This document shows, one piece after another, positions 1-64,000 of a stretch of 64,000 bases of DNA (its first letter is position 1; every line of letters begins with the position of its first letter). The notes beneath the pieces are model-generated. The model was not told the origin of the DNA and searched no databases. It saw nothing but the letters and a program-made list of their open reading frames with translations. Source of the DNA: Rhodospirillales bacterium (GTDB lineage: Bacteria; Pseudomonadota; Alphaproteobacteria; Rhodospirillales; Casp-alpha2); the NCBI GenBank assembly GCA_017640505.1, contig JAEPQO010000001.1, forward strand, positions 1,442,625 through 1,506,624, read 5' to 3'. The position numbers were made by a program, and so were the translations under genes.

Positions 1-10
1 CTGACGCCGA

Positions 11-454
11 TCATTCGAGCCGCTGGCCGATCTCCAATGCGAGCCGGTCGAACCGGCTCCGGTCTTCCAGCGGCTTGAAGGCGTTCAGCTCCGTTTCGCC
101 GTCCGCTGTCACGGCGCAAATCAGCCAGATGAATTCCGTCTCGTAAGTCATCGAAAGATCTGTCGCGCTCGGTTCGGCCGGATGGTCAGGGTGTGAATGA
201 TAGTGCCCGATGATTTCCGTGCCGTCGGCGCGCTCTTCGAGTGCGCGCATGAGATCGAACCGCAGCTTGGGATCGATCTCGAAACCAGTTTTCGGATCTC
301 GGTCGGTAATGTTGTGGCTTTCGTGGACGCCGGTCACCTTGACGGTATCGCCTTTGCGAATGCCGCTCAGCAGCCCGCAGGCTTCATCGGGGTAACCGGC
401 TGCCGCATGTTCGCGGATCCGCTTGTCGAGATCGCCCGGTAGGCGAACGATCAT
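11..454 (-). CDS. M67-family (Mov34/MPN/PAD-1, JAMM) metallopeptidase
   Basis: A 147-residue single-domain JAMM zinc metalloprotease. The motif is visible: Glu24 in DEACGLLSG, His86 and His88 in HYHSHP, Ser96 and Asp99 in PSATD, with the family spacing H-x-H-x7-S-x2-D. Bacterial relatives process C-terminal extensions of small sulfur-carrier proteins in cysteine or molybdopterin sulfur transfer; which substrate applies here is unknown. The ATG at 454 is chosen because it overlaps the stop of the upstream gene as ATGA and because the family homology starts there; upstream codons in this frame are an Arg-rich shadow. Any downstream partner lies beyond the window edge. Confidence 0.88.
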   Translation of the reverse strand: MIVRLPGDLDKRIREHAAAGYPDEACGLLSGIRKGDTVKVTGVHESHNITDRDPKTGFEIDPKLRFDLMRALEERADGTEIIGHYHSHPDHPAEPSATDLSMTYETEFIWLICAVTADGETELNAFKPLEDRSRFDRLALEIGQRLE

Positions 455-777
455 CTGGGGTCGATGCGGCCCAGAATGCGGCCGTCCTGGGTGTCGATGA
501 CGACGAGTACGTCGCACGCCGACGTGGGCCCGAGAATCAGAAAGGCACGGCGGCCGTCCGGCCGGACATCTTCGATGCGGCAGCCTTCCGGCAGCGCAAG
601 ATTGAGTTTGCCGAACATGGCGGGTGCGGCGCTTGCCGCCGCGGGTGCATCCGTGCGCGTGCCGAACAGTTTCCACCCCGGGTCCACGGACTTTTTGTAA
701 AGCCCGAAGCCGATCAGCCCGACCGCGAGAACGATCAGGATGCCCATACCGATAACAATGAACTTCAGCGCCTGCAT
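451..777 (-). CDS. Small single-pass membrane protein, DUF6476-like
   Basis: A 108-residue protein with one N-terminal membrane segment (about residues 4-26) followed by a short periplasmic-type domain containing LALPEGCRIEDVRPDGRRAF and ending in an ILGRIDPR strand. The size, topology and location beside rluD resemble the alphaproteobacterial DUF6476 family; this is recall and not a search. The ATG at 777 has a GGTAAGG ribosome site about 6 nt upstream, whereas longer starts at 867 or 879 would add a charged leader overlapping the divergent rluD start. Its stop overlaps the start of the JAMM peptidase gene, so the two are probably translationally coupled. Function unknown. Confidence 0.6.
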   Translation of the reverse strand: MQALKFIVIGMGILIVLAVGLIGFGLYKKSVDPGWKLFGTRTDAPAAASAAPAMFGKLNLALPEGCRIEDVRPDGRRAFLILGPTSACDVLVVIDTQDGRILGRIDPR

Positions 778-877
778 GAATGCCTTACCTTCGGCCTTTT
801 CCTGGTCTTCATCGTCGCCGGCGCCCCGGTTGTCAAGGGATTGGGCTTTCGTCCGGCGATAGGGCATAAAGGTGCTC

Positions 878-1846
878 ATGAGCGACGCACGCGAAATAAC
901 CGTCACCGTCGACGCCGCCGGTGCCGGCGCCCGGCTCGACAAATGGCTGGCGGACAATGCAGAGAACTTGTCTCGAACCCGGATTCAGGCCTTGATCGAG
1001 GATGGCCGGGTTTCGGCGCCTGATGGGATCGCCGACAATATTTCGCGCAAGGTCCGTGAGGGCGAAACATACGTTCTGACCGTGCCGCCGCCGACGCCTG
1101 CAAAACCGGAGGCGGAAGAAATTTCGCTCGACGTTCTGTACGAGGATGCAGATCTGATTGTGATCCATAAGCCCGCAGGTCTTGTCGTGCACCCTGCGCC
1201 GGGACATGCGTCGAGCACCCTCGTCAACGCACTGCTGCATCATTGTCGGGGATCGCTGTCCGGGATCGGCGGCGTCACGCGGCCCGGCATCGTGCACCGG
1301 CTGGATAAGGACACGTCGGGCGTGATGGTTTGCGCGAAGAGCGACATCGCGCATCGTGGCCTGGTCGAGCAGTTCCAGGTGCACAGTATCGACCGTGCAT
1401 ACTTCGCAGTCGTCTGGGGTGTGCCCAGCCCGCGTCAGGGCCGGCTGGAGGGAAACATCGGGCGCGATCCCAAGAACCGCAAACGCATGGCCACCGTAAC
1501 GTCGGGGGGTAAACACGCGGTCACGGATTACAGGGTTATCCGCCCAATTGGTGCCGTTGCGGCATTAATGGATTGCCATTTATTCACAGGACGAACGCAT
1601 CAAATCCGTGTTCAAATGTCGGGTATTGGGCATCCGCTGGTGGGCGATCCACTCTACCACACGCGCGGTAGCCTTCGAAAAGACCGGGAGATTGTGATCC
1701 GAGGGCAAGCTGGCGCGTACAAACATCAAGCCCTTCATGCATACAAACTTGGGTTCAAGCATCCGGTTACACGGGAAGAGATGCGTTTTGAGATAGAACT
1801 ATCGAATGAAATCAAAGAACTAATTGATAGTTTAGAACAAATATAA
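878..1846 (+). CDS. rluD: Ribosomal large subunit pseudouridine synthase, RluD type
   Basis: Isomerises uridines to pseudouridine in 23S rRNA (helix 69 positions in RluD proper). An N-terminal S4 RNA-binding domain is visible (ARLDKWLADN, residues about 17-75), followed by the RluA catalytic domain with the signature HRLDKDTSG carrying the catalytic Asp near residue 143, and the conserved motifs GRTHQIRVQM and GDPLY. Length about 322 aa is normal for RluD. ATG 878 preceded by AAAGG is preferred over GTG 872, which has no room for a ribosome site. RluC is the alternative, but the RluD-like start and size favour RluD. Confidence 0.88.
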   Translation: MSDAREITVTVDAAGAGARLDKWLADNAENLSRTRIQALIEDGRVSAPDGIADNISRKVREGETYVLTVPPPTPAKPEAEEISLDVLYEDADLIVIHKPAGLVVHPAPGHASSTLVNALLHHCRGSLSGIGGVTRPGIVHRLDKDTSGVMVCAKSDIAHRGLVEQFQVHSIDRAYFAVVWGVPSPRQGRLEGNIGRDPKNRKRMATVTSGGKHAVTDYRVIRPIGAVAALMDCHLFTGRTHQIRVQMSGIGHPLVGDPLYHTRGSLRKDREIVIRGQAGAYKHQALHAYKLGFKHPVTREEMRFEIELSNEIKELIDSLEQI

Positions 1847-1854
1847 AAATACTA

Positions 1855-1877
1855 TACCTGATTAATAAACTCAGGTA
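1855..1877 (+). terminator. Short hairpin after rluD
   Basis: Inverted repeat TACCTGA ... TCAGGTA, 7 bp with a 9-nt AT-rich loop, 9 nt after the rluD stop. There is no clear T-run, so it is a weak terminator candidate; it could also be part of the rpoH leader or promoter region, which occupies the remaining bases up to 1967. Confidence 0.3.
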
Positions 1878-1967
1878 AGTTATCGGAAACATCGACACGG
1901 ATCACTCAGCGTGGGGCCTCGCCTCGACGGGGCCGGATGCCGGTGAAACCAAGGGAAGACAGGGAAC

Positions 1968-2852
1968 ATGGGCACAATTGCCAAAGATTTTAATCCGACC
2001 CCAGAGGAGAACCTGTCGCGTTATCTGCAGGTGATCCGTCAGTACCCGATGCTGACGCAGGAGGAAGAGGTCGCGTTGGCCGAACGCTGGCGCAATCACG
2101 AGGACCACGATGCCGCGCATCAGCTGGTGAACAGTCACCTTCGCCTCGTTGCGAAAATCGCAATGGGGTATCGCGGTTACGGCTTGCCGGTCGGCGAGCT
2201 GATCTCTGAAGGTAACGTCGGCATGATGCAGGCCGTCAAACGCTTCGATCCGGACAAAGGCTTCCGCCTGGCGACCTATGCAATGTGGTGGATCCGCGCC
2301 TCGATGCAGGAATATATCCTTCATTCCTGGTCGTTGGTGAAGATGGGCACGACGGCGGCACAGAAAAAACTGTTCTTCAACCTCCGTCGGATCAAAAGCG
2401 AATTGCAGGCGATTCACGACGGTGACTTGACCCCGGAACAGACCGAGTTGATTGCGACACGGCTGAAAGTTTCGGAGCAGGAAGTGACCAACATGAACCG
2501 TCGTCTGGCCGGGCCGGACCATTCGCTCAATGCGCCACTCCGTGAAGACAGCGATGGCGAATGGATCGACTGGCTCGAGGATGACGGAACCGATCAGGAA
2601 ACCATCGTCGCAGAGCGTCAGGAATCACGTCAGCGCCAGAAGATGCTGGCCGGCGCCATGATGTGCCTCACCGATCGTGAACGCCATATCCTGACGGAAC
2701 GCCGCCTTAAGGATGATCCCATGACATTGCAGGATTTGAGCGACGTCTACGGCATCAGCCGAGAACGTGTCCGCCAGATCGAGGTCCGGGCATTCGAGAA
2801 AGTTCGGAAATCAGTGCGTAACGCGGCGATCAAGGAACACATGGTCAACTGA
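1968..2852 (+). CDS. rpoH: RNA polymerase sigma-32 factor (heat-shock sigma)
   Basis: Directs RNA polymerase to heat-shock promoters. Region 2 (LRLVAKIAMGYRGYGLPVGE, then GFRLATYAMWWIRASMQEYI) and region 4 (DRERHILTERRL and YGISRERVRQIEVRAFEKVR) are present, and the RpoH box QKKLFFNLRR, diagnostic of sigma-32 over housekeeping sigma factors, is at about residues 132-141. Length 294 aa is typical. A purine-rich AGGGAAC precedes the ATG. Gene stands alone, convergent with the following hypothetical gene at a 9-bp gap. Confidence 0.96.
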   Translation: MGTIAKDFNPTPEENLSRYLQVIRQYPMLTQEEEVALAERWRNHEDHDAAHQLVNSHLRLVAKIAMGYRGYGLPVGELISEGNVGMMQAVKRFDPDKGFRLATYAMWWIRASMQEYILHSWSLVKMGTTAAQKKLFFNLRRIKSELQAIHDGDLTPEQTELIATRLKVSEQEVTNMNRRLAGPDHSLNAPLREDSDGEWIDWLEDDGTDQETIVAERQESRQRQKMLAGAMMCLTDRERHILTERRLKDDPMTLQDLSDVYGISRERVRQIEVRAFEKVRKSVRNAAIKEHMVN

Positions 2853-2861
2853 CCTTTCTCT

Positions 2862-3614
2862 CTATTCGTTGAAATCACCCTCGGCCGGTGGTTCGCCGCG
2901 GCGGAGCTTGCGAAACCGCTGTCTCGCGTTGCCGCTCAGTTGCTTTTCAATCTCGGCGCCCAACACCGGAGGAACCTTCGGCGTGCGCTCGCGAAGGATG
3001 TCGAAGAAGTCCCTCACATCGCTGAACGCCTGTTTGCCGCCTTCGCTGAAGGACTGCGCGATAATCACCTCTAGCCCCGGCAGCAGTCCGCCTTTCGACA
3101 TAGCGTCAGCAAGTCGACGATTAGCATGAAACGTCTCTGATCCCACGTCCGGCAGGACGGCGCGGCGGAGAGGAGACGTGTTGTCGTCCTCGCCGGGTTG
3201 ATTCGAAAGCCGTGCCAAGGCCCGTTTCATGCCGCTGTCGATGACCGAGCGTGCGCCTCGTGGCGACTGCGTGTCGATGATGGCGCGATGCGACAATGGC
3301 AGGCGCCCCTTTGCCAACGCGCGACGCACTGCCCGCTCCGTGGCGTCGCCGGGCGAGATGAGGTGATCCGAACCGCCACCGGCGTCGGCGACCGTCAGTG
3401 TCCGCCGAACGTGGCGGATGGCTTCGAATATGATGGCGCGGGTCCGGTGCGGACATGCATCGTCATCGAGCAGTCCGGCACTGGCAAGGGTGCGCGTAAT
3501 AATGTGCAGGTCGACCGGGGCATTCCGGGCATTGGGCCCGACACTGCCTTTAAAGACCGATCTTGGCAGCCGCTCGTCCCGTTTGCGCACGGCAAAGGCG
3601 TCGAAGTTTCCCAT
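2862..3614 (-). CDS. Unrecognised 250-residue protein
   Basis: I do not recognise this protein. It is soluble, without signal peptide or membrane segments, Arg/Ala-rich, and ends in a charged tail (QRFRKLRRGEPPAEGDFNE). The N-terminal part (GPNARNAPVDLHIITRTLAS, residues about 26-46) faintly recalls the strand-helix pattern of peptidoglycan-binding or phage lysozyme-associated modules, but no motif is decisive. A strong AGGAGAA site 7 nt before the ATG supports the start and a real gene. It is convergent with rpoH. Confidence 0.65.
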   Translation of the reverse strand: MGNFDAFAVRKRDERLPRSVFKGSVGPNARNAPVDLHIITRTLASAGLLDDDACPHRTRAIIFEAIRHVRRTLTVADAGGGSDHLISPGDATERAVRRALAKGRLPLSHRAIIDTQSPRGARSVIDSGMKRALARLSNQPGEDDNTSPLRRAVLPDVGSETFHANRRLADAMSKGGLLPGLEVIIAQSFSEGGKQAFSDVRDFFDILRERTPKVPPVLGAEIEKQLSGNARQRFRKLRRGEPPAEGDFNE

Positions 3615-3755
3615 GTAAAGTTCTCCTTCCCAGTCGGAGTCTTTATGAAACGCGTGCCAAACGTGGACACTTTTAAGGCGTATATATGTGGATAAATCTA
3701 TCCTATGTTTATGACCCTGAAAAGTTGTAATTCTCTACCTTTACGATTATTTTTA

Positions 3756-4583
3756 TTATATATCAAAACCGTTCCGGCGGATGTAGGTGCTGAAGTCGGC
3801 GCGTTCCCGGTTCGCCGTCTGACGCGCCTTGTCGTCTGACCAGCCGTAGTTTTGCTTGCTGCCGAACCGATCCGGCTCACGCTGTTTGCTATAGGGGTTT
3901 GTTTGCGCGCGGCGCGTATCGTAGCTGTCGATCTCTGTCGCAAGCCGGCTGTCGTCGTATTTATTTCGGTGAACGGTCAGGCTTATCGGCAGCCGGACGC
4001 TGATCGCCGGATCGTCTGCCGGATGCCCTACGCACAGGCCCGCAAACGGAAAAACACCTTCGGGCAGTCCCGCCAGCTCGGCGATTTCATCAGTCACTTC
4101 ACGGACGGCGCTGATCGGGCAGCAGCCTAGGCCTTCCGCCTCGGCAGCGACGATGAAATTCATCATAACGATGGCGGCGTCGGCCGCGGCGTTCATGAAC
4201 GCATCGAGCGGTTCGTGAGCAAAGTCCGTCCCGCGCATCTCGCACACGCGGCGGACACGACGGCCGTCACCGCAGAACAGAAGAAACACCGGCGCCTGTT
4301 TGATCCAGGGCATGGACGGGATGAGATCGGTGACCTTTTCACGCAGGTCCGCATCGTCGAACTGAATGATCGAGACCTGCTGCAGATCCGATTTGGCAGG
4401 TGCGGAGAGGGCGCAGGCATAAAGGATGTCCAGGACTTCCTGCGGCACAGGCGTGTCCTTGTACCGTCGGCGTGACCGGTGCCTGAGTTGCTGCGCGTGC
4501 GTGCCTTCCGCCGGGCGGTCCTTGCCGGTGTCGGTTTTCTGAGCGAAACGATTGCCGATCAGGTCACTGATGGTTTCAGTCAT
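3756..4583 (-). CDS. Nitroreductase-family NADPH-dependent oxidoreductase
   Basis: FMN-dependent oxidoreductase of the nitroreductase fold, similar to NfsA/FRP-type enzymes. Visible marks are the N-terminal HRSRRRYKDTPVP (Arg-rich FMN phosphate contact), SAPAKSDLQ, and the AAEAEGLGCCPISAVR helix near residues 135-150. The C-terminal 60 residues are hydrophilic and basic (QREPDRFGSKQNYG), typical of the NfsA-like group that binds NADPH. ATG 4583 has AGGAG 7 nt upstream and overlaps the 3' end of the MFS gene by 8 bp, so the two form an operon. Substrate unknown; nitroaromatics, quinones or flavins are possible. Confidence 0.85.
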   Translation of the reverse strand: MTETISDLIGNRFAQKTDTGKDRPAEGTHAQQLRHRSRRRYKDTPVPQEVLDILYACALSAPAKSDLQQVSIIQFDDADLREKVTDLIPSMPWIKQAPVFLLFCGDGRRVRRVCEMRGTDFAHEPLDAFMNAAADAAIVMMNFIVAAEAEGLGCCPISAVREVTDEIAELAGLPEGVFPFAGLCVGHPADDPAISVRLPISLTVHRNKYDDSRLATEIDSYDTRRAQTNPYSKQREPDRFGSKQNYGWSDDKARQTANRERADFSTYIRRNGFDI

Positions 4584-5838
4584 CTTGGATCTCCTGTCGA
4601 ATGGGTTCCAGTTTGGACGGACGTGCATTGATTGCAGCCGCAGCCGTCATCACGATGATGACGATCGGAAAGGCGATGCCAGGGATGTCGGGAAACGCCG
4701 CGACGACGGCGCTGGCGGCGGCGCCGGCCGACATCTGCAGGGCGCCCAGCAAGGCCGTCGCGGTCCCAGCGGACGATTTGAACGGGCTCAGTGATCCGGC
4801 AACGCCGAGTGGCAGGATGACGCCGAGCGCAAATCCGAAGATCACCATGAACACCATGATCGTGGCGACCGATGCGTGGCCCGTCAGGCTTACTGTCAGC
4901 ATCGCGAAGCCGGACGCGCACATGGTGAGTGCACTGGTCACGATGACTGTGGAAGGTTTTTGAATGCGGGCGCTCAACGCGGACACGGACGCTGCGCCTG
5001 CCATGTAGGCCGACGAATGCAGGAAGGCGAGGAAGCCGAAGCTCGACGGACTAAGCCCCAATTGCCGGATCATCAGTTCCGGCCCGCCGGCATGAAACGC
5101 ATAGAGCGATCCCAGTGTCAGCGCGTTTGTCAGTGCGAAGCGCCTGAAAGTGCGGTCCCGGAAAATGGAAACGTAGTTCATTGCCACGGCGCCGGGTGCG
5201 ATCGTGGTGTCGCTGGGCGTTCCCGTTTCCGGCATTGCGACCAGGCAGAGCACGAACATGACACCGCCCATCACCATGGTGATGGCCATGTTGGCTTGCC
5301 AGCCGACGTAGTCCTGGACAAATCCGCCGATGATGGGGGCGATGCCGGGCACAATCCCCATGGTCAGTGTCAGCAGGCCGAAGATCCGCACCAGCGCAGC
5401 ACCCTGAAAGGCGTCGCGGGCGATGGCCCGCGCGATCACGAAACCGGCTGCTGCGCCCAGCCCTTGTAACAGCCGCGCCGCCAGCAGCCAGTCGATCGAT
5501 GCCGTCAGTGCGGCACCGCCGCCCAGCACGGCATACAGCAAAAGACCGGGAATCAGGATGCGCCGTCTGCCGTACCGGTCCGAAAGCGGCCCAACCAGCA
5601 GCTGACCGCTGGCAAAACCGATCAGGAATACGGAAAGGACGAGCCGCTCGCTGCCCGCCGCCACGTCCAGCTCTTCACCGATCGCCGGCAGGGACGGCAG
5701 GACGATGTTCAGCGCCAGTTGCCCCAGTGTGCCCAAAGCCATCAGCAGCCCCACCGCGAGGCGGTTGAGCGGCCGCGGGGCAGGGGGATTCCCCGGGTGG
5801 GCGGTGGCATCCCGCAATGGTGCAGGGGTGTCGGACAA
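4576..5838 (-). CDS. MFS transporter, Bcr/CflA drug-resistance family
   Basis: A 420-residue, 12-helix major facilitator of the DHA1 Bcr/CflA group, proton-coupled drug efflux in the inner membrane. The family motif around the loop 2-3 is clear (GQLLVGPLSDRYGRRRIL) and the first helix has the typical LPSLPAIGEEL. The start is TTG at 5838 with AGGAG 7 nt upstream; no ATG gives a sensible N-terminus. Cotranscribed and overlapping with the downstream nitroreductase gene, suggesting a joint role in handling a redox-active or xenobiotic compound (inference). Confidence 0.88.
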   Translation of the reverse strand: MSDTPAPLRDATAHPGNPPAPRPLNRLAVGLLMALGTLGQLALNIVLPSLPAIGEELDVAAGSERLVLSVFLIGFASGQLLVGPLSDRYGRRRILIPGLLLYAVLGGGAALTASIDWLLAARLLQGLGAAAGFVIARAIARDAFQGAALVRIFGLLTLTMGIVPGIAPIIGGFVQDYVGWQANMAITMVMGGVMFVLCLVAMPETGTPSDTTIAPGAVAMNYVSIFRDRTFRRFALTNALTLGSLYAFHAGGPELMIRQLGLSPSSFGFLAFLHSSAYMAGAASVSALSARIQKPSTVIVTSALTMCASGFAMLTVSLTGHASVATIMVFMVIFGFALGVILPLGVAGSLSPFKSSAGTATALLGALQMSAGAAASAVVAAFPDIPGIAFPIVIIVMTAAAAINARPSKLEPIRQEIQDD

Positions 5839-6030
5839 GTGAACGCTCCTGGAGGTGGCAGAACGCCCTATGATGTCCTTGCGGGCGCGTTTGGCAAGGG
5901 GGCAATCCCCGTCTCAGGCCAGCTTTTCAGCGGGTTTCAGCGTGGTTGACGCTGGGCGGTCAAGCCCGTACATTCCCGCCGTCTTTTCCGGTCGCCCATC
6001 GCATCGATTTCGCGGCTGCCGGGCCCGTGT

Positions 6031-6120
6031 GGAGGGGTGGCCGAGTGGCTGAAGGCGCTGGTTTGCTAAACCAGTATACGGGAAACTGTATCGAGGGTTC
6101 GAATCCCTTCCCCTCCGCCA
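6031..6120 (+). tRNA. tRNA-Ser (anticodon GCU)
   Basis: A 90-nt class II tRNA with the CCA encoded. The acceptor stem GGAGGGG pairs with CCCCTCC; the D-arm GGCCGAGTGGCTGAAGGC, anticodon loop TTGCTAA with GCT anticodon (reads AGC/AGU), long variable arm TATACGGGAAACTGTA, and T-arm GGGTTCGAATCCC are all visible. It stands at the left edge of the accessory island that follows; tRNA-Ser 3' ends are common phage attachment sites. Confidence 0.97.
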
Positions 6121-6128
6121 TTTTTCTA

Positions 6129-6161
6129 GCGGCAACTGTCTCACTGTGAGATGGTTGCCGC
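6129..6161 (+). repeat. Inverted repeat immediately after tRNA-Ser
   Basis: A strong interrupted hairpin: outer arms GCGGCAAC / GTTGCCGC (8 bp) and inner arms TCTCAC / GTGAGA (6 bp) with a single-base loop. No T-run follows on the plus strand, so a tRNA terminator is only one option; an integrase arm-type or core site is another. The rest of 6162-6331 contains a 12-bp direct repeat AGCTGTTGACCT at 6197-6208 and 6261-6272. Confidence 0.5.
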
Positions 6162-6271
6162 AGAAAATCCCAGCTTCTGCGCCGCTTTCGAGATGAAGCT
6201 GTTGACCTCGCCTAAAGCCAGTTTCTTCAAAATCTCTCTCTATCGGCCAATTCTCTCTCAAGCTGTTGACC

Positions 6272-6299
6272 TTGAGTAAATGGTACGGCGTTTTATGGT
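6272..6299 (+). promoter_or_regulatory. Possible promoter of the tail-like gene
   Basis: TTGAGT (6272-6277) and TATGGT (6294-6299) with 16-bp spacing fit a weak sigma-70 promoter 33 bp before the first possible start of the tail-like gene. The region is more AT-rich than the surrounding DNA. Judged by eye only. Confidence 0.25.
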
Positions 6300-6331
6300 G
6301 TTATTAGAAAATAGAAAATGCGTCTCACGAA

Positions 6332-7540
6332 TTGACGAAATTCTTGAAAGTTTTGGTGAGAAAACGGAACTCTAACCAAAGTCAAAGGGTCAACGTCAAA
6401 GCCCTCATTTCAAAAACGTCGAAGTGGGTGGCTGATCGTTTACGCAACCGTCAAGACAAGACTGTCGCCAAGGCCATCGCTGACATCGAAACTGATATCG
6501 ATGCAAGCCGTGCGGAGCTTGATCAGAAGGTTGCCGATGCCGCGAGTAGCGCGTCCGCGGCCAGTGCCTCGCAAACCGCATCAGAGTCGGCTCGCTCCGC
6601 TGCTGAACTGGCTCAGGCAGGGGCTGAAGTCGCCGAAGTTGGCGCGCAATCCGCCGAGACCAGTGCCCTTGGCGCACAGACAGCCGCCGAGGTGGCCCGG
6701 GACGCGGCAAGCACGAGCGCGAACTCTGCGGCGGCCAGCGAATTAGCGGCTGGTGTTTCCGAGACAAATGCTGCTGCGAGCGCCACGGCGGTCGGGGTTT
6801 CTGAAGCCAATGCCTCGGTAAGTGCCGGCGTTGCGAATACGAAAGCTGATGAGGCTTCCGCCAGTGCTGTCGCTGCGGCAGGGTCGGCAACGGCTGCTGC
6901 TGCCAGTGCTGCAGAGGCGAGTGGCGCAGCGGCATCTCTGAACTTGCCGACTGCCATCGGAGAGGGCGGCAGGTATCTCCGTCAAAAGCAGGACGAGACG
7001 GGGTTGGAGTATGCCGAAGTCGATCTCGCCAGCCGGGTCGCCAAAGCAGGCGACAGCATGAGCGGGGATTTGTCTCTGCCCAACCTGGTGGCGTCCGGAT
7101 CTGTTCGCTCCGGCTCCACCGGGGACGATGCCCGTAATACCGGCTTCAAAATTGCCGATGGAACCGACATCGGCGAGCTCAATCGCAGTAGCCAATACTA
7201 TGATGATCGGGTCAACAACTGTGCGGGCTACATCCCCAATGGAAACTGCTTCGGGGATGCCCAGTGGACGCCGCCAAACGGAGATTGGTGGACCTGGGGA
7301 CTTGGTTTCTCTCCCGGCAATCCTGGCTATGATTTTGCCGGTGGCCAGACAATCGGCTACCAGGCGGTTTCCGTCGGCTTTGTATATGGCTCATACAATC
7401 TGGCCGCCGACGAGATCGGTGGTGCGGAGTATCGGCGCAACTACAACAACTGCAACTGCGGCAGCTTCAACTGCTACTCCAACTGTAACTGCAACTGCAA
7501 TTGCGCCTGCGATTGCGACTGCAATTGTGGCGATGCGTGA
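6332..7540 (+). CDS. Phage tail-fibre-like protein with Cys-rich alternating C-terminal tail
   Basis: About 402 residues. Order: a basic N-terminus (1-45), a long Ala/Ser-rich region of degenerate repeats (about 60-205) like the trimeric helical shafts of phage tail fibres, then a fibre-type segment containing KAGDSMSGDLSLP (about residue 237), a Trp/Gly/Tyr-rich domain (about 290-370), and a last 30 residues with 11 cysteines mostly in X-C alternation (NCNCNCNCACDCDCNC). There is no ATG in frame near the start: TTG 6332 or GTG 6356 must be used, or the 5' end is truncated from a longer fibre gene. Function unknown; no integrase, capsid or other phage gene is in the window. The hexamer-like AACTGC codon repeats at 7448-7531 may reflect repeat expansion. 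Confidence 0.7.
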   Translation: MTKFLKVLVRKRNSNQSQRVNVKALISKTSKWVADRLRNRQDKTVAKAIADIETDIDASRAELDQKVADAASSASAASASQTASESARSAAELAQAGAEVAEVGAQSAETSALGAQTAAEVARDAASTSANSAAASELAAGVSETNAAASATAVGVSEANASVSAGVANTKADEASASAVAAAGSATAAAASAAEASGAAASLNLPTAIGEGGRYLRQKQDETGLEYAEVDLASRVAKAGDSMSGDLSLPNLVASGSVRSGSTGDDARNTGFKIADGTDIGELNRSSQYYDDRVNNCAGYIPNGNCFGDAQWTPPNGDWWTWGLGFSPGNPGYDFAGGQTIGYQAVSVGFVYGSYNLAADEIGGAEYRRNYNNCNCGSFNCYSNCNCNCNCACDCDCNCGDA

Positions 7541-7549
7541 GGTCTCACC

Positions 7550-7993
7550 ATGATCCAATCTTTTACGCGACATTTTTTCGCGCTGTCCACGCCTGTTCTG
7601 GTTCAGGTGATGCGATCCGATCGCAAGGTTACGGTTCGGACCTTCCGAGAAGCGGTCGGTGCGATGGCAAAGGAGAGTGGCAACCGTGTGCTTCGTGGCT
7701 CTGGCGTGACAGCTAGGCTGGCAGCACAAGCCAAAACTGCGGAGCAGGACTGGCGCGGTCGTTTGATCGCCGGTCATCTGCTGGACGTGCGCTTCGAGGG
7801 TCGAGCGTTCGAGTTCCTGGGAGCGACCTTTTTGGATCTTGATGGGGCACTTGGACGCACGGAATGGACTGATTTCGGGAATTGGGTGTTTCCGTTGGAC
7901 CGGGACGGGACGCCAAGAATTCCCTTTATGCGTGTATGTTTCTGGATGGGCGCGGAGGTAACGGAGCGTGCCAAGACCCGATGCGATACTTAG
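7550..7993 (+). CDS. Unrecognised companion ORF of the Cys-tail gene, 3' end probably altered
   Basis: A 147-codon ORF starting 9 bp after the tail-like gene, with GAGG 7 nt before its ATG, so probably cotranscribed. The protein is soluble and mixed alpha/beta in appearance, with TVRTFREAVGAMAKESG and a Trp/Phe-rich second half (FLGATFLDLDG, WTDFGNWVF). I do not recognise the family. From about 7935 the codons lie antisense to the truncated aminotransferase gene, so the last 20 residues are likely read-through into host sequence after an insertion or deletion junction and the native C-terminus may be lost. The opposite strand here encodes nothing plausible. Confidence 0.5.
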   Translation: MIQSFTRHFFALSTPVLVQVMRSDRKVTVRTFREAVGAMAKESGNRVLRGSGVTARLAAQAKTAEQDWRGRLIAGHLLDVRFEGRAFEFLGATFLDLDGALGRTEWTDFGNWVFPLDRDGTPRIPFMRVCFWMGAEVTERAKTRCDT

Positions 7994-8968
7994 GGGATTC
8001 CCGGAAAACGTTCCGCCGAAGAAAATGCCGCCGGGCGAGGTAAAATCGCCGAACGATTCCATCAATTCTTTCCGGCCGGCCACGATACCGATCGGCAGCC
8101 CACCGGCAACGGCTTTGCCGTACGTCGTGATATCCGCTTCGATGCCGAAGCGCTCCTGCGCGCCGCCGTATGCAAGCCGGAACCCCGTCAGAACTTCGTC
8201 GAAGATGAGGATGATGCCGAGTTCGTCGCATAGTTTACGCAGTTCGGTTAGGAAGCCCTCGACCTCGCCGTCGGGGCGCGAGCCCTGTACGGGTTCGACC
8301 ATCACTGCGGCGAGCGTGTCCGCATTATCGCGGATCCTCTGCAGAGCAGCCGGGTGTTTATAGGGAAGTAAAGTCACGTCGTTGAGGACACCGTGCGGAA
8401 TCCCGTGACCGAGCGTCGTCGGCACGGGGGCGCCCGGCGCCGAACCGGGTGTTTCCCACACGAGGACACTGTCGTGGGCGCCATGGTAGCTGATATCGAA
8501 CAACGCGATGTTCGTCTTTCCGGTCAGCGCGCGAGCCGCCCGGATGGCGTACATCGTCGCTTCGGTGCCGGTATTGCAAAACACCACCCGCTCATTCGAT
8601 TCCGACGCGGACTGGATAAGGCGCGCGTACGCCAGTTGTGCTTCGCCGCGCAGGCTGAAATGCCAGCCACGTCCGAGTTGGTCCCGTATTGCCGCCTCGA
8701 CGGCAGCGGGCCTGTGGCCGAGTAAGTGTACACCGAACCCCATGCAGGTATCGAGATAGGAATTGCCGTCTATATCCTCGAAGTAGGCGCCCTCGTTTCG
8801 GGTGATGAAAATCGGTGGTGGGCAGACACCCGACGCTGCCATGGCTCCGTTGATGACCTCGGTGCGGTCCAGCGCCATTTCCTGGGATAGAAGGGTTTTC
8901 GATGCCAGTGCGGCCTGGGCTTGTTCCAGTTCGGTGGTTTCCGAAATTCTCGCTGCATTCAGTGCCAT
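7930..8968 (-). pseudogene. Class III aminotransferase (glutamate-1-semialdehyde aminomutase-like), 3'-truncated
   Basis: PLP-dependent fold type I enzyme of the class III/GSA-AM group. Residues 1-345 follow the family: GNSYLDTCMGFGVHLLGH, CNTGTEATMYAIRAAR (PLP phosphate loop), ILIFDEVLTGFR and the Schiff-base lysine at about 285 in TTYGKAVAGGLPIG. Homology stops abruptly after RYLRAHPETY (position about 7935); the roughly 90 residues expected after this are missing and the frame runs on as unrelated sequence antisense to the companion ORF and tail-like gene. Start overlaps the upstream 77-codon ORF by 10 bp, and luxI lies further upstream, so this was the last gene of a quorum-sensing operon before truncation. 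Probably nonfunctional. Confidence 0.8.
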
Positions 8969-9192
8969 TGTTTTTTACCCCCTTCCTCGGTGGTTGTGTC
9001 GCCGTTGTTCACGTCGTCGGCGTCGCCCAAATTCTGCAGCCCACGCGAACCAAGTTCCTCATCGACAGCCTTGTTTGCCTCCTCCAATGAGGCGCCAACG
9101 CGGGCGAAGCCACTGCGGTTCGCCTCCCGGATCAGATACGTGATGGCGTGCCTGAAGCTTTCTGCGAGGCGTAAGGTGCTATGACGGGGCAT
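8959..9192 (-). CDS. Small 77-residue protein between luxI and the aminotransferase
   Basis: I do not recognise this protein. It has an amphipathic helical N-terminal half (LRLAESFRHAITYLIREANR) and an acidic, Gly/Asp/Thr-rich C-terminal tail. It starts 16 bp after luxI with GGAAAG before the ATG and overlaps the aminotransferase start by 10 bp, an arrangement that indicates one transcript luxI-orf77-aminotransferase. It may be an accessory subunit or carrier-like partner of the aminotransferase product pathway, which is speculation. Confidence 0.6.
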   Translation of the reverse strand: MPRHSTLRLAESFRHAITYLIREANRSGFARVGASLEEANKAVDEELGSRGLQNLGDADDVNNGDTTTEEGGKKQWH

Positions 9193-9208
9193 GCGTTCGT
9201 CTTTCCGA

Positions 9209-9853
9209 TCAGGCTGCTACGGATTGATCCCAGAGTGCCATTTGCCGAATGATTGGCGCTTGGGTGCGGTATTTCTCTCGCAGGGACTGGAGCAGGCCGC
9301 CATCGATGTCATACCGTGCGACGAGGGCCCTTGTTTCTCCGAGAGATTGAACTGAACTGCGCCATACCGGCGCGCGGCCTCTTGCCCGTGCATGTAGCCG
9401 GGCCACGGCAGGCGTTTCGACGGAGATGATTTCCCTGACGTTGTAAGAAACAGCGAACTCCGTGATCCCGACGAGCAGCGAGGCCGTGGCTTCATCGATG
9501 CCGCTGACGCTCACGTGCCGTTCCGGTGGATTCACGACAAACCGGCTGCATTCCCAGATGCTCTCGGCTTGGGGCGGCTCAACGTCGCCGAAAAGTGCCC
9601 TGAACACCGTTGACGCCATGTACGGGCGGGTCGTCGGCAGAAGCCGCCATGCGCCGATGACGTTTTGTGTTTCGTCCGAAACAATGAGGTACGCGGTATC
9701 GGGTCGGTCGAACTGGTCCCGTTCTTCCCCGTTGTTGCATTCAACGGACCACCCGAGCTGTTCCTTGAAGATGCGATGACGGAGACGGAACATCTCTCTG
9801 AGGAGGTGGCCGTAGTGGCTGGCATTCTGCGAAGTGATTAGATCAATCATCAT
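9209..9853 (-). CDS. luxI: Acyl-homoserine-lactone synthase, LuxI family
   Basis: Makes an N-acyl-homoserine lactone from S-adenosylmethionine and an acyl carrier. The invariant residues are visible at family spacing: Arg25 and Phe29 (RLRHRIF), Trp35, Asp46 and Asp49 (DQFDRPD), Arg70 (GAWRLLPTTRP), Glu101 and Arg104 (IWECSRFVV). Length 214 aa is normal. Two ATGs (9853, 9850) follow an AGGGGG ribosome site. The acyl chain cannot be predicted. Partner luxR is upstream on the same strand, and two more genes follow in the same direction. Confidence 0.95.
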   Translation of the reverse strand: MMIDLITSQNASHYGHLLREMFRLRHRIFKEQLGWSVECNNGEERDQFDRPDTAYLIVSDETQNVIGAWRLLPTTRPYMASTVFRALFGDVEPPQAESIWECSRFVVNPPERHVSVSGIDEATASLLVGITEFAVSYNVREIISVETPAVARLHARARGRAPVWRSSVQSLGETRALVARYDIDGGLLQSLREKYRTQAPIIRQMALWDQSVAA

Positions 9854-9857
9854 TGCC

Positions 9858-9875
9858 CCCTGCTGATACGCAGGT
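9858..9875 (-). promoter_or_regulatory. Dyad overlapping the luxI ribosome-binding region (possible second lux-type site)
   Basis: On the minus strand ACCTGCGTATCAGCAGGG forms an imperfect 18-bp palindrome (CCTGC/GCAGG arms) ending 4 nt before the luxI ATG. A related CCCCCTGCTG arm at 9856-9865 is matched in inverted orientation at 9944-9953. It may be a LuxR operator or a translational hairpin masking the ribosome site; the position is too close to the start for a classical activator site. Confidence 0.35.
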
Positions 9876-9986
9876 GCAATTCAAGCGATTTAGCTAAACG
9901 AGCGCAGTCCGCCCAAAGGCGGAGTGGGTACAACTGATAGACGCAGCAGGGGGGTTACTGCGCGGTAAGACGGTATCTTTCGCGGA

Positions 9987-10736
9987 TCAGGGAAGAATAA
10001 GGCGGGTCAGGATAGCCTTCACCACGGCATGGTGCTTTGAATAACTACCGAGTTTTCTGGCCGCGCTGGCAAGATGCTGCTTGGCCGTCCGTTCGGAGAT
10101 CGAGAGGATGTTGCCGATTTCCCAGGCGGTGTTGCCGCGGCTCGTGAGAACGAGGCACTCTCGCTCGCGTTTGGTCAGATTTGGCTCAGGAACCGTTTCA
10201 GGCTGCGGTTCGAAGCTGCTGTACTTTTCATGAAAGTAAAGGCTGAACACATGAAATTCATGCCTGTGACGTTTCCAGGCTTCCTGGAATTCCCTGCTAT
10301 TGGATGAGAATACCGACAACGTGGCAAGGCCGAAGCCGGCTTCATGAATCGGGACCTCTGCGCCGTCCGTTATTCCGAAATCCCGTGCCTCGTTCATGAC
10401 CAGTCGCTCCGGTGCGTTTACCGGGCGGTCCAGAAGAGCCTCTTGCCATGTGAACGGTGTTACCGACTGAAGCAGCCGTTCTGCGACCGGATCGATGTCG
10501 ACATAGTGATTGTCTTCATAGCGCTTGAGCCATTCGTCAGGCCATTGGCCGAAGTAATCGATGCTGCCGTCCGAGGGCTGGTATTTGTGATACGAATAGC
10601 CGCCAAAACCGAAGTTGCGGACGGCTTGGTCCATCAACGACTGGAGCTCCGCGGGCGTAGCCGCAGCCTCGATTGCCGTCAGAAGATCTATCAGCGCCGG
10701 CGTCAAACCATCCCCCCGTTCGCTTCTAAGAAGCAT
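9987..10736 (-). CDS. luxR: LuxR-family quorum-sensing transcriptional regulator
   Basis: AHL-responsive activator. The N-terminal autoinducer-binding domain shows the conserved Trp/Tyr/Asp/Pro pattern (DEWLKRYEDNHYVDIDP, then PFTWQE), and the C-terminal LuxR HTH is clear (LTKRERECLVLTSRGNTAWE, then SISERTAKQHLASAARKLG; about residues 185-245). Length 249 aa is standard. It lies 133 bp upstream of luxI on the same strand. The start at 10736 has only a modest ribosome site; a 20-bp lux-box-like palindrome sits 19 bp upstream, pointing to autoregulation. Confidence 0.94.
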   Translation of the reverse strand: MLLRSERGDGLTPALIDLLTAIEAAATPAELQSLMDQAVRNFGFGGYSYHKYQPSDGSIDYFGQWPDEWLKRYEDNHYVDIDPVAERLLQSVTPFTWQEALLDRPVNAPERLVMNEARDFGITDGAEVPIHEAGFGLATLSVFSSNSREFQEAWKRHRHEFHVFSLYFHEKYSSFEPQPETVPEPNLTKRERECLVLTSRGNTAWEIGNILSISERTAKQHLASAARKLGSYSKHHAVVKAILTRLILP

Positions 10737-10754
10737 GATGATCCATCGGATGGT

Positions 10755-10774
10755 CTCCGTACGATTCTACGGAG
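10755..10774. promoter_or_regulatory. Candidate lux box upstream of luxR
   Basis: CTCCGTACGATTCTACGGAG is a 20-bp inverted repeat with perfect 7-bp arms around a 6-bp centre, the exact architecture of lux/tra boxes, and it shares the GTA..GAT..TAC core with the Vibrio fischeri lux box (about 12 of 20 positions by eye). It is centred about 28 bp from the luxR start codon. The remaining sequence to 10932 shows no gene. Confidence 0.55.
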
Positions 10775-10932
10775 CTGTTGCTTCCCGATAGTAAGCACCC
10801 GCATCGGCGCGGGATCAAGTGTATCGAAGCGACTATTGACGAACGTGGAGTGTTGAGGCCGGGTGGCTGGGGGCGCCGGAAACGAATGCCTGGCCCCTTG
10901 GCCGGTGTTCCGCGAATTTCTTTTTCCCGAAT

Positions 10933-13635
10933 TCAGGCCGTTCCCTGCGCCGGCGCCGGGGCGCGATGCCGTATCAGGGCGTGTTCGAAACTCAGGCGGA
11001 AGAAGGTCGTGTTTTCGGCAGTCACTTCGATGGTCAGATTGCCGTTCATGGCACGCATGATGGCGAGGCTGATCGGGAGGCCCAGCCCGGCCCCGTGATT
11101 GCGCCCGGTCCGGATGCCGCGGGCGAACTTGTCGAAGATCGAGGTCGAGACTTCGGGCGGTACGCCGCCACCATTGTCGATGATGTCAATCTGGACGAAG
11201 CCGTCGACAAGCGCTGTTCGTACAAGTATCTCCGGCTTGTCGGCGAGGTTGTACTTAACCGCATTGGACAGCACGTTGATCATCACCTGGCGCAGGCGGT
11301 CGTTGTTCGCCCTGATCCAGAGTTCGTCGGTTGCGAGTTCCGTTCGTACCGTCACACCGGCGCTGCGCGTCATGCCGGCAATCGTCTCCAGTGCCTTCTT
11401 GACGGCAGCGTTGGCGTCGAGCTGGGTAAGGTCGAGTTTCGATACACCGGCTTCGAGGCGATTGATGTCCAGAATCTCATCGAGCAACCGCGTCAGCCGC
11501 AGGCTTTCATCATGGATAATGTGAACGAAACGCGCGCGGTCATCGTCGGTGATCGTATGCTCTTCCATCAGGATTTCCGAGAAGGAGCGGATCGACGTCA
11601 TCGGCGTGCGCAGTTCGTGGCTGACCTGGCTCAAAAATTCATCCTTCTGGGCATCCAGTGTCCTCAGGCGGTCGTTGACGACGCGAAGCTGCTGTGCCGT
11701 CCGCTCGAGTTCCGCGGACTTTTCCTCAAGCTGGCGGGATGTCTCAAGGACCTGCTGCGTTTCGTCGGCGATATCGATCAGTTCGGTAATACTCACGGTC
11801 TGACCGCCGGCAATCCGCGTCACCATGGCATGCGCTGATGCGGCACCGATGGACCCCGCGAGTTCGCGCTCTAGCCGTGCCACGACGGCGTCGGTCGGAT
11901 GTGGAAGCCCGGTCTTGATGCCCTGGCTGGCCGCCATTTCGTCGAAGAGCTTCTTGGCCGGCACGCCACCCAGGATGCGTTGCGCGAGCACGAACAGGTC
12001 TTCGGTGTCGGCAACCTCCGCCGAAATATTCGATGCCGATCCGCCGGACGACTTATAAACGTCGACGAACAGCGCGCCCTGTAGGCGTTCGAGGCCATCC
12101 GGCGTCGTCAATGCGGAGAATACGACGAAGCAGAGCGCGTTCATGCCGACGCTCCAGACCACGGCGTGAACGAGCGGGTCGAAGTGATCGAGACCGAAAA
12201 GGGCCTCAGGCCGCAGAAGTGAAATCCCGAACGGCCCCTGGTTAATGACGCCGGCGCTGAGAATGAAATGCCCATCGAAGCTCGGCAGGAACAGGGTGTA
12301 GGCCCAGAGTGCGAACCCGACCACCAGGCCGGCAATGGCGCCGGCCCGGGTGGCGCTGCGCCAGAAAATGCCGCCGATCAGGCTGGGCAGGAACTGGGCG
12401 ACGCCGACAAAGGCGATCAGGCCGATTGCCGCGAGCGCGTCGGAACCGCCGCTCAGGTAGAAATACAGGAAGCCGAGGCCGAGGATTGCCGCGATGCTGA
12501 ACCGTCTTGAGGTCAGCAGCAGGTTTCTGACGTCGCCGCTGACGGCTTTTGCCGGCAACAGCCGCAGGGCGACCGGCATGACGATGTGGTTCGAAACCAT
12601 GGTCGAGGCCGCAATGGCGGCGACGATGACCATCGATGTTGCCGATGAAAATCCGCCGAGGAATGCGAGCATCGCAAGTTCGTTGCGGTTTTCCGCGAGC
12701 GGCAGGGTCAGCACGTAAAGATCCGGGTTTGATCCCGACGGCATGACGCTTTGGCCGACAAGCGCGATCGGTACGATGAACACCGTCATGCCCAGCATAT
12801 AAAGCGGAAACAGCCACGACGCGGTGGCGACGTGACGTTCTTCGATGTTTTCGACCACTGTTACCTGGAACTGGCGCGGAAGGCAGATGATCGCCGTTGC
12901 GGACAGGAACGTGAGCGCAATCCAGCGCGGACCGAATATATCGCCGGCGCCCTGGATCGTCTCGGCGGAAATGCCGGCGAACACGTCGTCGAGACCGTCC
13001 GCAACAATGAACGTGGCGAAGACGCCGACGGCGATCAGCGCCAGTAACTTGACGATGGCTTCAAGCGCAATCGCGGCGACGACGCCATGGTGGCGTTCGT
13101 TAGCATCCAGGTTGCGGGTGCCGAACAGGATGGTGAAGAGCGCCATACCGGCAGCAATCCAGAATGCGGTGGTGGTGCCGTCGTTGTTGCCGACGATGAC
13201 CTGGTAGCTGTTCGTCACCGACTGCAGCTGCAACGCGATATAGGGCGTGATGGCGATGACGGCGATGGTCGTGACCAGAACGGCGAGACTCGGACTTTTT
13301 CCGTAACGGGACGAGATAAGGTCGGCGATCGATGTGATGCGGTGCGCGCGGCCGATCCGGACGAGCTTCCGGAGCAGCCACCACCAACCGATGAAAACCA
13401 GCGTCGGGCCGAGATAGATTGTGATGAACTCCAGTCCGTTCCGCGCTGCCGAGCCGACCGCGCCGTAAAATGTCCACGACGTGCAGTAGATGGAAATGGA
13501 CAGCGTGTAGATGACCGAGGACTGCAGCCAGCGGATCGGCTTGCGCCGTGTGCGCCAATCCACCACGAAGGCCACGGCGAACAGCAGGGCGACATACCCC
13601 AAGCAAACGAACAGCAGTATATTTGCGGAAAGCAT
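10933..13635 (-). CDS. Sensor histidine kinase with sodium/solute symporter (SSS) input module and STAC domain
   Basis: A 900-residue CbrA-like receptor kinase. Residues about 1-540 form the multi-helix SSS transporter module (TLSISIYCTSWTFYGAVGSA near the N-terminus), followed by a STAC-type linker (EDLFVLAQRILGGVPAKKLF), a coiled coil, HisKA with His673 in SHELRTPMTS, and HATPase_c with N-box DRLRQVMINVLSNAVKYN and G-box GAGLGLPISL. No PAS domain is evident. The kinase presumably senses or transports a small solute. The start overlaps by one base the stop of the two-helix protein gene upstream, and a response regulator lies just before that: a three-gene signalling unit. Confidence 0.92.
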   Translation of the reverse strand: MLSANILLFVCLGYVALLFAVAFVVDWRTRRKPIRWLQSSVIYTLSISIYCTSWTFYGAVGSAARNGLEFITIYLGPTLVFIGWWWLLRKLVRIGRAHRITSIADLISSRYGKSPSLAVLVTTIAVIAITPYIALQLQSVTNSYQVIVGNNDGTTTAFWIAAGMALFTILFGTRNLDANERHHGVVAAIALEAIVKLLALIAVGVFATFIVADGLDDVFAGISAETIQGAGDIFGPRWIALTFLSATAIICLPRQFQVTVVENIEERHVATASWLFPLYMLGMTVFIVPIALVGQSVMPSGSNPDLYVLTLPLAENRNELAMLAFLGGFSSATSMVIVAAIAASTMVSNHIVMPVALRLLPAKAVSGDVRNLLLTSRRFSIAAILGLGFLYFYLSGGSDALAAIGLIAFVGVAQFLPSLIGGIFWRSATRAGAIAGLVVGFALWAYTLFLPSFDGHFILSAGVINQGPFGISLLRPEALFGLDHFDPLVHAVVWSVGMNALCFVVFSALTTPDGLERLQGALFVDVYKSSGGSASNISAEVADTEDLFVLAQRILGGVPAKKLFDEMAASQGIKTGLPHPTDAVVARLERELAGSIGAASAHAMVTRIAGGQTVSITELIDIADETQQVLETSRQLEEKSAELERTAQQLRVVNDRLRTLDAQKDEFLSQVSHELRTPMTSIRSFSEILMEEHTITDDDRARFVHIIHDESLRLTRLLDEILDINRLEAGVSKLDLTQLDANAAVKKALETIAGMTRSAGVTVRTELATDELWIRANNDRLRQVMINVLSNAVKYNLADKPEILVRTALVDGFVQIDIIDNGGGVPPEVSTSIFDKFARGIRTGRNHGAGLGLPISLAIMRAMNGNLTIEVTAENTTFFRLSFEHALIRHRAPAPAQGTA

Positions 13636-13901
13636 CAGCCCGTGGTGTCGTCGCTGGTGGCGGAGGCGATCGGCTTTTCGCTGTCGCGCAGCGGACGTGC
13701 CAGCAATGCGGCGCCAATCACAAGGAGGCCCCAGGCGGCGAACAGATAAACGAGGGCGAAGGGAAGGCCAAATACTGTGGTGTCGATCTGCGCAATGCGG
13801 ACCATCGGCGGCATCAGCAGCACAATGCCCAACACGAGCAAGGCAACGGATCGGTCGCGGGTCTTACGACGGGCCAGTTGCAGATCGGCGTTGTCGATCA
13901 T
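13635..13901 (-). CDS. Small two-helix membrane protein, probable partner of the SSS-type kinase
   Basis: 88 residues with two membrane helices (about 17-35 and 46-68) and a short hydrophilic C-terminus. Its size and topology match the small DUF485/DUF4212-type subunits encoded beside SSS-family symporters, and the stop overlaps the kinase start as TGATG, so stoichiometric coupling is likely. ATG 13901 is used because the longer frame upstream is Arg/His-rich shadow sequence overlapping the response regulator gene. Role by context only. Confidence 0.6.
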   Translation of the reverse strand: MIDNADLQLARRKTRDRSVALLVLGIVLLMPPMVRIAQIDTTVFGLPFALVYLFAAWGLLVIGAALLARPLRDSEKPIASATSDDTTG

Positions 13902-13915
13902 GCCCGCGATCCCCT

Positions 13916-14293
13916 TTATTGAAGGCGCTTTTCGGCAAGCTCGCCGATGGCATTTATGATCTCGGAATTGGCGAAAGGTTTGGTGATGAAGAGGTCCGCG
14001 CCGCAACGAAGTGCTGTTTCGCGGTCTTCGCGTTGCCCTTTGGCCGTGAGCATCAGAACCGGAAGGCGTTCAGTCGCGGGGGAGGCGCGCAGCCGCCGCA
14101 GGATTTCGTATCCATCCATGTCGGGCAGCATGACGTCGAGCACCAGAACATCCGGAGGCGTGCTGAGCGCGGCCTTCAATACCTTTGGCCCCTCGGTCTC
14201 GACAGACACGTCGTAACCGGCGCGTTCAAGCAGAAACGTCAGAGACGTAAGGATATTTTCCTCGTCCTCGGCAAGCAGAACACGTGCTGACAT
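13916..14293 (-). CDS. Single-domain response regulator (CheY-like)
   Basis: 125 residues comprising a receiver domain only: acidic pocket AEDEE, phosphoacceptor Asp in VLVLDVMLPDMDGYE, Thr in MLTAKGQ and Lys in FITKPF. No output domain follows. GGGAGG lies 11 nt before ATG 14293; an ATG at 14302 is too near the ribosome site. It is first in the unit with the two-helix protein and SSS kinase and is the likely phosphorylation target. Confidence 0.9.
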   Translation of the reverse strand: MSARVLLAEDEENILTSLTFLLERAGYDVSVETEGPKVLKAALSTPPDVLVLDVMLPDMDGYEILRRLRASPATERLPVLMLTAKGQREDRETALRCGADLFITKPFANSEIINAIGELAEKRLQ

Positions 14294-14382
14294 GATCAGC
14301 ATAACCTCCCGTTGATTGAGTCCGTCTTGTTGCAGACTTTTGACGATTAGACGGCAAAACAGCGGCCGCTTCAATATCTGTA

Positions 14383-14402
14383 TAGGACCGGCAATGGTCC
14401 TA
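14383..14402 (-). terminator. Hairpin at the 3' end of the ScfR-type gene
   Basis: TAGGACC / GGTCCTA, 7 bp with a 6-nt loop, spanning the stop codon of the regulator gene on the minus strand. Only a weak T-rich stretch follows, so it may end transcription partially before the response regulator gene. Confidence 0.3.
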
Positions 14403-15797
14403 GTTGTCGGTCAGCGGATCCGTCACCCTATGCTGACAGGTGTCGCGCGGGCAGAGACGACAGCTCGGCCCCACTTCCTCCAGCCGGGTATCGTCATCCG
14501 GTGCATATACGGTCTTGAAAGAGTCCTCTTCGCTCATCGCCAGCATGTCGGTCACGAAGTGACGTGGAGCGCCGAACCCGACTTTCCCCTGGCTCACGGC
14601 CTTGGCGACAAATACGAACCGCGCGCCGGACGGAAATATTGCGCGCTGGCGGAACAGAACGTCCGAAGACTGCTGCGCCCGGAACAGCACCCAGAGCGGG
14701 CAGGCGACTGCATACCGCGGTACGGGTAGGCGTTCGAGCCGCAACATACGGATAATGGTGCCGGCCGCGTTGGCACGGAAATAACCGAAGGTCGGCGTGT
14801 CGTCGCTTTCGGGCAGTGCAGTCAGCCGCTGGCACACGATATCCGTGTCGCAGGCAAATTCGGCGCTAAGAGTCTCGATGTCATAGCGCGCGTTTGCGGC
14901 GGCTTCGCGAAACGCGGTCATCGGCAGCGTGGCGGCGGCGACGGCATATTCCGTCAGCAAGTCTCGGGCGCGGTTCTGACCGGCGTGGGTGCTGATCTTC
15001 GCCTGGTCGCCAACAATCCGGTCGATGGTTTCGCCCAAGCGGGTCGTCACCAGCTCACGTGCACGCATGCGCTCTTGCCGCAAGTTCATCCCGGCAAACT
15101 CAGGGGCGAGGATTTCGCTCAGCGTCTCGATCTCGGAGAAATGATTGCCGTGATGCTCGAACAGCGCCTCGACTTCATCAACGGGTGTGAATACCTTTTC
15201 GTCCTCTGCTGCCTTGTCGAGGTAAACGGCGAGCGCCTCTGCGACGTCCGAGAGCGTCCGGCTCTCTTCATATATGATGCGGTCAAATTCCCGGCGCCGG
15301 TCGTCCGGGATGTCTTCGTATTCATAGATGATCTCGCTGATGGAGCGGACGGCGGCGATCCGGGTCAGGATGCGATGAATGTTCTCACTCAGGAACGGGT
15401 CGTTCGACAGTCGGTCGGACAGCATGTACGCACGTTCGGTCGCCTCGCGTTCGGACCGCGCGAGGCTGGCGACGCCGCGGGCCCATCCGGGGAAACGGCC
15501 GATCAATTCGTTGATCCGTTCCTCCTCCACTTGGACACCGGCAAGGGCCGGCAGGTGCGCAATTTCACCGAGCGTGATCGAAAGGCGCCGTTCCGACACG
15601 TCATCAAGCTCGCTGAGCGATATGTCTAACGCAGTTGCGATCTTGCCTAAAAGGGGGCCCGCGATGCGTCGTTTATTCCACTCGATCAGGTTCAGGTAAG
15701 ACGGCGAAATGCCAACCTTTTGAGCTAGTTCCGCCTGTGTCGTGCCGATCTCTCGACGCCGCTGGCGGATGCGCGTTCCGAGAATTGAGCTTTCCAT
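14400..15797 (-). CDS. XRE-type regulator of the ScfR/MccR short-chain acyl-CoA family
   Basis: 465 residues. An N-terminal Cro/C1 HTH (RQRRREIGTTQAELAQKVG, about residues 9-62) is followed by the ImmA/IrrE-like region without an HExxH and by the DUF2083-type C-terminal domain, including RYDIETLSAEFACDTDIVCQ, the ACPLWVLF segment and the closing CRLCPRDTC motif. Relatives sense acyl-CoAs and control propionyl-CoA or glyoxylate-cycle genes, often their own. ATG 15797 starts the HTH correctly. It is divergent from the liv-type operon, with an AT-rich palindromic intergenic region. Confidence 0.88.
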   Translation of the reverse strand: MESSILGTRIRQRRREIGTTQAELAQKVGISPSYLNLIEWNKRRIAGPLLGKIATALDISLSELDDVSERRLSITLGEIAHLPALAGVQVEEERINELIGRFPGWARGVASLARSEREATERAYMLSDRLSNDPFLSENIHRILTRIAAVRSISEIIYEYEDIPDDRRREFDRIIYEESRTLSDVAEALAVYLDKAAEDEKVFTPVDEVEALFEHHGNHFSEIETLSEILAPEFAGMNLRQERMRARELVTTRLGETIDRIVGDQAKISTHAGQNRARDLLTEYAVAAATLPMTAFREAAANARYDIETLSAEFACDTDIVCQRLTALPESDDTPTFGYFRANAAGTIIRMLRLERLPVPRYAVACPLWVLFRAQQSSDVLFRQRAIFPSGARFVFVAKAVSQGKVGFGAPRHFVTDMLAMSEEDSFKTVYAPDDDTRLEEVGPSCRLCPRDTCQHRVTDPLTDN

Positions 15798-15845
15798 TTT
15801 TGGCCCCGAGTTGCTGCGCTGCACAACGAAATCTGTGAATATTTA

Positions 15846-15905
15846 ACAAATTAACAATTTGTATTGTCAGAAATTTGACAAAATAATTGTTGAAAGTCAA
15901 ATAGA
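15846..15905. promoter_or_regulatory. Palindromic operator region between the ScfR-type regulator and the ABC operon
   Basis: Two perfect inverted repeats occur in an unusually AT-rich gap: ACAAATT-AAC-AATTTGT at 15846-15862 and TTGTCA-GAAATT-TGACAA at 15864-15881, with a further GTCAAAT half-site at about 15896. This layout suits autoregulation by the HTH protein and possible control of the divergent operon starting at 16034. Confidence 0.5.
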
Positions 15906-16033
15906 TACTAGACTCTTTACATTTTTCATTCATCCTAGCATGCAGGATGAGTTCATCCTCAAGTCTCGGGGCGCCGTGGTCACGTCTGGCGGCCCCCAGA
16001 GACGACCAATGAATCGTTTTTGGGAGATCCAAT

Positions 16034-17371
16034 ATGAGTAAGTTTAAAATGAACCGTCGGACTCTGCTTAAAGGGACGGCGGCTGTTGGTGTTGGCCTCG
16101 CCACGCCGACGATCTTTACCAGCAAGGCATGGTCCGCGGGTTACATGAACGAACCCAAGGGCGGCACCGTTACGTTCGGCTTCAACGTGCCGCAGACCGG
16201 CGCGTATGCCGACGAAGGCGCGGACGAACTGCGCGCTTACGAACTGGCTGTCGAACACATCAACGGCGGCGGCGACGGCGGTATGCTGAACACGTTCTCG
16301 TCGAAGGCGCTCCAGGGTAATGGCGTCAACGGCAAGAAGGTCGAATTCGTCACGGGCGATACGCAGACCAAATCCGACGCCGCGCGTGCCAGCGCCAAGC
16401 GTATGATTGAAAAAGACGGCGCGATCATGATCACCGGCGGCTCGTCGTCGGGTGTTGCGATCGCCGTCCAGGGCCTCTGCCAGGACGCGGGCGTCATCTT
16501 CATGGCCGGTCTGACCCACTCCAACGACACCACGGGTAAAGACAAACGCGCCAACGGCTTCCGTCACTTCTTCAACACGGAAATGTCCGGTGCGGCCCTT
16601 GGTCCGGTGCTCAAGAACAACTTCGGCACGGATCGTACGGCCTACCACCTGACCGCCGACTACACGTGGGGCTGGTCGCAGGAAGGCTCGATCAAGAAGT
16701 ACACCGAACAGCTCGGCTGGAAGACGGCCGCTGCCGTCCGCACGCCGCTCGGCGCCGGTGACTTCTCGCAGTACATCACGCCGGTTCTGAACTCCGGTGC
16801 CGACGTGCTGGTGCTGAACCACTACGGTCGTGACATGGTCAACTCGCTGACCCAGGCCGTTCAGTTCGGTCTTCGCGACAAGCAGGTCAACGGTAAGGAC
16901 TTCGCCATCGTCGTTCCGCTTTACTCGCGTCTCATGGCGCAGGGTGCCGGCGAAAACGTCAAAGGCATCTTCGGGTCCACCAACTGGCACTGGTCGCTGC
17001 AGGACGAAGGCTCCAAGGCGTTCGTCAAGTCGTTCGGTCAGAAGTACGGCTTCCCGCCGTCGCAGGCCGCGCACACCTGCTACTCTCAGGCCATTCTCTA
17101 TGCGGATGCCTGCCAGCGTGCCGGTACGTTCATGCCGTCCGGTGTCGGCGCCGCGCTCGAAGATTTCGAGTTCGACGGCCTCGGCAACGGCCCGACCCTG
17201 TATCGTGGCGCTGACCACCAGTGCTTCAAGGACGTCCTGGTTGTGAAGGGTAAAGAAAACCCGTCCTCCAAGTTCGACGTGCTCGAGGTGGTGGAAGTTA
17301 CCCCGCGTGCTCAGGTTGAGTACCCGGCAAGCATGCTGGGTGGTGAATTGGGTCCGTACAACAACGGCTAA
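16034..17371 (+). CDS. ABC transporter substrate-binding protein, branched-chain amino acid/urea type, Tat-exported
   Basis: Periplasmic type I binding protein, 445 residues, feeding the permease and ATPase genes downstream. A twin-arginine signal is visible (NRRTLLKGTAAVGVGLATP). The peripla_BP_6 pattern follows: FGFNVPQTGAYADEG, GGSSSGVAIAVQGLCQ, and TAYHLTADYTWGWSQ. At 445 aa it is longer than classic LivJ/K and closer to UrtA-like amide or amino acid binders; ligand unknown. Codons are strongly biased to C-ending forms, as in highly expressed genes. Possible control by the divergent ScfR-type regulator. Confidence 0.9.
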   Translation: MSKFKMNRRTLLKGTAAVGVGLATPTIFTSKAWSAGYMNEPKGGTVTFGFNVPQTGAYADEGADELRAYELAVEHINGGGDGGMLNTFSSKALQGNGVNGKKVEFVTGDTQTKSDAARASAKRMIEKDGAIMITGGSSSGVAIAVQGLCQDAGVIFMAGLTHSNDTTGKDKRANGFRHFFNTEMSGAALGPVLKNNFGTDRTAYHLTADYTWGWSQEGSIKKYTEQLGWKTAAAVRTPLGAGDFSQYITPVLNSGADVLVLNHYGRDMVNSLTQAVQFGLRDKQVNGKDFAIVVPLYSRLMAQGAGENVKGIFGSTNWHWSLQDEGSKAFVKSFGQKYGFPPSQAAHTCYSQAILYADACQRAGTFMPSGVGAALEDFEFDGLGNGPTLYRGADHQCFKDVLVVKGKENPSSKFDVLEVVEVTPRAQVEYPASMLGGELGPYNNG

Positions 17372-17392
17372 TTTGCACCTGATTGGGAACAC

Positions 17393-17420
17393 GGTCGCCC
17401 CGGCTTTTGCCGGGGCGACC
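17393..17420 (+). terminator. 12-bp hairpin between the binding-protein and permease genes
   Basis: GGTCGCCCCGGC-TTTT-GCCGGGGCGACC is a perfect 12-bp stem with a 4-nt loop, 21 nt after the binding-protein stop, with no T-run. Such hairpins stabilise the upstream mRNA or cause partial termination so that the binding protein is made in excess over the membrane subunits. Confidence 0.75.
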
Positions 17421-17442
17421 ATCCTTCGCGAGGGTTTGGTGA

Positions 17443-18471
17443 ATGGACGCGATCTTACTTCAGATTCTAAACGGCCTGGATAAGGGCGGCGCATATGCGC
17501 TGATCGCCCTGGGCCTGACGATTATTTTCGGCACGCTCGGCGTTGTGAACTTTGCACACGGTGCGTTGTTCATGCTGGGAGCATTTTGTGCCGTATCTAT
17601 TAAAGCCGTACTCGGACTTCAGAAAGTGACGCTTTCGGAAACCGAGACAACGGCATGGGGGACGCCGCTGGAGATTACGCAGCCGTACGTCGAAGTTTGG
17701 TTCGGCGATCTCGGTGCGACGATCCTCGATTATTCGGTTCCCGTGTCCATTCTGATCGCGATTCCGGTGATGCTGCTGATCGGCATTATCATGGAACGCG
17801 GTCTTATTCGTTACTTCTATAAGCGCCCGCACGCTGAGCAGATCCTTGTGACTTTCGGGCTCGCCATCGTGCTGCAGGAGATCATCAAGAGCATCTTCGG
17901 CGCCAACCCGATCCCGCAGCCGGCGCCCGACAGCATGAAGGGCATGATCGACTTCGGTGTCGCCATCGGTTTCGACGCCGGCAACGTGGTCTATCCGGTC
18001 TGGCGGCTGGTTTACTTCTTGTTCTCTCTGTTCGTGATCGGGCTCGTATTCGCCTTCATTCAGTTCACGACCTTCGGGATGGTGGTTCGGGCCGGTATGG
18101 CGGACAGGGAAACCGTCGGCCTGCTGGGTATCGACATTGACCGTCGCTTTACCATCGTGTTCGGGATCGCCGCGATCGTCGCCGGTCTGGCAGGTGTGAT
18201 GTACACGCCGATCCTCAGCCCCGACTATCACATGGGCATGGACTTTCTGGTGTTGAGCTTCGTTGTCGTCGTTGTCGGCGGCATGGGCTCACTCGGCGGT
18301 GCCGTGCTCGCGGGCTTTATGCTCGGGATTTTGCAGAGCTTCGCGTCGATGAACGAGGTCAAGGACATCCTTCCCGGCATCGACCAGATCATTATTTACC
18401 TGATTGCCGTGGCGGTGCTCCTGCTCCGGCCGCGTGGCCTCATGGGCCGCAAGGGCGTGATGGAGGGCTGA
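17443..18471 (+). CDS. livH: Branched-chain amino acid-type ABC permease, LivH family
   Basis: 342-residue inner membrane permease. LivH marks: N-terminal [20 protein letters not shown], the [15 protein letters not shown] segment, and [19 protein letters not shown] followed by [14 protein letters not shown]. It carries an insert near residues 55-90 relative to short LivH proteins. Start ATG 17443 follows GAGGG at suitable spacing. Followed at 1 bp by livM. Confidence 0.92.
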
Positions 18472-18472
18472 C

Positions 18473-19633
18473 ATGAGATTTCTTGGAATGAATCGAAGCG
18501 ACTGGCTTCTCTTTATCGGCTTTGCCGTCGTCACATTGGCAGGTCCGATCATTTTCTCGCCGATTGGCGCCGGTTATCCGGACCTTCTTCAGAAGTTCGC
18601 GATCTATGGCATCTTTGCGCTCGGCTTTAACATTCTGTTCGGGCTGACCGGTTATCTGTCATTCGGTCACGCCGCGTTCCTCGGTGTGGGGTCTTATACC
18701 GCGGTCTGGACATTCAAGCTGCTGACCATGAACCCGATCCCGGCCATCATTTTTGCGACCATAGTGGGCGGGCTGTTCTCCGCGGTGATCGGTTTCATCT
18801 CGCTCCGGCGGACGGGGATTTACTTCTCGATCCTGACGCTGGCGTTCGCGCAGATGTGTTACAACCTGGCCTACTCGGTGTTGACGCCGATCACCAACGG
18901 CGAGACAGGTCTACAGCTGACACAGGGTGACCCGCGGGTGCTGGACGTCGCATTCGGCCGCGATTATGGCGCCGTGCTACCGTCGTCGGATCTGTTCGGC
19001 ATCGACATGACGGGCTACCCGGGCTTCTACTTCTGCGGCGTGATGTTGATCATCTGCTTCTTTATTACGCTCAGGATTTTCCGCTCGCCGTTCGGCATGA
19101 TGCTGCGCGCGGTGAAGTCGAACCAGAACCGGATGAACTACACCGGTCTGAACACGCGTCCTTACGCGCTGACGGCGTTCATCATCTCCGGGATGTTCGC
19201 GGGACTGGCCGGCGGCCTTCTGGCCGTTACCGATCCGCTGGCAGGTGCCGAGCGCATGCAGTGGACGGCGTCCGGCGAAGTTGTGCTCATGACCATTCTT
19301 GGCGGTGCCGGTACGTTGCTCGGACCGGTTATCGGCGCGGGCGTCATCAAGTACTTCGAAAACATTTTCTCGGCCTTTAACGAGACCATACTGATGCAGG
19401 CATACTCCGCACTCCCTGAGGGGTTGCAGCACTTTATGGTCACCCTGTCTTCGCTGTTCGTTGGCGAAGGGTGGCATCTGACCCTGGGTGCATTGTTCAT
19501 GCTGATTGTCATCTTCCTGCCAGGCGGATTGATGGAGGGGCTTCGGCGTCTCCGCAATCTCTTTACAAAGTCGTCTGGCGGGCAGGGGCCGGGTAACAGC
19601 GCAGAAACCGCGCACAGCGCGACGCCGGCGTGA
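18473..19633 (+). CDS. livM: Branched-chain amino acid-type ABC permease, LivM family
   Basis: 386-residue second permease subunit. Family features include [39 protein letters not shown] and [20 protein letters not shown], with about ten membrane helices and a hydrophilic C-terminal tail. It starts one base after the livH stop and heads the remaining genes of the operon with 10 bp to livG. Confidence 0.92.
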
Positions 19634-19643
19634 GGACAGGAAT

Positions 19644-20399
19644 ATGAGCATTCTTACAATCGTTGACCTGAACAAGAGCTTCGGCGGCCTGCGCGCGCTT
19701 AGTAACGTGAACCTGAATATCGATCAGGGAAGCGTGCACGCCATCATCGGTCCCAATGGTGCCGGGAAGTCGACGCTGCTGAACTGTTTTGTCGGTCGGT
19801 TGGAGCCGGATACCGGTTCCGTGACGTTCGACGGCACGTCTCTTCTCGGTATCCAGCCGCACGAGATCAACCAGCTCGGTGTGAGCCGCGTGTTCCAGAC
19901 GCCGGAGATTTTCGGCGATCTTAGTTTGCTGGACAATGTAATGATCCCCGGCTTCGCGCGGCGCGACGGCGCGTTCAAGATTAACGCCTGGAACCCGGTC
20001 AGACGCAGAGGGCCGATCGCCGAGAAGGCAATGGAGATGCTCAAGGACGTTGGCCTGGACGACAAATCGAAACAAATCGCCGGGCAGCTCTCGCGCGGTG
20101 ACAAGCGACGTCTCGAACTCGCCATGTGCCTCGTTCAGGATCCGAAACTGCTGTTGTTGGATGAGCCGACCGCTGGTATGGCGCGCGCCGATACCAACAA
20201 GACCATCGATCTCATGAAAACCATCGCCGGCCGTGGCGTCACGATGGTGGTCATCGAACACGACATGCATGTCGTGTTCTCCCTCGCTGAAAAAATATCC
20301 GTGCTTGCTCAAGGCACTGTCATCGCCGAGGATCTGCCAGAAAAAATTAAAGGCGATCCCCGGGTACAGGAAGCCTATCTTGGGGGAGCCCACCTATGA
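19644..20399 (+). CDS. livG: Branched-chain amino acid-type ABC ATPase, LivG family
   Basis: 251-residue ATPase. Walker A GPNGAGKSTLLNCF (about 35-48), a Q-loop near RVFQTPEIFGDLSL, the signature region written as LSRGDKRRLELAM (LSxGD in place of the usual LSGGQ/LSYGQ), Walker B PKLLLLDEPTAGM, and H-loop VVIEHDMHVVF. The LivG-type helical insert is between the Q-loop and signature. Its stop overlaps the livF start by 4 bp (ATGA). Confidence 0.92.
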   Translation: MSILTIVDLNKSFGGLRALSNVNLNIDQGSVHAIIGPNGAGKSTLLNCFVGRLEPDTGSVTFDGTSLLGIQPHEINQLGVSRVFQTPEIFGDLSLLDNVMIPGFARRDGAFKINAWNPVRRRGPIAEKAMEMLKDVGLDDKSKQIAGQLSRGDKRRLELAMCLVQDPKLLLLDEPTAGMARADTNKTIDLMKTIAGRGVTMVVIEHDMHVVFSLAEKISVLAQGTVIAEDLPEKIKGDPRVQEAYLGGAHL

Positions 20400-21178
20400 G
20401 CGTATTGCCAATGATGAAAGATAACGACCAAATCGACGAAAACGCAGCGCCGGCAACGGCGGCGGACAAGCAGCAGGCGTATTTTTCTTGCGCCGACATC
20501 CATGCGTACTACGGAGAAAGCTACATCGTTCAGGGGGTTAGCTTCGATGTACGAGAGGGGGACATCGTAGCACTGCTGGGCCGTAACGGAGCGGGTAAGA
20601 CCTCGACGTTGCGGGCGATCGCGCGCGTCGACGAGCCACATATCACGAAGGGGGAGATATGGCTCGACCAGCAGCCCCTGCATTCGATGAAAGCGCATGA
20701 AGCGGCTCGTAACGGCATCGGGCTGGTGCCCGAGGACCGCCGTATCATTCAGGGGCTGACAGTCGAGGAGAATCTGAAGCTTGCACAGATCGCGCCGCCG
20801 GTCGGCTGGTCGCTGGAACGCATCTATGAGCTGTTCCCGCGGCTGGGCGAGCGTCGTAGTCAGGAGGGGACGACGCTGTCCGGTGGTGAACAGCAGATGC
20901 TGGCCATCAGCCGGGCACTGGCGCGCGACGTCAAATTGCTGTTGTTGGACGAACCGTACGAAGGTCTCGCGCCTGTGATCGTTCAGGAGATCGAAAAGAC
21001 GCTGGAACAGATCAAGGAACTCGGAATGACCACGATCATCGTCGAGCAGAACGCCATCGCGGCCCTGCACCTCGCAGACCGCGCAATTATCCTCGACATG
21101 GGGCAGGTGGTGTTCGACGGGACAGCGCAGGATGTGCTGGATGATCCGGAACTGCGCCAACAGTATCTGGCGATCTGA
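20396..21178 (+). CDS. livF: Branched-chain amino acid-type ABC ATPase, LivF family
   Basis: 260-residue second ATPase of the importer. It has an N-terminal extension of about 30 residues rich in Asp/Ala before the ATPase fold, then Walker A GRNGAGKTSTLRAI, LVPEDRRIIQGLTVEENL typical of LivF, signature LSGGEQQMLAISRAL, Walker B VKLLLLDEPYEGL and H-loop VEQNA. Translationally coupled to livG. A terminator follows at 21212-21268. Confidence 0.92.
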   Translation: MSVLPMMKDNDQIDENAAPATAADKQQAYFSCADIHAYYGESYIVQGVSFDVREGDIVALLGRNGAGKTSTLRAIARVDEPHITKGEIWLDQQPLHSMKAHEAARNGIGLVPEDRRIIQGLTVEENLKLAQIAPPVGWSLERIYELFPRLGERRSQEGTTLSGGEQQMLAISRALARDVKLLLLDEPYEGLAPVIVQEIEKTLEQIKELGMTTIIVEQNAIAALHLADRAIILDMGQVVFDGTAQDVLDDPELRQQYLAI

Positions 21179-21211
21179 TCTCAACCGGATTTAAGGTGTT
21201 GTTTTCCCAGG

Positions 21212-21268
21212 TGTTGCGGCATCCGCAACAAACTCAAAACCCGGCCACGTGCCGGGTTCTTTGTTTGC
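21212..21268. terminator. Bidirectional double-hairpin terminator between livF and the globin gene
   Basis: Two stems in a row: TGTTGCGG-CAT-CCGCAACA (21212-21230), followed by an A-rich run that reads as T-rich on the minus strand, and AACCCGGC-CACGT-GCCGGGTT (21238-21258) followed by CTTTGTTTG on the plus strand. They serve the converging liv operon and globin gene. Confidence 0.8.
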
Positions 21269-21280
21269 GCCGGAACACGC

Positions 21281-21640
21281 CTAGCCGGTGAAGCCCATCG
21301 TATCGAGCAACTGCGAGAATGAGCGCTCGTGCATGGCTCTTTGTTCGGACGAAATGTCGCCGCAGCCGGCGTCGAGCGCCTTGGCAAATGCCTTGCGCCC
21401 GGCATTCATCTGCTCGTTCGTAAGACCGATATCCTTATGTTTCTCGCCGAGCATGGCGAGGAAATCATTCAGCGAACGCTGCCGGTCCTGCAGATCCGAA
21501 ATTGACTGAAGTGCGTTTACGAACATCAGAAACTGCTGGTCGTCGTTCTTGAAAAGTGTCCTTGTTTCCGGCGCCTCGCGAAACAGCGCTTCGTAAAATA
21601 CCGTCGCCACCACGTCGAAGTCGATGTCGTCTTCAATCAT
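21281..21640 (-). CDS. Single-domain bacterial globin
   Basis: 119-residue heme-globin. The opening VVATVFYEALFREAPETRTLF and the proximal His68 in MLGEKHKDIGLT match bacterial M-type globins (flavohaemoglobin/neuroglobin-like domain); no reductase domain follows. Likely roles are O2 or NO binding or sensing. ATG 21640 with GGGAGG 6 nt upstream is preferred to an ATG at 21688, which would overlap the PAS gene. The PAS-domain gene lies directly upstream, suggesting a joint signalling role. Confidence 0.85.
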   Translation of the reverse strand: MIEDDIDFDVVATVFYEALFREAPETRTLFKNDDQQFLMFVNALQSISDLQDRQRSLNDFLAMLGEKHKDIGLTNEQMNAGRKAFAKALDAGCGDISSEQRAMHERSFSQLLDTMGFTG

Positions 21641-21678
21641 GTAGGGCCTCCCGGCGGAACGGTAATTCCTATGATCGT

Positions 21679-22227
21679 TCAGAAGCAAGAATCGGGGTCG
21701 GGGATACTTTCTGCCGCGTACAGGGCCCGTATCCGGTCGATTTTGTCATCAAGGTGAACACCGATTCCCAATATTTGACCGATGCGGCCCTGTTTTCCGA
21801 ACGGTAGCCGCAAAAACCCGTAACTCTCCGTCGGGTTCATGTTCATACCTGTGGTCGAAACGAAGATCGGCGCGCCGCGCTCTTTTACCGCGACATACTC
21901 TTCCAGAATCTTATTGGACAGGAATGCCGGTTTGACCTCGAAAACCGAGCTGCCCGTGTAATCGTGGCCATAGAGTTTGATGCGCTTCTCTCCGCACATG
22001 CGGTATACAAAATCCAGCGGATACGGAATGACGTCGACAACCGTGCACCAGGGGACGAGTTCCGGTGGTACGAGCGCCCAGTCCCATTCGTTCCATTCCG
22101 GGTGAGGCCGCTTTCCGCACAGCGATTGCCAGCCCTCGTAGACGGGGACGAGATTGTCGGGCAAGCTTTGTGACTGTGGTTCGCTGATCGAATAGGCGTA
22201 TTTGATGCCGGTTGCGTTCTTTTCCAT
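21679..22227 (-). CDS. PAS_5-type PAS-domain protein
   Basis: 182 residues resembling the alphaproteobacterial PAS_5 family (single PAS fold, no output domain). The core YPLDFVYRMCGEKRIKLYGHDYTG and later SYGFLRLPFGKQGRIGQILGI are the family pattern: a Trp-rich first segment, a 'R..G..i...yG.d.tG' turn, then a beta-rich end. It precedes the globin gene by 38 bp on the same strand. Function not known; a ligand-binding sensor is inferred. Confidence 0.72.
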   Translation of the reverse strand: MEKNATGIKYAYSISEPQSQSLPDNLVPVYEGWQSLCGKRPHPEWNEWDWALVPPELVPWCTVVDVIPYPLDFVYRMCGEKRIKLYGHDYTGSSVFEVKPAFLSNKILEEYVAVKERGAPIFVSTTGMNMNPTESYGFLRLPFGKQGRIGQILGIGVHLDDKIDRIRALYAAESIPDPDSCF

Positions 22228-22366
22228 GTTCCCCCTGAGGGCGCTTTTTCTGGCGGCCTGTTGACGTTATAGACGCCCTCCGTCGGTAGGGGTATTTCGG
22301 TTATCCGAAGTGCGAAATCGGTCAGGGGTTGAACCCGATTATCAATTCGCGGCTGCGTGCGGTTGG

Positions 22367-23746
22367 TCAGTCGGGCTCGTGACTGGCGGGGGCATCCGGA
22401 AACCAGAGATGGACGGTGGTGCCGGCGTCGACGACACTTTCCAGTCGTAGTGTGCCCCCATTCAATTCCATGAGTTGTTTGCAGAGCGACAGGCCGAGCC
22501 CCGTGCCTTCATGCGTCTCGCTGCTGTTTCTGCGGGACTGGCCGAACGGTTCCAGCACCAGTTGCTGGTCCTGCTCGGGAATGCCGATACCTTTATCAAT
22601 GATGCGAATATTGACGCCGCCCTCGTCGCCGGGGGACGCGGCAATGACGATCGGAGAATCGTCCGGCGCGTATTTGTGCGCGTTGGAAAGCAGATTAATC
22701 ATGATCTGGCGGAAGCTGCGCGGGTCGACGTACAGCTCGTCCAGGCCGTCCGCAATGTTCATTAAGACGCGTGAACTTCCCCGCTCTGACGTTTGATCGA
22801 CAATGCGGGCCGTTTCCGTGACCGCCTGCCGGAGATTGATGTACACAGGTGCAACCCGGAATTCCCCGGCCTCGATCTTCGACAGGTCGAGAATGTCGTT
22901 GATCAGCTGAAGCAGGTGCGTTCCGGACAGGTTTATATCGCCGGCGTATTCGGTGTACTTGCGTTCTGTGATCTTGCCGAAAACCTCATTCTTGATGAGT
23001 TCCGAAAAGCCGATAATCGCGTTGAGAGGCGTACGCAATTCATGGCTGATCGACGCAAGAAATTCGGACTTGGCCTGATTGGCTTTGATCAATTTTTTTG
23101 TGAGGGATTCAAGCTCGGCGTTCTGGCGCTGCGATTGGACCAGGCTGCGCCAAAGCAGAACGGCGAAGACTCCGCCGGTCAGCACGAGCCCGAGCATGGA
23201 GATGATGAGAAACCGTGTCGAGTAGACGATATTGGCACGGCGCGTCTCACGGTATACGCGCATCAACTCGAGAATCCGGCCATTCAGGAGGTCGATATCG
23301 AACCGAATATCGTTTAACCGCGCGCGCATGTTCTTGAGTTCCTTCGCGCCACCGGTCTTGCTGGCGTCGAAAGTCGGCGCCACGGCTTCTATTTCTTCGG
23401 TAATACGGCGAAGTTGTAGCCGGTCTCGATCCGTAAGGATGGTGGTGTACGGCGGCCGATTGGGCAGGCTATGCAGGCGCTGATAAACAATATCGTACTG
23501 CAGCACCGCGGCATCCGTAGCGGCATCCGCATCGCTCATTTCGAGGACCTTCAATTCGGACAAAAGTAGATCGAAATGCAGCCTGAGTTGCACGGCCGCA
23601 ATGCCGCTGCTGTCGTAGTTTCCCTGGCTGAGTTGACGCAATGCCGACAATGCAGCAATGCCGGACACGATGCTGAGTGCCAGGAAAACGGCCATCAACA
23701 GGCTGAAAATGACGGGAAGCCGTCGTCGTATCTTGTTCTGAGCCAC
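22367..23746 (-). CDS. Membrane sensor histidine kinase
   Basis: 459 residues. Two membrane segments (about 10-32 and 174-196) flank a helical periplasmic sensor domain, followed by a short coiled coil, HisKA with SISHELRTPLNAIIGFSELI, and HATPase_c with MINLLSNAHKYAPDD, DKGIGIPEQDQ and GTGLGLSLCKQLMELNGG. No HAMP is obvious. It follows, by 32 bp, a gene for a secreted protein that is a candidate ligand-binding partner. No cognate response regulator is adjacent; the orphan receiver protein at 25355 is the nearest. Confidence 0.9.
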   Translation of the reverse strand: MAQNKIRRRLPVIFSLLMAVFLALSIVSGIAALSALRQLSQGNYDSSGIAAVQLRLHFDLLLSELKVLEMSDADAATDAAVLQYDIVYQRLHSLPNRPPYTTILTDRDRLQLRRITEEIEAVAPTFDASKTGGAKELKNMRARLNDIRFDIDLLNGRILELMRVYRETRRANIVYSTRFLIISMLGLVLTGGVFAVLLWRSLVQSQRQNAELESLTKKLIKANQAKSEFLASISHELRTPLNAIIGFSELIKNEVFGKITERKYTEYAGDINLSGTHLLQLINDILDLSKIEAGEFRVAPVYINLRQAVTETARIVDQTSERGSSRVLMNIADGLDELYVDPRSFRQIMINLLSNAHKYAPDDSPIVIAASPGDEGGVNIRIIDKGIGIPEQDQQLVLEPFGQSRRNSSETHEGTGLGLSLCKQLMELNGGTLRLESVVDAGTTVHLWFPDAPASHEPD

Positions 23747-23778
23747 GTTCGAGAATCAGGAGCCGGGGTGCATCGTGC

Positions 23779-24306
23779 CTACTGAACCAGAAGCTTATCA
23801 AGCTGCCAGATGCTGCGGCCACTGATTTCTTCGGTTTTCAGTTCCGGGAACTCGTCGATCGGATAAATGATCCAGATTGGACCTTTGTTGCGGACATCCA
23901 TGGCCTTGCCGTTCCACTTCATCGCCAATAACACAGGGTACTTCGCAGCGTCAGATGTCGGAATTTCCACGGTATAGCCGTCGAGCGCATGGGCGATAAG
24001 CGTGTCGCCGCTCGCGCCGACCCGGTTCAGCAGGTCGCGGAGCAGGATGCCTTCGTAGGTTTGAGTGCCTTCCTCGAACGGATTGCTCGTCTTCAGCGTC
24101 CGCATGCCGACCTCTTCCAGCATGGTGCGGTCCAGGAGCGCTTCTCCCACGGCATTGGTTTCGCTGATCTTGCCCGAGACGGTGAGCAGGACTTGCCCGG
24201 AAGGTTTGCGGAGTTCGGCGCTCGCCAATCCGGGGAGCAGTATAAGAACGGCGCAAAGAAGTGCCGCTGCGGCCCGCGTTGCGGTGCCCAGAAGATCCTG
24301 TTTCAT
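23779..24306 (-). CDS. Periplasmic protein with oxidoreductase molybdopterin-binding-like domain
   Basis: 175 residues with a signal peptide (cut after LASA, about residue 30). The mature part (GKISETNAVGEALLDRTMLE, TYEGILLRDLLNRVGA, TLIAHALDGYTVEIP, GPIWIIYPIDEFPEL) follows the pattern of small secreted proteins with a sulfite-oxidase-like domain but lacks the cofactor Cys, so it is likely a binding protein and not an enzyme. ATG 24306 has GGAG upstream; the longer frame is shadow. It precedes the sensor kinase gene and may sense a ligand for it (inference). Confidence 0.72.
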   Translation of the reverse strand: MKQDLLGTATRAAAALLCAVLILLPGLASAELRKPSGQVLLTVSGKISETNAVGEALLDRTMLEEVGMRTLKTSNPFEEGTQTYEGILLRDLLNRVGASGDTLIAHALDGYTVEIPTSDAAKYPVLLAMKWNGKAMDVRNKGPIWIIYPIDEFPELKTEEISGRSIWQLDKLLVQ

Positions 24307-24476
24307 CCTCGCACTCCTTCGTCTTGCGTATACGTTTGCCAAACCCGGTGACGGTATGCGCAAACCGCGTGTGCGTAAACCGTGCGTCGGACATACACTC
24401 CGCTACCGGGCGCCAAGCTTGATTCAACGCCCATTGTTGGCGCACCATCCCCATAGTGGCAATCAGGAGAGTGCCG

Positions 24477-25358
24477 ATGGATGGCGGCGAAAGTAAGGCA
24501 TATAAAAAGCGTGCCCGGAACAAGGGAGAACCCGTAAATGCGCGTGGAAAGCCCGTGCCGGAGGATCCCGTCAAGCTGAAGGGTAAGGCTTATGACAAGG
24601 AATTGCGCCGTTTGCAGGTCGAACTGATCAAGCTGCAGGAATGGGTCAAGGAAGAGGGGCTCAAGGTTGCCATCCTGTTTGAAGGCCGCGACGGTGCCGG
24701 CAAGGGGGGCGCCATTAAACGGATCACCGAGCATACGAACCCGCGCGTCGTACGCATCGAGGCACTTGGAAAACCGACCGAGCGCGAGCGCAGTGAATGG
24801 TATTTTCAGCGCTACGTGGCGTGTCTGCCGGCGGCGGGTGAGATCGTCCTGTTCGATCGTTCCTGGTACAACCGCGCCGGCGTCGAACGGGTCATGGGCT
24901 TCTGTTCGGACGATGAGTACTGGGAGTTCCTGCGTGAAGCGCCGCAGTTCGAAAGCATGCTTCTGAGATCCGGAATACGGCTTATCAAGTATTGGTTTTC
25001 GGTTTCCGAGGAAGAACAGGAACGGCGATTCCAGGCGCGTCGCAAGGACCCGACGAAACACTGGAAACTCAGCCCCATGGACCTGAAGGCGCGCACGCTT
25101 TGGAATGAGTATTCGGCCGCAAAGGATATCATGTTCGAGCATACTGACACGAATGAGAGCCCCTGGTGGGTCGTGCCGTCCGACCACAAGAAAAGCGCGC
25201 GATTGAATTGTATCGACCATTTGCTGTCGCGCTTTGATTATCGAGATGTGGTGCCGAAGCCCAGGCCGCTGGGCCGGCGGCCGAAATCCGTGGAGTTGTC
25301 GCGTCCACCGATGGATAGCCAGCGGATCATTCCTCTCAAATACGTCCCTAACGACTAG
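24477..25358 (+). CDS. ppk2: Polyphosphate kinase 2
   Basis: 293 residues. PPK2 transfers phosphate between polyphosphate and nucleotides. Walker A FEGRDGAGKGGAIKRIT (about residues 68-84), the RERSEWYFQRYVACLPAAGE segment, Walker B and lid FDRSWYNRAGVERVMGF, and WKLSPMDLKA are all typical. One PPK2 domain, class I size. ATG 24477 with AGGAG 7 nt upstream is chosen over GTG 24456. Its stop overlaps the stop of the convergent receiver gene by 4 bp. Confidence 0.95.
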   Translation: MDGGESKAYKKRARNKGEPVNARGKPVPEDPVKLKGKAYDKELRRLQVELIKLQEWVKEEGLKVAILFEGRDGAGKGGAIKRITEHTNPRVVRIEALGKPTERERSEWYFQRYVACLPAAGEIVLFDRSWYNRAGVERVMGFCSDDEYWEFLREAPQFESMLLRSGIRLIKYWFSVSEEEQERRFQARRKDPTKHWKLSPMDLKARTLWNEYSAAKDIMFEHTDTNESPWWVVPSDHKKSARLNCIDHLLSRFDYRDVVPKPRPLGRRPKSVELSRPPMDSQRIIPLKYVPND

Positions 25359-25732
25359 GATGCCGCGTTGAGGGTCCCGAGAATGCCTTCAAGCTGGCTG
25401 CTGAGGAGGGGCTTGGTCAGTGTGTAGTCTGCCCCAATCCGTTCAGCCATTTTGAGGTAGTTGATTTTGCTGTTCGCATCGGCGCCGGAAATAGCGAGGA
25501 TGCAGACGTCGTTCCTTGCCCGCCGGATCTTGCGGATCGTCTCGATCCCGTCCTGGTTCGGCATGAAGATGTCGGTCACGACAAGGTCGAATTTCCGGTC
25601 TTCCATTTTCGACGATGCGACCGCGCCGTCTTCCGCTTCGGTGACATCGCACGAGAGGTCTTCGAACATCTCGCGGAGGGTGCCGCGCATAAGCGCGTCA
25701 TCGTCAATCAAGAGCACATTTGGCATTTGCAT
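25355..25732 (-). CDS. Single-domain response regulator
   Basis: 125-residue receiver domain: IDDDALMRGTLREMF, phosphoacceptor Asp in DLVVTDIFMPNQDGIETI, and LTKPLLSSQLEG. No DNA-binding or enzymatic output. Convergent with ppk2, with overlapping stops. The 264 bp upstream to 25996 hold no gene; they contain its promoter and the 3' end of the peroxiredoxin gene. Its kinase may be the orphan at 22367. Confidence 0.9.
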   Translation of the reverse strand: MQMPNVLLIDDDALMRGTLREMFEDLSCDVTEAEDGAVASSKMEDRKFDLVVTDIFMPNQDGIETIRKIRRARNDVCILAISGADANSKINYLKMAERIGADYTLTKPLLSSQLEGILGTLNAAS

Positions 25733-25996
25733 TCGTTTCGTTCGCTGACTTGTTAATGCCGGTGCGGCAATTTCCGCCGCGGTTCAGTGTTAGAACGTCG
25801 TCGCTTAAATAGGTGGGTTCATGACCCGACCTAATTTCCACAGTTGTAGCGGGAATCACCAAAAGCGCGCTGTGACCCGGGTCACAACGCGTGATTCTGA
25901 ACGATAGTTTTATGGTAAATGCCCGGAATCGCAGGAATATTGTTGTATTCGACCGCGATTCCGGTGGTTTGTGCCGTGCCGGCCGGTTCGCCGGGA

Positions 25997-26533
25997 TTAC
26001 ACCTCGCCGGTGTACTCGCCCCGCGCCGGATAATTCTTCTCGATCGCGAAGTCGAGCGCCGCGACCAATTCGGAGAAATGCGGCCGGACGAACGGCATTG
26101 TCTGAACCGAGCCGTAATAGAGTGTGCCGTCCGGCTGAACCATGAACAGGCCCGGCTCGGAGAACAAAGCCGGCTCCTCAATGCCGATCGACGTCTTACC
26201 GCGACTGGTAGAGATATAAAGTCCCCATTCCCTGGCCTTGGACAGCGACAGATCGTAACCGAACCTGAGCGCCTCGGCGCCGATTTTCGCCTGCATGGCT
26301 CGGGTGCGGTCTTCACCATCCGAACTGATGGCGATCGTCTTCACGCCACGCTCGGCCAATTCCGGGGTGCGTTTCTCGAGTTCGGTGAGATAGTTCGCGC
26401 AGATCGGGCAGTGCAGGCCCCGGTAGAAACAGATCACGGTGCCCCGTTCAGAACCATCGTTGAAAAGATCGAATTTCCCGTGGTCGAGCGTGGGCAGTGT
26501 CAGGGCGGGGACTTTCTGGCGGGGGATCAGCAT
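25997..26533 (-). CDS. AhpC/TSA-family peroxiredoxin-like protein
   Basis: 178 residues with thioredoxin fold. The active-site strip FYRGLHCPICANYLTELEKR contains CPIC, where peroxidatic and nearby Cys form a CxxC as in the AhpC/TSA-like (selenoprotein-related) group. Later FGYDLSLSKAREWGLYIS and GLFMVQPDGTLYYGSVQ match the fold. ATG 26533 with GGAG 6 nt upstream is chosen. Divergent from an AraC-type regulator gene, a common pairing in which the regulator activates the peroxiredoxin. Confidence 0.85.
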   Translation of the reverse strand: MLIPRQKVPALTLPTLDHGKFDLFNDGSERGTVICFYRGLHCPICANYLTELEKRTPELAERGVKTIAISSDGEDRTRAMQAKIGAEALRFGYDLSLSKAREWGLYISTSRGKTSIGIEEPALFSEPGLFMVQPDGTLYYGSVQTMPFVRPHFSELVAALDFAIEKNYPARGEYTGEV

Positions 26534-26576
26534 CGATGTCTCCAACTGTGATGGTTTAATTGGCTATTTGTTCTTC

Positions 26577-26596
26577 ATCATATCAGGTGGTATGAT
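26577..26596. promoter_or_regulatory. Dyad in the peroxiredoxin/AraC intergenic region
   Basis: ATCATA-TCAGGTGG-TATGAT is a perfect 6-bp inverted repeat centred between the divergent starts (26533 and 26634). A candidate AraC-family or RNA polymerase site; short, so chance is possible. Confidence 0.3.
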
Positions 26597-26633
26597 CGAG
26601 AAATTACCAAATATCTGATTGAAACACCTGTCT

Positions 26634-27380
26634 ATGCGATTTGACCGACTTTCCGCATTGATTCAACGGTTTACGCTCCGGGTCACGCTTTGCGAACCGG
26701 GAAAAGGCAACATGCGCGTGCTGGGTGCGGAAACCGACGGCGTGCCGACACGGGTCGTGTTTTCACCGACGGGGCGTGCCGTCGTGCAGCCGGTCGGCGA
26801 GAAAGTGCTGGTCGAGGCCGACGTCGACTGGGGCGGCGCGGCCAACCCGCTTTTGGCGGCACTGCCGTCGACGCTGGCACTTCCCGTCGAAGATGCCGAC
26901 ACGGCACTGCTGCTGCAGGTGTTTTTGGCGGAAGCGCAAGCAGCGCGATGCGGTGCCGGCTCGGCGTTGAGCCGGCTGGCCGAAGTGCTTGTGATCCGTG
27001 TCCTGCGCGCGCAAATCGAACGGGGCACGACAGAGCCGGGGCTGATCGCAGGCCTGGCAAATCCGAAGATCAGCCGCGCCATTGTCGCCATGCACGACGA
27101 CCCGGGCCGTGCCTGGCGGAACGAGGATCTGGCCGCCGTCGCGGGCATGTCGCTCAGCCGGTTCTGCGACGTCTTCCGCAGTCTCGTCGACAGAACACCG
27201 CAATCTTATCTCAGGCACTGGCGCATGACGTTGGCCCGTCAGGATCTCGACCGGGGCGGGCGTGTTCAGGCGGTTGCCAGACGCTACGGTTACACGAGCC
27301 CGGAAGCCCTGACCCGTGCGTTCCAGCGCCAGTACGGGATCAGCCCGTCGGCGCTGAAGCGGGAATCACGCGTTCACTGA
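26634..27380 (+). CDS. AraC-family transcriptional regulator with cupin_6 domain
   Basis: 248 residues. An N-terminal cupin-type sensor (about 1-145, AraC_binding/cupin_6 pattern) is followed by the two-HTH AraC domain: AWRNEDLAAVAGMSLSRFCD, then ARRYGYTSPEALTRAFQRQY, ending GISPSALKRE. ATG 26634 is chosen over TTG 26619. It probably controls the divergent peroxiredoxin-like gene. A 5-bp hairpin with a CTTTTT tail (27367-27396) follows the stop and may be a weak terminator shared with the converging transporter gene. Confidence 0.9.
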   Translation: MRFDRLSALIQRFTLRVTLCEPGKGNMRVLGAETDGVPTRVVFSPTGRAVVQPVGEKVLVEADVDWGGAANPLLAALPSTLALPVEDADTALLLQVFLAEAQAARCGAGSALSRLAEVLVIRVLRAQIERGTTEPGLIAGLANPKISRAIVAMHDDPGRAWRNEDLAAVAGMSLSRFCDVFRSLVDRTPQSYLRHWRMTLARQDLDRGGRVQAVARRYGYTSPEALTRAFQRQYGISPSALKRESRVH

Positions 27381-27388
27381 GCGTGGAA

Positions 27389-28240
27389 TCAGGTCTTTTT
27401 CCGCTCCGACATGATGTTCAGAAAGATCGCCCCGAAAATAATGGCGGCGCCGGCAAGGACCCACGGATCCAGCGGTTCGCCATAGAACACCAGTCCCAGC
27501 ATCGCCACCAGCGGCAGGCGCAGGAAATCCATCGGGACCACGACCATGGCGTCGGCGTGAGCGAAGGCGCGCGCCATGCAGTAGTGCGCGCTTAGTGCCG
27601 TCGCGCCGACGATGATCAGCCATGGCACCATCGCCATGCTGGGTGTCGTCCAATCCAGAAGCGACGGGACCGCGCCCATCGGCAGCTGGATGACGGTCAT
27701 GTAGAAAATGACGGCGAGCGGCGTGTCCGTGCGTGTGATTTTCTTGGTCAGGGTATGCGACAGCGCATATCCGATTGCAGCGATCAGGGCCCAGGCGGCG
27801 CCGATCTCGAACGGCACCATGCCGGGGCGAAGAATGATCAGGATGCCGGCGAAGCCGATGGCGATGACGAGGCCGCGCATTGTCGTCAGCCGTTCGCCCA
27901 GCAGGAAGGGTGCAATCACTGCTGTCCAGATCGGAATCGTGAATTCGATGGCAAAGACCTGTGCCAGGGGGATGACGGAAATGGCAAAAAACCAGCCGAA
28001 CTGGCCGACATAATGCGCGACGTTGCGGACGATATGCATCCTCCAGACGCGGGTGTGTATCTGATGCCACCCGGCCCGGCTGAGCACGGCGGCTACGATC
28101 ATCAGGCCGATGAGGCTCCGGAAAAACAGGATCTGGAACGTATTGAGCTCGGCCGATAGTTCACGCCCGGCAATCGCCATCGACAGGAACGACAACAACG
28201 CTCCCGTCATCCACAGTCCGGCAATAACAATCCCGCTCAT
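27389..28240 (-). CDS. EamA/DMT-family transporter
   Basis: 283 residues with ten membrane helices in two EamA repeats (LFFRSLIGLMIVAAVLSR; second repeat ALSHTLTKKITRTDTPL ... PLVAMLGLVFYGEPLDPWVL). DMT exporters of this type often carry metabolites or amino acids; substrate unknown. ATG 28240 with GGAG 6 nt upstream is chosen. Downstream neighbour is the convergent AraC gene; upstream lies the TRAP operon end. Confidence 0.85.
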   Translation of the reverse strand: MSGIVIAGLWMTGALLSFLSMAIAGRELSAELNTFQILFFRSLIGLMIVAAVLSRAGWHQIHTRVWRMHIVRNVAHYVGQFGWFFAISVIPLAQVFAIEFTIPIWTAVIAPFLLGERLTTMRGLVIAIGFAGILIILRPGMVPFEIGAAWALIAAIGYALSHTLTKKITRTDTPLAVIFYMTVIQLPMGAVPSLLDWTTPSMAMVPWLIIVGATALSAHYCMARAFAHADAMVVVPMDFLRLPLVAMLGLVFYGEPLDPWVLAGAAIIFGAIFLNIMSERKKT

Positions 28241-28259
28241 GGTCCTCTCCGGGGCGCGA

Positions 28260-28294
28260 CGCACCCCGTAAGGCGTTTAACCGAACGGGGTGCG
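28260..28294 (-). terminator. Hairpin at the end of the TRAP operon
   Basis: CGCACCCCGT / ACGGGGTGCG, 10 bp perfect with a 15-nt loop, 8 bp beyond the large-permease stop. No T-run follows, so Rho-assisted termination or mRNA protection is as likely as intrinsic termination. Confidence 0.5.
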
Positions 28295-28301
28295 GCCGAA
28301 A

Positions 28302-30965
28302 TCAGAAGCTGAGAGAAATATCCCGGTGCACGGACATGCACCCGGCGATGTCCTTGGCGAGTTCACGCTCAAGACGATCCTGCAGCCGGACGCCGATGGT
28401 ATCGGCAATCGCCGCGTCGTACTTCTGCAGCTGCGGCAACAACTCTTCCTTGGCCTTGGTGCGCCAGGCGACTTCCTCGTCGAAGGCAGGGAAGGCGGCT
28501 TCAAGTTCAGCGAGAGCGGCCTCGGGCTCGGGGCTGTCACCGCGAAGCTTGCGGCGTGCCTTCGAAACCGGCGACTTGACCGAGCCACCATACGGCACGT
28601 TGCCGATTTCCTTCTCGACGGCTTCAATCAACTCCATCGCTTTTTCGGGCGGGTTGGAGGTGATCACGTCACGAAGGTCGGCGATCTTGTCGCGAAGCGG
28701 AACCAACTGGTCGACGCCGTTGATGATTTCGGTGAGCTTCGGCAACTGCTCATACGCCGTGTCGACGTTTCGCTGGTACATGCGCTCTGCGGTACGTGCC
28801 GCTTTCTCAAGCTCCTGGTACTTTTTACGCGCGGCATCCCAGCCCTGTGGCGTTTGACCCTCCAGTTCCGTTTTCTCGGCCACCAGTTGGTCCATCTCCG
28901 CCTTTAGATCCTCGATGTCGTCAGGATCGGGATCCTTCACGAAGCGCAGTTCGTCCAGCTCGTCCTGGATCTTTTTGATGTCACGGATGTGTGCCTCGAG
29001 CTCGATGCGGATTGCACGTGCCTCGGCATGAAGCGGCTGGTATTCCGGGATGTAGTTCTGAAGCGCCTGTTCGGTCGCGCGGACTTCGGCGACCTTGTCG
29101 AAGGTCGCGGCGGCAGCATCAAACGAACTTACCAACGGACCCTTGTGGGTGTCCGGCAGCATCGACATGTCCATGTTGCGGGCTTCGTTGATGATCGCCA
29201 TCAACTCGTCCTTGCGGGTGTCGTAAATCGGGAACAATTGCTCCTGCAGGCATGCCTGGAGGCGCGGGTTCGCCGGCGGCGGTGCCGTATCTGCCGTCAG
29301 GTAGATGCGCGTCGGCAGATAGTTCACCAGCGGCGGATAGAAGCCGACGATGACGAGACCCAGCAACTGCAACAGAATAAACGGGATCACGCCCTTGTAC
29401 ATTGAGATCGTGCGCACCGACCTGGGAGCCACGCCGCGCAGGTAAAAGAGCGCGAAACCGAAGGGCGGTGTGAGGAACGACGTCTGCATGTTGACGCCGA
29501 TCATTACGCCGAGCCACACGGCAGTGACGTTGGCCGTCGGGTCGGCAAGCAGAATCGGGGCAATGATTGGCACCACGACAACGGCGATTTCGATGAAGTC
29601 GAGGAAGAACCCGAGGATGAAGATCACTGCCATGACGACGACGAACTTGGTGACGAAGCCGCCGGGCAGGCCCGACAGGAAGTCCTTCACGATTTCTTCG
29701 CCGCCGAAGGCACGGAACGACGCCGTCAGCATGGCCGCGCCCAGCAGAATGATGAACACCAGCGACGTGGTTTTGGCCGTCTCGATCATGACACCGGTCA
29801 GGGTGTTGTCGATCTTGTTGACCCGGAACGCGCTCCAGAGCAGCGCCACGGTCATGCCGACCGCGCCGATGGTGGCAATGATGATGGCCTGAACGTCGGC
29901 ACCCGTCTGGATGTTTTTGACGTTGATGTCGTGCGTGTTCACGGCGAACACGAGGATGACGAACGAGGCAATGGCAAGCAGTGCCGGGTAGTACTGATCC
30001 TTGCGGCCTTCGCACAGCCGGTAACCGGCCATCAGCAGCGCGCCGGCGGCGCCGATGGCGCCGGCCTGGTTGACGGTCGCGATCCCCATGATGATCGAGC
30101 CCAGCACGGCGAAGATCAGGGCCAGCGGCGGAACCAGGACGAGGGCGACCTTGATCCAGAAGGCCCGGTCGTACTTGCCGAGGTGCGGTGCCGGCGGCGC
30201 CATCTTCGGGCGGATCAGCGCCAGCACGAGGATGTAAACGATGTACAGGCCGACAAGCACGAGTCCCGGAAGAAACGCGCCAAGGAACATGTCACCAGCG
30301 GACGTCGACGTAATGCCGAACTCGCTCGGCAGTGCGAACTGGCCGGTGCCGGCCTTGTAGTCCGCGGTCCGAAGTGCCAGTGCCTGATCGGTCGCGTTCG
30401 ACAATTGGTCGGCGAGAATGATCAACACGATCGACGGCGGAATGATCTGACCCAGCGTGCCGGACGCGGAAATCGTCCCGGTCGCGAGTGCGTGCGAGTA
30501 GTTGGCACGCAGCATGACCGGCAGCGAGATCAGGCCCATGGCGACGACGGTCGCACCGACGATACCGGTGGTGGCGGCAAGAAGCGCGCCGACGAAAACG
30601 ACCGAGATGCCGATGCCGCCCGGCACCGGACCGAAAAGCTGCCCCATGGTGACCAGCAGGTCTTCCGCGATCTTCGAACGTTCGAGCATGATGCCCATAA
30701 AGATGAACAGCGGAATGGCGATCAGGGTGTCGCGTTCAGGTTCCCAGTATATGCCGCGGAAGTTGGTGACCCCCGCCGTCAGCCACTGGATCGGGTCGCC
30801 GTGCGCAAAATAGGCGGCGGTGTTGCCTTCGAAGATGTAACCGGTCAGCGCAGCCAGTGCGATGGTGACGATCGCCGACCCCGGCAGTGAGAAGGCGACC
30901 GGAAAACCGGAGCCCAGTGCCGCCATCATAATGACGATCAGTACGAGAAGAAAAATGAGTTCCAT
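28302..30965 (-). CDS. dctM: TRAP transporter large permease (DctM) with long coiled-coil C-terminal extension
   Basis: 887 residues, about twice a standard DctM. Residues 1-555 are the multi-helix elevator domain: GSGFPVAFSLPG, ALLAATTGIVGATVVAMGL, ISASGTLGQIIPPSIVLIIL and MIGVNMQTSFLTPPFGFALF are family motifs, with an extra helical stretch in the middle as in long DctM forms. Residues about 556-887 form a soluble, charged, predicted helical coiled-coil region (ELEAHIRDIKKIQDELDELR; EQLPKLTEIINGVDQLVPLR) not part of the transporter fold. It might bind a regulator, a partner or the membrane. Last gene of the dctP-dctQ-dctM operon. Confidence 0.93.
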   Translation of the reverse strand: MELIFLLVLIVIMMAALGSGFPVAFSLPGSAIVTIALAALTGYIFEGNTAAYFAHGDPIQWLTAGVTNFRGIYWEPERDTLIAIPLFIFMGIMLERSKIAEDLLVTMGQLFGPVPGGIGISVVFVGALLAATTGIVGATVVAMGLISLPVMLRANYSHALATGTISASGTLGQIIPPSIVLIILADQLSNATDQALALRTADYKAGTGQFALPSEFGITSTSAGDMFLGAFLPGLVLVGLYIVYILVLALIRPKMAPPAPHLGKYDRAFWIKVALVLVPPLALIFAVLGSIIMGIATVNQAGAIGAAGALLMAGYRLCEGRKDQYYPALLAIASFVILVFAVNTHDINVKNIQTGADVQAIIIATIGAVGMTVALLWSAFRVNKIDNTLTGVMIETAKTTSLVFIILLGAAMLTASFRAFGGEEIVKDFLSGLPGGFVTKFVVVMAVIFILGFFLDFIEIAVVVVPIIAPILLADPTANVTAVWLGVMIGVNMQTSFLTPPFGFALFYLRGVAPRSVRTISMYKGVIPFILLQLLGLVIVGFYPPLVNYLPTRIYLTADTAPPPANPRLQACLQEQLFPIYDTRKDELMAIINEARNMDMSMLPDTHKGPLVSSFDAAAATFDKVAEVRATEQALQNYIPEYQPLHAEARAIRIELEAHIRDIKKIQDELDELRFVKDPDPDDIEDLKAEMDQLVAEKTELEGQTPQGWDAARKKYQELEKAARTAERMYQRNVDTAYEQLPKLTEIINGVDQLVPLRDKIADLRDVITSNPPEKAMELIEAVEKEIGNVPYGGSVKSPVSKARRKLRGDSPEPEAALAELEAAFPAFDEEVAWRTKAKEELLPQLQKYDAAIADTIGVRLQDRLERELAKDIAGCMSVHRDISLSF

Positions 30966-30984
30966 GCCTGTAATCCTGCCTGTG

Positions 30985-32046
30985 TTAGAACGTCGCGTGC
31001 TCTTCCAGGTCCTGTTCGTGACCCGGTTCGTGCAGCAAGGTTGCGACGTTGCTGAGCAGATAACTCATGAACTGCACCAGCATGGAAAGCGCGAAGATCA
31101 GCAGGAACGATGCGAGCAGGTACTTGATGTACAGCCCGTAGCCGCTCTGCGTGACTTCGAAGGTTAAAAGCGGGCCGTTGATGGCGTTGGCCTTGCCCCA
31201 CATGCCCATGGTCAGGACGACCCAGCACAGCGGCAGGCCGAGAAAGACGCAGCCAATGGTATTGGCGAGTGCCTTCCCGGAGCGTTTGAAGCCCGTATAA
31301 AGAATATCGACGCGAACATGCCCTTCGTGGATCAGGGTGTACGCGCTGGCGAACAGGAACAGTGCGCCATACCAGAAACGCACAAGGTCGGCCATGAATG
31401 CCTGTTCGTATGAATAGACGAAACGCGCGATCACGATTACCAGCTCAGCGGCGACGATCAGGACGGCGAGCCAGTGAAAACCGAGACCACGGTTGAACTT
31501 TGCGATGATCAGCGATGCGACCATCAGCGGGTAATGGACGAACTGACCGCGGTAACTCGAGCGGCCAAGGTCTTCGCCGAGTTGCTCGCCGAGCACCTGG
31601 CCGATGAACCCCTCGACCCGCAGGAACGAGATGAAGCTGTCGACGATACCGATCAGCAGGACGGACCAGAACGCGGCCCGGACAACATAGGCGGAAACCT
31701 CCGCCAGCATTTCCGAGTCAGCGTGCAGCGTTCTGTCGCCGCTTCTTAGAACCAGGAATGCGATAATGACAAGGGAGCCGGCGTAACTCAGGAACTGAAC
31801 CCAGGCGAGGGGGGCGATGCCGCCTTCCGGCGCATCGTTGCCGAACAGACCCGCGGCGCCGAAGATGCCGAGCGTGCCCGGCCAGTCGAACCAGAAGTTC
31901 AGTACGTTGTTGATGATAAAGACAAACGCCCAAACCGACATGGTGAGCGCGAAAATCCGCGTCAGAGCAACCACTAGGCCGTGCGATTCGGCGGTTACGT
32001 GGCTGTCACCACCGCCGGAGGCGGTTTCTTGCGTCCCGTGTGACAT
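30985..32046 (-). CDS. dctQ: TRAP transporter small permease (DctQ), large form
   Basis: 353 residues, larger than the usual 160-200. About eight membrane helices; the C-terminal half contains the DctQ signature FWYGALFLFASAYTLIHEGHVRVDILY and the closing KYLLASFLLIFALSMLVQFMSYLL. The N-terminal half adds helices as in long-form DctQ proteins that accompany long DctM. Lies 19 bp upstream of the large permease gene. Confidence 0.9.
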   Translation of the reverse strand: MSHGTQETASGGGDSHVTAESHGLVVALTRIFALTMSVWAFVFIINNVLNFWFDWPGTLGIFGAAGLFGNDAPEGGIAPLAWVQFLSYAGSLVIIAFLVLRSGDRTLHADSEMLAEVSAYVVRAAFWSVLLIGIVDSFISFLRVEGFIGQVLGEQLGEDLGRSSYRGQFVHYPLMVASLIIAKFNRGLGFHWLAVLIVAAELVIVIARFVYSYEQAFMADLVRFWYGALFLFASAYTLIHEGHVRVDILYTGFKRSGKALANTIGCVFLGLPLCWVVLTMGMWGKANAINGPLLTFEVTQSGYGLYIKYLLASFLLIFALSMLVQFMSYLLSNVATLLHEPGHEQDLEEHATF

Positions 32047-32120
32047 ATGTCCCTCAGAAGCCCGTCGTTATCGCCCCGGATTATTTGTTGTAGTTGGGGC
32101 GGCCATCCTCCCAACGAACT

Positions 32121-32152
32121 CGGTGTGCGGAGCGATTTTGCCCCGCACACCG
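32121..32152 (-). terminator. 10-bp hairpin between TRAP binding-protein and permease genes
   Basis: CGGTGTGCGG / CCGCACACCG, perfect 10-bp stem with a 12-nt loop, located between the dctP stop (32179) and dctQ start (32046). Same arrangement as the liv hairpin at 17393, so it likely raises binding-protein expression relative to the permeases by mRNA protection or partial termination. Confidence 0.65.
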
Positions 32153-32178
32153 TTAGCTCGTACGTTGTACGCGGCGTA

Positions 32179-33276
32179 TTAGACGCCGAGCACCCGGTTC
32201 CGTTGTGCCAGGTAGGCTTGGTCCGAAATACCGGTCCAGCCGCCCAGGTCCTTACGGGCTGCGACGAAGCTGGCGTCGATACGCTTCGCCAGATCGGAGT
32301 GCGCCCGAACGCCCGCGAACACGTCTTCGGCAGCTTCGTAGAAGCTGTCGTAGATTTCGTCCGAGAACTGACGGAGCTGCACGCCCTGCTCTTTGATGAG
32401 CTTGGTCAGTGCTTCACCCGACTTCATGTTGAACTCGGCCATCATCATGTCGTTCTCGAGACCGGCAGCCGATTCGATGATCACCTGATCGCTCTTCGAC
32501 AGGCCGTCCCAGAACTTCTTGTTCATGCCGAGGGCGAGCATCGAGCCCGGCTCGTGCATGCCAGGATAGTAGTAGTACTTGGCGGCTTCATAGAACTTCA
32601 TGAAGCTGTCGTTCCACGGCCCCACCCACTCGGTGGCGTCGATGGCACCGGAGACGAGGTTTTCGTAGATCTGACCGCCCGGGATCGAAACCGGCGATGC
32701 GCCGAGTTTCGCCATGACGTCGCCGCCAAGGCCCGGAATACGCATTTTCAGACCCTTGAGGTCGTCAGCGGTGTTGATTTCCTTGCGGAACCAGCCACCC
32801 ATCTGGCAGCCGGTGGAACCGGCCATGACACACTTCAGGCCGAAGTCGGCGGCCAGTTCGTCCCACAGCGCCTGACCACCGCCAAAGCGGATCCAGGCGT
32901 TCATTTCGGTGTAGGTAAAGCCGAACGGAACGGACGTGAAGTACGCCCAGCCCGGGTGCTTGCCTTTCCAGTAGTAGTCGGCCGCGTGATAGGCCTGGGC
33001 GTTGCCCGAGGCGACTTCGTCGAACGAGTCGAACGCGCCGACGCGTTCACCGGCGGCGAAGTACTCGACACTGATCCGGCCATCGGTGGCGTCGTTGATG
33101 CGCTGCGCAACGCGCTGTGCGCCGGTACCCAGACCGGGGAAGTCGCGCGGCCACGTCGAAACGACGACCATCTTTTTGAGGCCCTGCGAAATCGCCGGCG
33201 TCGAGAAGCTTGCGGTCGCTGCTGCGACGCCCGCACCCGTGACGGCGGATTTCTTAAGAAAATCACGTCTTTTCAT
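32179..33276 (-). CDS. dctP: TRAP transporter substrate-binding protein, TakP-like (2-oxo acid binder)
   Basis: 365 residues. A Tat signal (KRRDFLKKSAVTGAGVAAA) leads into a DctP fold very similar to Rhodobacter TakP, which binds pyruvate and other 2-oxo monocarboxylates with Na+: FAAGERVGAFDSFDEVASGN, GCQMGGWFRKEINTADDLKG, and SGAIDATEWVGPWND, which recalls the TakP ligand-proximal Trp/Glu motif. The specific ligand is inferred, not shown. ATG 33276 with AGGGAG upstream is used. The 246 bp upstream (33277-33522) contain AT-rich promoter sequence and no gene. Confidence 0.9.
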   Translation of the reverse strand: MKRRDFLKKSAVTGAGVAAATASFSTPAISQGLKKMVVVSTWPRDFPGLGTGAQRVAQRINDATDGRISVEYFAAGERVGAFDSFDEVASGNAQAYHAADYYWKGKHPGWAYFTSVPFGFTYTEMNAWIRFGGGQALWDELAADFGLKCVMAGSTGCQMGGWFRKEINTADDLKGLKMRIPGLGGDVMAKLGASPVSIPGGQIYENLVSGAIDATEWVGPWNDSFMKFYEAAKYYYYPGMHEPGSMLALGMNKKFWDGLSKSDQVIIESAAGLENDMMMAEFNMKSGEALTKLIKEQGVQLRQFSDEIYDSFYEAAEDVFAGVRAHSDLAKRIDASFVAARKDLGGWTGISDQAYLAQRNRVLGV

Positions 33277-33522
33277 TTGGAATCTCCCTGTACTCATTTT
33301 GAAAGACTGTAGCTTGCAATCGATGACTCTAGCTTTTTGCGGCTACAGTCATTTCCGATGCCATAGGATGCTATCATTCTCGTTGAGATCAAGGAAAATT
33401 CTGCGATTTCGTCACAAGTTTCATTCCCGCAACGCATAAAAAAGGCTCGGGATATCGACGATATTTAGGCGAAATGTCTCATTGATGGTACGGATGCTCT
33501 CGGAATCAGAGCAATTTTGATA

Positions 33523-34386
33523 TCATTGTTGGCCGATGAACCTTGTGCGTAACTCGTTCCAATATTCGCCATGAAACCGGTTAAACCGGTCGCCCGGGCC
33601 CGTTTTGCTCGCGCTCGATGCGGGCCGGTCCGTCTTTTTCACGGTTTCCAACACGGAATCGCATGTCTCGAAGATCGCCGACGACAGCAGTGACGGCATA
33701 ATCGCGATCTTGTAACCCATGTCCCGCGCATCGCCGAGGGACACGTCGGGAGTCAGGCCGCCGGATACGATGTTGAGCAAGCAGGGGCCGTTTACACGTT
33801 TCGGCACCGATGCCATTTCTTCCAGATCCCGGACGGCTTCGACGAAAGCGACGTCGGCGCCGTTTTCGAGCGCCGCGTTCGCGCGTTCGACCGCGTCGTC
33901 GAAATTGGTAACCGCCCGAGCGTCGGTGCGGGCGATGATCGTGAAGTCCGGATCGTGTCTGGCTGCGGCAGCGGCGCGAATTTTCGCGACGTACTCGTCG
34001 ACGGAGACGATCTCCTTGCCTTCCAGGTGGCCGCAGCGTTTCGGCATGACCTGATCTTCGATATGGATCGCGGCGACGCCGGCGCGTTCGAACTCGTTCA
34101 CGGTCCGGGTCACATTCAGCTCGTTGCCGTAACCGGTATCGGCATCGGAAATCACCGGCACGTCGACCGTACGCGAAATGACGGCGGCATTCGCCGTCAT
34201 CTCGGACTGGGTCAGCAGGCCGAAGTCCGGATAGCCCAGCGACATCGAGGTCCCGGCACCGGTCATGTAGACGGCAGGAAAACCGTGTTGTTCGACGATG
34301 CGTGCCGTAATGCCGTCATAAACGCCGGGGGCACGAATGATGTCGTTCTGCGAAAGGAGACGCCGAAATTCCTTGGTCTTGGTCAT
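33523..34386 (-). CDS. Isocitrate lyase/PEP mutase superfamily enzyme (PrpB-like C-C lyase)
   Basis: 287 residues, TIM-barrel. The superfamily signature KRCGH with preceding HIEDQVMP, VISDADTGYGNE for Mg binding, FTIIARTDAR and NIVSGGLTPDVSL are present. The KRCGH loop fits lyases acting on 2-methylisocitrate, dimethylmalate or oxaloacetate; phosphonate mutases lack it. Cotranscribed 12 bp after the TauD-type gene, and next to a TRAP importer of 2-oxo acid type, so a role in cleaving a carboxylic acid derived from the dioxygenase product is plausible but unproven. Confidence 0.87.
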   Translation of the reverse strand: MTKTKEFRRLLSQNDIIRAPGVYDGITARIVEQHGFPAVYMTGAGTSMSLGYPDFGLLTQSEMTANAAVISRTVDVPVISDADTGYGNELNVTRTVNEFERAGVAAIHIEDQVMPKRCGHLEGKEIVSVDEYVAKIRAAAAARHDPDFTIIARTDARAVTNFDDAVERANAALENGADVAFVEAVRDLEEMASVPKRVNGPCLLNIVSGGLTPDVSLGDARDMGYKIAIMPSLLSSAIFETCDSVLETVKKTDRPASSASKTGPGDRFNRFHGEYWNELRTRFIGQQ

Positions 34387-34398
34387 TTGTACTCCGGA

Positions 34399-35508
34399 TC
34401 AGGCAATCTGACGTTCATCCCAGGGATCGGCAATCGTCATGCCGTGGGCCTGGGCCTGACGGCGTTCGAACGCGCGGCAGGTTTCGTCGTGGTGATGGCC
34501 GCGAATACCGCCGCGCACCGTACCGGGCGCTGTCGCACGGAAGAAATGGCCCCAGCTGTCGGGGAGTTGCACCGAATCCGGCGGCGCCATCCACAGGCGG
34601 CTCAGCAGGCGCTTCTTCTCCGGCTCGTCGTAGTCGATGTAATCGGTGCGCGAGTGCAGCATGGTGTGGTTGTTCAGGATCTGGAGATCGCCCGGCTGGA
34701 GGTACATGGTGTACATGTGCTCCGGCCGGCGAAGCACGGCGTCGAGTTTTTCCATGGCTTCGATCTGAAGGCCGGTCAGTTTCGGCACCTCATCCAGGTT
34801 CTGCGCCGAGTTGACCCGGTTGCGGTTCCACTTGCCGAACAGGCGGCCGTCGGCGAAGTCGACAAGCGGCTGCAGATAGAATGTCGCCTCGTCCGGCGCT
34901 TCCTCCTGCTGACGGCTGAAACCGTATGAGGTGTGGTGCGCCACCTCGGCCAGTTCCGGTGTTTCATCCAGCATCGTCAGAAAGGCGGTGACGCTCGATG
35001 AAATCATGCTCTGGCCGCCGGACTTCGCCTTGTTATAACAGGCCAGCGTGACGAAATCGCAGCCGTCCGTGTGGAAGTCGAGCTTGGCGTTCGACGAATA
35101 ACCGCGGCCGTTGGCGGCGCGGTAATTCGTCCCGGCGTCACGCACCGGAGAGATGTACTGCGACATCTTTCCCTGTGGGCGGGCGACGCCGCTGTGCAGA
35201 CCGATGGCCCAGTTCATCAGTTCGAACTGCTGTTCACTGATGCCTTCACGCGGCAGGCCGTGCACCAGGGCAATGCCGCGGCCGTGATAGGCCTCGCGGA
35301 TCGCCGCAGCAATCGTGTGCCATGCCGGGCCGAGGTCGAAGTCTTCCCTGCGGTAATCGAGCAGCGGGCGTTCCGGGTCGAACGCCTTTTTGACGGCGGC
35401 AGCCATTTCGGCACGCGCCTTGTCGTCGATGTTGAACTCCCAACTGCGGTCATTCTGCAGGTCGCCAGCCCGCCAGGCGGCGTGGGTTTCGAAGTCTTTT
35501 ATAGTCAT
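34399..35508 (-). CDS. TauD/TfdA-family Fe(II)/2-oxoglutarate dioxygenase
   Basis: 369 residues. The facial triad is visible: HTDGCD (His and Asp; about residues 140-143) and a distal His in NHTMLHSRTDYID, followed by the Arg that binds 2-oxoglutarate (RLLSRLWMAPP). Relatives hydroxylate sulfonates, aryloxyacids, gamma-butyrobetaine or similar carboxylates; substrate unknown. It starts the operon that also contains the isocitrate-lyase-type gene, with the LysR gene diverging upstream. Confidence 0.88.
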   Translation of the reverse strand: MTIKDFETHAAWRAGDLQNDRSWEFNIDDKARAEMAAAVKKAFDPERPLLDYRREDFDLGPAWHTIAAAIREAYHGRGIALVHGLPREGISEQQFELMNWAIGLHSGVARPQGKMSQYISPVRDAGTNYRAANGRGYSSNAKLDFHTDGCDFVTLACYNKAKSGGQSMISSSVTAFLTMLDETPELAEVAHHTSYGFSRQQEEAPDEATFYLQPLVDFADGRLFGKWNRNRVNSAQNLDEVPKLTGLQIEAMEKLDAVLRRPEHMYTMYLQPGDLQILNNHTMLHSRTDYIDYDEPEKKRLLSRLWMAPPDSVQLPDSWGHFFRATAPGTVRGGIRGHHHDETCRAFERRQAQAHGMTIADPWDERQIA

Positions 35509-35581
35509 TGCGTTTCCTCCGGCACTCGGACCGTGCAGTCACTCTATGAGAAGACTTATTGAATTAAAAATATTATTATTT

Positions 35582-35593
35582 TATCAATTGATA
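35582..35593. promoter_or_regulatory. LysR-type operator candidate between the TauD-type and LysR genes
   Basis: TATCAATTGATA, a perfect 12-bp palindrome directly before the LysR ATG (35595) in an AT-rich 86-bp gap. Its position suits autorepression. No clear ribosome site precedes the ATG, so a slightly later start (ATG 35601) is possible. Confidence 0.4.
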
Positions 35594-35594
35594 G

Positions 35595-36521
35595 ATGAAT
35601 ATGATCAATCTATCGCCGGGCGACCTTGATGCCTTTCTGACCGTCGCGGAGACGAACAGTTTTAGGCAGGCTGCTCAACATCTCGGGATTTCCCAGCCCA
35701 GCGTATCAGCCCGCATTCAACACCTGGAAGCCGTCCTCGGCGTCAAGCTGTTCGACCGCACCACGCGTCGCGTCGTCATCACCGATGCGGGGCAGCGGCT
35801 GCGGGTCCGGGTCGAACGCATGGTGGTCGACATGCGGAACCTGGTGCGCGAGTTTCGCGACGAGGCGCACCTCGGGCGCGGGCGTGTCGTCGTCGGCGCC
35901 TCGCCCTCGGTGGCGGCTGCATTCCTGCCGGCCGTCATCGCAGAGTTCCAGCGCCACCGCCCGGGGATCGAGGTGGTCCTGGTGGACGACTTTTTTGGGC
36001 AAGTGCTGGACCGCGTCACGCGGGGCGAGGTCGATCTGGCGGTAACCCCCGTCGTCACGCGGGACGAAACGCTCATTTACGAAGAGTTGCTGCGCGACGT
36101 CTATCGACTGGCCGTGCCGGCGGATCATCCGCTGGCGGCACAGGACAGTGTCGCGGTTGCGGATATTCCCAACGCCAACCTGATGTCGATGCCGCCCGAG
36201 TCGGCGGCGTGGGCACTGGTCCGCCGCGCCTTCGCGCAGGCCGGTGCCGAGTATGCGCCGGCCTTCCAGACGCGGGATGCCGTGACGTTGATCTCGCTGG
36301 TGAAGCAGGGCGTCGGCGTCGGCCTGATGACCGAGATGCTGTCACCGGTCCTCGACATGACCGGTGTTAAACTGTTGCCCGTGCACGATGCAGACCTGAC
36401 CCGGAGTATCGGTATCGTCCGTGCGCGCGACCGGACGCCGACACCGGCGGCGGAGGCGATCTGTTCATTGCTCGTCGAGACTGCCCGGCGGCATCCGTTG
36501 GGTGCAAATATTCAAAATTAG
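35595..36521 (+). CDS. LysR-family transcriptional regulator
   Basis: 308 residues. N-terminal winged HTH FLTVAETNSFRQAAQHLGIS with QPSVSARIQHLEAVLGVKLF, then a LysR substrate domain (GRVVVGASPSVAAAFLPAVI; QGVGVGLMTEML). Divergent from the dioxygenase/lyase operon, which it most likely regulates, probably in response to a pathway carboxylate. Confidence 0.92.
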   Translation: MNMINLSPGDLDAFLTVAETNSFRQAAQHLGISQPSVSARIQHLEAVLGVKLFDRTTRRVVITDAGQRLRVRVERMVVDMRNLVREFRDEAHLGRGRVVVGASPSVAAAFLPAVIAEFQRHRPGIEVVLVDDFFGQVLDRVTRGEVDLAVTPVVTRDETLIYEELLRDVYRLAVPADHPLAAQDSVAVADIPNANLMSMPPESAAWALVRRAFAQAGAEYAPAFQTRDAVTLISLVKQGVGVGLMTEMLSPVLDMTGVKLLPVHDADLTRSIGIVRARDRTPTPAAEAICSLLVETARRHPLGANIQN

Positions 36522-36595
36522 GAATCCAGCGCTCGCACCGCATACCAACTGGTGCTAGTCTTCGCGCAGGGTCAAAATCAGGAATATCAGGCGCG

Positions 36596-37132
36596 ATGAT
36601 TATCAAAAATCGTGGGCCCTGGGCGTACCGTGCGTATCCATCGGAGACGCCTGCGGGTGACTTCGGGCCACTTGCCCCGTTTGTCGATCTGTGGCGCAAG
36701 AAGTGGCCTGCCTATGACCGCTTTCCGCGCTGGGCGGATTTCGATCTCCGTGATCTGCAGGATTGGTGGGGACAGGTTTCGCTCGCGGAAATGCACCGCA
36801 GTCCGACCAATCTGCGCTGGGTGCTGTGGGGCACCAAGATCGCGGAATGGTGGGGTGCCGATTATACCGGCAAGTACATCACTGATATCCCGGAGGTCAA
36901 AGACGTCTGGACCAAGCACGAACGCGCGTACATGGACCGGTTGCTGGACGACCGGTTGATTGGATATGTCAGCGGCACGCTGGCACCGCAGGATCGGAGC
37001 TTTTTCTATATCAACGGCGTCGATTTGCCGCTTGAACAGGACGGCACGATCACGCACTTCGTCAGCGTCTACCGGTTGTGCGAGCAGGAGAACATGTTCA
37101 CCCCGCCACGCGCGCCGCTGTTCCTGGTTTAA
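36596..37132 (+). CDS. PAS_5-type PAS-domain protein
   Basis: 178 residues, no output domain. Trp-rich start (FVDLWRKKWPAYDRFPRWAD), then WWGQVSLAEMHRSPTNLRWV and WGADYTGKYITDIP, the family turn before the second beta sheet, ending SVYRLCEQENM. A paralogue-like relative of the protein at 21679-22227, though much diverged. It lies 74 bp after the LysR gene on the same strand and is convergent with the MarR gene. Function unknown. Confidence 0.7.
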   Translation: MIIKNRGPWAYRAYPSETPAGDFGPLAPFVDLWRKKWPAYDRFPRWADFDLRDLQDWWGQVSLAEMHRSPTNLRWVLWGTKIAEWWGADYTGKYITDIPEVKDVWTKHERAYMDRLLDDRLIGYVSGTLAPQDRSFFYINGVDLPLEQDGTITHFVSVYRLCEQENMFTPPRAPLFLV

Positions 37133-37161
37133 ACGCAAACGTCCACGATGCCGCGATGCGA

Positions 37162-37611
37162 CTAGGTGTCAGCAGGCGGCGATGTCAGCTTTTCAAGTAG
37201 TCCCGTCAGGGTTTTGCGTTCCGACGGCGTCAGCTTGCATCCGACGGCCTGCTCGATCGCCGGCCCGTACACCGCCCACATTCGCCGCCGCAATTGTCTG
37301 CCCGTCGCCGTGATGACGATTTCCTGGCTGCGACCGTCTTCCGCACTCAATTGCCGCGAAATATAGCCCGCTGCTTCGATCTTGCTCAGCAGGCGGGAAA
37401 TTCCGTACTGCGGCAACAAAAGCTTCTGTTGCAGGTCGATGGCACGGATCCCGGATTTCCCGGCACGTTCGACTTCCAGCAGGACATCATACCAGGCGAG
37501 TGGCGGAAAGCCGGCATCCTTCAAGGCCGCTTCGACATGTGACAGCGCCCTGTCTTGCGCGCGCATCAGCTTGGTCCATGCGGCTTCGGTGGTTTCGTCC
37601 GGCATCGTCAT
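37162..37611 (-). CDS. MarR-family transcriptional regulator
   Basis: 149 residues. Winged HTH with IRAIDLQQKLLLPQYGISRL followed by LLSKIEAAGYISRQLSAEDGR, the wing motif typical of MarR. ATG 37611 (or 37605) is used because the farther start at 37626 would lie within the operator region. Divergent from a GST gene; the paired dyads between them make this a likely autorepressor and GST repressor. Confidence 0.9.
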   Translation of the reverse strand: MTMPDETTEAAWTKLMRAQDRALSHVEAALKDAGFPPLAWYDVLLEVERAGKSGIRAIDLQQKLLLPQYGISRLLSKIEAAGYISRQLSAEDGRSQEIVITATGRQLRRRMWAVYGPAIEQAVGCKLTPSERKTLTGLLEKLTSPPADT

Positions 37612-37622
37612 TGTAAAAAAAT

Positions 37623-37680
37623 ACATGCAATTGCATTGACATTCAAGATGCGTGCAGCCTATTTAAATGCAAATGCATGT
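37623..37680. promoter_or_regulatory. Paired MarR operator sites between marR-type and GST genes
   Basis: ACATGCAATTGCAT at 37623-37636 and ATGCAAATGCATGT at 37667-37680 are inverted copies of one 14-bp site (one mismatch) and each is itself a TGCA-type dyad, with 44 bp between centres. This is a typical MarR arrangement controlling both divergent promoters. Confidence 0.65.
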
Positions 37681-37698
37681 AATTGGAGGACTCTTGAA

Positions 37699-38364
37699 AT
37701 GTCGGAACTTCACTTAATCAGCCACCACCTCTGCCCCTATGTGCAGCGCGCCGTTATCGTGCTCGATGAAAAGAATATCGCGCACCGCCGCACGTACATC
37801 GATCTTGCGGACAAGCCGGCGTGGTTCGCCGCGCTGTCGCCGCTCGGCCGCGTCCCGGTTTTGCAGGCCGAGGACGCGGTCGTATTCGAAAGTCAGGTGA
37901 TCGCCGAGTATCTGGACGAAATCACACCCGGATCGCTGCATCCGCTGGATCCCTTGAGCAAAGCGCGGCACCGCTCATGGATCGAGTTCGGTTCCGAGAC
38001 GCTGAACGCCATCGGTGCACTTTACAATGCGAAGACCGCGGAGAGCTTCGAGGAAAAGCGTCTGGCGTTGCGCGATAAATTCAGCCGTATGGAACGGGAG
38101 ATCGAAGGTCCGTACTTTGCCGGAGACGTGTTTCACATGATCGACGGGGTTTGGGGAACGATCTTTCGGTATCTGGATGTCTTCGATCAAATCGGCGATT
38201 TCGGCCTGACGAAGGATTTGCCGAAAACGAGCGCGTGGCGGGCAAGGGTTGCGGGCCGGCCGTCCGTCGCGCATGCAGCGCCTGCAGGGTATCCGGGCCG
38301 TTTGCTTCAATTCCTTGCGGCGCGCGATGCGTATATTGCGTCGATGGTGCGACGAGCCGCGTAG
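37699..38364 (+). CDS. Glutathione S-transferase family protein (maleylacetoacetate isomerase-like N-terminus)
   Basis: 221 residues. The thioredoxin-like N-terminal domain has SHHLCPYVQRAVIVLDEKNI (CPYVQR active-site strip with Cys12) and LGRVPVLQAEDAVVFESQVI (cis-Pro and the ES glutathione contact), then the alpha-helical C-terminal domain. The Cys places it nearer to the omega/DHAR-like GSTs. ATG 37699 has GGAGGA upstream. Controlled presumably by the divergent MarR repressor. Confidence 0.88.
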   Translation: MSELHLISHHLCPYVQRAVIVLDEKNIAHRRTYIDLADKPAWFAALSPLGRVPVLQAEDAVVFESQVIAEYLDEITPGSLHPLDPLSKARHRSWIEFGSETLNAIGALYNAKTAESFEEKRLALRDKFSRMEREIEGPYFAGDVFHMIDGVWGTIFRYLDVFDQIGDFGLTKDLPKTSAWRARVAGRPSVAHAAPAGYPGRLLQFLAARDAYIASMVRRAA

Positions 38365-38425
38365 CGACGTACACGGGCATGTTTGTGCTTGATGGTGCCG
38401 CCGTCGTTTCGGGGGTGCCGGTCCC

Positions 38426-38980
38426 CTAGCCGGGTTCCTTCTGAAAGGTTCGGGACCGTTTGAACGCCGGGCGGTAAGGCTCGACGCCATCGTTCGGCTG
38501 CGCGACCGTATACGAAATCACGCCTTCCGTGACACGTGCCAGATCGGCAAACGAGATGCCGAACACACAGTGCGGATGGCCGGCGGCGGCATAGATCCTG
38601 TCGAACCGTTTCAGTGAGCCATCGATGACCAGTGGCAGCGGATGCGAGAGTCCTACCGGCGCCACCCCGCCGATCGTGAAGCCCGTAATGCCTTTGACCT
38701 CGGATGCCTGCGGGCGGCGAACCTTGCCGGTCAATTTGAGCGCCGTCGCTAGTTTGTTCTCGTCGAGGCTGTGATCGCCAGCGACCAGGGCCATGACGAA
38801 CCGGTTGCCGACGGCATAGCAGAGGGATTTGACGATGGCGCCAAGTTCGCACCCGACGGCCGTGGCCGCGTCCTGGGCGGTACGCGCCGTTTCGGAAAGT
38901 TCCATGACCGTATCTTCGAGCCCCGCGTCGGTTAATGCGTCGCGGACCCGTTTGACGGCAGGACGCTCGAGGTTGCTCAT
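38426..38980 (-). CDS. YbaK/EbsC-family aminoacyl-tRNA deacylase
   Basis: 184 residues with the YbaK fold: AIVKSLCYAVGNRFVMALVA contains the conserved Lys, then the SEVKGITGFTIGGVAPVG loop and LPLVIDGSLKRFDRIYAAAG. Such proteins hydrolyse mischarged tRNA such as Cys-tRNA-Pro or Ala-tRNA-Pro. The gene is 19 bp upstream of nothing cotranscribed in the window except that the GST gene lies just behind on the same strand with a 19-bp gap. Confidence 0.85.
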   Translation of the reverse strand: MSNLERPAVKRVRDALTDAGLEDTVMELSETARTAQDAATAVGCELGAIVKSLCYAVGNRFVMALVAGDHSLDENKLATALKLTGKVRRPQASEVKGITGFTIGGVAPVGLSHPLPLVIDGSLKRFDRIYAAAGHPHCVFGISFADLARVTEGVISYTVAQPNDGVEPYRPAFKRSRTFQKEPG

Positions 38981-38999
38981 GGCGGCCTTCCTTACCCGG

Positions 39000-39629
39000 T
39001 CAGTTCAGAAACGGAACCGCCATGCCGCGTTCGACCGCCGGACGCGCGCCGACCGTTTCGAACCAGCGTTTGACGTTCGGGAACTCGTCCAGATCGACCT
39101 GATGTCGCTCGTAACGCGAGATCCACGGATAGCAGGCGATATCGGCAATCGAGTATGCATCGCCGGCAAGGTATTCGTTATCGGCGAGTTGCTTGTCCAT
39201 GACGCCGTAAAGACGTTTCGTCTCGTCGTGATAGCGTTTCTGACCGTAAGGCACGACTTCCTTCGGGTTGAACAGGAAGTGGTGCGCCTGGCCGACCATC
39301 GGGCCAAGGCCACCCATCTGCCACATCAGCCACTGCATGACCTTGGCACGTTTCACCGGGTCTGTCGGCAGCAACTCGGACCCCGTCTTCTCGGCAAGAT
39401 AGACCAGGATCGCGCCGCTTTCGAACAGGCTCAGCGGCTCGCCCCCCGGGCCGTCCTCATCGACGATAGCGGGAATTCGGTTGTTCGGTGCAATTGCCAG
39501 GAAGTCCGGATTGAACTGTTCGCCCTTGCCGATGTTGATTTCATGGGTTTGATACTCAAGGCCAAGTTCCTCGAGCATCAGAGAGACCTTTCGGCCGTTT
39601 GGCGTTCCCCAAGTGTAAAGTTGTATCAT
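39000..39629 (-). CDS. Glutathione S-transferase, YfcG/Ure2p-like
   Basis: 209 residues. The N-terminal domain has TWGTPNGRKVSLMLEELG and NNRIPAIVDEDGPGGEPLSL with the FESGAILVYLAEKTG glutathione-binding segment; the TPNGRKV motif marks the Nu-class YfcG/YghU group, which uses a Thr/Asn pair in place of Tyr/Ser and shows disulfide reductase activity. Precedes and probably cotranscribes with the YbaK-type gene (19 bp). Confidence 0.9.
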   Translation of the reverse strand: MIQLYTWGTPNGRKVSLMLEELGLEYQTHEINIGKGEQFNPDFLAIAPNNRIPAIVDEDGPGGEPLSLFESGAILVYLAEKTGSELLPTDPVKRAKVMQWLMWQMGGLGPMVGQAHHFLFNPKEVVPYGQKRYHDETKRLYGVMDKQLADNEYLAGDAYSIADIACYPWISRYERHQVDLDEFPNVKRWFETVGARPAVERGMAVPFLN

Positions 39630-39795
39630 TTTATTGCTTCCACTCTCTGTTTCCCGGAAAGGTTAACGAAGCATAGGTGATTCACTAAAGCGTGCAAGTC
39701 CCGTCCGGTTAGCGCACAATCTGTCTCGGTATCATTTGATGGCTTGACGTCTCCCGGGTGTACATCATCGAGTTCGATCTGGCAGTTTAAGCGGC

Positions 39796-40329
39796 ATGAG
39801 CGAATACAACCTTGAGCAACTGAACGTTCTTGTCGTCGACGACAACCGGCACATGCGCTTTCTTGTCCGCATGATTCTTAAGTCGCTCGGCCTGAAGAAT
39901 GTCCTGGAAGCGGAAGAGGGTGCCTCGGCGTTCAAGGCACTGGAAAAGTTCGACGCAGATATCGTGATATGCGACTGGGCGATGCAGCCAATGGACGGCA
40001 TCGAGTTCACCAAGAAAATCCGGACGGACGACGACAGTCCCAACGCCTATGTGCCGATCATCATGTTGACCGGCAACACCGAGGTCAATCATGTGGTAAC
40101 CGCGCGGGATGCAGGTGTGAACGAGTTTCTGGCGAAACCTGTCTCGGCGAAAAAGATCTATCAGCGGATCAAGGAAATCCTGGATAACCCGCGTCAGTAT
40201 GTGCGCACCCCGAGCTATTTCGGTCCGGACCGCCGGCGCCGCCAGGATCCTGCCTACGACGGCCCGGAACGCCGCAAGATCGGGGCCGGTAAAAAGGCCA
40301 CGGATCAGCCGCAGCGCGAGACCACCTAA
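39796..40329 (+). CDS. Receiver-domain response regulator with basic C-terminal tail
   Basis: 177 residues: a CheY-like domain (VVDDNRHMRFLVRMIL; Asp in DIVICDWAMQPMDGIEF; LTGNTE; LAKPVSAKK) followed by a 50-residue Arg-rich tail with two copies of a GPDRRRR/GPERRK motif, common in Rhodospirillales receivers of unknown output. It may interact with nucleic acid, membrane or a partner by the tail. Convergent with the wecC gene. Confidence 0.88.
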   Translation: MSEYNLEQLNVLVVDDNRHMRFLVRMILKSLGLKNVLEAEEGASAFKALEKFDADIVICDWAMQPMDGIEFTKKIRTDDDSPNAYVPIIMLTGNTEVNHVVTARDAGVNEFLAKPVSAKKIYQRIKEILDNPRQYVRTPSYFGPDRRRRQDPAYDGPERRKIGAGKKATDQPQRETT

Positions 40330-40356
40330 AACCGATCGTTTGCGGTGAATGGCGGC

Positions 40357-41610
40357 TTAGGCTTTCCAGGCGCCGCGCGTGTCGACCACGTCCTTGCCGG
40401 CGATGTCTTGTGGGGGCACCTCGATGAAGACCTTGTGATCGGTCAGCAGCACGATTGCGTCTGCGCGCGAAAGCGCTTCCGCGAGCGCGGACAGCGTCAC
40501 ACCGTCCAGTTCGGAGAGGCCGTCCGGCAAGGCGCTGATGTGAGGCTCGACGACGAGGATCGGGTTTTCAACGCGCTTTCGCAGTTCCTCGACCACATGG
40601 ACGGACGGGCTTTCCCGCAAGTCATCGATATCTGCCTTGTAGCTGAGACCCAGACAGGCAATAGCGCCGCCGGCTGCGACACTGGGGAGCGACGCGACCT
40701 GTTCGGCGATCGCTGCCGGCCGTTCGTCGTTGACGCGGCGCGCCGTCTGGATAAGCGGTGTACGGTCCGGTGCCGACGCTGCAATGAACCAAGGGTCGAC
40801 GGCGATACAGTGGCCGCCGACGCCCGGGCCCGGGTTCAGGATATTGACGCGCGGGTGGAAGTTGGCAAATCGGACCACGTCGCGGACATCGATGCCGAGA
40901 GGATCGGCCACGTTGGCGAGTTCATTGGCAAAGGCGATGTTGACGTCGCGGAACGCATTCTCGGACAACTTGACCAACTCGGCGGTCGACGCCGTGGTGA
41001 GGTGCATATCGCCCTCGACGGCGACGGCATAAAGCGCCTTCGTGCACGCGGCACAATCATCCCCGAGGCCGCCGATGACACGGTCATTGCGCACGAGTTC
41101 GAGCAAAACGCGCCCCGGCAGGACGCGTTCCGGGCTGTGCGCGATGCAGACATCGTGTGCGTCACCGGGCACATCCGGGTTGGGAAAGGCGAGGTCGGGA
41201 CGAGCCGCCTTTAGCCATTCGCCGACCCGCCGCGTGGCACCGACCGGCACGGTCGATTCAACCACCACAAGGTCACCCTTTTTAAGCACCGGCGCGATCG
41301 CTTCGGTCGCCGCCTGGAGGTAGCTCAGATCGGGCTGGCGGTCGTCGGTGAACGGTGTCGGTACAGCCATGATAAAGGCATCTGCTTCGACCGGATCGGT
41401 GCGCGCGGAAAGCTGACCCGTCGATACGGCGCCGTAGACGACCATATCGAGGTCCGGTTCGATGATGTGCGGTTTACCGTCGTTGATACTGTCGACGGTC
41501 TTCTGGTTCACGTCGACGCCGGTGACGCGGATACCGCGGCTGGCCAAGACAGCCGCGGTGGGCAGGCCGACATAACCGAGGCCGATCACGCAGACATGTT
41601 CAACCGGCAT
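40357..41610 (-). CDS. wecC: UDP-N-acetyl-D-mannosamine dehydrogenase
   Basis: 417 residues. NAD-dependent two-step oxidation of UDP-ManNAc to UDP-ManNAcA for polysaccharides. Rossmann motif [20 protein letters not shown] at the N-terminus; catalytic Cys in [14 protein letters not shown]; helix motif [21 protein letters not shown]-terminal [17 protein letters not shown]. Overlaps wecB by 11 bp, so product and substrate enzymes are cotranscribed. A sister UDP-sugar dehydrogenase (e.g. VipA/TviB type) is the main alternative. Confidence 0.9.
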
Positions 41611-42718
41611 ACTTCAGGACCTCCGTCGCGATGCGTTTGGCAGCTTTGCCGTCACCATAGGGATTATGCGCGCGGCTCATCGTCTCATGGGCGGCGGCAT
41701 TGTCCAGCAGTTCCGAGGTTTCTGTGACGATACGCATCTTGTCGGTGCCGACAAGCTTGACGGTGCCGGCCTCGACCGCTTCGGGGCGTTCGGTCACGTC
41801 ACGCATGACAAGGACCGGTTTTCCGAGCGATGGCGCCTCTTCCTGGATGCCGCCGGAATCGGTGATGACAATGTGTGCGTTCGTCATGAGGTGGACAAAC
41901 GAAGGATAGTCGACTGGCTCAAGCAGATGTACGTTGGGAATGCCGCCCAGAATTTCGTTCACCGGCTTCTGCACGTTCGGGTTCAGGTGGACGGGATAGA
42001 CGATTTCGATGTCCGGGCGCTCAGCCAGTTCGGCCAGCGCCTCGCAGATGTTCCGGAAACCGTCACCGAAGTTTTCCCGCCGGTGGCCGGTGACAAGGAC
42101 CATACGATTTCCACTGGTGGGGTAGGGCAACGCATCGATGACGCTGCGGCGAAGTGTGTCATCGCCCGCCAGGCGTTCCTGAGTCATGAACAGTGCGTCG
42201 ACGACCGTGTTGCCGGTTACGAAAATCCCGGACGCATCGCGACCCTCGGCCAGCAGGTTTTTCTTCGCGCCCTCCGTCGGTGCAAAGAAAAGCGTGGCGA
42301 TGCCGTCGGTGAGACGGCGGTTCACTTCCTCGGGGAACGGAGCGTAGATATCGCCGGTGCGCAGTCCGGCCTCGACATGACCGACGGGGATCCGCTTGTA
42401 GAATGCGGCGAGCGCGGCGGCGAATGTCGTCGTCGTGTCGCCATGGACCAGCACCATATCCGGTTTCATGTCATCGAGAATGCCGCTGACCCCTTCGATG
42501 ACGGCCGCAGTAAGTCCTTCGAGGGACTGGTTCGGCCGCATCAGGTTCAGGTCCGCGTCGGGCGCGATATCGAACAGGCTCAGTACCTGATCCAGCATGC
42601 CGCGGTGTTGTGCGGTCACGCAGACACGCGAGTCGGCGCCGGCGGCACTCAAGGCATGGAGCACCGGTGCCATCTTGATCGCTTCCGGCCGGGTTCCGAA
42701 AATGGAAAGTACCTGCAC
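41600..42718 (-). CDS. wecB: UDP-N-acetylglucosamine 2-epimerase, non-hydrolysing
   Basis: 372 residues. Interconverts UDP-GlcNAc and UDP-ManNAc. N-terminal [15 protein letters not shown], mid [34 protein letters not shown] and [20 protein letters not shown] are family signatures. Directly upstream of wecC, making a two-gene unit that supplies UDP-ManNAcA to envelope or capsule glycans. No glycosyltransferase is adjacent. Confidence 0.95.
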
Positions 42719-42862
42719 GCTCTACGCTTTCGCTTCAAAGATGAATTCAGCGCATCTGGATATCGTCTGGTCCGCCGCAAGGCAAGTTTGGCTTTGACAC
42801 GTTGTGCGCTTTTCCTAAGCTCACCACATGGTGGGTCTTCGTTATCTTCGAATGGAAGCGGC

Positions 42863-43669
42863 ATGTCATCGCTAAAATCCCGGTTTGCTGCGGTCCTCGT
42901 TGCCGCATCCGTATGTGGCCTCGCGAATGCGGGCGCGCGCGCCGAAATGGTGCCGCATCAGGCGATATACAATATGTCCCTGGCCTCCAGCAGTCCGGCT
43001 TCGCGCTTCAACGGTGTTAGCGGCGCCGCCGTGACGCATATCGAGAAAACCTGCGAAGGCTGGCTGGTGAACGAACAGATCGTGATGACGATGCTGACCG
43101 TTGCCGGCGGCGCGATCGAGCGTGAAATGAACTTCAAGGCACGCGAGAGCCTGGACGGCGACGTCTATTTTTTCGAGAGCAACAGCGTCACGAACGGCGA
43201 GCACCGGGAATACTCGGGCAGCGCCCGGCGCAAGAAGAATGGCGATGCCGAAGCAGAGTTCGTTACGCCGCGGCCGTTCGAGATGCCGTTGCCGAAGGGA
43301 ACCCGTTTCTACGTTTCGACGACGAACTGGCTGTTGGATATGCTGGAGTCCGGTGCGCGGGCCGGGGAGACCTATGCTTTTGACGGCACCGACGACGAAG
43401 GACCGCAGAAAGTCACGGCATTCATCCTGCCGGACAAGATCGGCGGCGACGGACTTTCCGGTGACGAAACCCTGCTCGCCGCCAAGGCGTGGCAAATTAG
43501 GATGGCGTTCTTCAAAATTGAGGGTCAGGCATCACAGCCGGAATTCGAGCTGTCGTTGCGCATGTTGGAAAACGGGATCATCACGCATTTCGAGTTGATT
43601 TTTGACGACCTTGTCGTCGACCAGATCCTTCAGGACGTGCTCCCGGCTAAGAACGAACGGTGCAGTTAA
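42863..43669 (+). CDS. DUF1849/EipB-like envelope protein
   Basis: 268 residues with a signal peptide (cut after ARA, about residue 27). The mature protein is a beta-rich lipoprotein-transport-like barrel: HQAIYNMSLASSS, KTCEGWLVNEQIVM and a final NERCS. The two cysteines match the conserved disulfide described for Brucella EipB, which supports outer-membrane and cell-envelope integrity with a TPR partner. ATG 42863 gives the correct signal; most of a longer frame to the left is antisense to wecB. Confidence 0.85.
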   Translation: MSSLKSRFAAVLVAASVCGLANAGARAEMVPHQAIYNMSLASSSPASRFNGVSGAAVTHIEKTCEGWLVNEQIVMTMLTVAGGAIEREMNFKARESLDGDVYFFESNSVTNGEHREYSGSARRKKNGDAEAEFVTPRPFEMPLPKGTRFYVSTTNWLLDMLESGARAGETYAFDGTDDEGPQKVTAFILPDKIGGDGLSGDETLLAAKAWQIRMAFFKIEGQASQPEFELSLRMLENGIITHFELIFDDLVVDQILQDVLPAKNERCS

Positions 43670-43752
43670 CCACGTTGGCACATCACGGTTGTGCCAACTC
43701 ATTGGAATCGTTAGTTTCTGTCTTATAGCTAGCGCCGAGGGAGCCGTCGTCC

Positions 43753-44529
43753 ATGTGTTTCTTTGCAGCCAGATTCCGGCCTGCGCAGGTTTTCGGCATC
43801 GTTGCACTGTACGTTATTGCGTTTGGCGCGACGTGCGTGAATGCCGATGAGCGCGGTTTTCTGGGCATGCAGGTGCAGGGCAATTCACCGAAAATTGCCG
43901 CCGCCATGGGCATCGACACGGCGATCGGCGTGCTTGTGCGCGATATCAGCGTGGACGGTCCTGCGGCCACCGCCGGGATTGCCCGCGGCGATATCATCCT
44001 GTCGCTTCATGGCGTCACCCTCGATACCTTCGAGCGTCTGGTTCAGGTCGCGGGTGAGTTACGTGCCGGCGACGAGATCGACGTCCTCGTTCTCCGCCTC
44101 GGCAAGAAAATCAAACTCAAGATGGCTGTTTCCGGCTGGCCGGATGGCTGGCAGATCGAGAAGTCTGCCTTCGCGGCGCAGCCCGACCTGGGTCTGACAT
44201 TCGCGGCGCTGACGCCGAAGTTGCGTAAACACCTGGGCATCCGTTGGGGCTCGGTCGGCATTGTGGTGTCGGTCTTCAACGACATGTTCGCGGGCGTAAC
44301 ACCGCTCCGTCGTGGTGACGTCGTCTTGCAGGTCAACCAGCAGCGCGTCTGGCAGCCGCAGCAGTTCCTGGACGCCTATGCCAAGGCCAAGGAACAGGGA
44401 CGGCCGTCGCTGCTTCTCCTTGTCGAGCGGAATGACGGGTTCAAGTATATCCTGCAGCCGATCGTGAGCGAACCGATCGGCGGGCCGGCACCGCCGGCCT
44501 TCAAGCTGCCGGGGCAGCAGGGCGGTTGA
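43753..44529 (+). CDS. Secreted double-PDZ protein without protease domain
   Basis: 258 residues with a signal peptide (cut after VNA). Two PDZ-like repeats are seen: GVLVRDISVDGPAATAGIARGDIILSL (first) and GIVVSVFNDMFAGVTPLRRG followed by DVVLQVNQQRV (second). No serine protease domain precedes them. A scaffold or adaptor for envelope proteases is likely. The start has GAGGGAG upstream. Lies 83 bp after the DUF1849 gene in the same direction. Confidence 0.85.
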   Translation: MCFFAARFRPAQVFGIVALYVIAFGATCVNADERGFLGMQVQGNSPKIAAAMGIDTAIGVLVRDISVDGPAATAGIARGDIILSLHGVTLDTFERLVQVAGELRAGDEIDVLVLRLGKKIKLKMAVSGWPDGWQIEKSAFAAQPDLGLTFAALTPKLRKHLGIRWGSVGIVVSVFNDMFAGVTPLRRGDVVLQVNQQRVWQPQQFLDAYAKAKEQGRPSLLLLVERNDGFKYILQPIVSEPIGGPAPPAFKLPGQQGG

Positions 44530-44542
44530 CGAAACCGCGCGG

Positions 44543-45307
44543 TTAGCTGCCGCGCGCTTCCTTGATCAGGTTTTCAAGCGTTTCCCGGTCGAGCGCACCC
44601 GGCACCAGGGTGTTGTTGACGATGAACGCCGGCGTGCCGCGGATGCCCAAGGCTTCGGCAAGCGCCATGTTATGGCGTAACTCCGTGTCGATACGCGGGT
44701 CGTCCATGTGCTTCTTCACGGCGTCCTTGTCGAGATCGACCGAGGCCGCGATGTCCAGAACCCGCGCTTCGGAAAAAGCGCCTTTTGCGGTCATCAGCGC
44801 ATTGTGGAAGTCGATATACTTGTCCTTCTGGTTATAGAAGACACCAAGCGCGGCGCGTGCCGCGATGACCGATTCCGGTCCAAGAATCGGGAATTCCTTG
44901 TAGACGAACCGTACATTGCCATCGTCGGCGACGGTGTCGACGACGATGTCGTGAACGCGTTTGCAGTAACCGCACCGATAATCGAAAAACTCGACCACGG
45001 TGACGTTACCGGCGGCATTGCCGCCGACCGGGGACAGCTTGCCGTTCTCGATCTGCTCGCGCATGTCGACCAGTCGCTGCTGCTGTGCCTGTTCTTCGGC
45101 TGCGGCCTGCGCCTCCTGGTGCGCACGTACCGCATCGAGGATCACCTGCGGGTTCTTCACGATGTAGTCGTGGATCAGTTTCTCGATTTCCGATTTCTGG
45201 GCGTCGGAAAGGGACGCGGCGTCATCGGCGCGAGCACCCGGAGCTGAGACAGCGAAGGCGCTGATAATGGCGGCACACAGAATTGCGGATGCGAGGCGTC
45301 GGATCAT
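44543..45307 (-). CDS. DsbA-family thiol:disulfide protein
   Basis: 254 residues with signal peptide (cut about residue 27) and a thioredoxin-like fold of the DsbA/Com1 type. The active site is VVEFFDYRCGYCKRVHD (CGYC), and the cis-Pro loop is GTPAFIVN. The helical N-terminal extension (DAASLSDAQKSEIEKLIHDY) is the Com1-like dimerisation helix. ATG 45307 has AGGAACC upstream. Probably helps disulfide exchange in the periplasm. Confidence 0.92.
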   Translation of the reverse strand: MIRRLASAILCAAIISAFAVSAPGARADDAASLSDAQKSEIEKLIHDYIVKNPQVILDAVRAHQEAQAAAEEQAQQQRLVDMREQIENGKLSPVGGNAAGNVTVVEFFDYRCGYCKRVHDIVVDTVADDGNVRFVYKEFPILGPESVIAARAALGVFYNQKDKYIDFHNALMTAKGAFSEARVLDIAASVDLDKDAVKKHMDDPRIDTELRHNMALAEALGIRGTPAFIVNNTLVPGALDRETLENLIKEARGS

Positions 45308-45431
45308 GTCGGTTCCTATCAAAGCGAATATGAAGGCAAAGCTCTCAGGATGATGCGTGAGCGGCGGGCGCGGGGCAAGTCATTGCACGCCCGGTCCGCA
45401 TGGTATCACGTGGTTGTGACGTTCCAGCGCG

Positions 45432-46172
45432 TCAGCGCATGAGCCGGATCGCGGCGATATTCATGGTGGCCGGATTTCGCGTTTTATGAACGGCGATACC
45501 GATGAAGCGGATATCCATGTTTGCCTGGGTGTCCGCAGGCCAGACCTGACGGTGAATTAAGGATAGGTCGACCGCGTCGACCCACCAGCGGTTTGCCTGT
45601 TCGCCGCCGCCCCGGGCGATGTAGCGGGCGCTTTCGGGGTGCTCACCATCGGCGCGCGGGCCGATGACGGTGCCCCGCCCGAGCGCCGTTTCGTTCCATG
45701 TCATCTCGATAATGCGCGTCACTTCGCCGGCATCGCTGCCGCCGATCTTCCACCAGGCGCTTGACGGCTTTCCGACGCGGTCGGCCAGACCGACGATGAT
45801 CCGTACCGGGTGGGTGCCGGTATTGGGGGGCTGCGTATGCCAGGCCCAGCTCAGGAACGGTGTCGCCAGCAGGGAGGCGTTGGTCCGGCGGATCAACGCG
45901 TAAGGCCGGCCGTCGGCCTTGATGGAAATGGCCTTGAACTTGCCGATCTGGTGAACGGATAGCGCGTCGGCCGGCATCGACCCGGATGTTTCCCACCCGG
46001 CGGGCAGTTCCCCGGTACTTACGGCCTCAATAAACGTCTGATCGGGGCCGAGAACGCTCATCGTCCCGCCAAGAGGCACGGCATCCCGGACGGGGCTGCA
46101 CGCGGACACCGTCGCCAAGGCCAGGGCCATTGAAATCGCGGTTATGGGCCGGCGCAGCGTAAGCGACATCAT
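45432..46172 (-). CDS. DUF3047-family lipoprotein
   Basis: 246 residues with a lipoprotein signal (ALATVSACSP). The mature region follows DUF3047: LSWAWHTQPPNTGTHPVRII, ARYIARGGGEQANRW, and AVHKTRNPATMNIAAIRL. Function unknown; envelope-associated. The start overlaps the M48 gene's stop as ATGA, so it is translated with that protease. Confidence 0.85.
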   Translation of the reverse strand: MMSLTLRRPITAISMALALATVSACSPVRDAVPLGGTMSVLGPDQTFIEAVSTGELPAGWETSGSMPADALSVHQIGKFKAISIKADGRPYALIRRTNASLLATPFLSWAWHTQPPNTGTHPVRIIVGLADRVGKPSSAWWKIGGSDAGEVTRIIEMTWNETALGRGTVIGPRADGEHPESARYIARGGGEQANRWWVDAVDLSLIHRQVWPADTQANMDIRFIGIAVHKTRNPATMNIAAIRLMR

Positions 46173-47524
46173 TCCTTCCGGTTTTTCAGCGCCAGCAACA
46201 TATCCTCCGCCTGCAGCCACTCGGGCGAGCCGCGGGGAAACATTTCGGCGGCACGCCCGGCATGGAAACGGACCTCGCTGTCTTTGCCAAGCAGCAAGGC
46301 TTCTTCCGCCAAGGCCAGGGAACTGCGGCCGATGTCGCCCAGTTTGCCGTAGGCGATGCCGAGCAGGCGCCAGGCGGAGGCGGATCTGCCGTCGCGTGAC
46401 AGTCCGAACTTCAGGTGTTCGACCGCTTCTTCGATGTATTCCTTGTTGTTGCTTTCCGTCAGAATCCGGGAAAGCTCGGTGCGCAGAAGCGGCTCCTCGG
46501 GTTTCAGTTCCACGGCACGGCGAAACGGCGCCACGGCTTCCTGTATATTGCCGCTCTCGTACAGCACTTGCGCCTTGAGTTCGAGGAAGTACGGGTCGTC
46601 CGGAACGTCACGCAGCAATCCATCCAGTTCGGCAATCGCTTTTTGCGGTTCCGGTATCCGGGAGTAGGCGAACGCGCGCGCATACCGCGCCGGTATCGAG
46701 GTGTCGTCGAGCGGGTACTTGCGGAGTGTTATGGACGGCGGTTCGAAGTACCCGACGAGTTTCGCGCGAACGCGGTCGAAGGCCAGCGTTATGGCGGGGT
46801 CGACCGGCTTGTCGGCATAGGGGGACGACTGCATGTGCGCGCGGATGGCCTGGATACGGTCTTCCGAAAGCGGGTGGGTCCGTACGTACGGATCCTGGCT
46901 TGCGCCGGTCAGGAGTTCCTGGCCTTCGAGGACTTCCATGAATTCCAGGAGCCCGCGGGAGGACTGCTTGGTCTGATCCAGCAGGGTGAGCGCGGCCTGG
47001 TCGGCTGACGCTTCCTGGCCGCGGCTGAACGACAGGAATCCCCGGACTGCGGTGCTTTGTCCGCCCGAGATCACCGCGCCGGCGACATCGCCGCGCCCGG
47101 TGGCAAGCCCGGCAGCGGCACCGATAACAGTGGCAATCAATGCCTTGGCGCTTACGGCCCTCTGCTCCTTGCCGAGGCGGCTGAGATGCCCGCCGGCGAT
47201 GTGGCCCGTTTCGTGCGCGATCACGCCGATCACCTGCGACGCGCTGCCCGCTCGCATCAGCAGGCCGGTATTGATAAAAAGCCGCTGGCCGTCCGCGACA
47301 AAGGCGTTGAGGGCACTGTCGTCGACCAGATGGATGCGAACAGACGACGGTGCCAGACCGGCAGCCTGGAAGAGTGGCGTCGCCATCGTGCGAATGGTAT
47401 CTTCGATTTCCGCATCCCTGATGAACGAAAGACCCTGGGCCCGCGCGGGCGTGGAAACCGACGCAGAAAGTAAGACGACGATGAAGATTCGAATTAAGAA
47501 GCCAGTTTTTCGCACGCGCTTCAT
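46169..47524 (-). CDS. M48 metalloprotease with TPR repeats, BepA-like
   Basis: 451 residues with signal peptide. Zinc motif HETGHIAGGHLSRL follows VIGVIAHETGH, with a third ligand Glu in the family position, and the second half is a TPR region (IPEPQKAIAELDGLLRDVPD; PEEPLLRTELSRILTE). BepA-type proteases maintain the outer-membrane assembly machinery. ATG 47524 has only a poor ribosome site; ATG 47536 is an alternative. It lies close to the divergent GGT-like gene and is cotranscribed with the DUF3047 gene. Confidence 0.9.
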   Translation of the reverse strand: MKRVRKTGFLIRIFIVVLLSASVSTPARAQGLSFIRDAEIEDTIRTMATPLFQAAGLAPSSVRIHLVDDSALNAFVADGQRLFINTGLLMRAGSASQVIGVIAHETGHIAGGHLSRLGKEQRAVSAKALIATVIGAAAGLATGRGDVAGAVISGGQSTAVRGFLSFSRGQEASADQAALTLLDQTKQSSRGLLEFMEVLEGQELLTGASQDPYVRTHPLSEDRIQAIRAHMQSSPYADKPVDPAITLAFDRVRAKLVGYFEPPSITLRKYPLDDTSIPARYARAFAYSRIPEPQKAIAELDGLLRDVPDDPYFLELKAQVLYESGNIQEAVAPFRRAVELKPEEPLLRTELSRILTESNNKEYIEEAVEHLKFGLSRDGRSASAWRLLGIAYGKLGDIGRSSLALAEEALLLGKDSEVRFHAGRAAEMFPRGSPEWLQAEDMLLALKNRKE

Positions 47525-47570
47525 CCCTGGAAACATCAGTGAAAGTAGTCATGGCGGCTCAAGGCGTCAA

Positions 47571-49193
47571 ATGACTGTTGTGTCGCTGTTTTTGCTGGCA
47601 TCGGTCAGTGTGCTGGCGTCCTGCAGCGCCTTCGAGCAGGAGCAAGTGACGCCGAAAGGCACGATAGGCTACGTGTCTGGCGCGCTCGGTGTCGTTTCCG
47701 TCGAAGAACCGCAGGCTGCGCTGATCGGCCGTGATGTGCTGTCGTCGGGCGGAACCGCCGGCGATGCCGCGACTGCGATCGGGCTTGCGCTGAGTGTGAC
47801 CATGCCGTCTTCCGCCGGGCTGGGCGGCGGCGGTATCTGTGTTGCCCGCGATGCAGGGGGAGAGAGGCCCGTCGTTGTCGATTTCCTGCCGCATGCGCCC
47901 CGGACTGCGTCTCACAACACCGAGCGGCCAAGCGCCGTGCCGGCGACGCCGCGCGGCCTGTTCCTTCTGCATTCGCGGTTCGGTGAGTTGAGATGGTCAC
48001 AGGTGGTTTCGCGCGCCGAGAATCTGGCGCGCTTCGGTTACAATATTCCGCGCGCGTTCGCGACGGAACTGTCCAAGGTTGCGGACGTACTGGTTCGTGA
48101 TCCGCAGATGGCCGAGGTATTTAAACGAAAGGACGGCAGAGTCGTCGGCGAAGGAGACTTTCTGAAACAGCCGGACCTTGCCGCCGTCCTGGGGCGTCTC
48201 CGTGCCAAGGGCGCAGGCGATTTTTATATCGGCAAGGATGCACAAAATTTTGTCGACGCGGTCGTGGCCGCCGGCGGATCGCTCAGTTACGAGGATATCC
48301 GAAATTACCAGCCGCAAATCCGTGCGCCGCTGACGTTCAAGTGGCAGCACAACACGGACTGGCATTTTGCCGGGCCGCCCGCCGCCGGCGGCGCCGTCGC
48401 CGCTGAAATGATGGCGATCCTGCTGACCGATGAATTTTTCGAAGATGAAGAGGGTGCCCAGCGCGAACACTTGATTGTCGAAGCGGCAAAGCGCGCGTTC
48501 GTGGAGCGAATGAAAAATCTGCAGGCCGACGGCAGCTACAGTCAGGATCCGCAGTCCCGCCTGGGCGAGGATTACGTGGAAAATCTCCAGGACAGGATCG
48601 GCGACGCGGCCACGCCGCTTTCGTCGCTTATCCCCACGCCCGCCGATTGGCCGGAAACGCCTGCTGCCGTCAGTTTCTCGGTCATGGATACCCGTGGTGG
48701 TGCTGTGGCGTGTACGATGACGATGAATAATCTTTTCGGCACCGGGCGCATGGCCCAAGGGTACGGTATCGTGCTTGCGGCCGCACCGGACACGCGGGGA
48801 AGGACGTTTACGCCGCTTGGTCCTGCGCTTCTTACCAGCGAGCTGAACAACCGGGTCTTCGGCGCGGCTGCCGCGTCCGGCGGCGTCACGGCGCCGACAT
48901 CGCTGGCCAACGTGATGGCCCGCGTGGCATCCGGACCGCAGTCGTTAAGCGAAGCCATGCGCGCGCCCAGGACGCACTATCAGGGTGTGCCGGACAAGGT
49001 GTTCGTTGAAGCGGACATGCCCGAAGATGTCGTGGAGAATCTCAGGAAGCGCGGTCACGATGTGGTTTTGACAAAGTCTATTGGCCGGGTCACTGCTGTG
49101 CTCTGTCCGGATGGTGTTCCTAACAAGGACGGAATCCAGTGTTCAACTACCGCGGACCCGCGCGGTTCGGGAATCGCGCTCGGAGGTAATTAA
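47571..49193 (+). CDS. Gamma-glutamyltransferase-like lipoprotein lacking the catalytic Thr
   Basis: 540 residues with a lipoprotein signal (LLASVSVLASCSA). The Ntn-hydrolase GGT fold is recognised: SSGGTAGDAATAIGLALSVT near the start, GPPAAGGAVAAEMM and a beta-subunit-like second half, FSVMDTRGGAVACTMTMNNLFGTG. At the position of the autocatalytic Thr (TTHYSVVD in E. coli) the sequence reads AVSFSVMD, so it should neither self-cleave nor act as a normal transpeptidase. Could be a pseudoenzyme, a binding protein or a diverged hydrolase. ATG 47571 begins the signal. Confidence 0.82.
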   Translation: MTVVSLFLLASVSVLASCSAFEQEQVTPKGTIGYVSGALGVVSVEEPQAALIGRDVLSSGGTAGDAATAIGLALSVTMPSSAGLGGGGICVARDAGGERPVVVDFLPHAPRTASHNTERPSAVPATPRGLFLLHSRFGELRWSQVVSRAENLARFGYNIPRAFATELSKVADVLVRDPQMAEVFKRKDGRVVGEGDFLKQPDLAAVLGRLRAKGAGDFYIGKDAQNFVDAVVAAGGSLSYEDIRNYQPQIRAPLTFKWQHNTDWHFAGPPAAGGAVAAEMMAILLTDEFFEDEEGAQREHLIVEAAKRAFVERMKNLQADGSYSQDPQSRLGEDYVENLQDRIGDAATPLSSLIPTPADWPETPAAVSFSVMDTRGGAVACTMTMNNLFGTGRMAQGYGIVLAAAPDTRGRTFTPLGPALLTSELNNRVFGAAAASGGVTAPTSLANVMARVASGPQSLSEAMRAPRTHYQGVPDKVFVEADMPEDVVENLRKRGHDVVLTKSIGRVTAVLCPDGVPNKDGIQCSTTADPRGSGIALGGN

Positions 49194-49196
49194 TTT

Positions 49197-50348
49197 ATGG
49201 TTTTGAAAGTCGCCAAACGGGGCGATGTCGCGCCGTTCATCGTCATGGACGTGCTGAAGGCTGCCCACGACCTTGAAGTCGAAGGCGCGAGTATCATGCA
49301 TATGGAGATCGGTCAGCCCGGCACAGGGGCGCCGCAGGGGGTGATCGAGGCGGCAAAGAAGGCGCTGGATACGAAGCAGTTGGGGTACACGGAATCGTTC
49401 GGCATTCCCGAACTCAGGAGTGCGATCCGGGATCACTACGTCAAAGCCTACGGTGTCTATGTGCCGCTGGAGCGCATCGCCGTCACCACGGGGTCCAGTG
49501 GTGCGTTCATCCTCAGTTTCATCGCCGCGTTCGAAGCAGGCGACAAGGTCGCCATGGCGTCGCCGGGATATCCCGCATACCGTAACATCCTGACGGCGCT
49601 CGATATCGAGGTGGTTGAAATCCCTGTGGGGCCGGATACCAACTTCCAGCCGTCGCCTGAGCTTCTGGCGGCGTGCGGCGAGCAATTGGATGGCCTGATT
49701 GTCGCCAGTCCGTCCAATCCGGCGGGGACCATGATCGACCCGGCCGGGCTGGAGGCGCTTTACGGCTATTGCGCAGAGCAAGGTATTCGCCTGATTTCCG
49801 ACGAGATCTATCACGGTATTACCTACGTGGACCCGGCAGAGACCATGCTTCGGTTCGGTGACGATGCGGTGATCATCAACAGTTTCTCGAAGTATTTTTC
49901 GATGACCGGCTGGCGTCTGGGTTGGATGGTGCTGCCGCTGGACCTGGTCGGTGCCTGCGAGCGGCTGGCGCCGAACCTGTTCATTTCGGCCCCGTCGGTG
50001 TCGCAGCACGCAGCTGTCGCCGTGTTCGATTGCGAAGACGAACTGCAGGAGAACCTGCGCAAGTACAAGGAGAACCGGGAACTGCTGCTGCGCGAATTGC
50101 CCAAGGCGGGGTTCGATAAACTCGCCTCGGTCGACGGCGGCTTTTACATCTATGCCGACGTTTCCGAGATCACCAACGACAGTGCGGCATTCTGCGAAGC
50201 GATGCTGAAGGAAGCCGGTGTCGCGTCGACACCCGGTGTCGATTTCGACCCGAAAAACGGACACCGGTTCGTCAGATTCTCTTTTGCCCGCGATCCGGCT
50301 GATATGGCGGAAGCAGCGCGCCGGCTGATCAAGTGGCGCACGTCCTGA
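49197..50348 (+). CDS. Class I/II PLP aminotransferase
   Basis: 383 residues. Start motif ASIMHMEIGQPGTGAP, VASPSNPAGTMIDPAGL, ISDEIYHGITY and the Schiff-base Lys in SFSKYFSMTGWRLGWM are the fold-type I, aspartate/alanine-type signatures. The specific amino acid is not decidable from sequence; aspartate or alanine transamination is likely. It begins 3 bp after the GGT-like gene, so the two are cotranscribed. Confidence 0.9.
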   Translation: MVLKVAKRGDVAPFIVMDVLKAAHDLEVEGASIMHMEIGQPGTGAPQGVIEAAKKALDTKQLGYTESFGIPELRSAIRDHYVKAYGVYVPLERIAVTTGSSGAFILSFIAAFEAGDKVAMASPGYPAYRNILTALDIEVVEIPVGPDTNFQPSPELLAACGEQLDGLIVASPSNPAGTMIDPAGLEALYGYCAEQGIRLISDEIYHGITYVDPAETMLRFGDDAVIINSFSKYFSMTGWRLGWMVLPLDLVGACERLAPNLFISAPSVSQHAAVAVFDCEDELQENLRKYKENRELLLRELPKAGFDKLASVDGGFYIYADVSEITNDSAAFCEAMLKEAGVASTPGVDFDPKNGHRFVRFSFARDPADMAEAARRLIKWRTS

Positions 50349-50366
50349 GCCGTGCAAAATAAACAA

Positions 50367-50386
50367 GGGCGGCCCTAGAGCCGCCC
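50367..50386 (-). terminator. Hairpin between aminotransferase and rne genes
   Basis: GGGCGGC-CCTAGA-GCCGCCC, 7-bp stem. The minus-strand side continues into TTGTTTATTTTG, so it is a good terminator for rne and may also stop transcription from the aminotransferase gene. Confidence 0.65.
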
Positions 50387-50444
50387 AAGTTTCCTCCCAG
50401 ACATGGCCGCGGCCAGGGGCCGCGGAGCATTCCTTTGCCGCGAA

Positions 50445-52949
50445 TTATGTATCGCGGCGCCACCAGCCGCGTTTGGCCGGCTTCTCATCTTCGGAAATCT
50501 GAGTCACGTCGATGATTGTCGTCTTCGCCGTTGGCTGAGGTGTCGGATCCTCTTCCGCTTCGGCGGCGATTTCGATCACCGGTTCCGGCGTATTGTCGTC
50601 ATTGTCCGTATCGCCGCCACTGCCGTTCGACGGCTTGCGATCAGCCTTTTCGTCGGCTGGCTTCTCGCTTTCGGCTTGCTCCGGTGCGCTTTCGGCGGCG
50701 GCAGGTTCAGGCTGTTCGGTGTCAGCGGCGGGCTCGGCCTTGTCCGCGTCATCCTTTTTGTCAGCCTTGTCCGTTTTCGCGTCCGCCTTCTTGGTTCGGC
50801 GTGCCCGGGAACGGCGCTTCGGTTTTTCGTCCTTGGCGTCTTCTTTCTTGTCGTCACCGCTCCCGGCTTCGACTTCGTCTGGCGTTTCGGCGGCAGCGTC
50901 GGCCGGCTGGACTTCGTCCGCCTTGTCGCCGCTATCGTCAGCGGCGTCGTCTTCGGCCCCGGCCTCGTCGCCATCGTTCGCGGCATCGGCTTCCTGACCT
51001 TCCGCAGCGTTATCTTCGTCCTTGCGGTTGCGGCGGCGGCCCGCACGGCGCCCACGGCGACGGCGGCGCGAACGTTTCGGCTGCTCTTCGTTGTCGTCGT
51101 CAGAGTCTGACGCCTGCTGCGCATCGGCAGCTTCGTCGTCGTCATTGTCGTCGTTGTCGTCCTGGTCCTCGGCGGACTGGGCTGCCTGATCCGTCTGATC
51201 CTCGTCCTTCCGGCCGCGGCGGCCACGACGGCGGCGGCGGCGCTTGCGGCCACCTTCCTCGTTATCGCTGTCGTCGTCACCGGCATTGTCGGATGCCTGC
51301 GCTTCGACGGTCTTACCGTCGGTGCGCACGCGTTCCATCCGGTAGTCCGGCGGAATCAGGCTGTCGTCGCTTTCAAGGAAGACCTTGAGTTCGTAGTCTT
51401 CCTCGATCCTGGCAAGCATGTCGCGTTTGTGGTTGAGGATGTAGAGCGCGACGCTCGTCGGCATCCACACGGTGATCTCGGTCGAGCGCTTGCGCATCGC
51501 CTCTTCTTCGATGATGCGCAGCATCTGCAGGGCCGTGGTGTCGGTCGAGCGACGGATACCAGTGCCGCCGCAGTGCGGGCAGGGCTCGGTCTGGATCTCC
51601 TGCAAGCTCGGCCGCAGCCGTTGGCGCGACATTTCCAGCAGCCCGAACGGCGAAATGCGGCCGATCTGGATGCGTGCGCGGTCGGATCGCATGGCGTCCT
51701 TGAGGGCACGTTCCACCTTGTTCTGATTGCGGTGGTTTTCCATGTCGATGAAGTCGATCACGATCAGGCCGGCGAGGTCGCGCAGCCTGAGCTGGCGTGC
51801 CACTTCCTCGGCCGCTTCGAGGTTCGTCTTGTAAGCCGTTTCCTCGATATTGCGTTCGCGCGTCGAACGGCCCGAGTTGACGTCGATGGCTACCAGCGCC
51901 TCGGTCGAGTTGATGACAATGTAGCCACCGGATTTAAGCTGCACCTCGGGTTGGTGCATGCTGTCGATCTGGCTTTCGACGCCGAAACGTTGCAACAGGG
52001 GAATGGCCGAATCCTTGTACGGCTGCACGCGCTTGGCATGCGACGGCATCATGAGCTTCATGAAGTCCTTGGCCGTGCGGTAACCTTCTTCGCCGTTGAC
52101 GATCACTTCGTCGATATCCTTTGAATAGATATCCCGGATCGATCGCTTGATCAGGTTTCCTTCCTCGTGAATCAGACATGGCGCGATACTCTCCAGCGTT
52201 TTCTGGCGTATCTGCTCCCACAATCGGATCAGGTATTCATAGTCGCGCTTGATCTCGGCCTTGGTACGCTTGTCGCCGGCCGTCCTGACGATTACGGCCA
52301 TGCCGTCCGGAATGCCGAGGTCGGAAAGGATCGACTTCAGACGCTTGCGGTCCTGGCCCGAGGCGATCTTGCGGGAAATGCCGCCGCCGCGCGCCGTGTT
52401 CGGCATCAGCACGCAGTACCGGCCGGCGAGTGACAGGTAAGTGGTCAGCGCCGCGCCTTTGTTGCCGCGCTCTTCCTTGACCACCTGGATCAGCAGGATT
52501 TGACGGCGCTTGATGACTTCCTGGATCTTGTAACGGCGCCGGTCGACGACGGGGCGGCGGATTTTCTCCGCCTCGTCGATTTCGTCCTCGCCGCCACCGA
52601 CTTCCTCGACGGATGCGTCAACTTCTTCGTTCTCGAGCGCTTCCTGCGCCGCACGCTGGGCGTCTTCCTCCTCAGCGATGAGAGCTTCGCGGTCGGCGAC
52701 TGGAATCTGATAGTAGTCGGGATGAATTTCGCTAAAAGCAAGAAAACCGTGCCGGTTGCCGCCGTATTCGACGAATGCCGCCTGCAATGACGGCTCAACA
52801 CGGGTTACTTTTGCGAGATAGATATTCCCTTTTAGTTGTCTGCGGGTTTCGACTTCGACATCAAAGTCTTCGACCCGGTTTCCTGACAGCACAACCACCC
52901 TGGTTTCTTCCGGGTGGGAGGCGTCGATTAGCATGCGTTTGGTAGCCAT
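50445..52949 (-). CDS. rne: Ribonuclease E
   Basis: 834 residues. Endoribonuclease for RNA decay and rRNA processing. The S1 RNA-binding domain is at the start (NIYLAKVTRVEPSLQAAFVE, with NRHGFLAFSEI), interrupted by an acidic/basic insert typical of alphaproteobacterial RNase E. The catalytic domain has GGYIVINSTEALVAIDVNSG with LIVIDFIDM (metal Asp), then the Zn-link CPHCGGTG. The C-terminal 280 residues are low complexity with alternating KR-rich and DE-rich blocks, the expected degradosome scaffold. ATG 52949 is used (GGAG 11 nt upstream). Confidence 0.96.
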   Translation of the reverse strand: MATKRMLIDASHPEETRVVVLSGNRVEDFDVEVETRRQLKGNIYLAKVTRVEPSLQAAFVEYGGNRHGFLAFSEIHPDYYQIPVADREALIAEEEDAQRAAQEALENEEVDASVEEVGGGEDEIDEAEKIRRPVVDRRRYKIQEVIKRRQILLIQVVKEERGNKGAALTTYLSLAGRYCVLMPNTARGGGISRKIASGQDRKRLKSILSDLGIPDGMAVIVRTAGDKRTKAEIKRDYEYLIRLWEQIRQKTLESIAPCLIHEEGNLIKRSIRDIYSKDIDEVIVNGEEGYRTAKDFMKLMMPSHAKRVQPYKDSAIPLLQRFGVESQIDSMHQPEVQLKSGGYIVINSTEALVAIDVNSGRSTRERNIEETAYKTNLEAAEEVARQLRLRDLAGLIVIDFIDMENHRNQNKVERALKDAMRSDRARIQIGRISPFGLLEMSRQRLRPSLQEIQTEPCPHCGGTGIRRSTDTTALQMLRIIEEEAMRKRSTEITVWMPTSVALYILNHKRDMLARIEEDYELKVFLESDDSLIPPDYRMERVRTDGKTVEAQASDNAGDDDSDNEEGGRKRRRRRRGRRGRKDEDQTDQAAQSAEDQDDNDDNDDDEAADAQQASDSDDDNEEQPKRSRRRRRGRRAGRRRNRKDEDNAAEGQEADAANDGDEAGAEDDAADDSGDKADEVQPADAAAETPDEVEAGSGDDKKEDAKDEKPKRRSRARRTKKADAKTDKADKKDDADKAEPAADTEQPEPAAAESAPEQAESEKPADEKADRKPSNGSGGDTDNDDNTPEPVIEIAAEAEEDPTPQPTAKTTIIDVTQISEDEKPAKRGWWRRDT

Positions 52950-53409
52950 TGAAACTGAAACTCCGGGGCACGCACGGACTTGCCGCTTCGCCATTGGGCT
53001 GAACGGTCAATGAAGATGCGTACCAATAGGTGTGATGAAAACCGGCGGCGCCTCGGGGAACGGCAACGACCGCACGCCGGGCGCTTGGAAGCGTCCGGGT
53101 GTATTTCGTGTCGATCTTGCGGGCGGCTTGCACCGGCATGTGAAAAAAACCTCAAATTCGTTTGTCGCCGACCGTATGCCGACAGACAAAAATCCTGGCC
53201 CCGTGGTGCATTGCACGTATTGCATTGCGCTGGGCTGCAGAACGAAAACGGGATCGCCGTATGCGATCTTCGTTAACATAACCGTAGGATTTCAAATTCA
53301 CAATGTCATAATAATGCCGCCGGGTATTCCGAGAATGCTTGAGAGCGGGCACCGGGGGCGTTTATAACGTCCATATATGGTAATATTTTAGGACAGGCGG
53401 ACGCAAAAT
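52950..53409. promoter_or_regulatory. 460-bp divergent region: rne leader and amiC promoter
   Basis: No convincing gene. On the minus strand it is the rne 5' leader, which in other bacteria folds to autoregulate RNase E; here it contains a GC-rich structured part (53040-53110) and a repeated ATTGCA-type stretch (53210-53235). The AT-rich part near 53265-53330 probably holds the rne promoter, and the sequence before 53410 the amiC promoter. Assignment is by position only. Confidence 0.4.
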
Positions 53410-54810
53410 ATGGGCAACGGCGTAATTCGCCCGTTTCTGTACGCGGTACTGCTGACGATGGTCGGATGGTCGGGCGCCTTGGCAGCAGATGCCGAGGTCA
53501 CCGATATCCGCGTCGGCAAACACGGTCTGTCTACGCGGATCGTGATCGATCTCGACCGCCCCGTCGACGCCAAGGTTTTCACGCTTGCCGGACCGGCGCG
53601 CCTGGTGATCGATTTGCCCGAGGTCGGCTGGCGCTTGCCGCAGCGCCCGCTGCCGTCGAACGTCGGGCTGCTGTCCAAACTCCGCTACGGTCTGTTCCAG
53701 CCCGGAAACTCGCGTGTGGTCGTCGACTTGAACGAACCGTCGCGGGTGCACGAAGCGATGTCGCTCCCGGGCGCCGGCGGCCAGCCCGATAGGCTGGTGA
53801 TCGATCTGGCGCGCGCCACCGGCAAGGCGTTCCTGGAGAGCGTGGCGCGCCCGCCGATGTCGATTCAGGGATCGGAATCACAAATCGCGACGGCCAAGTT
53901 CGTCAACACGCCGCAACCGAGAAATGACGCGCCGGTACCGCAACGGCCACAGGCAGCGGCGAACGCCGAAGCCGCCGGGATCAAGGTGCCCGAAAAGCCG
54001 TTGCCGCCCGAGGTGGCGAACGCCATCAGCCAGGCCAAGGTCAAGGCAGCCGCCGCCGAGACCCGGCTGGCGTCTCTGCGCGTGCCGATGAAACCACCGG
54101 TGCCGGGACAGATCAGAAAGCGCATCATCGTCATCGATCCCGGGCACGGCGGCGTCGATCCCGGCGCCATCGGCGTGTCCGGGATTTACGAGAAACACAT
54201 TACGCTTGCCGCGGCGCGCGACCTGAAGCGTCACCTGGAAGCGACCGGCCGCTTCGACGTCAAACTGACCCGCGACCGTGACATCTTCATCCGGCTCCGT
54301 GGCCGCATCGAACGGGCACGGGAAATGAAGGCCGATTTATTCATCTCGCTGCACGCGGACACGATCCGGAACAAGGGCGTCAGGGGGCTGTCGCTCTATA
54401 CGCTTTCCGAACGGGCATCGGACAAGGAAGCGGCGCAGCTGGCGGAACGTGAAAACAAGGCCGACCTAATCGCCGGCATCGATCTGACGCACGAAAGCGC
54501 CGAGGTCACGAATATTCTGATCGACCTTGCCCAGCGCGAAACCATGAACCAGTCAGCCAAGCTGGCCGGATTCCTGGTCGACGAATTGGACAGCCGGGTC
54601 AAGATTCTGCGCAATCCGCACCGCTTTGCCGGCTTCGCGGTTCTGAAAGCTCCGGATATACCGTCGGTGCTGATCGAACTTGGTTTCCTGTCCAACAAGG
54701 ATGACGAACGGGCGCTGCGTTCCAAGTCGCACCGCCGCAAGCTGGCGCAATCGATTGCGGGCGCCGTAGACCGTTACTTCGCAAAAGTGGAAAGTGCCAG
54801 CCGGCCCTAA
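53410..54810 (+). CDS. amiC: N-acetylmuramoyl-L-alanine amidase
   Basis: 466 residues with a signal peptide (cut about residue 25, GALAA). An AMIN domain for septal/peptidoglycan targeting occupies about 30-130, and the Amidase_3 domain about 238-460 with IVIDPGHGGVDPGAIG (zinc His near 246), YEKHITLAAARDL (zinc Glu), DLFISLHAD (third His) and LIELGFLSNKDDE (catalytic Glu). It cleaves the amide bond between MurNAc and the stem peptide during daughter-cell separation. Followed by mrcA in the alphaproteobacterial order. Confidence 0.94.
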   Translation: MGNGVIRPFLYAVLLTMVGWSGALAADAEVTDIRVGKHGLSTRIVIDLDRPVDAKVFTLAGPARLVIDLPEVGWRLPQRPLPSNVGLLSKLRYGLFQPGNSRVVVDLNEPSRVHEAMSLPGAGGQPDRLVIDLARATGKAFLESVARPPMSIQGSESQIATAKFVNTPQPRNDAPVPQRPQAAANAEAAGIKVPEKPLPPEVANAISQAKVKAAAAETRLASLRVPMKPPVPGQIRKRIIVIDPGHGGVDPGAIGVSGIYEKHITLAAARDLKRHLEATGRFDVKLTRDRDIFIRLRGRIERAREMKADLFISLHADTIRNKGVRGLSLYTLSERASDKEAAQLAERENKADLIAGIDLTHESAEVTNILIDLAQRETMNQSAKLAGFLVDELDSRVKILRNPHRFAGFAVLKAPDIPSVLIELGFLSNKDDERALRSKSHRRKLAQSIAGAVDRYFAKVESASRP

Positions 54811-54958
54811 GCGGGCTGTGATCCGGCCTGTGACGGACATCGTATCCACATTGCCACGGATCGGTCACAATCTTGGGATATCCGGCCATTCTGACTCTCA
54901 TAATCCTTGTGCCTATGCTAAACAAAAACGGCACAGTTAGTGGACACGGCGCGACCGT

Positions 54959-57436
54959 ATGAAATTTCTTCTCCATTTCACCCTGATCACTCTGTCGCTG
55001 CTTGTTCTCGCTTCGGCGGCGGTGGGTGGTGGTGCGCTTTACGTGCTGCACACGTTTGGCCGCGATCTTCCCGACTACAGGCAACTGGCGACGTATGATC
55101 CGCAGGTGATGACCCGCGTGCACGCCGGCGACGGGCGTCTGCTCGCCGAGTTCGCGATCGAGAAGCGGGCGTTCGTCCCGATCGAGGCGATGCCGAGGCG
55201 CATCATCGACGCCTTCCTGTCCGCCGAGGACAAGTCCTTCTATTCGCATTCCGGCATCGACTACACCGGCGTCGCACGTGCCGTGGTGACGAACCTGCAG
55301 AACGTGGCAACGGGGCGCCGGCTGGTCGGCGCGTCGACCATCACGCAACAGGTCGCGAAGAACTTCCTGCTGACGAACGAAGTGTCGTTCGACCGCAAGA
55401 TCAAGGAAGCGATCCTGGCGATCCGGATCGAGCGCGCGTTCACAAAGAATAAGATCCTGGAACTGTACCTGAACGAGATTTACCTGGGTTACGGGTCCTA
55501 TGGGGTTGCCGCGGCAGCGCTGAACTACTTTAACAAGTCGTTGAACGAGCTTTCCATCGCCGAGGCAGCCTACCTTGCAGCCCTGCCCAAGGCACCCAAC
55601 AACTATAACCCGGTCTCGAAGCATCAGGCCGCCAAGGCCCGGCGCAACTGGGTGGTCGGCCGCATGCTGGACGACGGCCGTGTCACGCCCGATGAAGCCC
55701 GCGAGGCGCAGGAGGCGCCGCTGCTGGTCGCCCGGCGCGAGGAAACGGAATTCGTTCAGGCCGATTACTTTACCGAGGAAGTGCGTCGTGAACTCGTCGA
55801 CCGCTTTGGGGAAGACCAGCTTTATCAGGGCGGGCTTTCGGTGCGGACCACGCTCGATCCCAAACTGCAGGCGGTCGCCCGCGATGTGCTCAGGCGCGGG
55901 CTCGAGGCCTATGACCGCCGCCACGGTTACCGTGGTCCGGTGACGACGGCGCCGGCGGGTCAGCGGCTGGATACGCCGCTCGACTGGCGGACGTATCTCG
56001 GGTCCATCACGCGCCCGAAAGGCATGGGCGAAAAGCAGCTCGCCATCGTGATCGGTGTCGACGACGCGCAGGCATACGCGCAGATCGGCGTCGAGGACGG
56101 CAAGGCCGGGATCATTCCGCTTGATGAGCTCAAATGGGCGCGTGAGGCGCTCGAGCATCCGAAGCGGGGCCCCGCGATCAAGAAACCCTCCGACGTGCTG
56201 ACGGCAGGCGATGTGGTGATGGTCGAGCCCGTGCAGCCGGATCCGAAGAATAAGGACAAGGCATCCGCCGCCAACATTTATTCCCTGCAGCAGATCCCGG
56301 ACGTAAACGGCGGCATCATCGCGATAGATCCGCACACCGGCCGTGTGCTGGCGATGGTCGGCGGTTATTCGTTTGACCGCAGCCAGTTCAACCGGGCGAC
56401 ACAGGCCGCGCGGCAACCGGGTTCCGCTTTTAAACCGTTCGTTTATCTGGCCGGACTGGACATGGGGTTCACGCCGGCGACGCGTATCCTCGATGCGCCG
56501 TTTGTGATCGACCAGGGGCCGGGTCTGCCGAAATGGCGGCCCGCCAACTACGGTAAGAAGTTCTACGGCGCGTCGACCATGCGACTCGGCATCGAAAAAT
56601 CGCGGAACCTGATGACCGTGCGCCTGGCGCAGACCATCGGCATGGAACGGGTTGCCGAATATGCCGAACGCTTCGGGATCGTCGACGACCTGCCGGAAAC
56701 GCTGGCGATGGCGCTCGGTGCCGCGGAAACGACGTTGATCCGCCTGACCACGGCCTACGCGATGCTCGTCAACGGCGGCAAGAAAATCACGCCGACGCTG
56801 ATCGACCGGGTCCAGGATCGCCTCGGCCGGTCGGTTTTCCGCCATGATAAACGTGAATGCCCCGATTGCCGCGCCGATGCATGGCATGGGCAGCGGGTAC
56901 CGGAAGTACCGGACACCCGGCCGCAGATTACCGATCCGACCAGCGCCTATCAGGTGGTGAGCATGCTCAAGGGCGTCGTCGAACGCGGCACCGGGCGGCG
57001 TATTTCCGAGGTCGGCAAGCCGCTCGCCGGCAAGACCGGCACCACCAACGAAGAACGCGATACCTGGTTCATGGGATTTGCGCCCGATCTCGCGGTCGGT
57101 GTGTTCGTGGGTTACGACGAGCCGATTCCGCTGGGCCGTCACGAGACGGGCTCATCGGTGGCGGCGCCGGTCTTCCGCGATTTCATGAAGGCGGCGCTGG
57201 CCGACCAGCCGGCAACGCCGTTCCGCACCCCGCCCGGCATTCGCCTGGTTCGCGTCAATGCGCGCACGGGCCTGCCGATCGGTCCGGGCGACAGCAATGT
57301 CATCCTTGAGGCGTTCAAGGAAGGCACCGTGCCGGACAGCACGACGAGCGTCATCGAAGGGCAGGGCTGGAGCGAGCCGGGTTCGCCCGAGAACTTCACC
57401 AGTGCGCCGCTCTCAGGCACCGGCGGGCTTTACTGA
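54959..57436 (+). CDS. mrcA: Penicillin-binding protein 1A (bifunctional)
   Basis: 825 residues. One membrane anchor, a glycosyltransferase domain (FLSAEDKSFYSHSGIDYTG with catalytic Glu; GASTITQQVAKNFLLTNE; ELYLNEIYLGYGSYG), an OB-type linker, and a transpeptidase domain with SxxK at Ser489 (QPGSAFKPFVY), SRN as the second motif and KTGTTNEERDTWFMGF. Makes and crosslinks peptidoglycan. The C-terminal extension is short. Located after amiC and before lysE/prfB. Confidence 0.96.
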   Translation: MKFLLHFTLITLSLLVLASAAVGGGALYVLHTFGRDLPDYRQLATYDPQVMTRVHAGDGRLLAEFAIEKRAFVPIEAMPRRIIDAFLSAEDKSFYSHSGIDYTGVARAVVTNLQNVATGRRLVGASTITQQVAKNFLLTNEVSFDRKIKEAILAIRIERAFTKNKILELYLNEIYLGYGSYGVAAAALNYFNKSLNELSIAEAAYLAALPKAPNNYNPVSKHQAAKARRNWVVGRMLDDGRVTPDEAREAQEAPLLVARREETEFVQADYFTEEVRRELVDRFGEDQLYQGGLSVRTTLDPKLQAVARDVLRRGLEAYDRRHGYRGPVTTAPAGQRLDTPLDWRTYLGSITRPKGMGEKQLAIVIGVDDAQAYAQIGVEDGKAGIIPLDELKWAREALEHPKRGPAIKKPSDVLTAGDVVMVEPVQPDPKNKDKASAANIYSLQQIPDVNGGIIAIDPHTGRVLAMVGGYSFDRSQFNRATQAARQPGSAFKPFVYLAGLDMGFTPATRILDAPFVIDQGPGLPKWRPANYGKKFYGASTMRLGIEKSRNLMTVRLAQTIGMERVAEYAERFGIVDDLPETLAMALGAAETTLIRLTTAYAMLVNGGKKITPTLIDRVQDRLGRSVFRHDKRECPDCRADAWHGQRVPEVPDTRPQITDPTSAYQVVSMLKGVVERGTGRRISEVGKPLAGKTGTTNEERDTWFMGFAPDLAVGVFVGYDEPIPLGRHETGSSVAAPVFRDFMKAALADQPATPFRTPPGIRLVRVNARTGLPIGPGDSNVILEAFKEGTVPDSTTSVIEGQGWSEPGSPENFTSAPLSGTGGLY

Positions 57437-57445
57437 CCGGTTGAA

Positions 57446-57494
57446 TTATTCCGTGCGCTCTTCCAGCTCTTGTTATTCCGCGCGCTCTTCCAGC
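57446..57494. repeat. Tandem duplication at the lysE 3' end
   Basis: Two imperfect copies with a 27-bp period: TTATTCCGTGCGCTCTTCCA at 57446 and TTATTCCGCGCGCTCTTCCA at 57473. The second is the 3' end of the convergent lysE gene including its stop; the first is an extra copy between mrcA and lysE. Confidence 0.6.
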
Positions 57495-58111
57495 GCGACA
57501 AAAAGCGCCAGTCCCAGCATAGACGACCCGGTGATCCATTTCTGGACCCTCATGGCGCCGGGGTGTCTTGCGACCCAGTTGCCGGCGGCACCAAACACCC
57601 AGGCAACACCGAGAATCCAGACCAGGCCGCCGGAGGCGAACACGGCACCGTAGAACAGCATCTGCAACGTGATGTCGCCGTGCGCCGCGTCCGTGAACTG
57701 CGGCAGGAAGGCGAGGAAGAAAAGCGCGATCTTCGGGTTCAGGATGTTGCAGATAAACCCCTGGCGGTAAAGCCGCCAGTCGTCGCGCCGGGTCGTGGCC
57801 GGTGCCAGCGAGATGTCGTCGCTTTTAGAGATGAGGGCGCGGACGCCGAGGTAGACCAGATAAGCGATCCCCGCCCATTTGATCACGACGAACGCCGCCG
57901 GAAAGACCTTGAGCACGGCCGCCAGGCCGAAGGCGGCGGCGAACATGTGCACCAGGATGCCGGTAGAGATACCGAGTCCCGAGATCGCACCGGCACGCCG
58001 GCCCTGACCCATGGCGCGCGTGGCGACATAGATCATGTCCGGTCCCGGCGCGATGTAGAGGGCGACCGAGGCGGCGATGAAAACACCGAGCGTGGCGGGA
58101 TCGATTTCCAT
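57473..58111 (-). CDS. LysE-family amino acid exporter
   Basis: 212 residues with six membrane helices. The family pattern is AASVALYIAPGPDMIYVATR near the N-terminus, then GAISGLGISTGILVHMFAAA and ICNILNPKIALFFLAFLPQF. RhtB/LysE proteins export amino acids or homoserine lactones by proton antiport; substrate unknown. Convergent with mrcA. Confidence 0.9.
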   Translation of the reverse strand: MEIDPATLGVFIAASVALYIAPGPDMIYVATRAMGQGRRAGAISGLGISTGILVHMFAAAFGLAAVLKVFPAAFVVIKWAGIAYLVYLGVRALISKSDDISLAPATTRRDDWRLYRQGFICNILNPKIALFFLAFLPQFTDAAHGDITLQMLFYGAVFASGGLVWILGVAWVFGAAGNWVARHPGAMRVQKWITGSSMLGLALFVALEERAE

Positions 58112-58159
58112 GCCGGGACTGTAAGCCCGGCGGCGGTCTCGCGAAACACGATTCTTGCT

Positions 58160-58280
58160 TGCCCCTCATCCTGTCCTTCTCCCGAGGGAGAAGGAACTCT
58201 CGTGGTTTCGCCCCTCTCCCTAGGGAGAGGGTGGCGCGTGTCCCGGACGTATTCCGGGGCGGGCGCCGGGTGAGGGGATC
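58160..58280. repeat. REP-type palindromic intergenic repeat
   Basis: Two dyads, CCTTCTCCC-GA-GGGAGAAGG (58175-58194) and the perfect palindrome CCCTCTCCCTAGGGAGAGGG (58212-58231), are enclosed by CCCCTCA ... TGAGGGG outer arms (58162 and 58271). This cruciform-like, CCCTCTCCC-based element is widely scattered between genes in proteobacterial genomes. It fills most of the gap between lysE and prfB. Confidence 0.7.
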
Positions 58281-58352
58281 GGAAACGACCGGGCTTGAGA
58301 CATGATCGCAGGGACGCTAAATAGACTGCGAGATCATCAGAAAGGATGCCCG

Positions 58353-59472
58353 ATGCGCGCAGAACTTCAGTCCATGGCCGACGAGATCAAGCAGTCCTCG
58401 GAACTGCTGAGGAGGCATCTTTGACTACGATCAGGCCAAACTCCGTCTCGAAGAACTGAACGCGCTCGCCGAAAGTCCCGACCTCTGGGACGATCCCGAA
58501 AAGGCGCAGGCGCTGATGCGCGAACGCACCAAGGTCGAGGCCGGTATCAAGGAAGTCGACGGCCTGTTCGGCGACCTGCAGGACACTGTCGACCTGATCG
58601 AACTGGCCGAAGCCGAAGACGATGCCGACGTCATGGCCGACGCCGAGGAGGCGATGAAGGATCTTCTCGGCCGCGCCCAGAAAGCGCAGCTCAAGACGCT
58701 ACTGTCCGGCGAAGCGGACGAGAACGACTGCTATCTGCAGGTCCAGGCCGGTGCCGGCGGCACCGAGGCGCAGGACTGGGCGGAGATGCTGCTCCGCATG
58801 TACACCCGCTGGGCCGACCAGCACGGCTATCAGGTGGAGTGGCTGGAAGAAAGCCCGGGTGAAGAAGCGGGCATCAAGTCGGCCACGCTCAAGATTTCCG
58901 GCGACAACGCTTACGGCTGGCTGAAAACGGAAAGCGGCGTACACCGGCTGGTGCGTATCTCGCCATACGATTCGTCGGCACGCCGCCATACCAGCTTTTC
59001 ATCCGCCTGGATATCGCCGGTGATCGACGACAACATCGAGGTCGAGGTCGACGAGAAAGACCTGCGTATCGATACCTACCGGGCGTCGGGCGCCGGCGGT
59101 CAGCACGTCAACAAGACGGAAAGCGCGATCCGAATCACGCACCAGCCGTCAGGAATCGTCGTGCAGTGCCAGAACGACCGCTCGCAGCACAAGAACCGCG
59201 CCGAAGCCATGGGCATGCTGCGTGCCCGGCTCTATGAACTGGAACTGAAAAAGCGAGAGGATGCGGCGCAGGCCGAAGCCGATTCGAAAACCGATATCGG
59301 CTGGGGCCACCAGATCCGGTCCTACGTCCTGCAGCCCTACCAGATGGTCAAGGATCTGCGCACCGACGTCGAGACGTCCAACACCGGCGCGGTGCTGGAC
59401 GGCGACATTGACATGTTCCTGGAAGCCGCACTCGCTGCCAAGATCAAGGACAGTTCCGAAACCGCGGCCTAG
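58353..59472 (+). CDS. prfB: Peptide chain release factor 2 with programmed +1 frameshift
   Basis: 372 residues after frameshifting. A 23-codon zero frame starts at ATG 58353 and ends at an in-frame UGA (58422-58424) in the context CTT TGA C, preceded by the SD-like AGGAGG (58410-58415); +1 slippage at CTT leads into frame two at GAC 58423. This is the RF2 autoregulatory shift, responsive to RF2 level. The GGQ loop is GAGGQHVNK (Gln near 250) and the codon-reading tripeptide is SPY (SPF in E. coli). Final residues DSSETAA are encoded in a 25-bp segment duplicated at 60749-60773. Confidence 0.96.
59448..59472 (+). repeat. Left copy of 25-bp direct repeat (prfB 3' end)
   Basis: Perfect 25-bp repeat beginning GGACAGTTCC and ending GCGGCCTAG, identical to 60749-60773; extended to 30 bp it has one mismatch (59443-59472 vs 60744-60773). 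Encodes the last codons and stop of prfB. The two copies bracket a 1301-bp unit. Confidence 0.9.
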
Positions 59473-59475
59473 GCA

Positions 59476-59832
59476 TCAAGCGATGCGGCCGGGCGCGCCG
59501 CCATCCCAGAGCGCTTCCAGAATATCCATAGACTTGTGATTGTCCGGTACGCCGGCAGCGATGGCGACATCGCACGTCGAATTGTTCGTGCGGAGGGCGA
59601 TAATTTCCTGATAAGCGTCCGAATTGTACCAGGCGAGCGCAGTGCGTTCGTCGGGAAACTCGATCATCACGATGTCCCCGGGCCAGGCGCCCTCTATCAC
59701 ATTCTTGTTGCCGCCGTGAACGAGAAATCGTCCGTCAAACGGTTCTAACGTGGCATCGATCCGCTCGATGTATTCGACGATCTCGGCGCAAATGTTCACG
59801 TTCTGCAGTTGTGCGATGGCGTATGCCGTCAT
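59476..59832 (-). CDS. DUF1330-family protein
   Basis: 118 residues with a dimeric alpha-beta-barrel (ferredoxin-like) fold: FDGRFLVHGGNKNVIEG, WPGDIVMIEFPDERTALAWY and NSDAYQEIIALR are the DUF1330 pattern. Function unknown, often encoded with regulators or redox proteins. Its stop lies 4 bp from the left direct repeat, and its promoter region is shared with the divergent XRE gene. Confidence 0.9.
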   Translation of the reverse strand: MTAYAIAQLQNVNICAEIVEYIERIDATLEPFDGRFLVHGGNKNVIEGAWPGDIVMIEFPDERTALAWYNSDAYQEIIALRTNNSTCDVAIAAGVPDNHKSMDILEALWDGGAPGRIA

Positions 59833-59903
59833 GGTATTATCCTCAGTTGTTCTACTGCATTTGTAGGCGTTGCTAGTCTTGGCGCATTGATACTTGCTGG
59901 TCG

Positions 59904-59920
59904 ATTACCTCGGAGGTAAT
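59904..59920. promoter_or_regulatory. Palindromic operator between DUF1330 and XRE genes
   Basis: ATTACCTC-G-GAGGTAAT, perfect 8-bp arms around one base, in the middle of the 122-bp gap between the divergent starts 59832 and 59955. The obvious ligand is the XRE-family regulator encoded by the cassette. Confidence 0.65.
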
Positions 59921-59954
59921 TGCGCCTTTTATTTTTCTGTGAGTACCCTGTGGC

Positions 59955-60773
59955 ATGAATGGAAACGAACCGCATGTCGGTGAACTGCTGCGGTACTGGC
60001 GAGGGCGTCGCCGTTTGACGCAACTTGAACTCGCATCGGATGCAGATATCTCGCAACGCCATCTTAGTTTTGTCGAATCCGGCCGAGCGTCACCCAGCCG
60101 CGACCTGTTATTGAATTTGGCGCAGGTTTTGGACGTGCCGCTCCGCGATCGCAACGTAATGCTCGTCACTGGCGGTTTCGCGCCAGTTTATCCGGAGCGT
60201 CCCCTTGACTCGCCCGATGTCATAGCCGCCCGACAGGCTGTGGACCTGATACTGACGGGCCATGAGCCGTATCCGGCGCTTGCTGTTGACCGGCACTGGA
60301 TCATGGTTGCAGCAAACGCTGCCGTCGCTCCGCTACTTGCTGGAGTAGATCCTGCGCGTCTCGAACCGCCGGTGAATGTGCTGGAGCTGAGCCTGCACCC
60401 TCAGGGATTGGCATCAAAGATCGTGAACTTTCGGCAGTGGCGGTCACATGTGGTTGAACGGTTGCGCCAGCAGATTGATGTGTCCGGAGACCCAGTGCTT
60501 GTTGCTCTGCTGGACAGATTGCTGACGTATCCAGTCCCTGCGACGGCGCGTCCGGAAGCCGTCAATAGTGGCGCCGGTCTGGGAGGAGTCGCTGTGCCAC
60601 TGATCCTGCAAGCCGGTTCGGAAAAGCTCTCTTTCATCAGCACGACGACTGTTTTCGGCACGGCGGTCGACGTGACCGTTTCCGAAATCGCGATTGAGTC
60701 ATTCTTTCCTGCGGACGCACGGACGACCGAGGCAATGCGTCGAATCATGGACAGTTCCGAAACCGCGGCCTAG
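59955..60773 (+). CDS. XRE regulator with MmyB-like ligand-binding domain, C-terminus fused to prfB tail
   Basis: 272 residues. HTH at about 8-62 (LLRYWRGRRRLTQLELASDA, ISQRHLSFVESGRASPSR), then an MmyB-like PAS-type domain (LDSPDVIAARQAVDLIL; PALAVDRHWIMVAANAAVAP; ESFFPADARTTEAMRRI). The last seven residues (DSSETAA) are not typical of the family and are encoded by the right copy of the prfB 3' repeat, an in-frame fusion. Regulates the divergent DUF1330 gene, probably through the palindrome between them. Composition looks lower in GC than the neighbours. Confidence 0.88.
   Translation: MNGNEPHVGELLRYWRGRRRLTQLELASDADISQRHLSFVESGRASPSRDLLLNLAQVLDVPLRDRNVMLVTGGFAPVYPERPLDSPDVIAARQAVDLILTGHEPYPALAVDRHWIMVAANAAVAPLLAGVDPARLEPPVNVLELSLHPQGLASKIVNFRQWRSHVVERLRQQIDVSGDPVLVALLDRLLTYPVPATARPEAVNSGAGLGGVAVPLILQAGSEKLSFISTTTVFGTAVDVTVSEIAIESFFPADARTTEAMRRIMDSSETAA
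60749..60773 (+). repeat. Right copy of 25-bp direct repeat
   Basis: Identical to the last 25 bp of prfB and here providing the final codons and stop of the XRE regulator gene, in the same frame. Together with the left copy it frames the DUF1330/XRE cassette like an attachment-site duplication. Confidence 0.9.
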
Positions 60774-60785
60774 CTTCTGCGCCAA

Positions 60786-61538
60786 CTAGTGGATATGCAG
60801 CCCGCCGTTGACGTCGAGCACGGCGCCGGTGACGAACGATGACATGTCGCTCGCGAGAAACAGGCACGCGTTGGCGATGTCGTCCGATGTCCCGAGGCGG
60901 CCGAGCGGCACTTTGGTCGCGAGATCGGCCTTGATCTCGGGCGTCATGCGGCCGCCGGTGAAATTGTTGTCGACGGGACCGGCCGCGATCGCGTTAGCGC
61001 GGATGCCGAGCGGGGCCAGTTCTCGGCCGAGTGCCTTGGCGAGCCCCATGATCCCGGCCTTGGCGGCGGCATAGTGCGAGCGCCCGAAGACCCCGCCGCC
61101 GTTTTGCCCGGCGATTGAGGCGATGCAGACGATGGCGCCGCCGTTGGCACGCATCGCGGGCAGGCATGCCTGGGACATGAGGAAGTTGCCCTTGAGGTTG
61201 ACGCCGAGCACGCTGTCGAATTCATCCTCCGTGATGTCGGCGAAGGGCGTACCCATGACGATGCCGGCATTGTTGATCAGGACGTCGATACGACCGAGGT
61301 CGGCGATGACGGCCGCGATCGTGTCCCTGACGGCGGGAGCACTGGCGACGTCACAGACGTAGCTGCGGTGCGGCGGCCCCATTTCCGCCACCGCTTCCTC
61401 CAGGCCCGCCGCGTCGATGTCCGTGAGGGCGCAGACCGCGCCTTCAGCTGCGAACAGCCTTGCCGTGGCACGCCCGATTCCACCCGGAGAACCCGCGCCG
61501 GTGATGACCGCCGTCTTGCCGGAAAGGAGGCCCGTCAT
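60786..61538 (-). CDS. Short-chain dehydrogenase/reductase (FabG-like)
   Basis: 250 residues. NAD(P) motif TGAGSPGGIG at the N-terminus, NNAG in the fourth strand, catalytic Ser in SIAGQNGG and YxxxK in HYAAAKAG, with GPVDNNFTGG after. Classic SDR; 3-oxoacyl-ACP reductase or polyol dehydrogenase functions are possible. ATG 61538 overlaps the fliL stop as ATGA, so it is translated downstream of fliL. Much of a longer frame upstream is antisense shadow. Confidence 0.9.
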   Translation of the reverse strand: MTGLLSGKTAVITGAGSPGGIGRATARLFAAEGAVCALTDIDAAGLEEAVAEMGPPHRSYVCDVASAPAVRDTIAAVIADLGRIDVLINNAGIVMGTPFADITEDEFDSVLGVNLKGNFLMSQACLPAMRANGGAIVCIASIAGQNGGGVFGRSHYAAAKAGIMGLAKALGRELAPLGIRANAIAAGPVDNNFTGGRMTPEIKADLATKVPLGRLGTSDDIANACLFLASDMSSFVTGAVLDVNGGLHIH

Positions 61539-62041
61539 TGTACGATCAGCTCCTTGAACAAGATGGTGTGCACCTTGGCCGGGCGGATGATGTTCTGGAT
61601 GATCTGAACCAGTTCGAACCTCAAACGCTCCGACCCTTCCTTGCCGACCACGTGCTGGCGTTCCTGGCCGCGCAGGTGCGTCAGGATCGCATCCATGACC
61701 TGCATTTCGGCTTCCTGCAGGCGCGGCACGTCTTCGGGCATCAGCTGAACATGGACGACGGCACGCAGGAACGGTGCGCGGCACTCGCCGGTTTTCATGT
61801 CGGTGCGAATTTCCGGCAGCGGGTGAAACACCGGTTTGCCGATTTCCAGTTCGGCGTGGCTTATGGGTTTCTGCCACCCCATGAGGGCGTGCACCCAGCC
61901 CATGTACCAGGCAAGGCCGCCGCCACCGCCGAAGAAGATCAGGATGCCGAGAATCAGGCCGATCAGGATTTTACCGCCTGCCTTCTTTTTCTTCTTTTTG
62001 CCCTTGGCCTTTTTTGGTTCGTCGCCGTTGTCGTCGGCCAT
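61535..62041 (-). CDS. fliL: Flagellar basal body-associated protein FliL
   Basis: 168 residues: a cytoplasmic Lys-rich start (KKAKGKKKKKKAGGK), one membrane helix (about 25-47), and the periplasmic SPFH-like domain with RAPFLRAVVHVQLMPEDVPR and the C-terminal VHTILFKELIVQ. FliL surrounds the MotAB stator and supports motor torque. It stands without other flagellar genes in the window; an SDR gene overlaps its end. Confidence 0.9.
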   Translation of the reverse strand: MADDNGDEPKKAKGKKKKKKAGGKILIGLILGILIFFGGGGGLAWYMGWVHALMGWQKPISHAELEIGKPVFHPLPEIRTDMKTGECRAPFLRAVVHVQLMPEDVPRLQEAEMQVMDAILTHLRGQERQHVVGKEGSERLRFELVQIIQNIIRPAKVHTILFKELIVQ

Positions 62042-62149
62042 GGTCTGGCCCTCCCGCTCTGCCGGAATTTAGATACTGAACTTAAGAGGTTAGCCGCTTG
62101 TGCCGGTCGGGGGAAGGCTGCCGGCGGGGCGTAACGTCATCTGCTTGGT

Positions 62150-63058
62150 TCAACCGATGGTGACCCTGTCTCGGCCGTTCTGCTTCGACTTGTAGAGGTT
62201 GGCGTCCGCCGCGCTGACCAGATCGCCAATTTCCTGATCCTTGTCGAGTTTCACGTGCGCACCGCCGATGCTGATCGTGACATGGTCGCAGACGCTGGAC
62301 GATTTGTGCGGGATCTTCAGGAAATTGACCGCTTCCCGCAATGTCGCGCCAATCGCTTCGGCGCCGTCCAGGCTGGTCGACGGCAGCACACAGACGAATT
62401 CTTCGCCGCCGTAGCGCGCGACTTGGTCGCCCGGGCGGTGAACCGAAGACGACAGCGCCTTGGCTACGAGTGCGAGGCAGGCATCGCCCGCCTGGTGGCC
62501 ATAGGTATCGTTGTACTGCTTGAAGTGATCGATATCGATCAACAGCAGCGAGAGATCGCTGCCGGTGCGGATGCCGCGTTGCCACTCGGAGCGGAGGTGC
62601 TGGTCAAAGCTGCGGCGGTTCGGAATGCCGGTCAGGCCGTCGATGAAAGCGATCGTTTCCAGGTAGTCGCGGTAGCGCTTGAGTTGCAGGTGATTCTTGA
62701 CCCGTGCCGCGACGATCGGCTGTACGATCGGTTTGGTAACGTAATCAACCGCGCCGATCTCGAATCCCTTGGCCTCGTCAGCCTGATCGGTCATCGCGGT
62801 GGCGAAGATCACGGGTATGTTTTCCGTCTCCGGGTTTTCCTTGAGGCGGCGGCAAGTCTCGTAACCATCGATGCCGGGCATCATGATATCGAGAATGACG
62901 ATATCGGGTTTTTCCGTGAGGGCGAGCTGAATGGCCTCCTCGCCGCTCGTGGCGAACATGATGTCGCCGAGTTCCTCCAGCGCGCCGCTCATGACCTCGA
63001 TATTCAGGGGTTCATCATCGACGATGAGAATTTTCGATGTACTTTCCGGTATGTTCAC
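62150..63058 (-). CDS. REC-GGDEF response regulator diguanylate cyclase (PleD-like)
   Basis: 302 residues. The receiver domain (residues 10-125: ILIVDDEPLNIEVM, Asp in DIVILDIMMPGIDGYE, YVTKPI) is followed by a GGDEF domain (about 145-300) with RYGGEEF as active site and the inhibitory site RPGDQVARYGGEEF (RxxD five residues before GGEEF), so it is a feedback-inhibited c-di-GMP synthase activated by phosphorylation. Only one receiver is present, unlike PleD with two. Start overlaps the stop of the upstream REC/Hpt gene by 4 bp. Confidence 0.94.
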   Translation of the reverse strand: MNIPESTSKILIVDDEPLNIEVMSGALEELGDIMFATSGEEAIQLALTEKPDIVILDIMMPGIDGYETCRRLKENPETENIPVIFATAMTDQADEAKGFEIGAVDYVTKPIVQPIVAARVKNHLQLKRYRDYLETIAFIDGLTGIPNRRSFDQHLRSEWQRGIRTGSDLSLLLIDIDHFKQYNDTYGHQAGDACLALVAKALSSSVHRPGDQVARYGGEEFVCVLPSTSLDGAEAIGATLREAVNFLKIPHKSSSVCDHVTISIGGAHVKLDKDQEIGDLVSAADANLYKSKQNGRDRVTIG

Positions 63059-64000
63059 GCCGCGCCACCTTCATGATCATCTAATTCCCTACCAAGCTTA
63101 TGGAGGATTTGGCGGGCTTTTTCAAAATTCAGCTCGTTCGCGGCCTTCCGCAGTTCGCCAAGCGTGCCGTCGGCGGCGCCGGCGAGCGCGCTTTCCAGGT
63201 CATCGATCCGCTGCCGGGCGGAAATGCGTTTCGACGCGAGCGCGGCATCAAGTTCCGTTATGAGGGCGCTCACGTCGCTTTCCGAACTTGATTCTTTTGC
63301 AGCGCTTTTCGGTTTTTCGCGCGGGGGCTCGGCCGTCATCTTGTCCAATGCCGCCTTGACGCGGGCGTGGGCAGCGATCACAGCCGTTGCATCGGGCAGA
63401 TCGCCGTCGGCTTTATTCAATGCCTCTTCGTACGAACGGCATTCCGTCTGCAGGTCGTCGGCGCCGATGGTGCCGCCCAGACCGCCGACCGTGTGTACGA
63501 GCCGCGCTGCCGTTTCAATATCGCCGGCGTCCAGCGCCGTGCCCAGTTCGCCGGCAAAGTTCTGGTACTTCGCGTTGAAGTCGCTGAGCAATTTGGCAAA
63601 GAACGCATCATCCAGACCAAGCCGCCGCTTCGCTTCTGCAAAATTGAACCCGGCTTCATCGGCGGCCAATTGCGAGGTGGCTTCGACCTCCGGTGGCGGC
63701 GGGGGCGGGGACGCGGTTTGTGTTTCTGGGGGCGGCGTGACCTCCTCGCCGCTTTGGACGCGCCACTTGGCAAGCGTGTCGAACAGCCTGTTTGCTTCGA
63801 TCGGTTTTGAAACGTGGTCGTTCATACCTGCCTCGAGGCACGCGTCGCGTTCCTCGGCCATGGCATGCGCGGTCATGGCGATGATCGGGATATCTTCCAT
63901 ACCGGGAAGGGCGCGAATTGTACGGGTTGCATCGTAGCCGTTCATTTCCGGCATTTGCAGATCCATCAGAATGGCCTCGATCCCGTCGGGACTGTCCTTC
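63055..64000 (-). CDS. REC/Hpt protein, 5' part beyond the window (probable hybrid kinase)
   Basis: The frame is open to the window edge, so the N-terminus is missing. The visible 314 residues contain the C-terminal half of a receiver (MDLQMPEMNGYDATRTIRAL; HVSKPIEANRLF), a Pro-rich linker with PPPPPP, an Hpt domain with His in RLVHTVGGLGGTIG, and a Lys/Glu-rich coiled-coil tail. Hpt passes phosphate to a separate receiver, and the next gene is a REC-GGDEF cyclase, translated with overlap, a likely target. The upstream part probably holds a hybrid histidine kinase. Confidence 0.88.
   Translation of the reverse strand, partial: KDSPDGIEAILMDLQMPEMNGYDATRTIRALPGMEDIPIIAMTAHAMAEERDACLEAGMNDHVSKPIEANRLFDTLAKWRVQSGEEVTPPPETQTASPPPPPPEVEATSQLAADEAGFNFAEAKRRLGLDDAFFAKLLSDFNAKYQNFAGELGTALDAGDIETAARLVHTVGGLGGTIGADDLQTECRSYEEALNKADGDLPDATAVIAAHARVKAALDKMTAEPPREKPKSAAKESSSESDVSALITELDAALASKRISARQRIDDLESALAGAADGTLGELRKAANELNFEKARQILHKLGRELDDHEGGAA

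Follow-up and report, generated by a model that had tools for sequence, protein, structure and literature searches.

A C-terminal cysteine array of phage fibre proteins and a neighbouring radical SAM/SPASM enzyme as a candidate system for RiPP-like virion maturation, with a decayed copy in a Rhodospirillales genome

Radical SAM peptide maturases are known for their roles in making bacteriocins, signals and cofactors, and we know of no case in which such a maturase makes part of a virus particle. Anaerobic sulfatase-maturating enzymes (anSME) oxidise a single cysteine or serine in a sulfatase motif. Hint and intein-like domains are characterised by a catalytic first cysteine and a block-B histidine, and gp37 of phage T4 carries His-X-His iron sites. 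The thioether acceptors of ranthipeptides include Asn in NxxcA and Asp in freyrasin, both made by SPASM enzymes, and QhpD is described as a radical SAM enzyme that places Cys-Asp and Cys-Glu thioethers in a protein (PMC8326336). Radical SAM genes have been noted in Campylobacter phages (PMC3322345), in the host-recognition region of pelagimyophages (PMC7029224) and in a Sphingomonadaceae phage, where the gene was termed an auxiliary metabolic gene (PMC9302152); in the available portions of these three papers none of these genes is connected with a Cys array or with modification of fibres. No description of a radical SAM enzyme building a virus particle was present among the literature matches listed, and one may exist elsewhere, since subscription papers and preprints lay mostly outside the scope of this search. 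The string 'NCNCNC' gave 14 literature matches, judged unrelated by their titles.

The stretch of DNA analysed here, hereafter the window, comprises 64,000 nucleotides from the genome of a Rhodospirillales bacterium and contains a tail-fibre-like ORF whose parts and neighbours are listed in Table 1. Its reading frame is open and the C-terminus is NCNCGSFNCYSNCNCNCNCACDCDCNCGDA; the last 30 residues hold 11 cysteines, eight of them in strict alternation with Asn, Ala or Asp. A degenerate DNA pattern representing four X-Cys pairs, with N, D, A, T, S or G allowed at X, gave five overlapping matches in the window, all within the strict array, none elsewhere in the 3.95 Mb genome and none in 100 dinucleotide-preserving shuffles of the window. 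The 11-Cys tail described in an earlier sequence-only reading is thus real, in frame and the only such site in the genome. That reading had also taken the protein to be of fibre type, in agreement with matches of the shaft to PHROG tail-fibre and minor-tail families (best 8e-13, partly compositional because the shaft is Ala-rich) and with the position of its relatives in phage tail modules. Its doubt about the 5' end was well placed, as similarity to viral fibres begins only at 6457 and the first ~42 codons have no match, so that the original fibre N-terminus is gone. No Pfam family matched the ORF up to E = 1, and membership of a known Cys-rich family was ruled out by the same scan. No solved relative of the fibre C-terminal domain was found with a score better than E = 0.48, and an AlphaFold model of this domain was unusable (mean pLDDT 45).

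Table 1. Position of the tail-fibre-like ORF, its parts and its neighbours in the window
Feature	Position	Strand	Basis or remark
tRNA-Ser (GCT)	6031..6120	+	ARAGORN; same-genus synteny ends just past the 3' end, the probable insertion point
Tail-fibre-like ORF, 402 aa	6332..7540	+	TTG start; single copy in genome; viral relatives
5' part of ORF, dissimilar to viral fibres (N-terminus replaced or lost)	6332..6456	+	Compared at DNA and protein level with viral loci and L061
Ala/Ser-rich shaft	6457..6943	+	Phage DNA similarity from 6457; PHROG tail-fibre and minor-tail matches
Fibre C-terminal domain, NCxG..GNC..WWTW..DEIGG	7025..7444	+	Alignment of 34 sequences
Cys tail with strict X-Cys array at 7481-7528; proposed radical SAM/SPASM substrate in intact phages	7448..7537	+	
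Truncated partner gene ORF2	7550..7993	+	Residues 1-128 match a ~295 aa protein adjoining the fibre in phages
Aminotransferase-like gene (named by eye), 3' end cut at island border	8003..8968	-	322 aa kept

Using the C-terminal 198 residues (6944-7537) as query, 58 loci were identified in viral contigs, the eleven closest being 76-86% identical, and an alternating Cys run was encoded on the coding strand in all 58. In an alignment of 13 close relatives, 10 of the 11 Cys columns were pure Cys, one of these being filled in just 8 of the 13 sequences, while the impure column contained a single Tyr, in L002. TGC and TGT codons were mixed in 9 of the 11 columns, which together with the purity of the columns argues for conservation of the protein rather than of a DNA repeat. 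A frameshift product or DNA-repeat artefact was accordingly ruled out, the relatives having the tail in frame with both codons in use. The sequence-only reading had named two outcomes that would speak against it, a tail confined to one strain or out of frame in relatives, and membership of a well-described phage family. Neither applies: the relatives keep the tail in frame, no Pfam family matched, and none of 50,697 phage records covered 80% of the C-terminal part of the ORF.

Among the relatives retaining the Cys tail, a radical SAM protein was detected by profile at 51 of the 58 viral fibre loci, and the seven loci lacking it (L008, L014, L017, L029, L033, L035 and L051) have between 1 and 1,619 bases of DNA after the array. 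One of the guesses originally made about the tail, that it is a substrate for modification, therefore gained a candidate maturase, encoded in the relatives and outside the window. In L003 and L005 the gene order is a large ORF, an ORF of ~160 aa, the fibre, ORF2 and two radical SAM genes of ~338 and ~455 aa. Downstream of the L005 enzymes lies a minor tail protein (DUF1833/phrog_396), and upstream an ORF of 972 aa was read by eye as a tape measure, which places the relatives of the window ORF in a phage tail module. Most of the remaining viral loci showed the large enzyme and not the small one.

All four radical SAM proteins scanned (three large, one small) scored above cut-off with Pfam Radical_SAM (PF04055) and with the NCBIfam SPASM model TIGR04085. 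The CX3CX2C motif of the SAM cluster and the seven-Cys SPASM motif (CX9-15GX4C-gap-CX2CX5CX3C-gap-C) were present in all 20 large enzymes aligned. The nearest NCBIfam models were mostly peptide maturases (PapB, nif11, geopeptide, SCIFF and QhpD-type), with viperin-type and sulfatase-maturase models also among the matches; all named families scored far below their cut-offs (PapB 48-63 bits against 340; nif11 up to 70 against 518.7; QhpD-type TIGR03906 6e-14 to 9e-10, cut-off unmet), so that the enzyme is a family of its own. It matches PHROG 1802, which as a genome probe gave matches in all 14 control genomes and was too general, and a profile from our own alignment was therefore used in genome searches. 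Enzymes matching over at least 80% of the length were found in 3 of 50,697 phage records, from Achromobacter phages JWF and 2-1 only. A gene of the family is located at 8818-10176 of OQ974181.1 (L080), and similarity to the radical SAM genes of Campylobacter and Thermus phages was confined to the core.

The AlphaFold model of the enzyme had a mean pLDDT of 88 and a pTM of 0.89. Its best fold matches in the PDB were 5why/5wgg (2.8e-12; title 'Structural Insights into Thioether Bond Formation in the Biosynthesis of Sactipeptides'), which we take to be CteB, followed by anSMEcpe (1.1e-11), then TigE and ChlB, with EpeE lower at 4.9e-7. No RRE, the domain that binds leader peptides, was recognised by Pfam, and the part of the model N-terminal to the radical SAM domain shows three strands, without the full set of helices. 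The phage enzymes thus share with the maturases of ranthipeptides and sactipeptides (CteB/SCIFF, PapB and that of NxxcA) a radical SAM and SPASM architecture with all cluster cysteines and a Cys-rich target encoded close by, and the X residues of the array include the Asn and Asp that act as acceptors in NxxcA and freyrasin. They differ in having no recognised RRE, in scoring far below the cut-offs of the named families and in being located in phage tail modules, and the presumed target is the C-terminus of a virion-type protein instead of a small leader-core peptide. QhpD is also a radical SAM enzyme with a protein target and its model is among those matched; however, it is bacterial and has one defined target, whereas the phage enzyme would face 3 to 10 alternating cysteines on many unrelated proteins.

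The small distance between CteB and anSMEcpe in the fold search, the match to EpeE and the annotation of the enzyme in KP202971 (phage JWF) as 'anaerobic sulfatase-maturating enzyme' would all suit an enzyme that acts on the array without forming thioethers, converting Cys to formylglycine or epimerising alternate residues and so creating a reactive or reshaped tip. The likeness to anSME extends to Cys as a substrate, but the targets of anSME are not known to include an array or a phage fibre, and the sulfatase motif C-x-[A/P]-x-R is apparently missing from the arrays. The closest NCBIfam models are, moreover, mostly those of peptide maturases, although far below cut-off and with a sulfatase maturase among them, and the annotation in phage JWF is probably misleading because in the related phage 2-1 the enzyme adjoins a protein with a Cys array and a Hint domain. 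Formylglycine formation or epimerisation is for these reasons considered unlikely, and thioether chemistry, to which the fold, the family and the choice of residues point, is the somewhat better supported of the activities that the enzyme may have.

The association of array and enzyme was assessed in both directions. Beginning with the array, the DNA pattern NCNCNC[N/D]C gave a set of at least 118 loci (115 newly found and 3 found before), which were grouped according to whether an ORF terminates with the array and searched with the enzyme profile at a limit of 80 bits. Among the matches listed, the enzyme was found in the locus for all 36 C-terminal arrays that have 5 kb or more of DNA after them, for 22 of 24 with 3-5 kb and for 9 of 27 with less than 3 kb, near 2 of 4 arrays followed by Hint and near 2 of 5 cut by a contig edge, against 1 of 22 arrays in other or spurious frames (0 of 6 with at least 5 kb). 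For the 36 arrays, again among the matches listed, the enzyme was downstream on the same strand in 35 and upstream by 1.9 kb in one (L265), and in five (L171, L173, L223, L238 and L265) it was a distant member scoring 90-152 bits. All 71 enzyme matches listed for the C-terminal and Hint groups lay on the same strand as the array, one of them overlapping the array ORF (L221). Related contigs inflate these counts: the 36 arrays among the matches listed comprise 33 different proteins, which fall into 11 clusters at 50% identity, so that the number of independent cases is nearer ten than thirty-six.

Beginning with the enzyme, the best 80 of 560 viral loci were considered, and 60 of them had a 4-Cys array. 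Of the 20 misses in this set, 15 had no more than ~2 kb of DNA ahead of the enzyme and four (L135, L139, L141 and L157) carried shorter or irregular Cys tails, and L111 was the sole viral locus among the best 80 of 560 at which no array was seen. The corresponding figures for genomes were 56 of 79 loci, and 48 of 63 where at least 5 kb of upstream DNA was available; five of the 15 misses in the latter group (L308, L313, L344, L348 and L355) carry shorter arrays, and no array was seen near the enzyme in 10 of the 63. The loci at which no array was seen may reflect either family members with a different target or arrays that escaped detection. At L336, L343, L351 and L354, which include two from Ramlibacter, one from Variovorax and a gammaproteobacterial MAG, the enzyme seems, by eye, to be paired with ATP-grasp-like genes or large genes for proteins of ~770-800 aa; no Cys array was seen at these four loci, which may represent another modification system.

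A control set was selected by the DUF1833 tail gene of L005 and comprised 80 loci, 58 of them with at least 4 kb upstream. Under the 4-Cys rule 51 of these 58 had neither array nor enzyme, five had both, two had the enzyme only and none the array only (Fisher p = 4.6e-6, the contigs not being independent of each other). The two exceptions, L384 and L385, encode a collagen-like protein ending in SNCNCNCGNQ, and with a 3-Cys rule for all 58 loci the distribution was 51 with neither, seven with both and none with only one. In the family to which the window's genome belongs, the enzyme profile was positive in 7 of 48 genomes at a limit of 1e-40. A Hint-type array fibre was encoded in six of the eight g7 genomes of this family, and the enzyme was found in the same six, downstream on the same strand; the seventh enzyme-bearing genome, G029, encodes a collagen-like protein ending in NCNCACDCGNN.

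An enzyme was found downstream of 181 different array proteins, which form 26 clusters at 50% identity, the largest with 130 members. Their bodies comprised the fibre domain found in the window, other fibre-type proteins, collagen-like proteins and small proteins, and the carrier at L049 had a PHROG tail fibre match. Up to three small array proteins occurred in tandem (L143, L146, L150, L151 and L160), and L046 encodes two array proteins and two enzymes. Strict runs contained 4 to 10 cysteines (runs of three being left out of the composition count), and the residues between them (n = 845) were mainly N (557), A (140) and D (94). The array lay at most 45 residues from the C-terminus in 165 of the 181 carriers. 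As open frames the array-bearing proteins measured ~70 to 730 aa and are thus not the short leader-core precursors of RiPPs. Gly-X-Y collagen-like proteins ending in a short NCNC array, with the enzyme in the locus, were seen at L384, L385, L387 and L307/L469, and the collagen-like protein of L384 is separated from the enzyme by an ORF2-type gene (by eye). The genome of Thalassobacter stenotrophicus holds three units of enzyme and short array (L346, L353 and L362; FNCNCNCRC or YNCNCNCRC).

In 14 carriers the array is followed directly by a Hint-like start such as CFPAGT..MADG, and L044 has a more distant Hint-like domain. The first Cys and the block-B His could be read by eye in eight of eight sequences, out of the 15 found, the block being AGAH and not TxxH in two. 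Pfam Hint scores were below the cut-off of 29.7 bits (22.4 in L063 and 22.7 in L044). In Achromobacter phage 2-1 a fibre-like protein contains NCNCDCNCSC, immediately followed by FPAGTMVLMADG; a single gene separates it from the gene for the enzyme. These domains resemble Hedgehog/Hint and bacterial intein-like domains in their start after the array, in a later [T/S]xxH-like block among the sequences read and in the weak Pfam matches; they differ in following a putative radical SAM substrate in a fibre and in scoring below the Pfam cut-offs. Their predicted self-cleavage seems somewhat more likely than not. A further, non-Hint domain was observed in L035 (7842-8742), L048 (3333-4394) and L178, where CTxLxxxGxM/L..GYxxWA comes directly after the array in place of Hint; searches of Pfam, NCBIfam and PHROG with the L035 protein gave no match.

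The axis of a trimer could be lined by alternating cysteines that share one face of a strand, and the array might instead be a metal-binding or disulfide-linked trimer tip, with ORF2, a host peptide or some other protein as the target of the enzyme. The needle of the T4 long tail fibre provides a parallel, having metal-site residues at every second position near the fibre tip, but these are His and not Cys and gp37 is not known to have a dedicated radical enzyme. In 193 of the 292 enzyme loci an ORF2-family protein is encoded no more than 6 kb from the enzyme, which makes ORF2 a frequent third partner and would agree with its being the target. In eight array loci, however, the enzyme frame (358-494 aa in six of them) starts 3 nt past the array ORF, so that ORF2 cannot fit between them, and the array is what carriers with unrelated bodies have in common, while control modules have both array and enzyme or neither. 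A metal- or disulfide-based tip with the enzyme acting on another protein is thus quite improbable. That the enzyme is an auxiliary metabolic gene merely located in the tail region, the label used for the radical SAM gene of the Sphingomonadaceae phage (PMC9302152), is very improbable in view of the array pairing in both directions in unrelated phages, the SPASM domain and peptide-maturase relatives, and the rarity of the enzyme (three of the 50,697 phage records at 80% of its length or more, with an array close by in phage 2-1).

Conservation of the array, pairing of the genes, the enzyme family and its predicted fold are direct observations. The gene pairing makes it very likely that the C-terminal X-Cys array is the substrate of the enzyme. 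Our preferred explanation is that phages possess a RiPP-like system in which a radical SAM/SPASM enzyme modifies fibre tips at the array, probably by means of Cys thioethers; we would put the probability of this explanation at roughly 0.7. The X-Cys array, with X mostly Asn, then Ala and Asp, would correspond to a 'core peptide' that is fused to a protein of the virion, and would be modified by the enzyme encoded close by, the Cys sulfurs most likely becoming joined to neighbouring residues by thioether bonds. Such bonds would make the fibre tip rigid and protease-resistant. Where a Hint domain is present, its first residue would be a Cys that closes the array; the domain would excise itself and expose the tip, leaving the same kind of end as in array proteins that have no Hint. 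We speculate that the hardened tip touches the host surface, and a role of the modified tip in host contact seems reasonably likely. In its widest form, as a RiPP-like maturation of tailed-phage virions in which the enzyme cross-links (Asn/Ala/Asp-Cys)n on fibres and other virion proteins, Hint sometimes removes itself and the tip takes part in host contact, the proposal is a probable one. The modification, of which we found no description, would then probably serve to harden or activate the fibre tips of array-bearing phages.

If true, the system would represent a type of virion maturation that is new and is shared by numerous phages and prophages, of which those found in named genomes belong mainly to Proteobacteria, and would bring new chemistry into the stabilisation of fibre tips. 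Phage genes annotated as 'radical SAM protein' or auxiliary metabolic gene would gain a testable function, and an X-Cys C-terminus beside a gene of the enzyme family would serve as a genome rule for finding new substrates, although the low-complexity filter of BLAST masks such termini. The cultured Achromobacter phages JWF and 2-1 would allow a direct test by mass spectrometry.

The locus in the window can be read from its sequence as a decayed fragment of a tailed-phage tail module stranded behind the tRNA-Ser gene, consisting of a fibre without its own N-terminus together with the first 128 residues of its partner. Phage-like DNA is limited to 6457-7919, with ~72% nucleotide identity to L002 and L003, and the remainder of ORF2 and both maturase genes are missing from the window. 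Matches to same-genus flanking DNA end at window position 6121 (G005) and 6123 (G001 and G003). The earlier view of the locus as a stranded piece of a mobile element is upheld by the narrow extent of the phage similarity and the truncation of the partner gene, but the accompanying statement that no tail genes are nearby has to be corrected, since a truncated second phage gene lies directly downstream and the fibre is not alone. A profile built from the alignment of 20 large enzymes found no maturase in the window's own genome, and at a limit of 1e-40 in none of eight genomes of its genus. With its N-terminal attachment part replaced and the maturase absent from the genome, the ORF does not qualify as a functional fibre. 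Its Cys tail is probably unmodified, since no maturase remains. Domestication, offered earlier as the other possible origin of the gene, is unsupported given the replaced N-terminus, the truncated partner and a genome without maturase. The aminotransferase-like gene looks foreign as well, because its best same-genus relatives (open frames of 426-460 aa) are only 37-43% identical over the aligned part. Beside the island, adjacent luxI-like and luxR-like genes (named by eye) are located on the reverse strand at 9209-9853 and 9987-10736.
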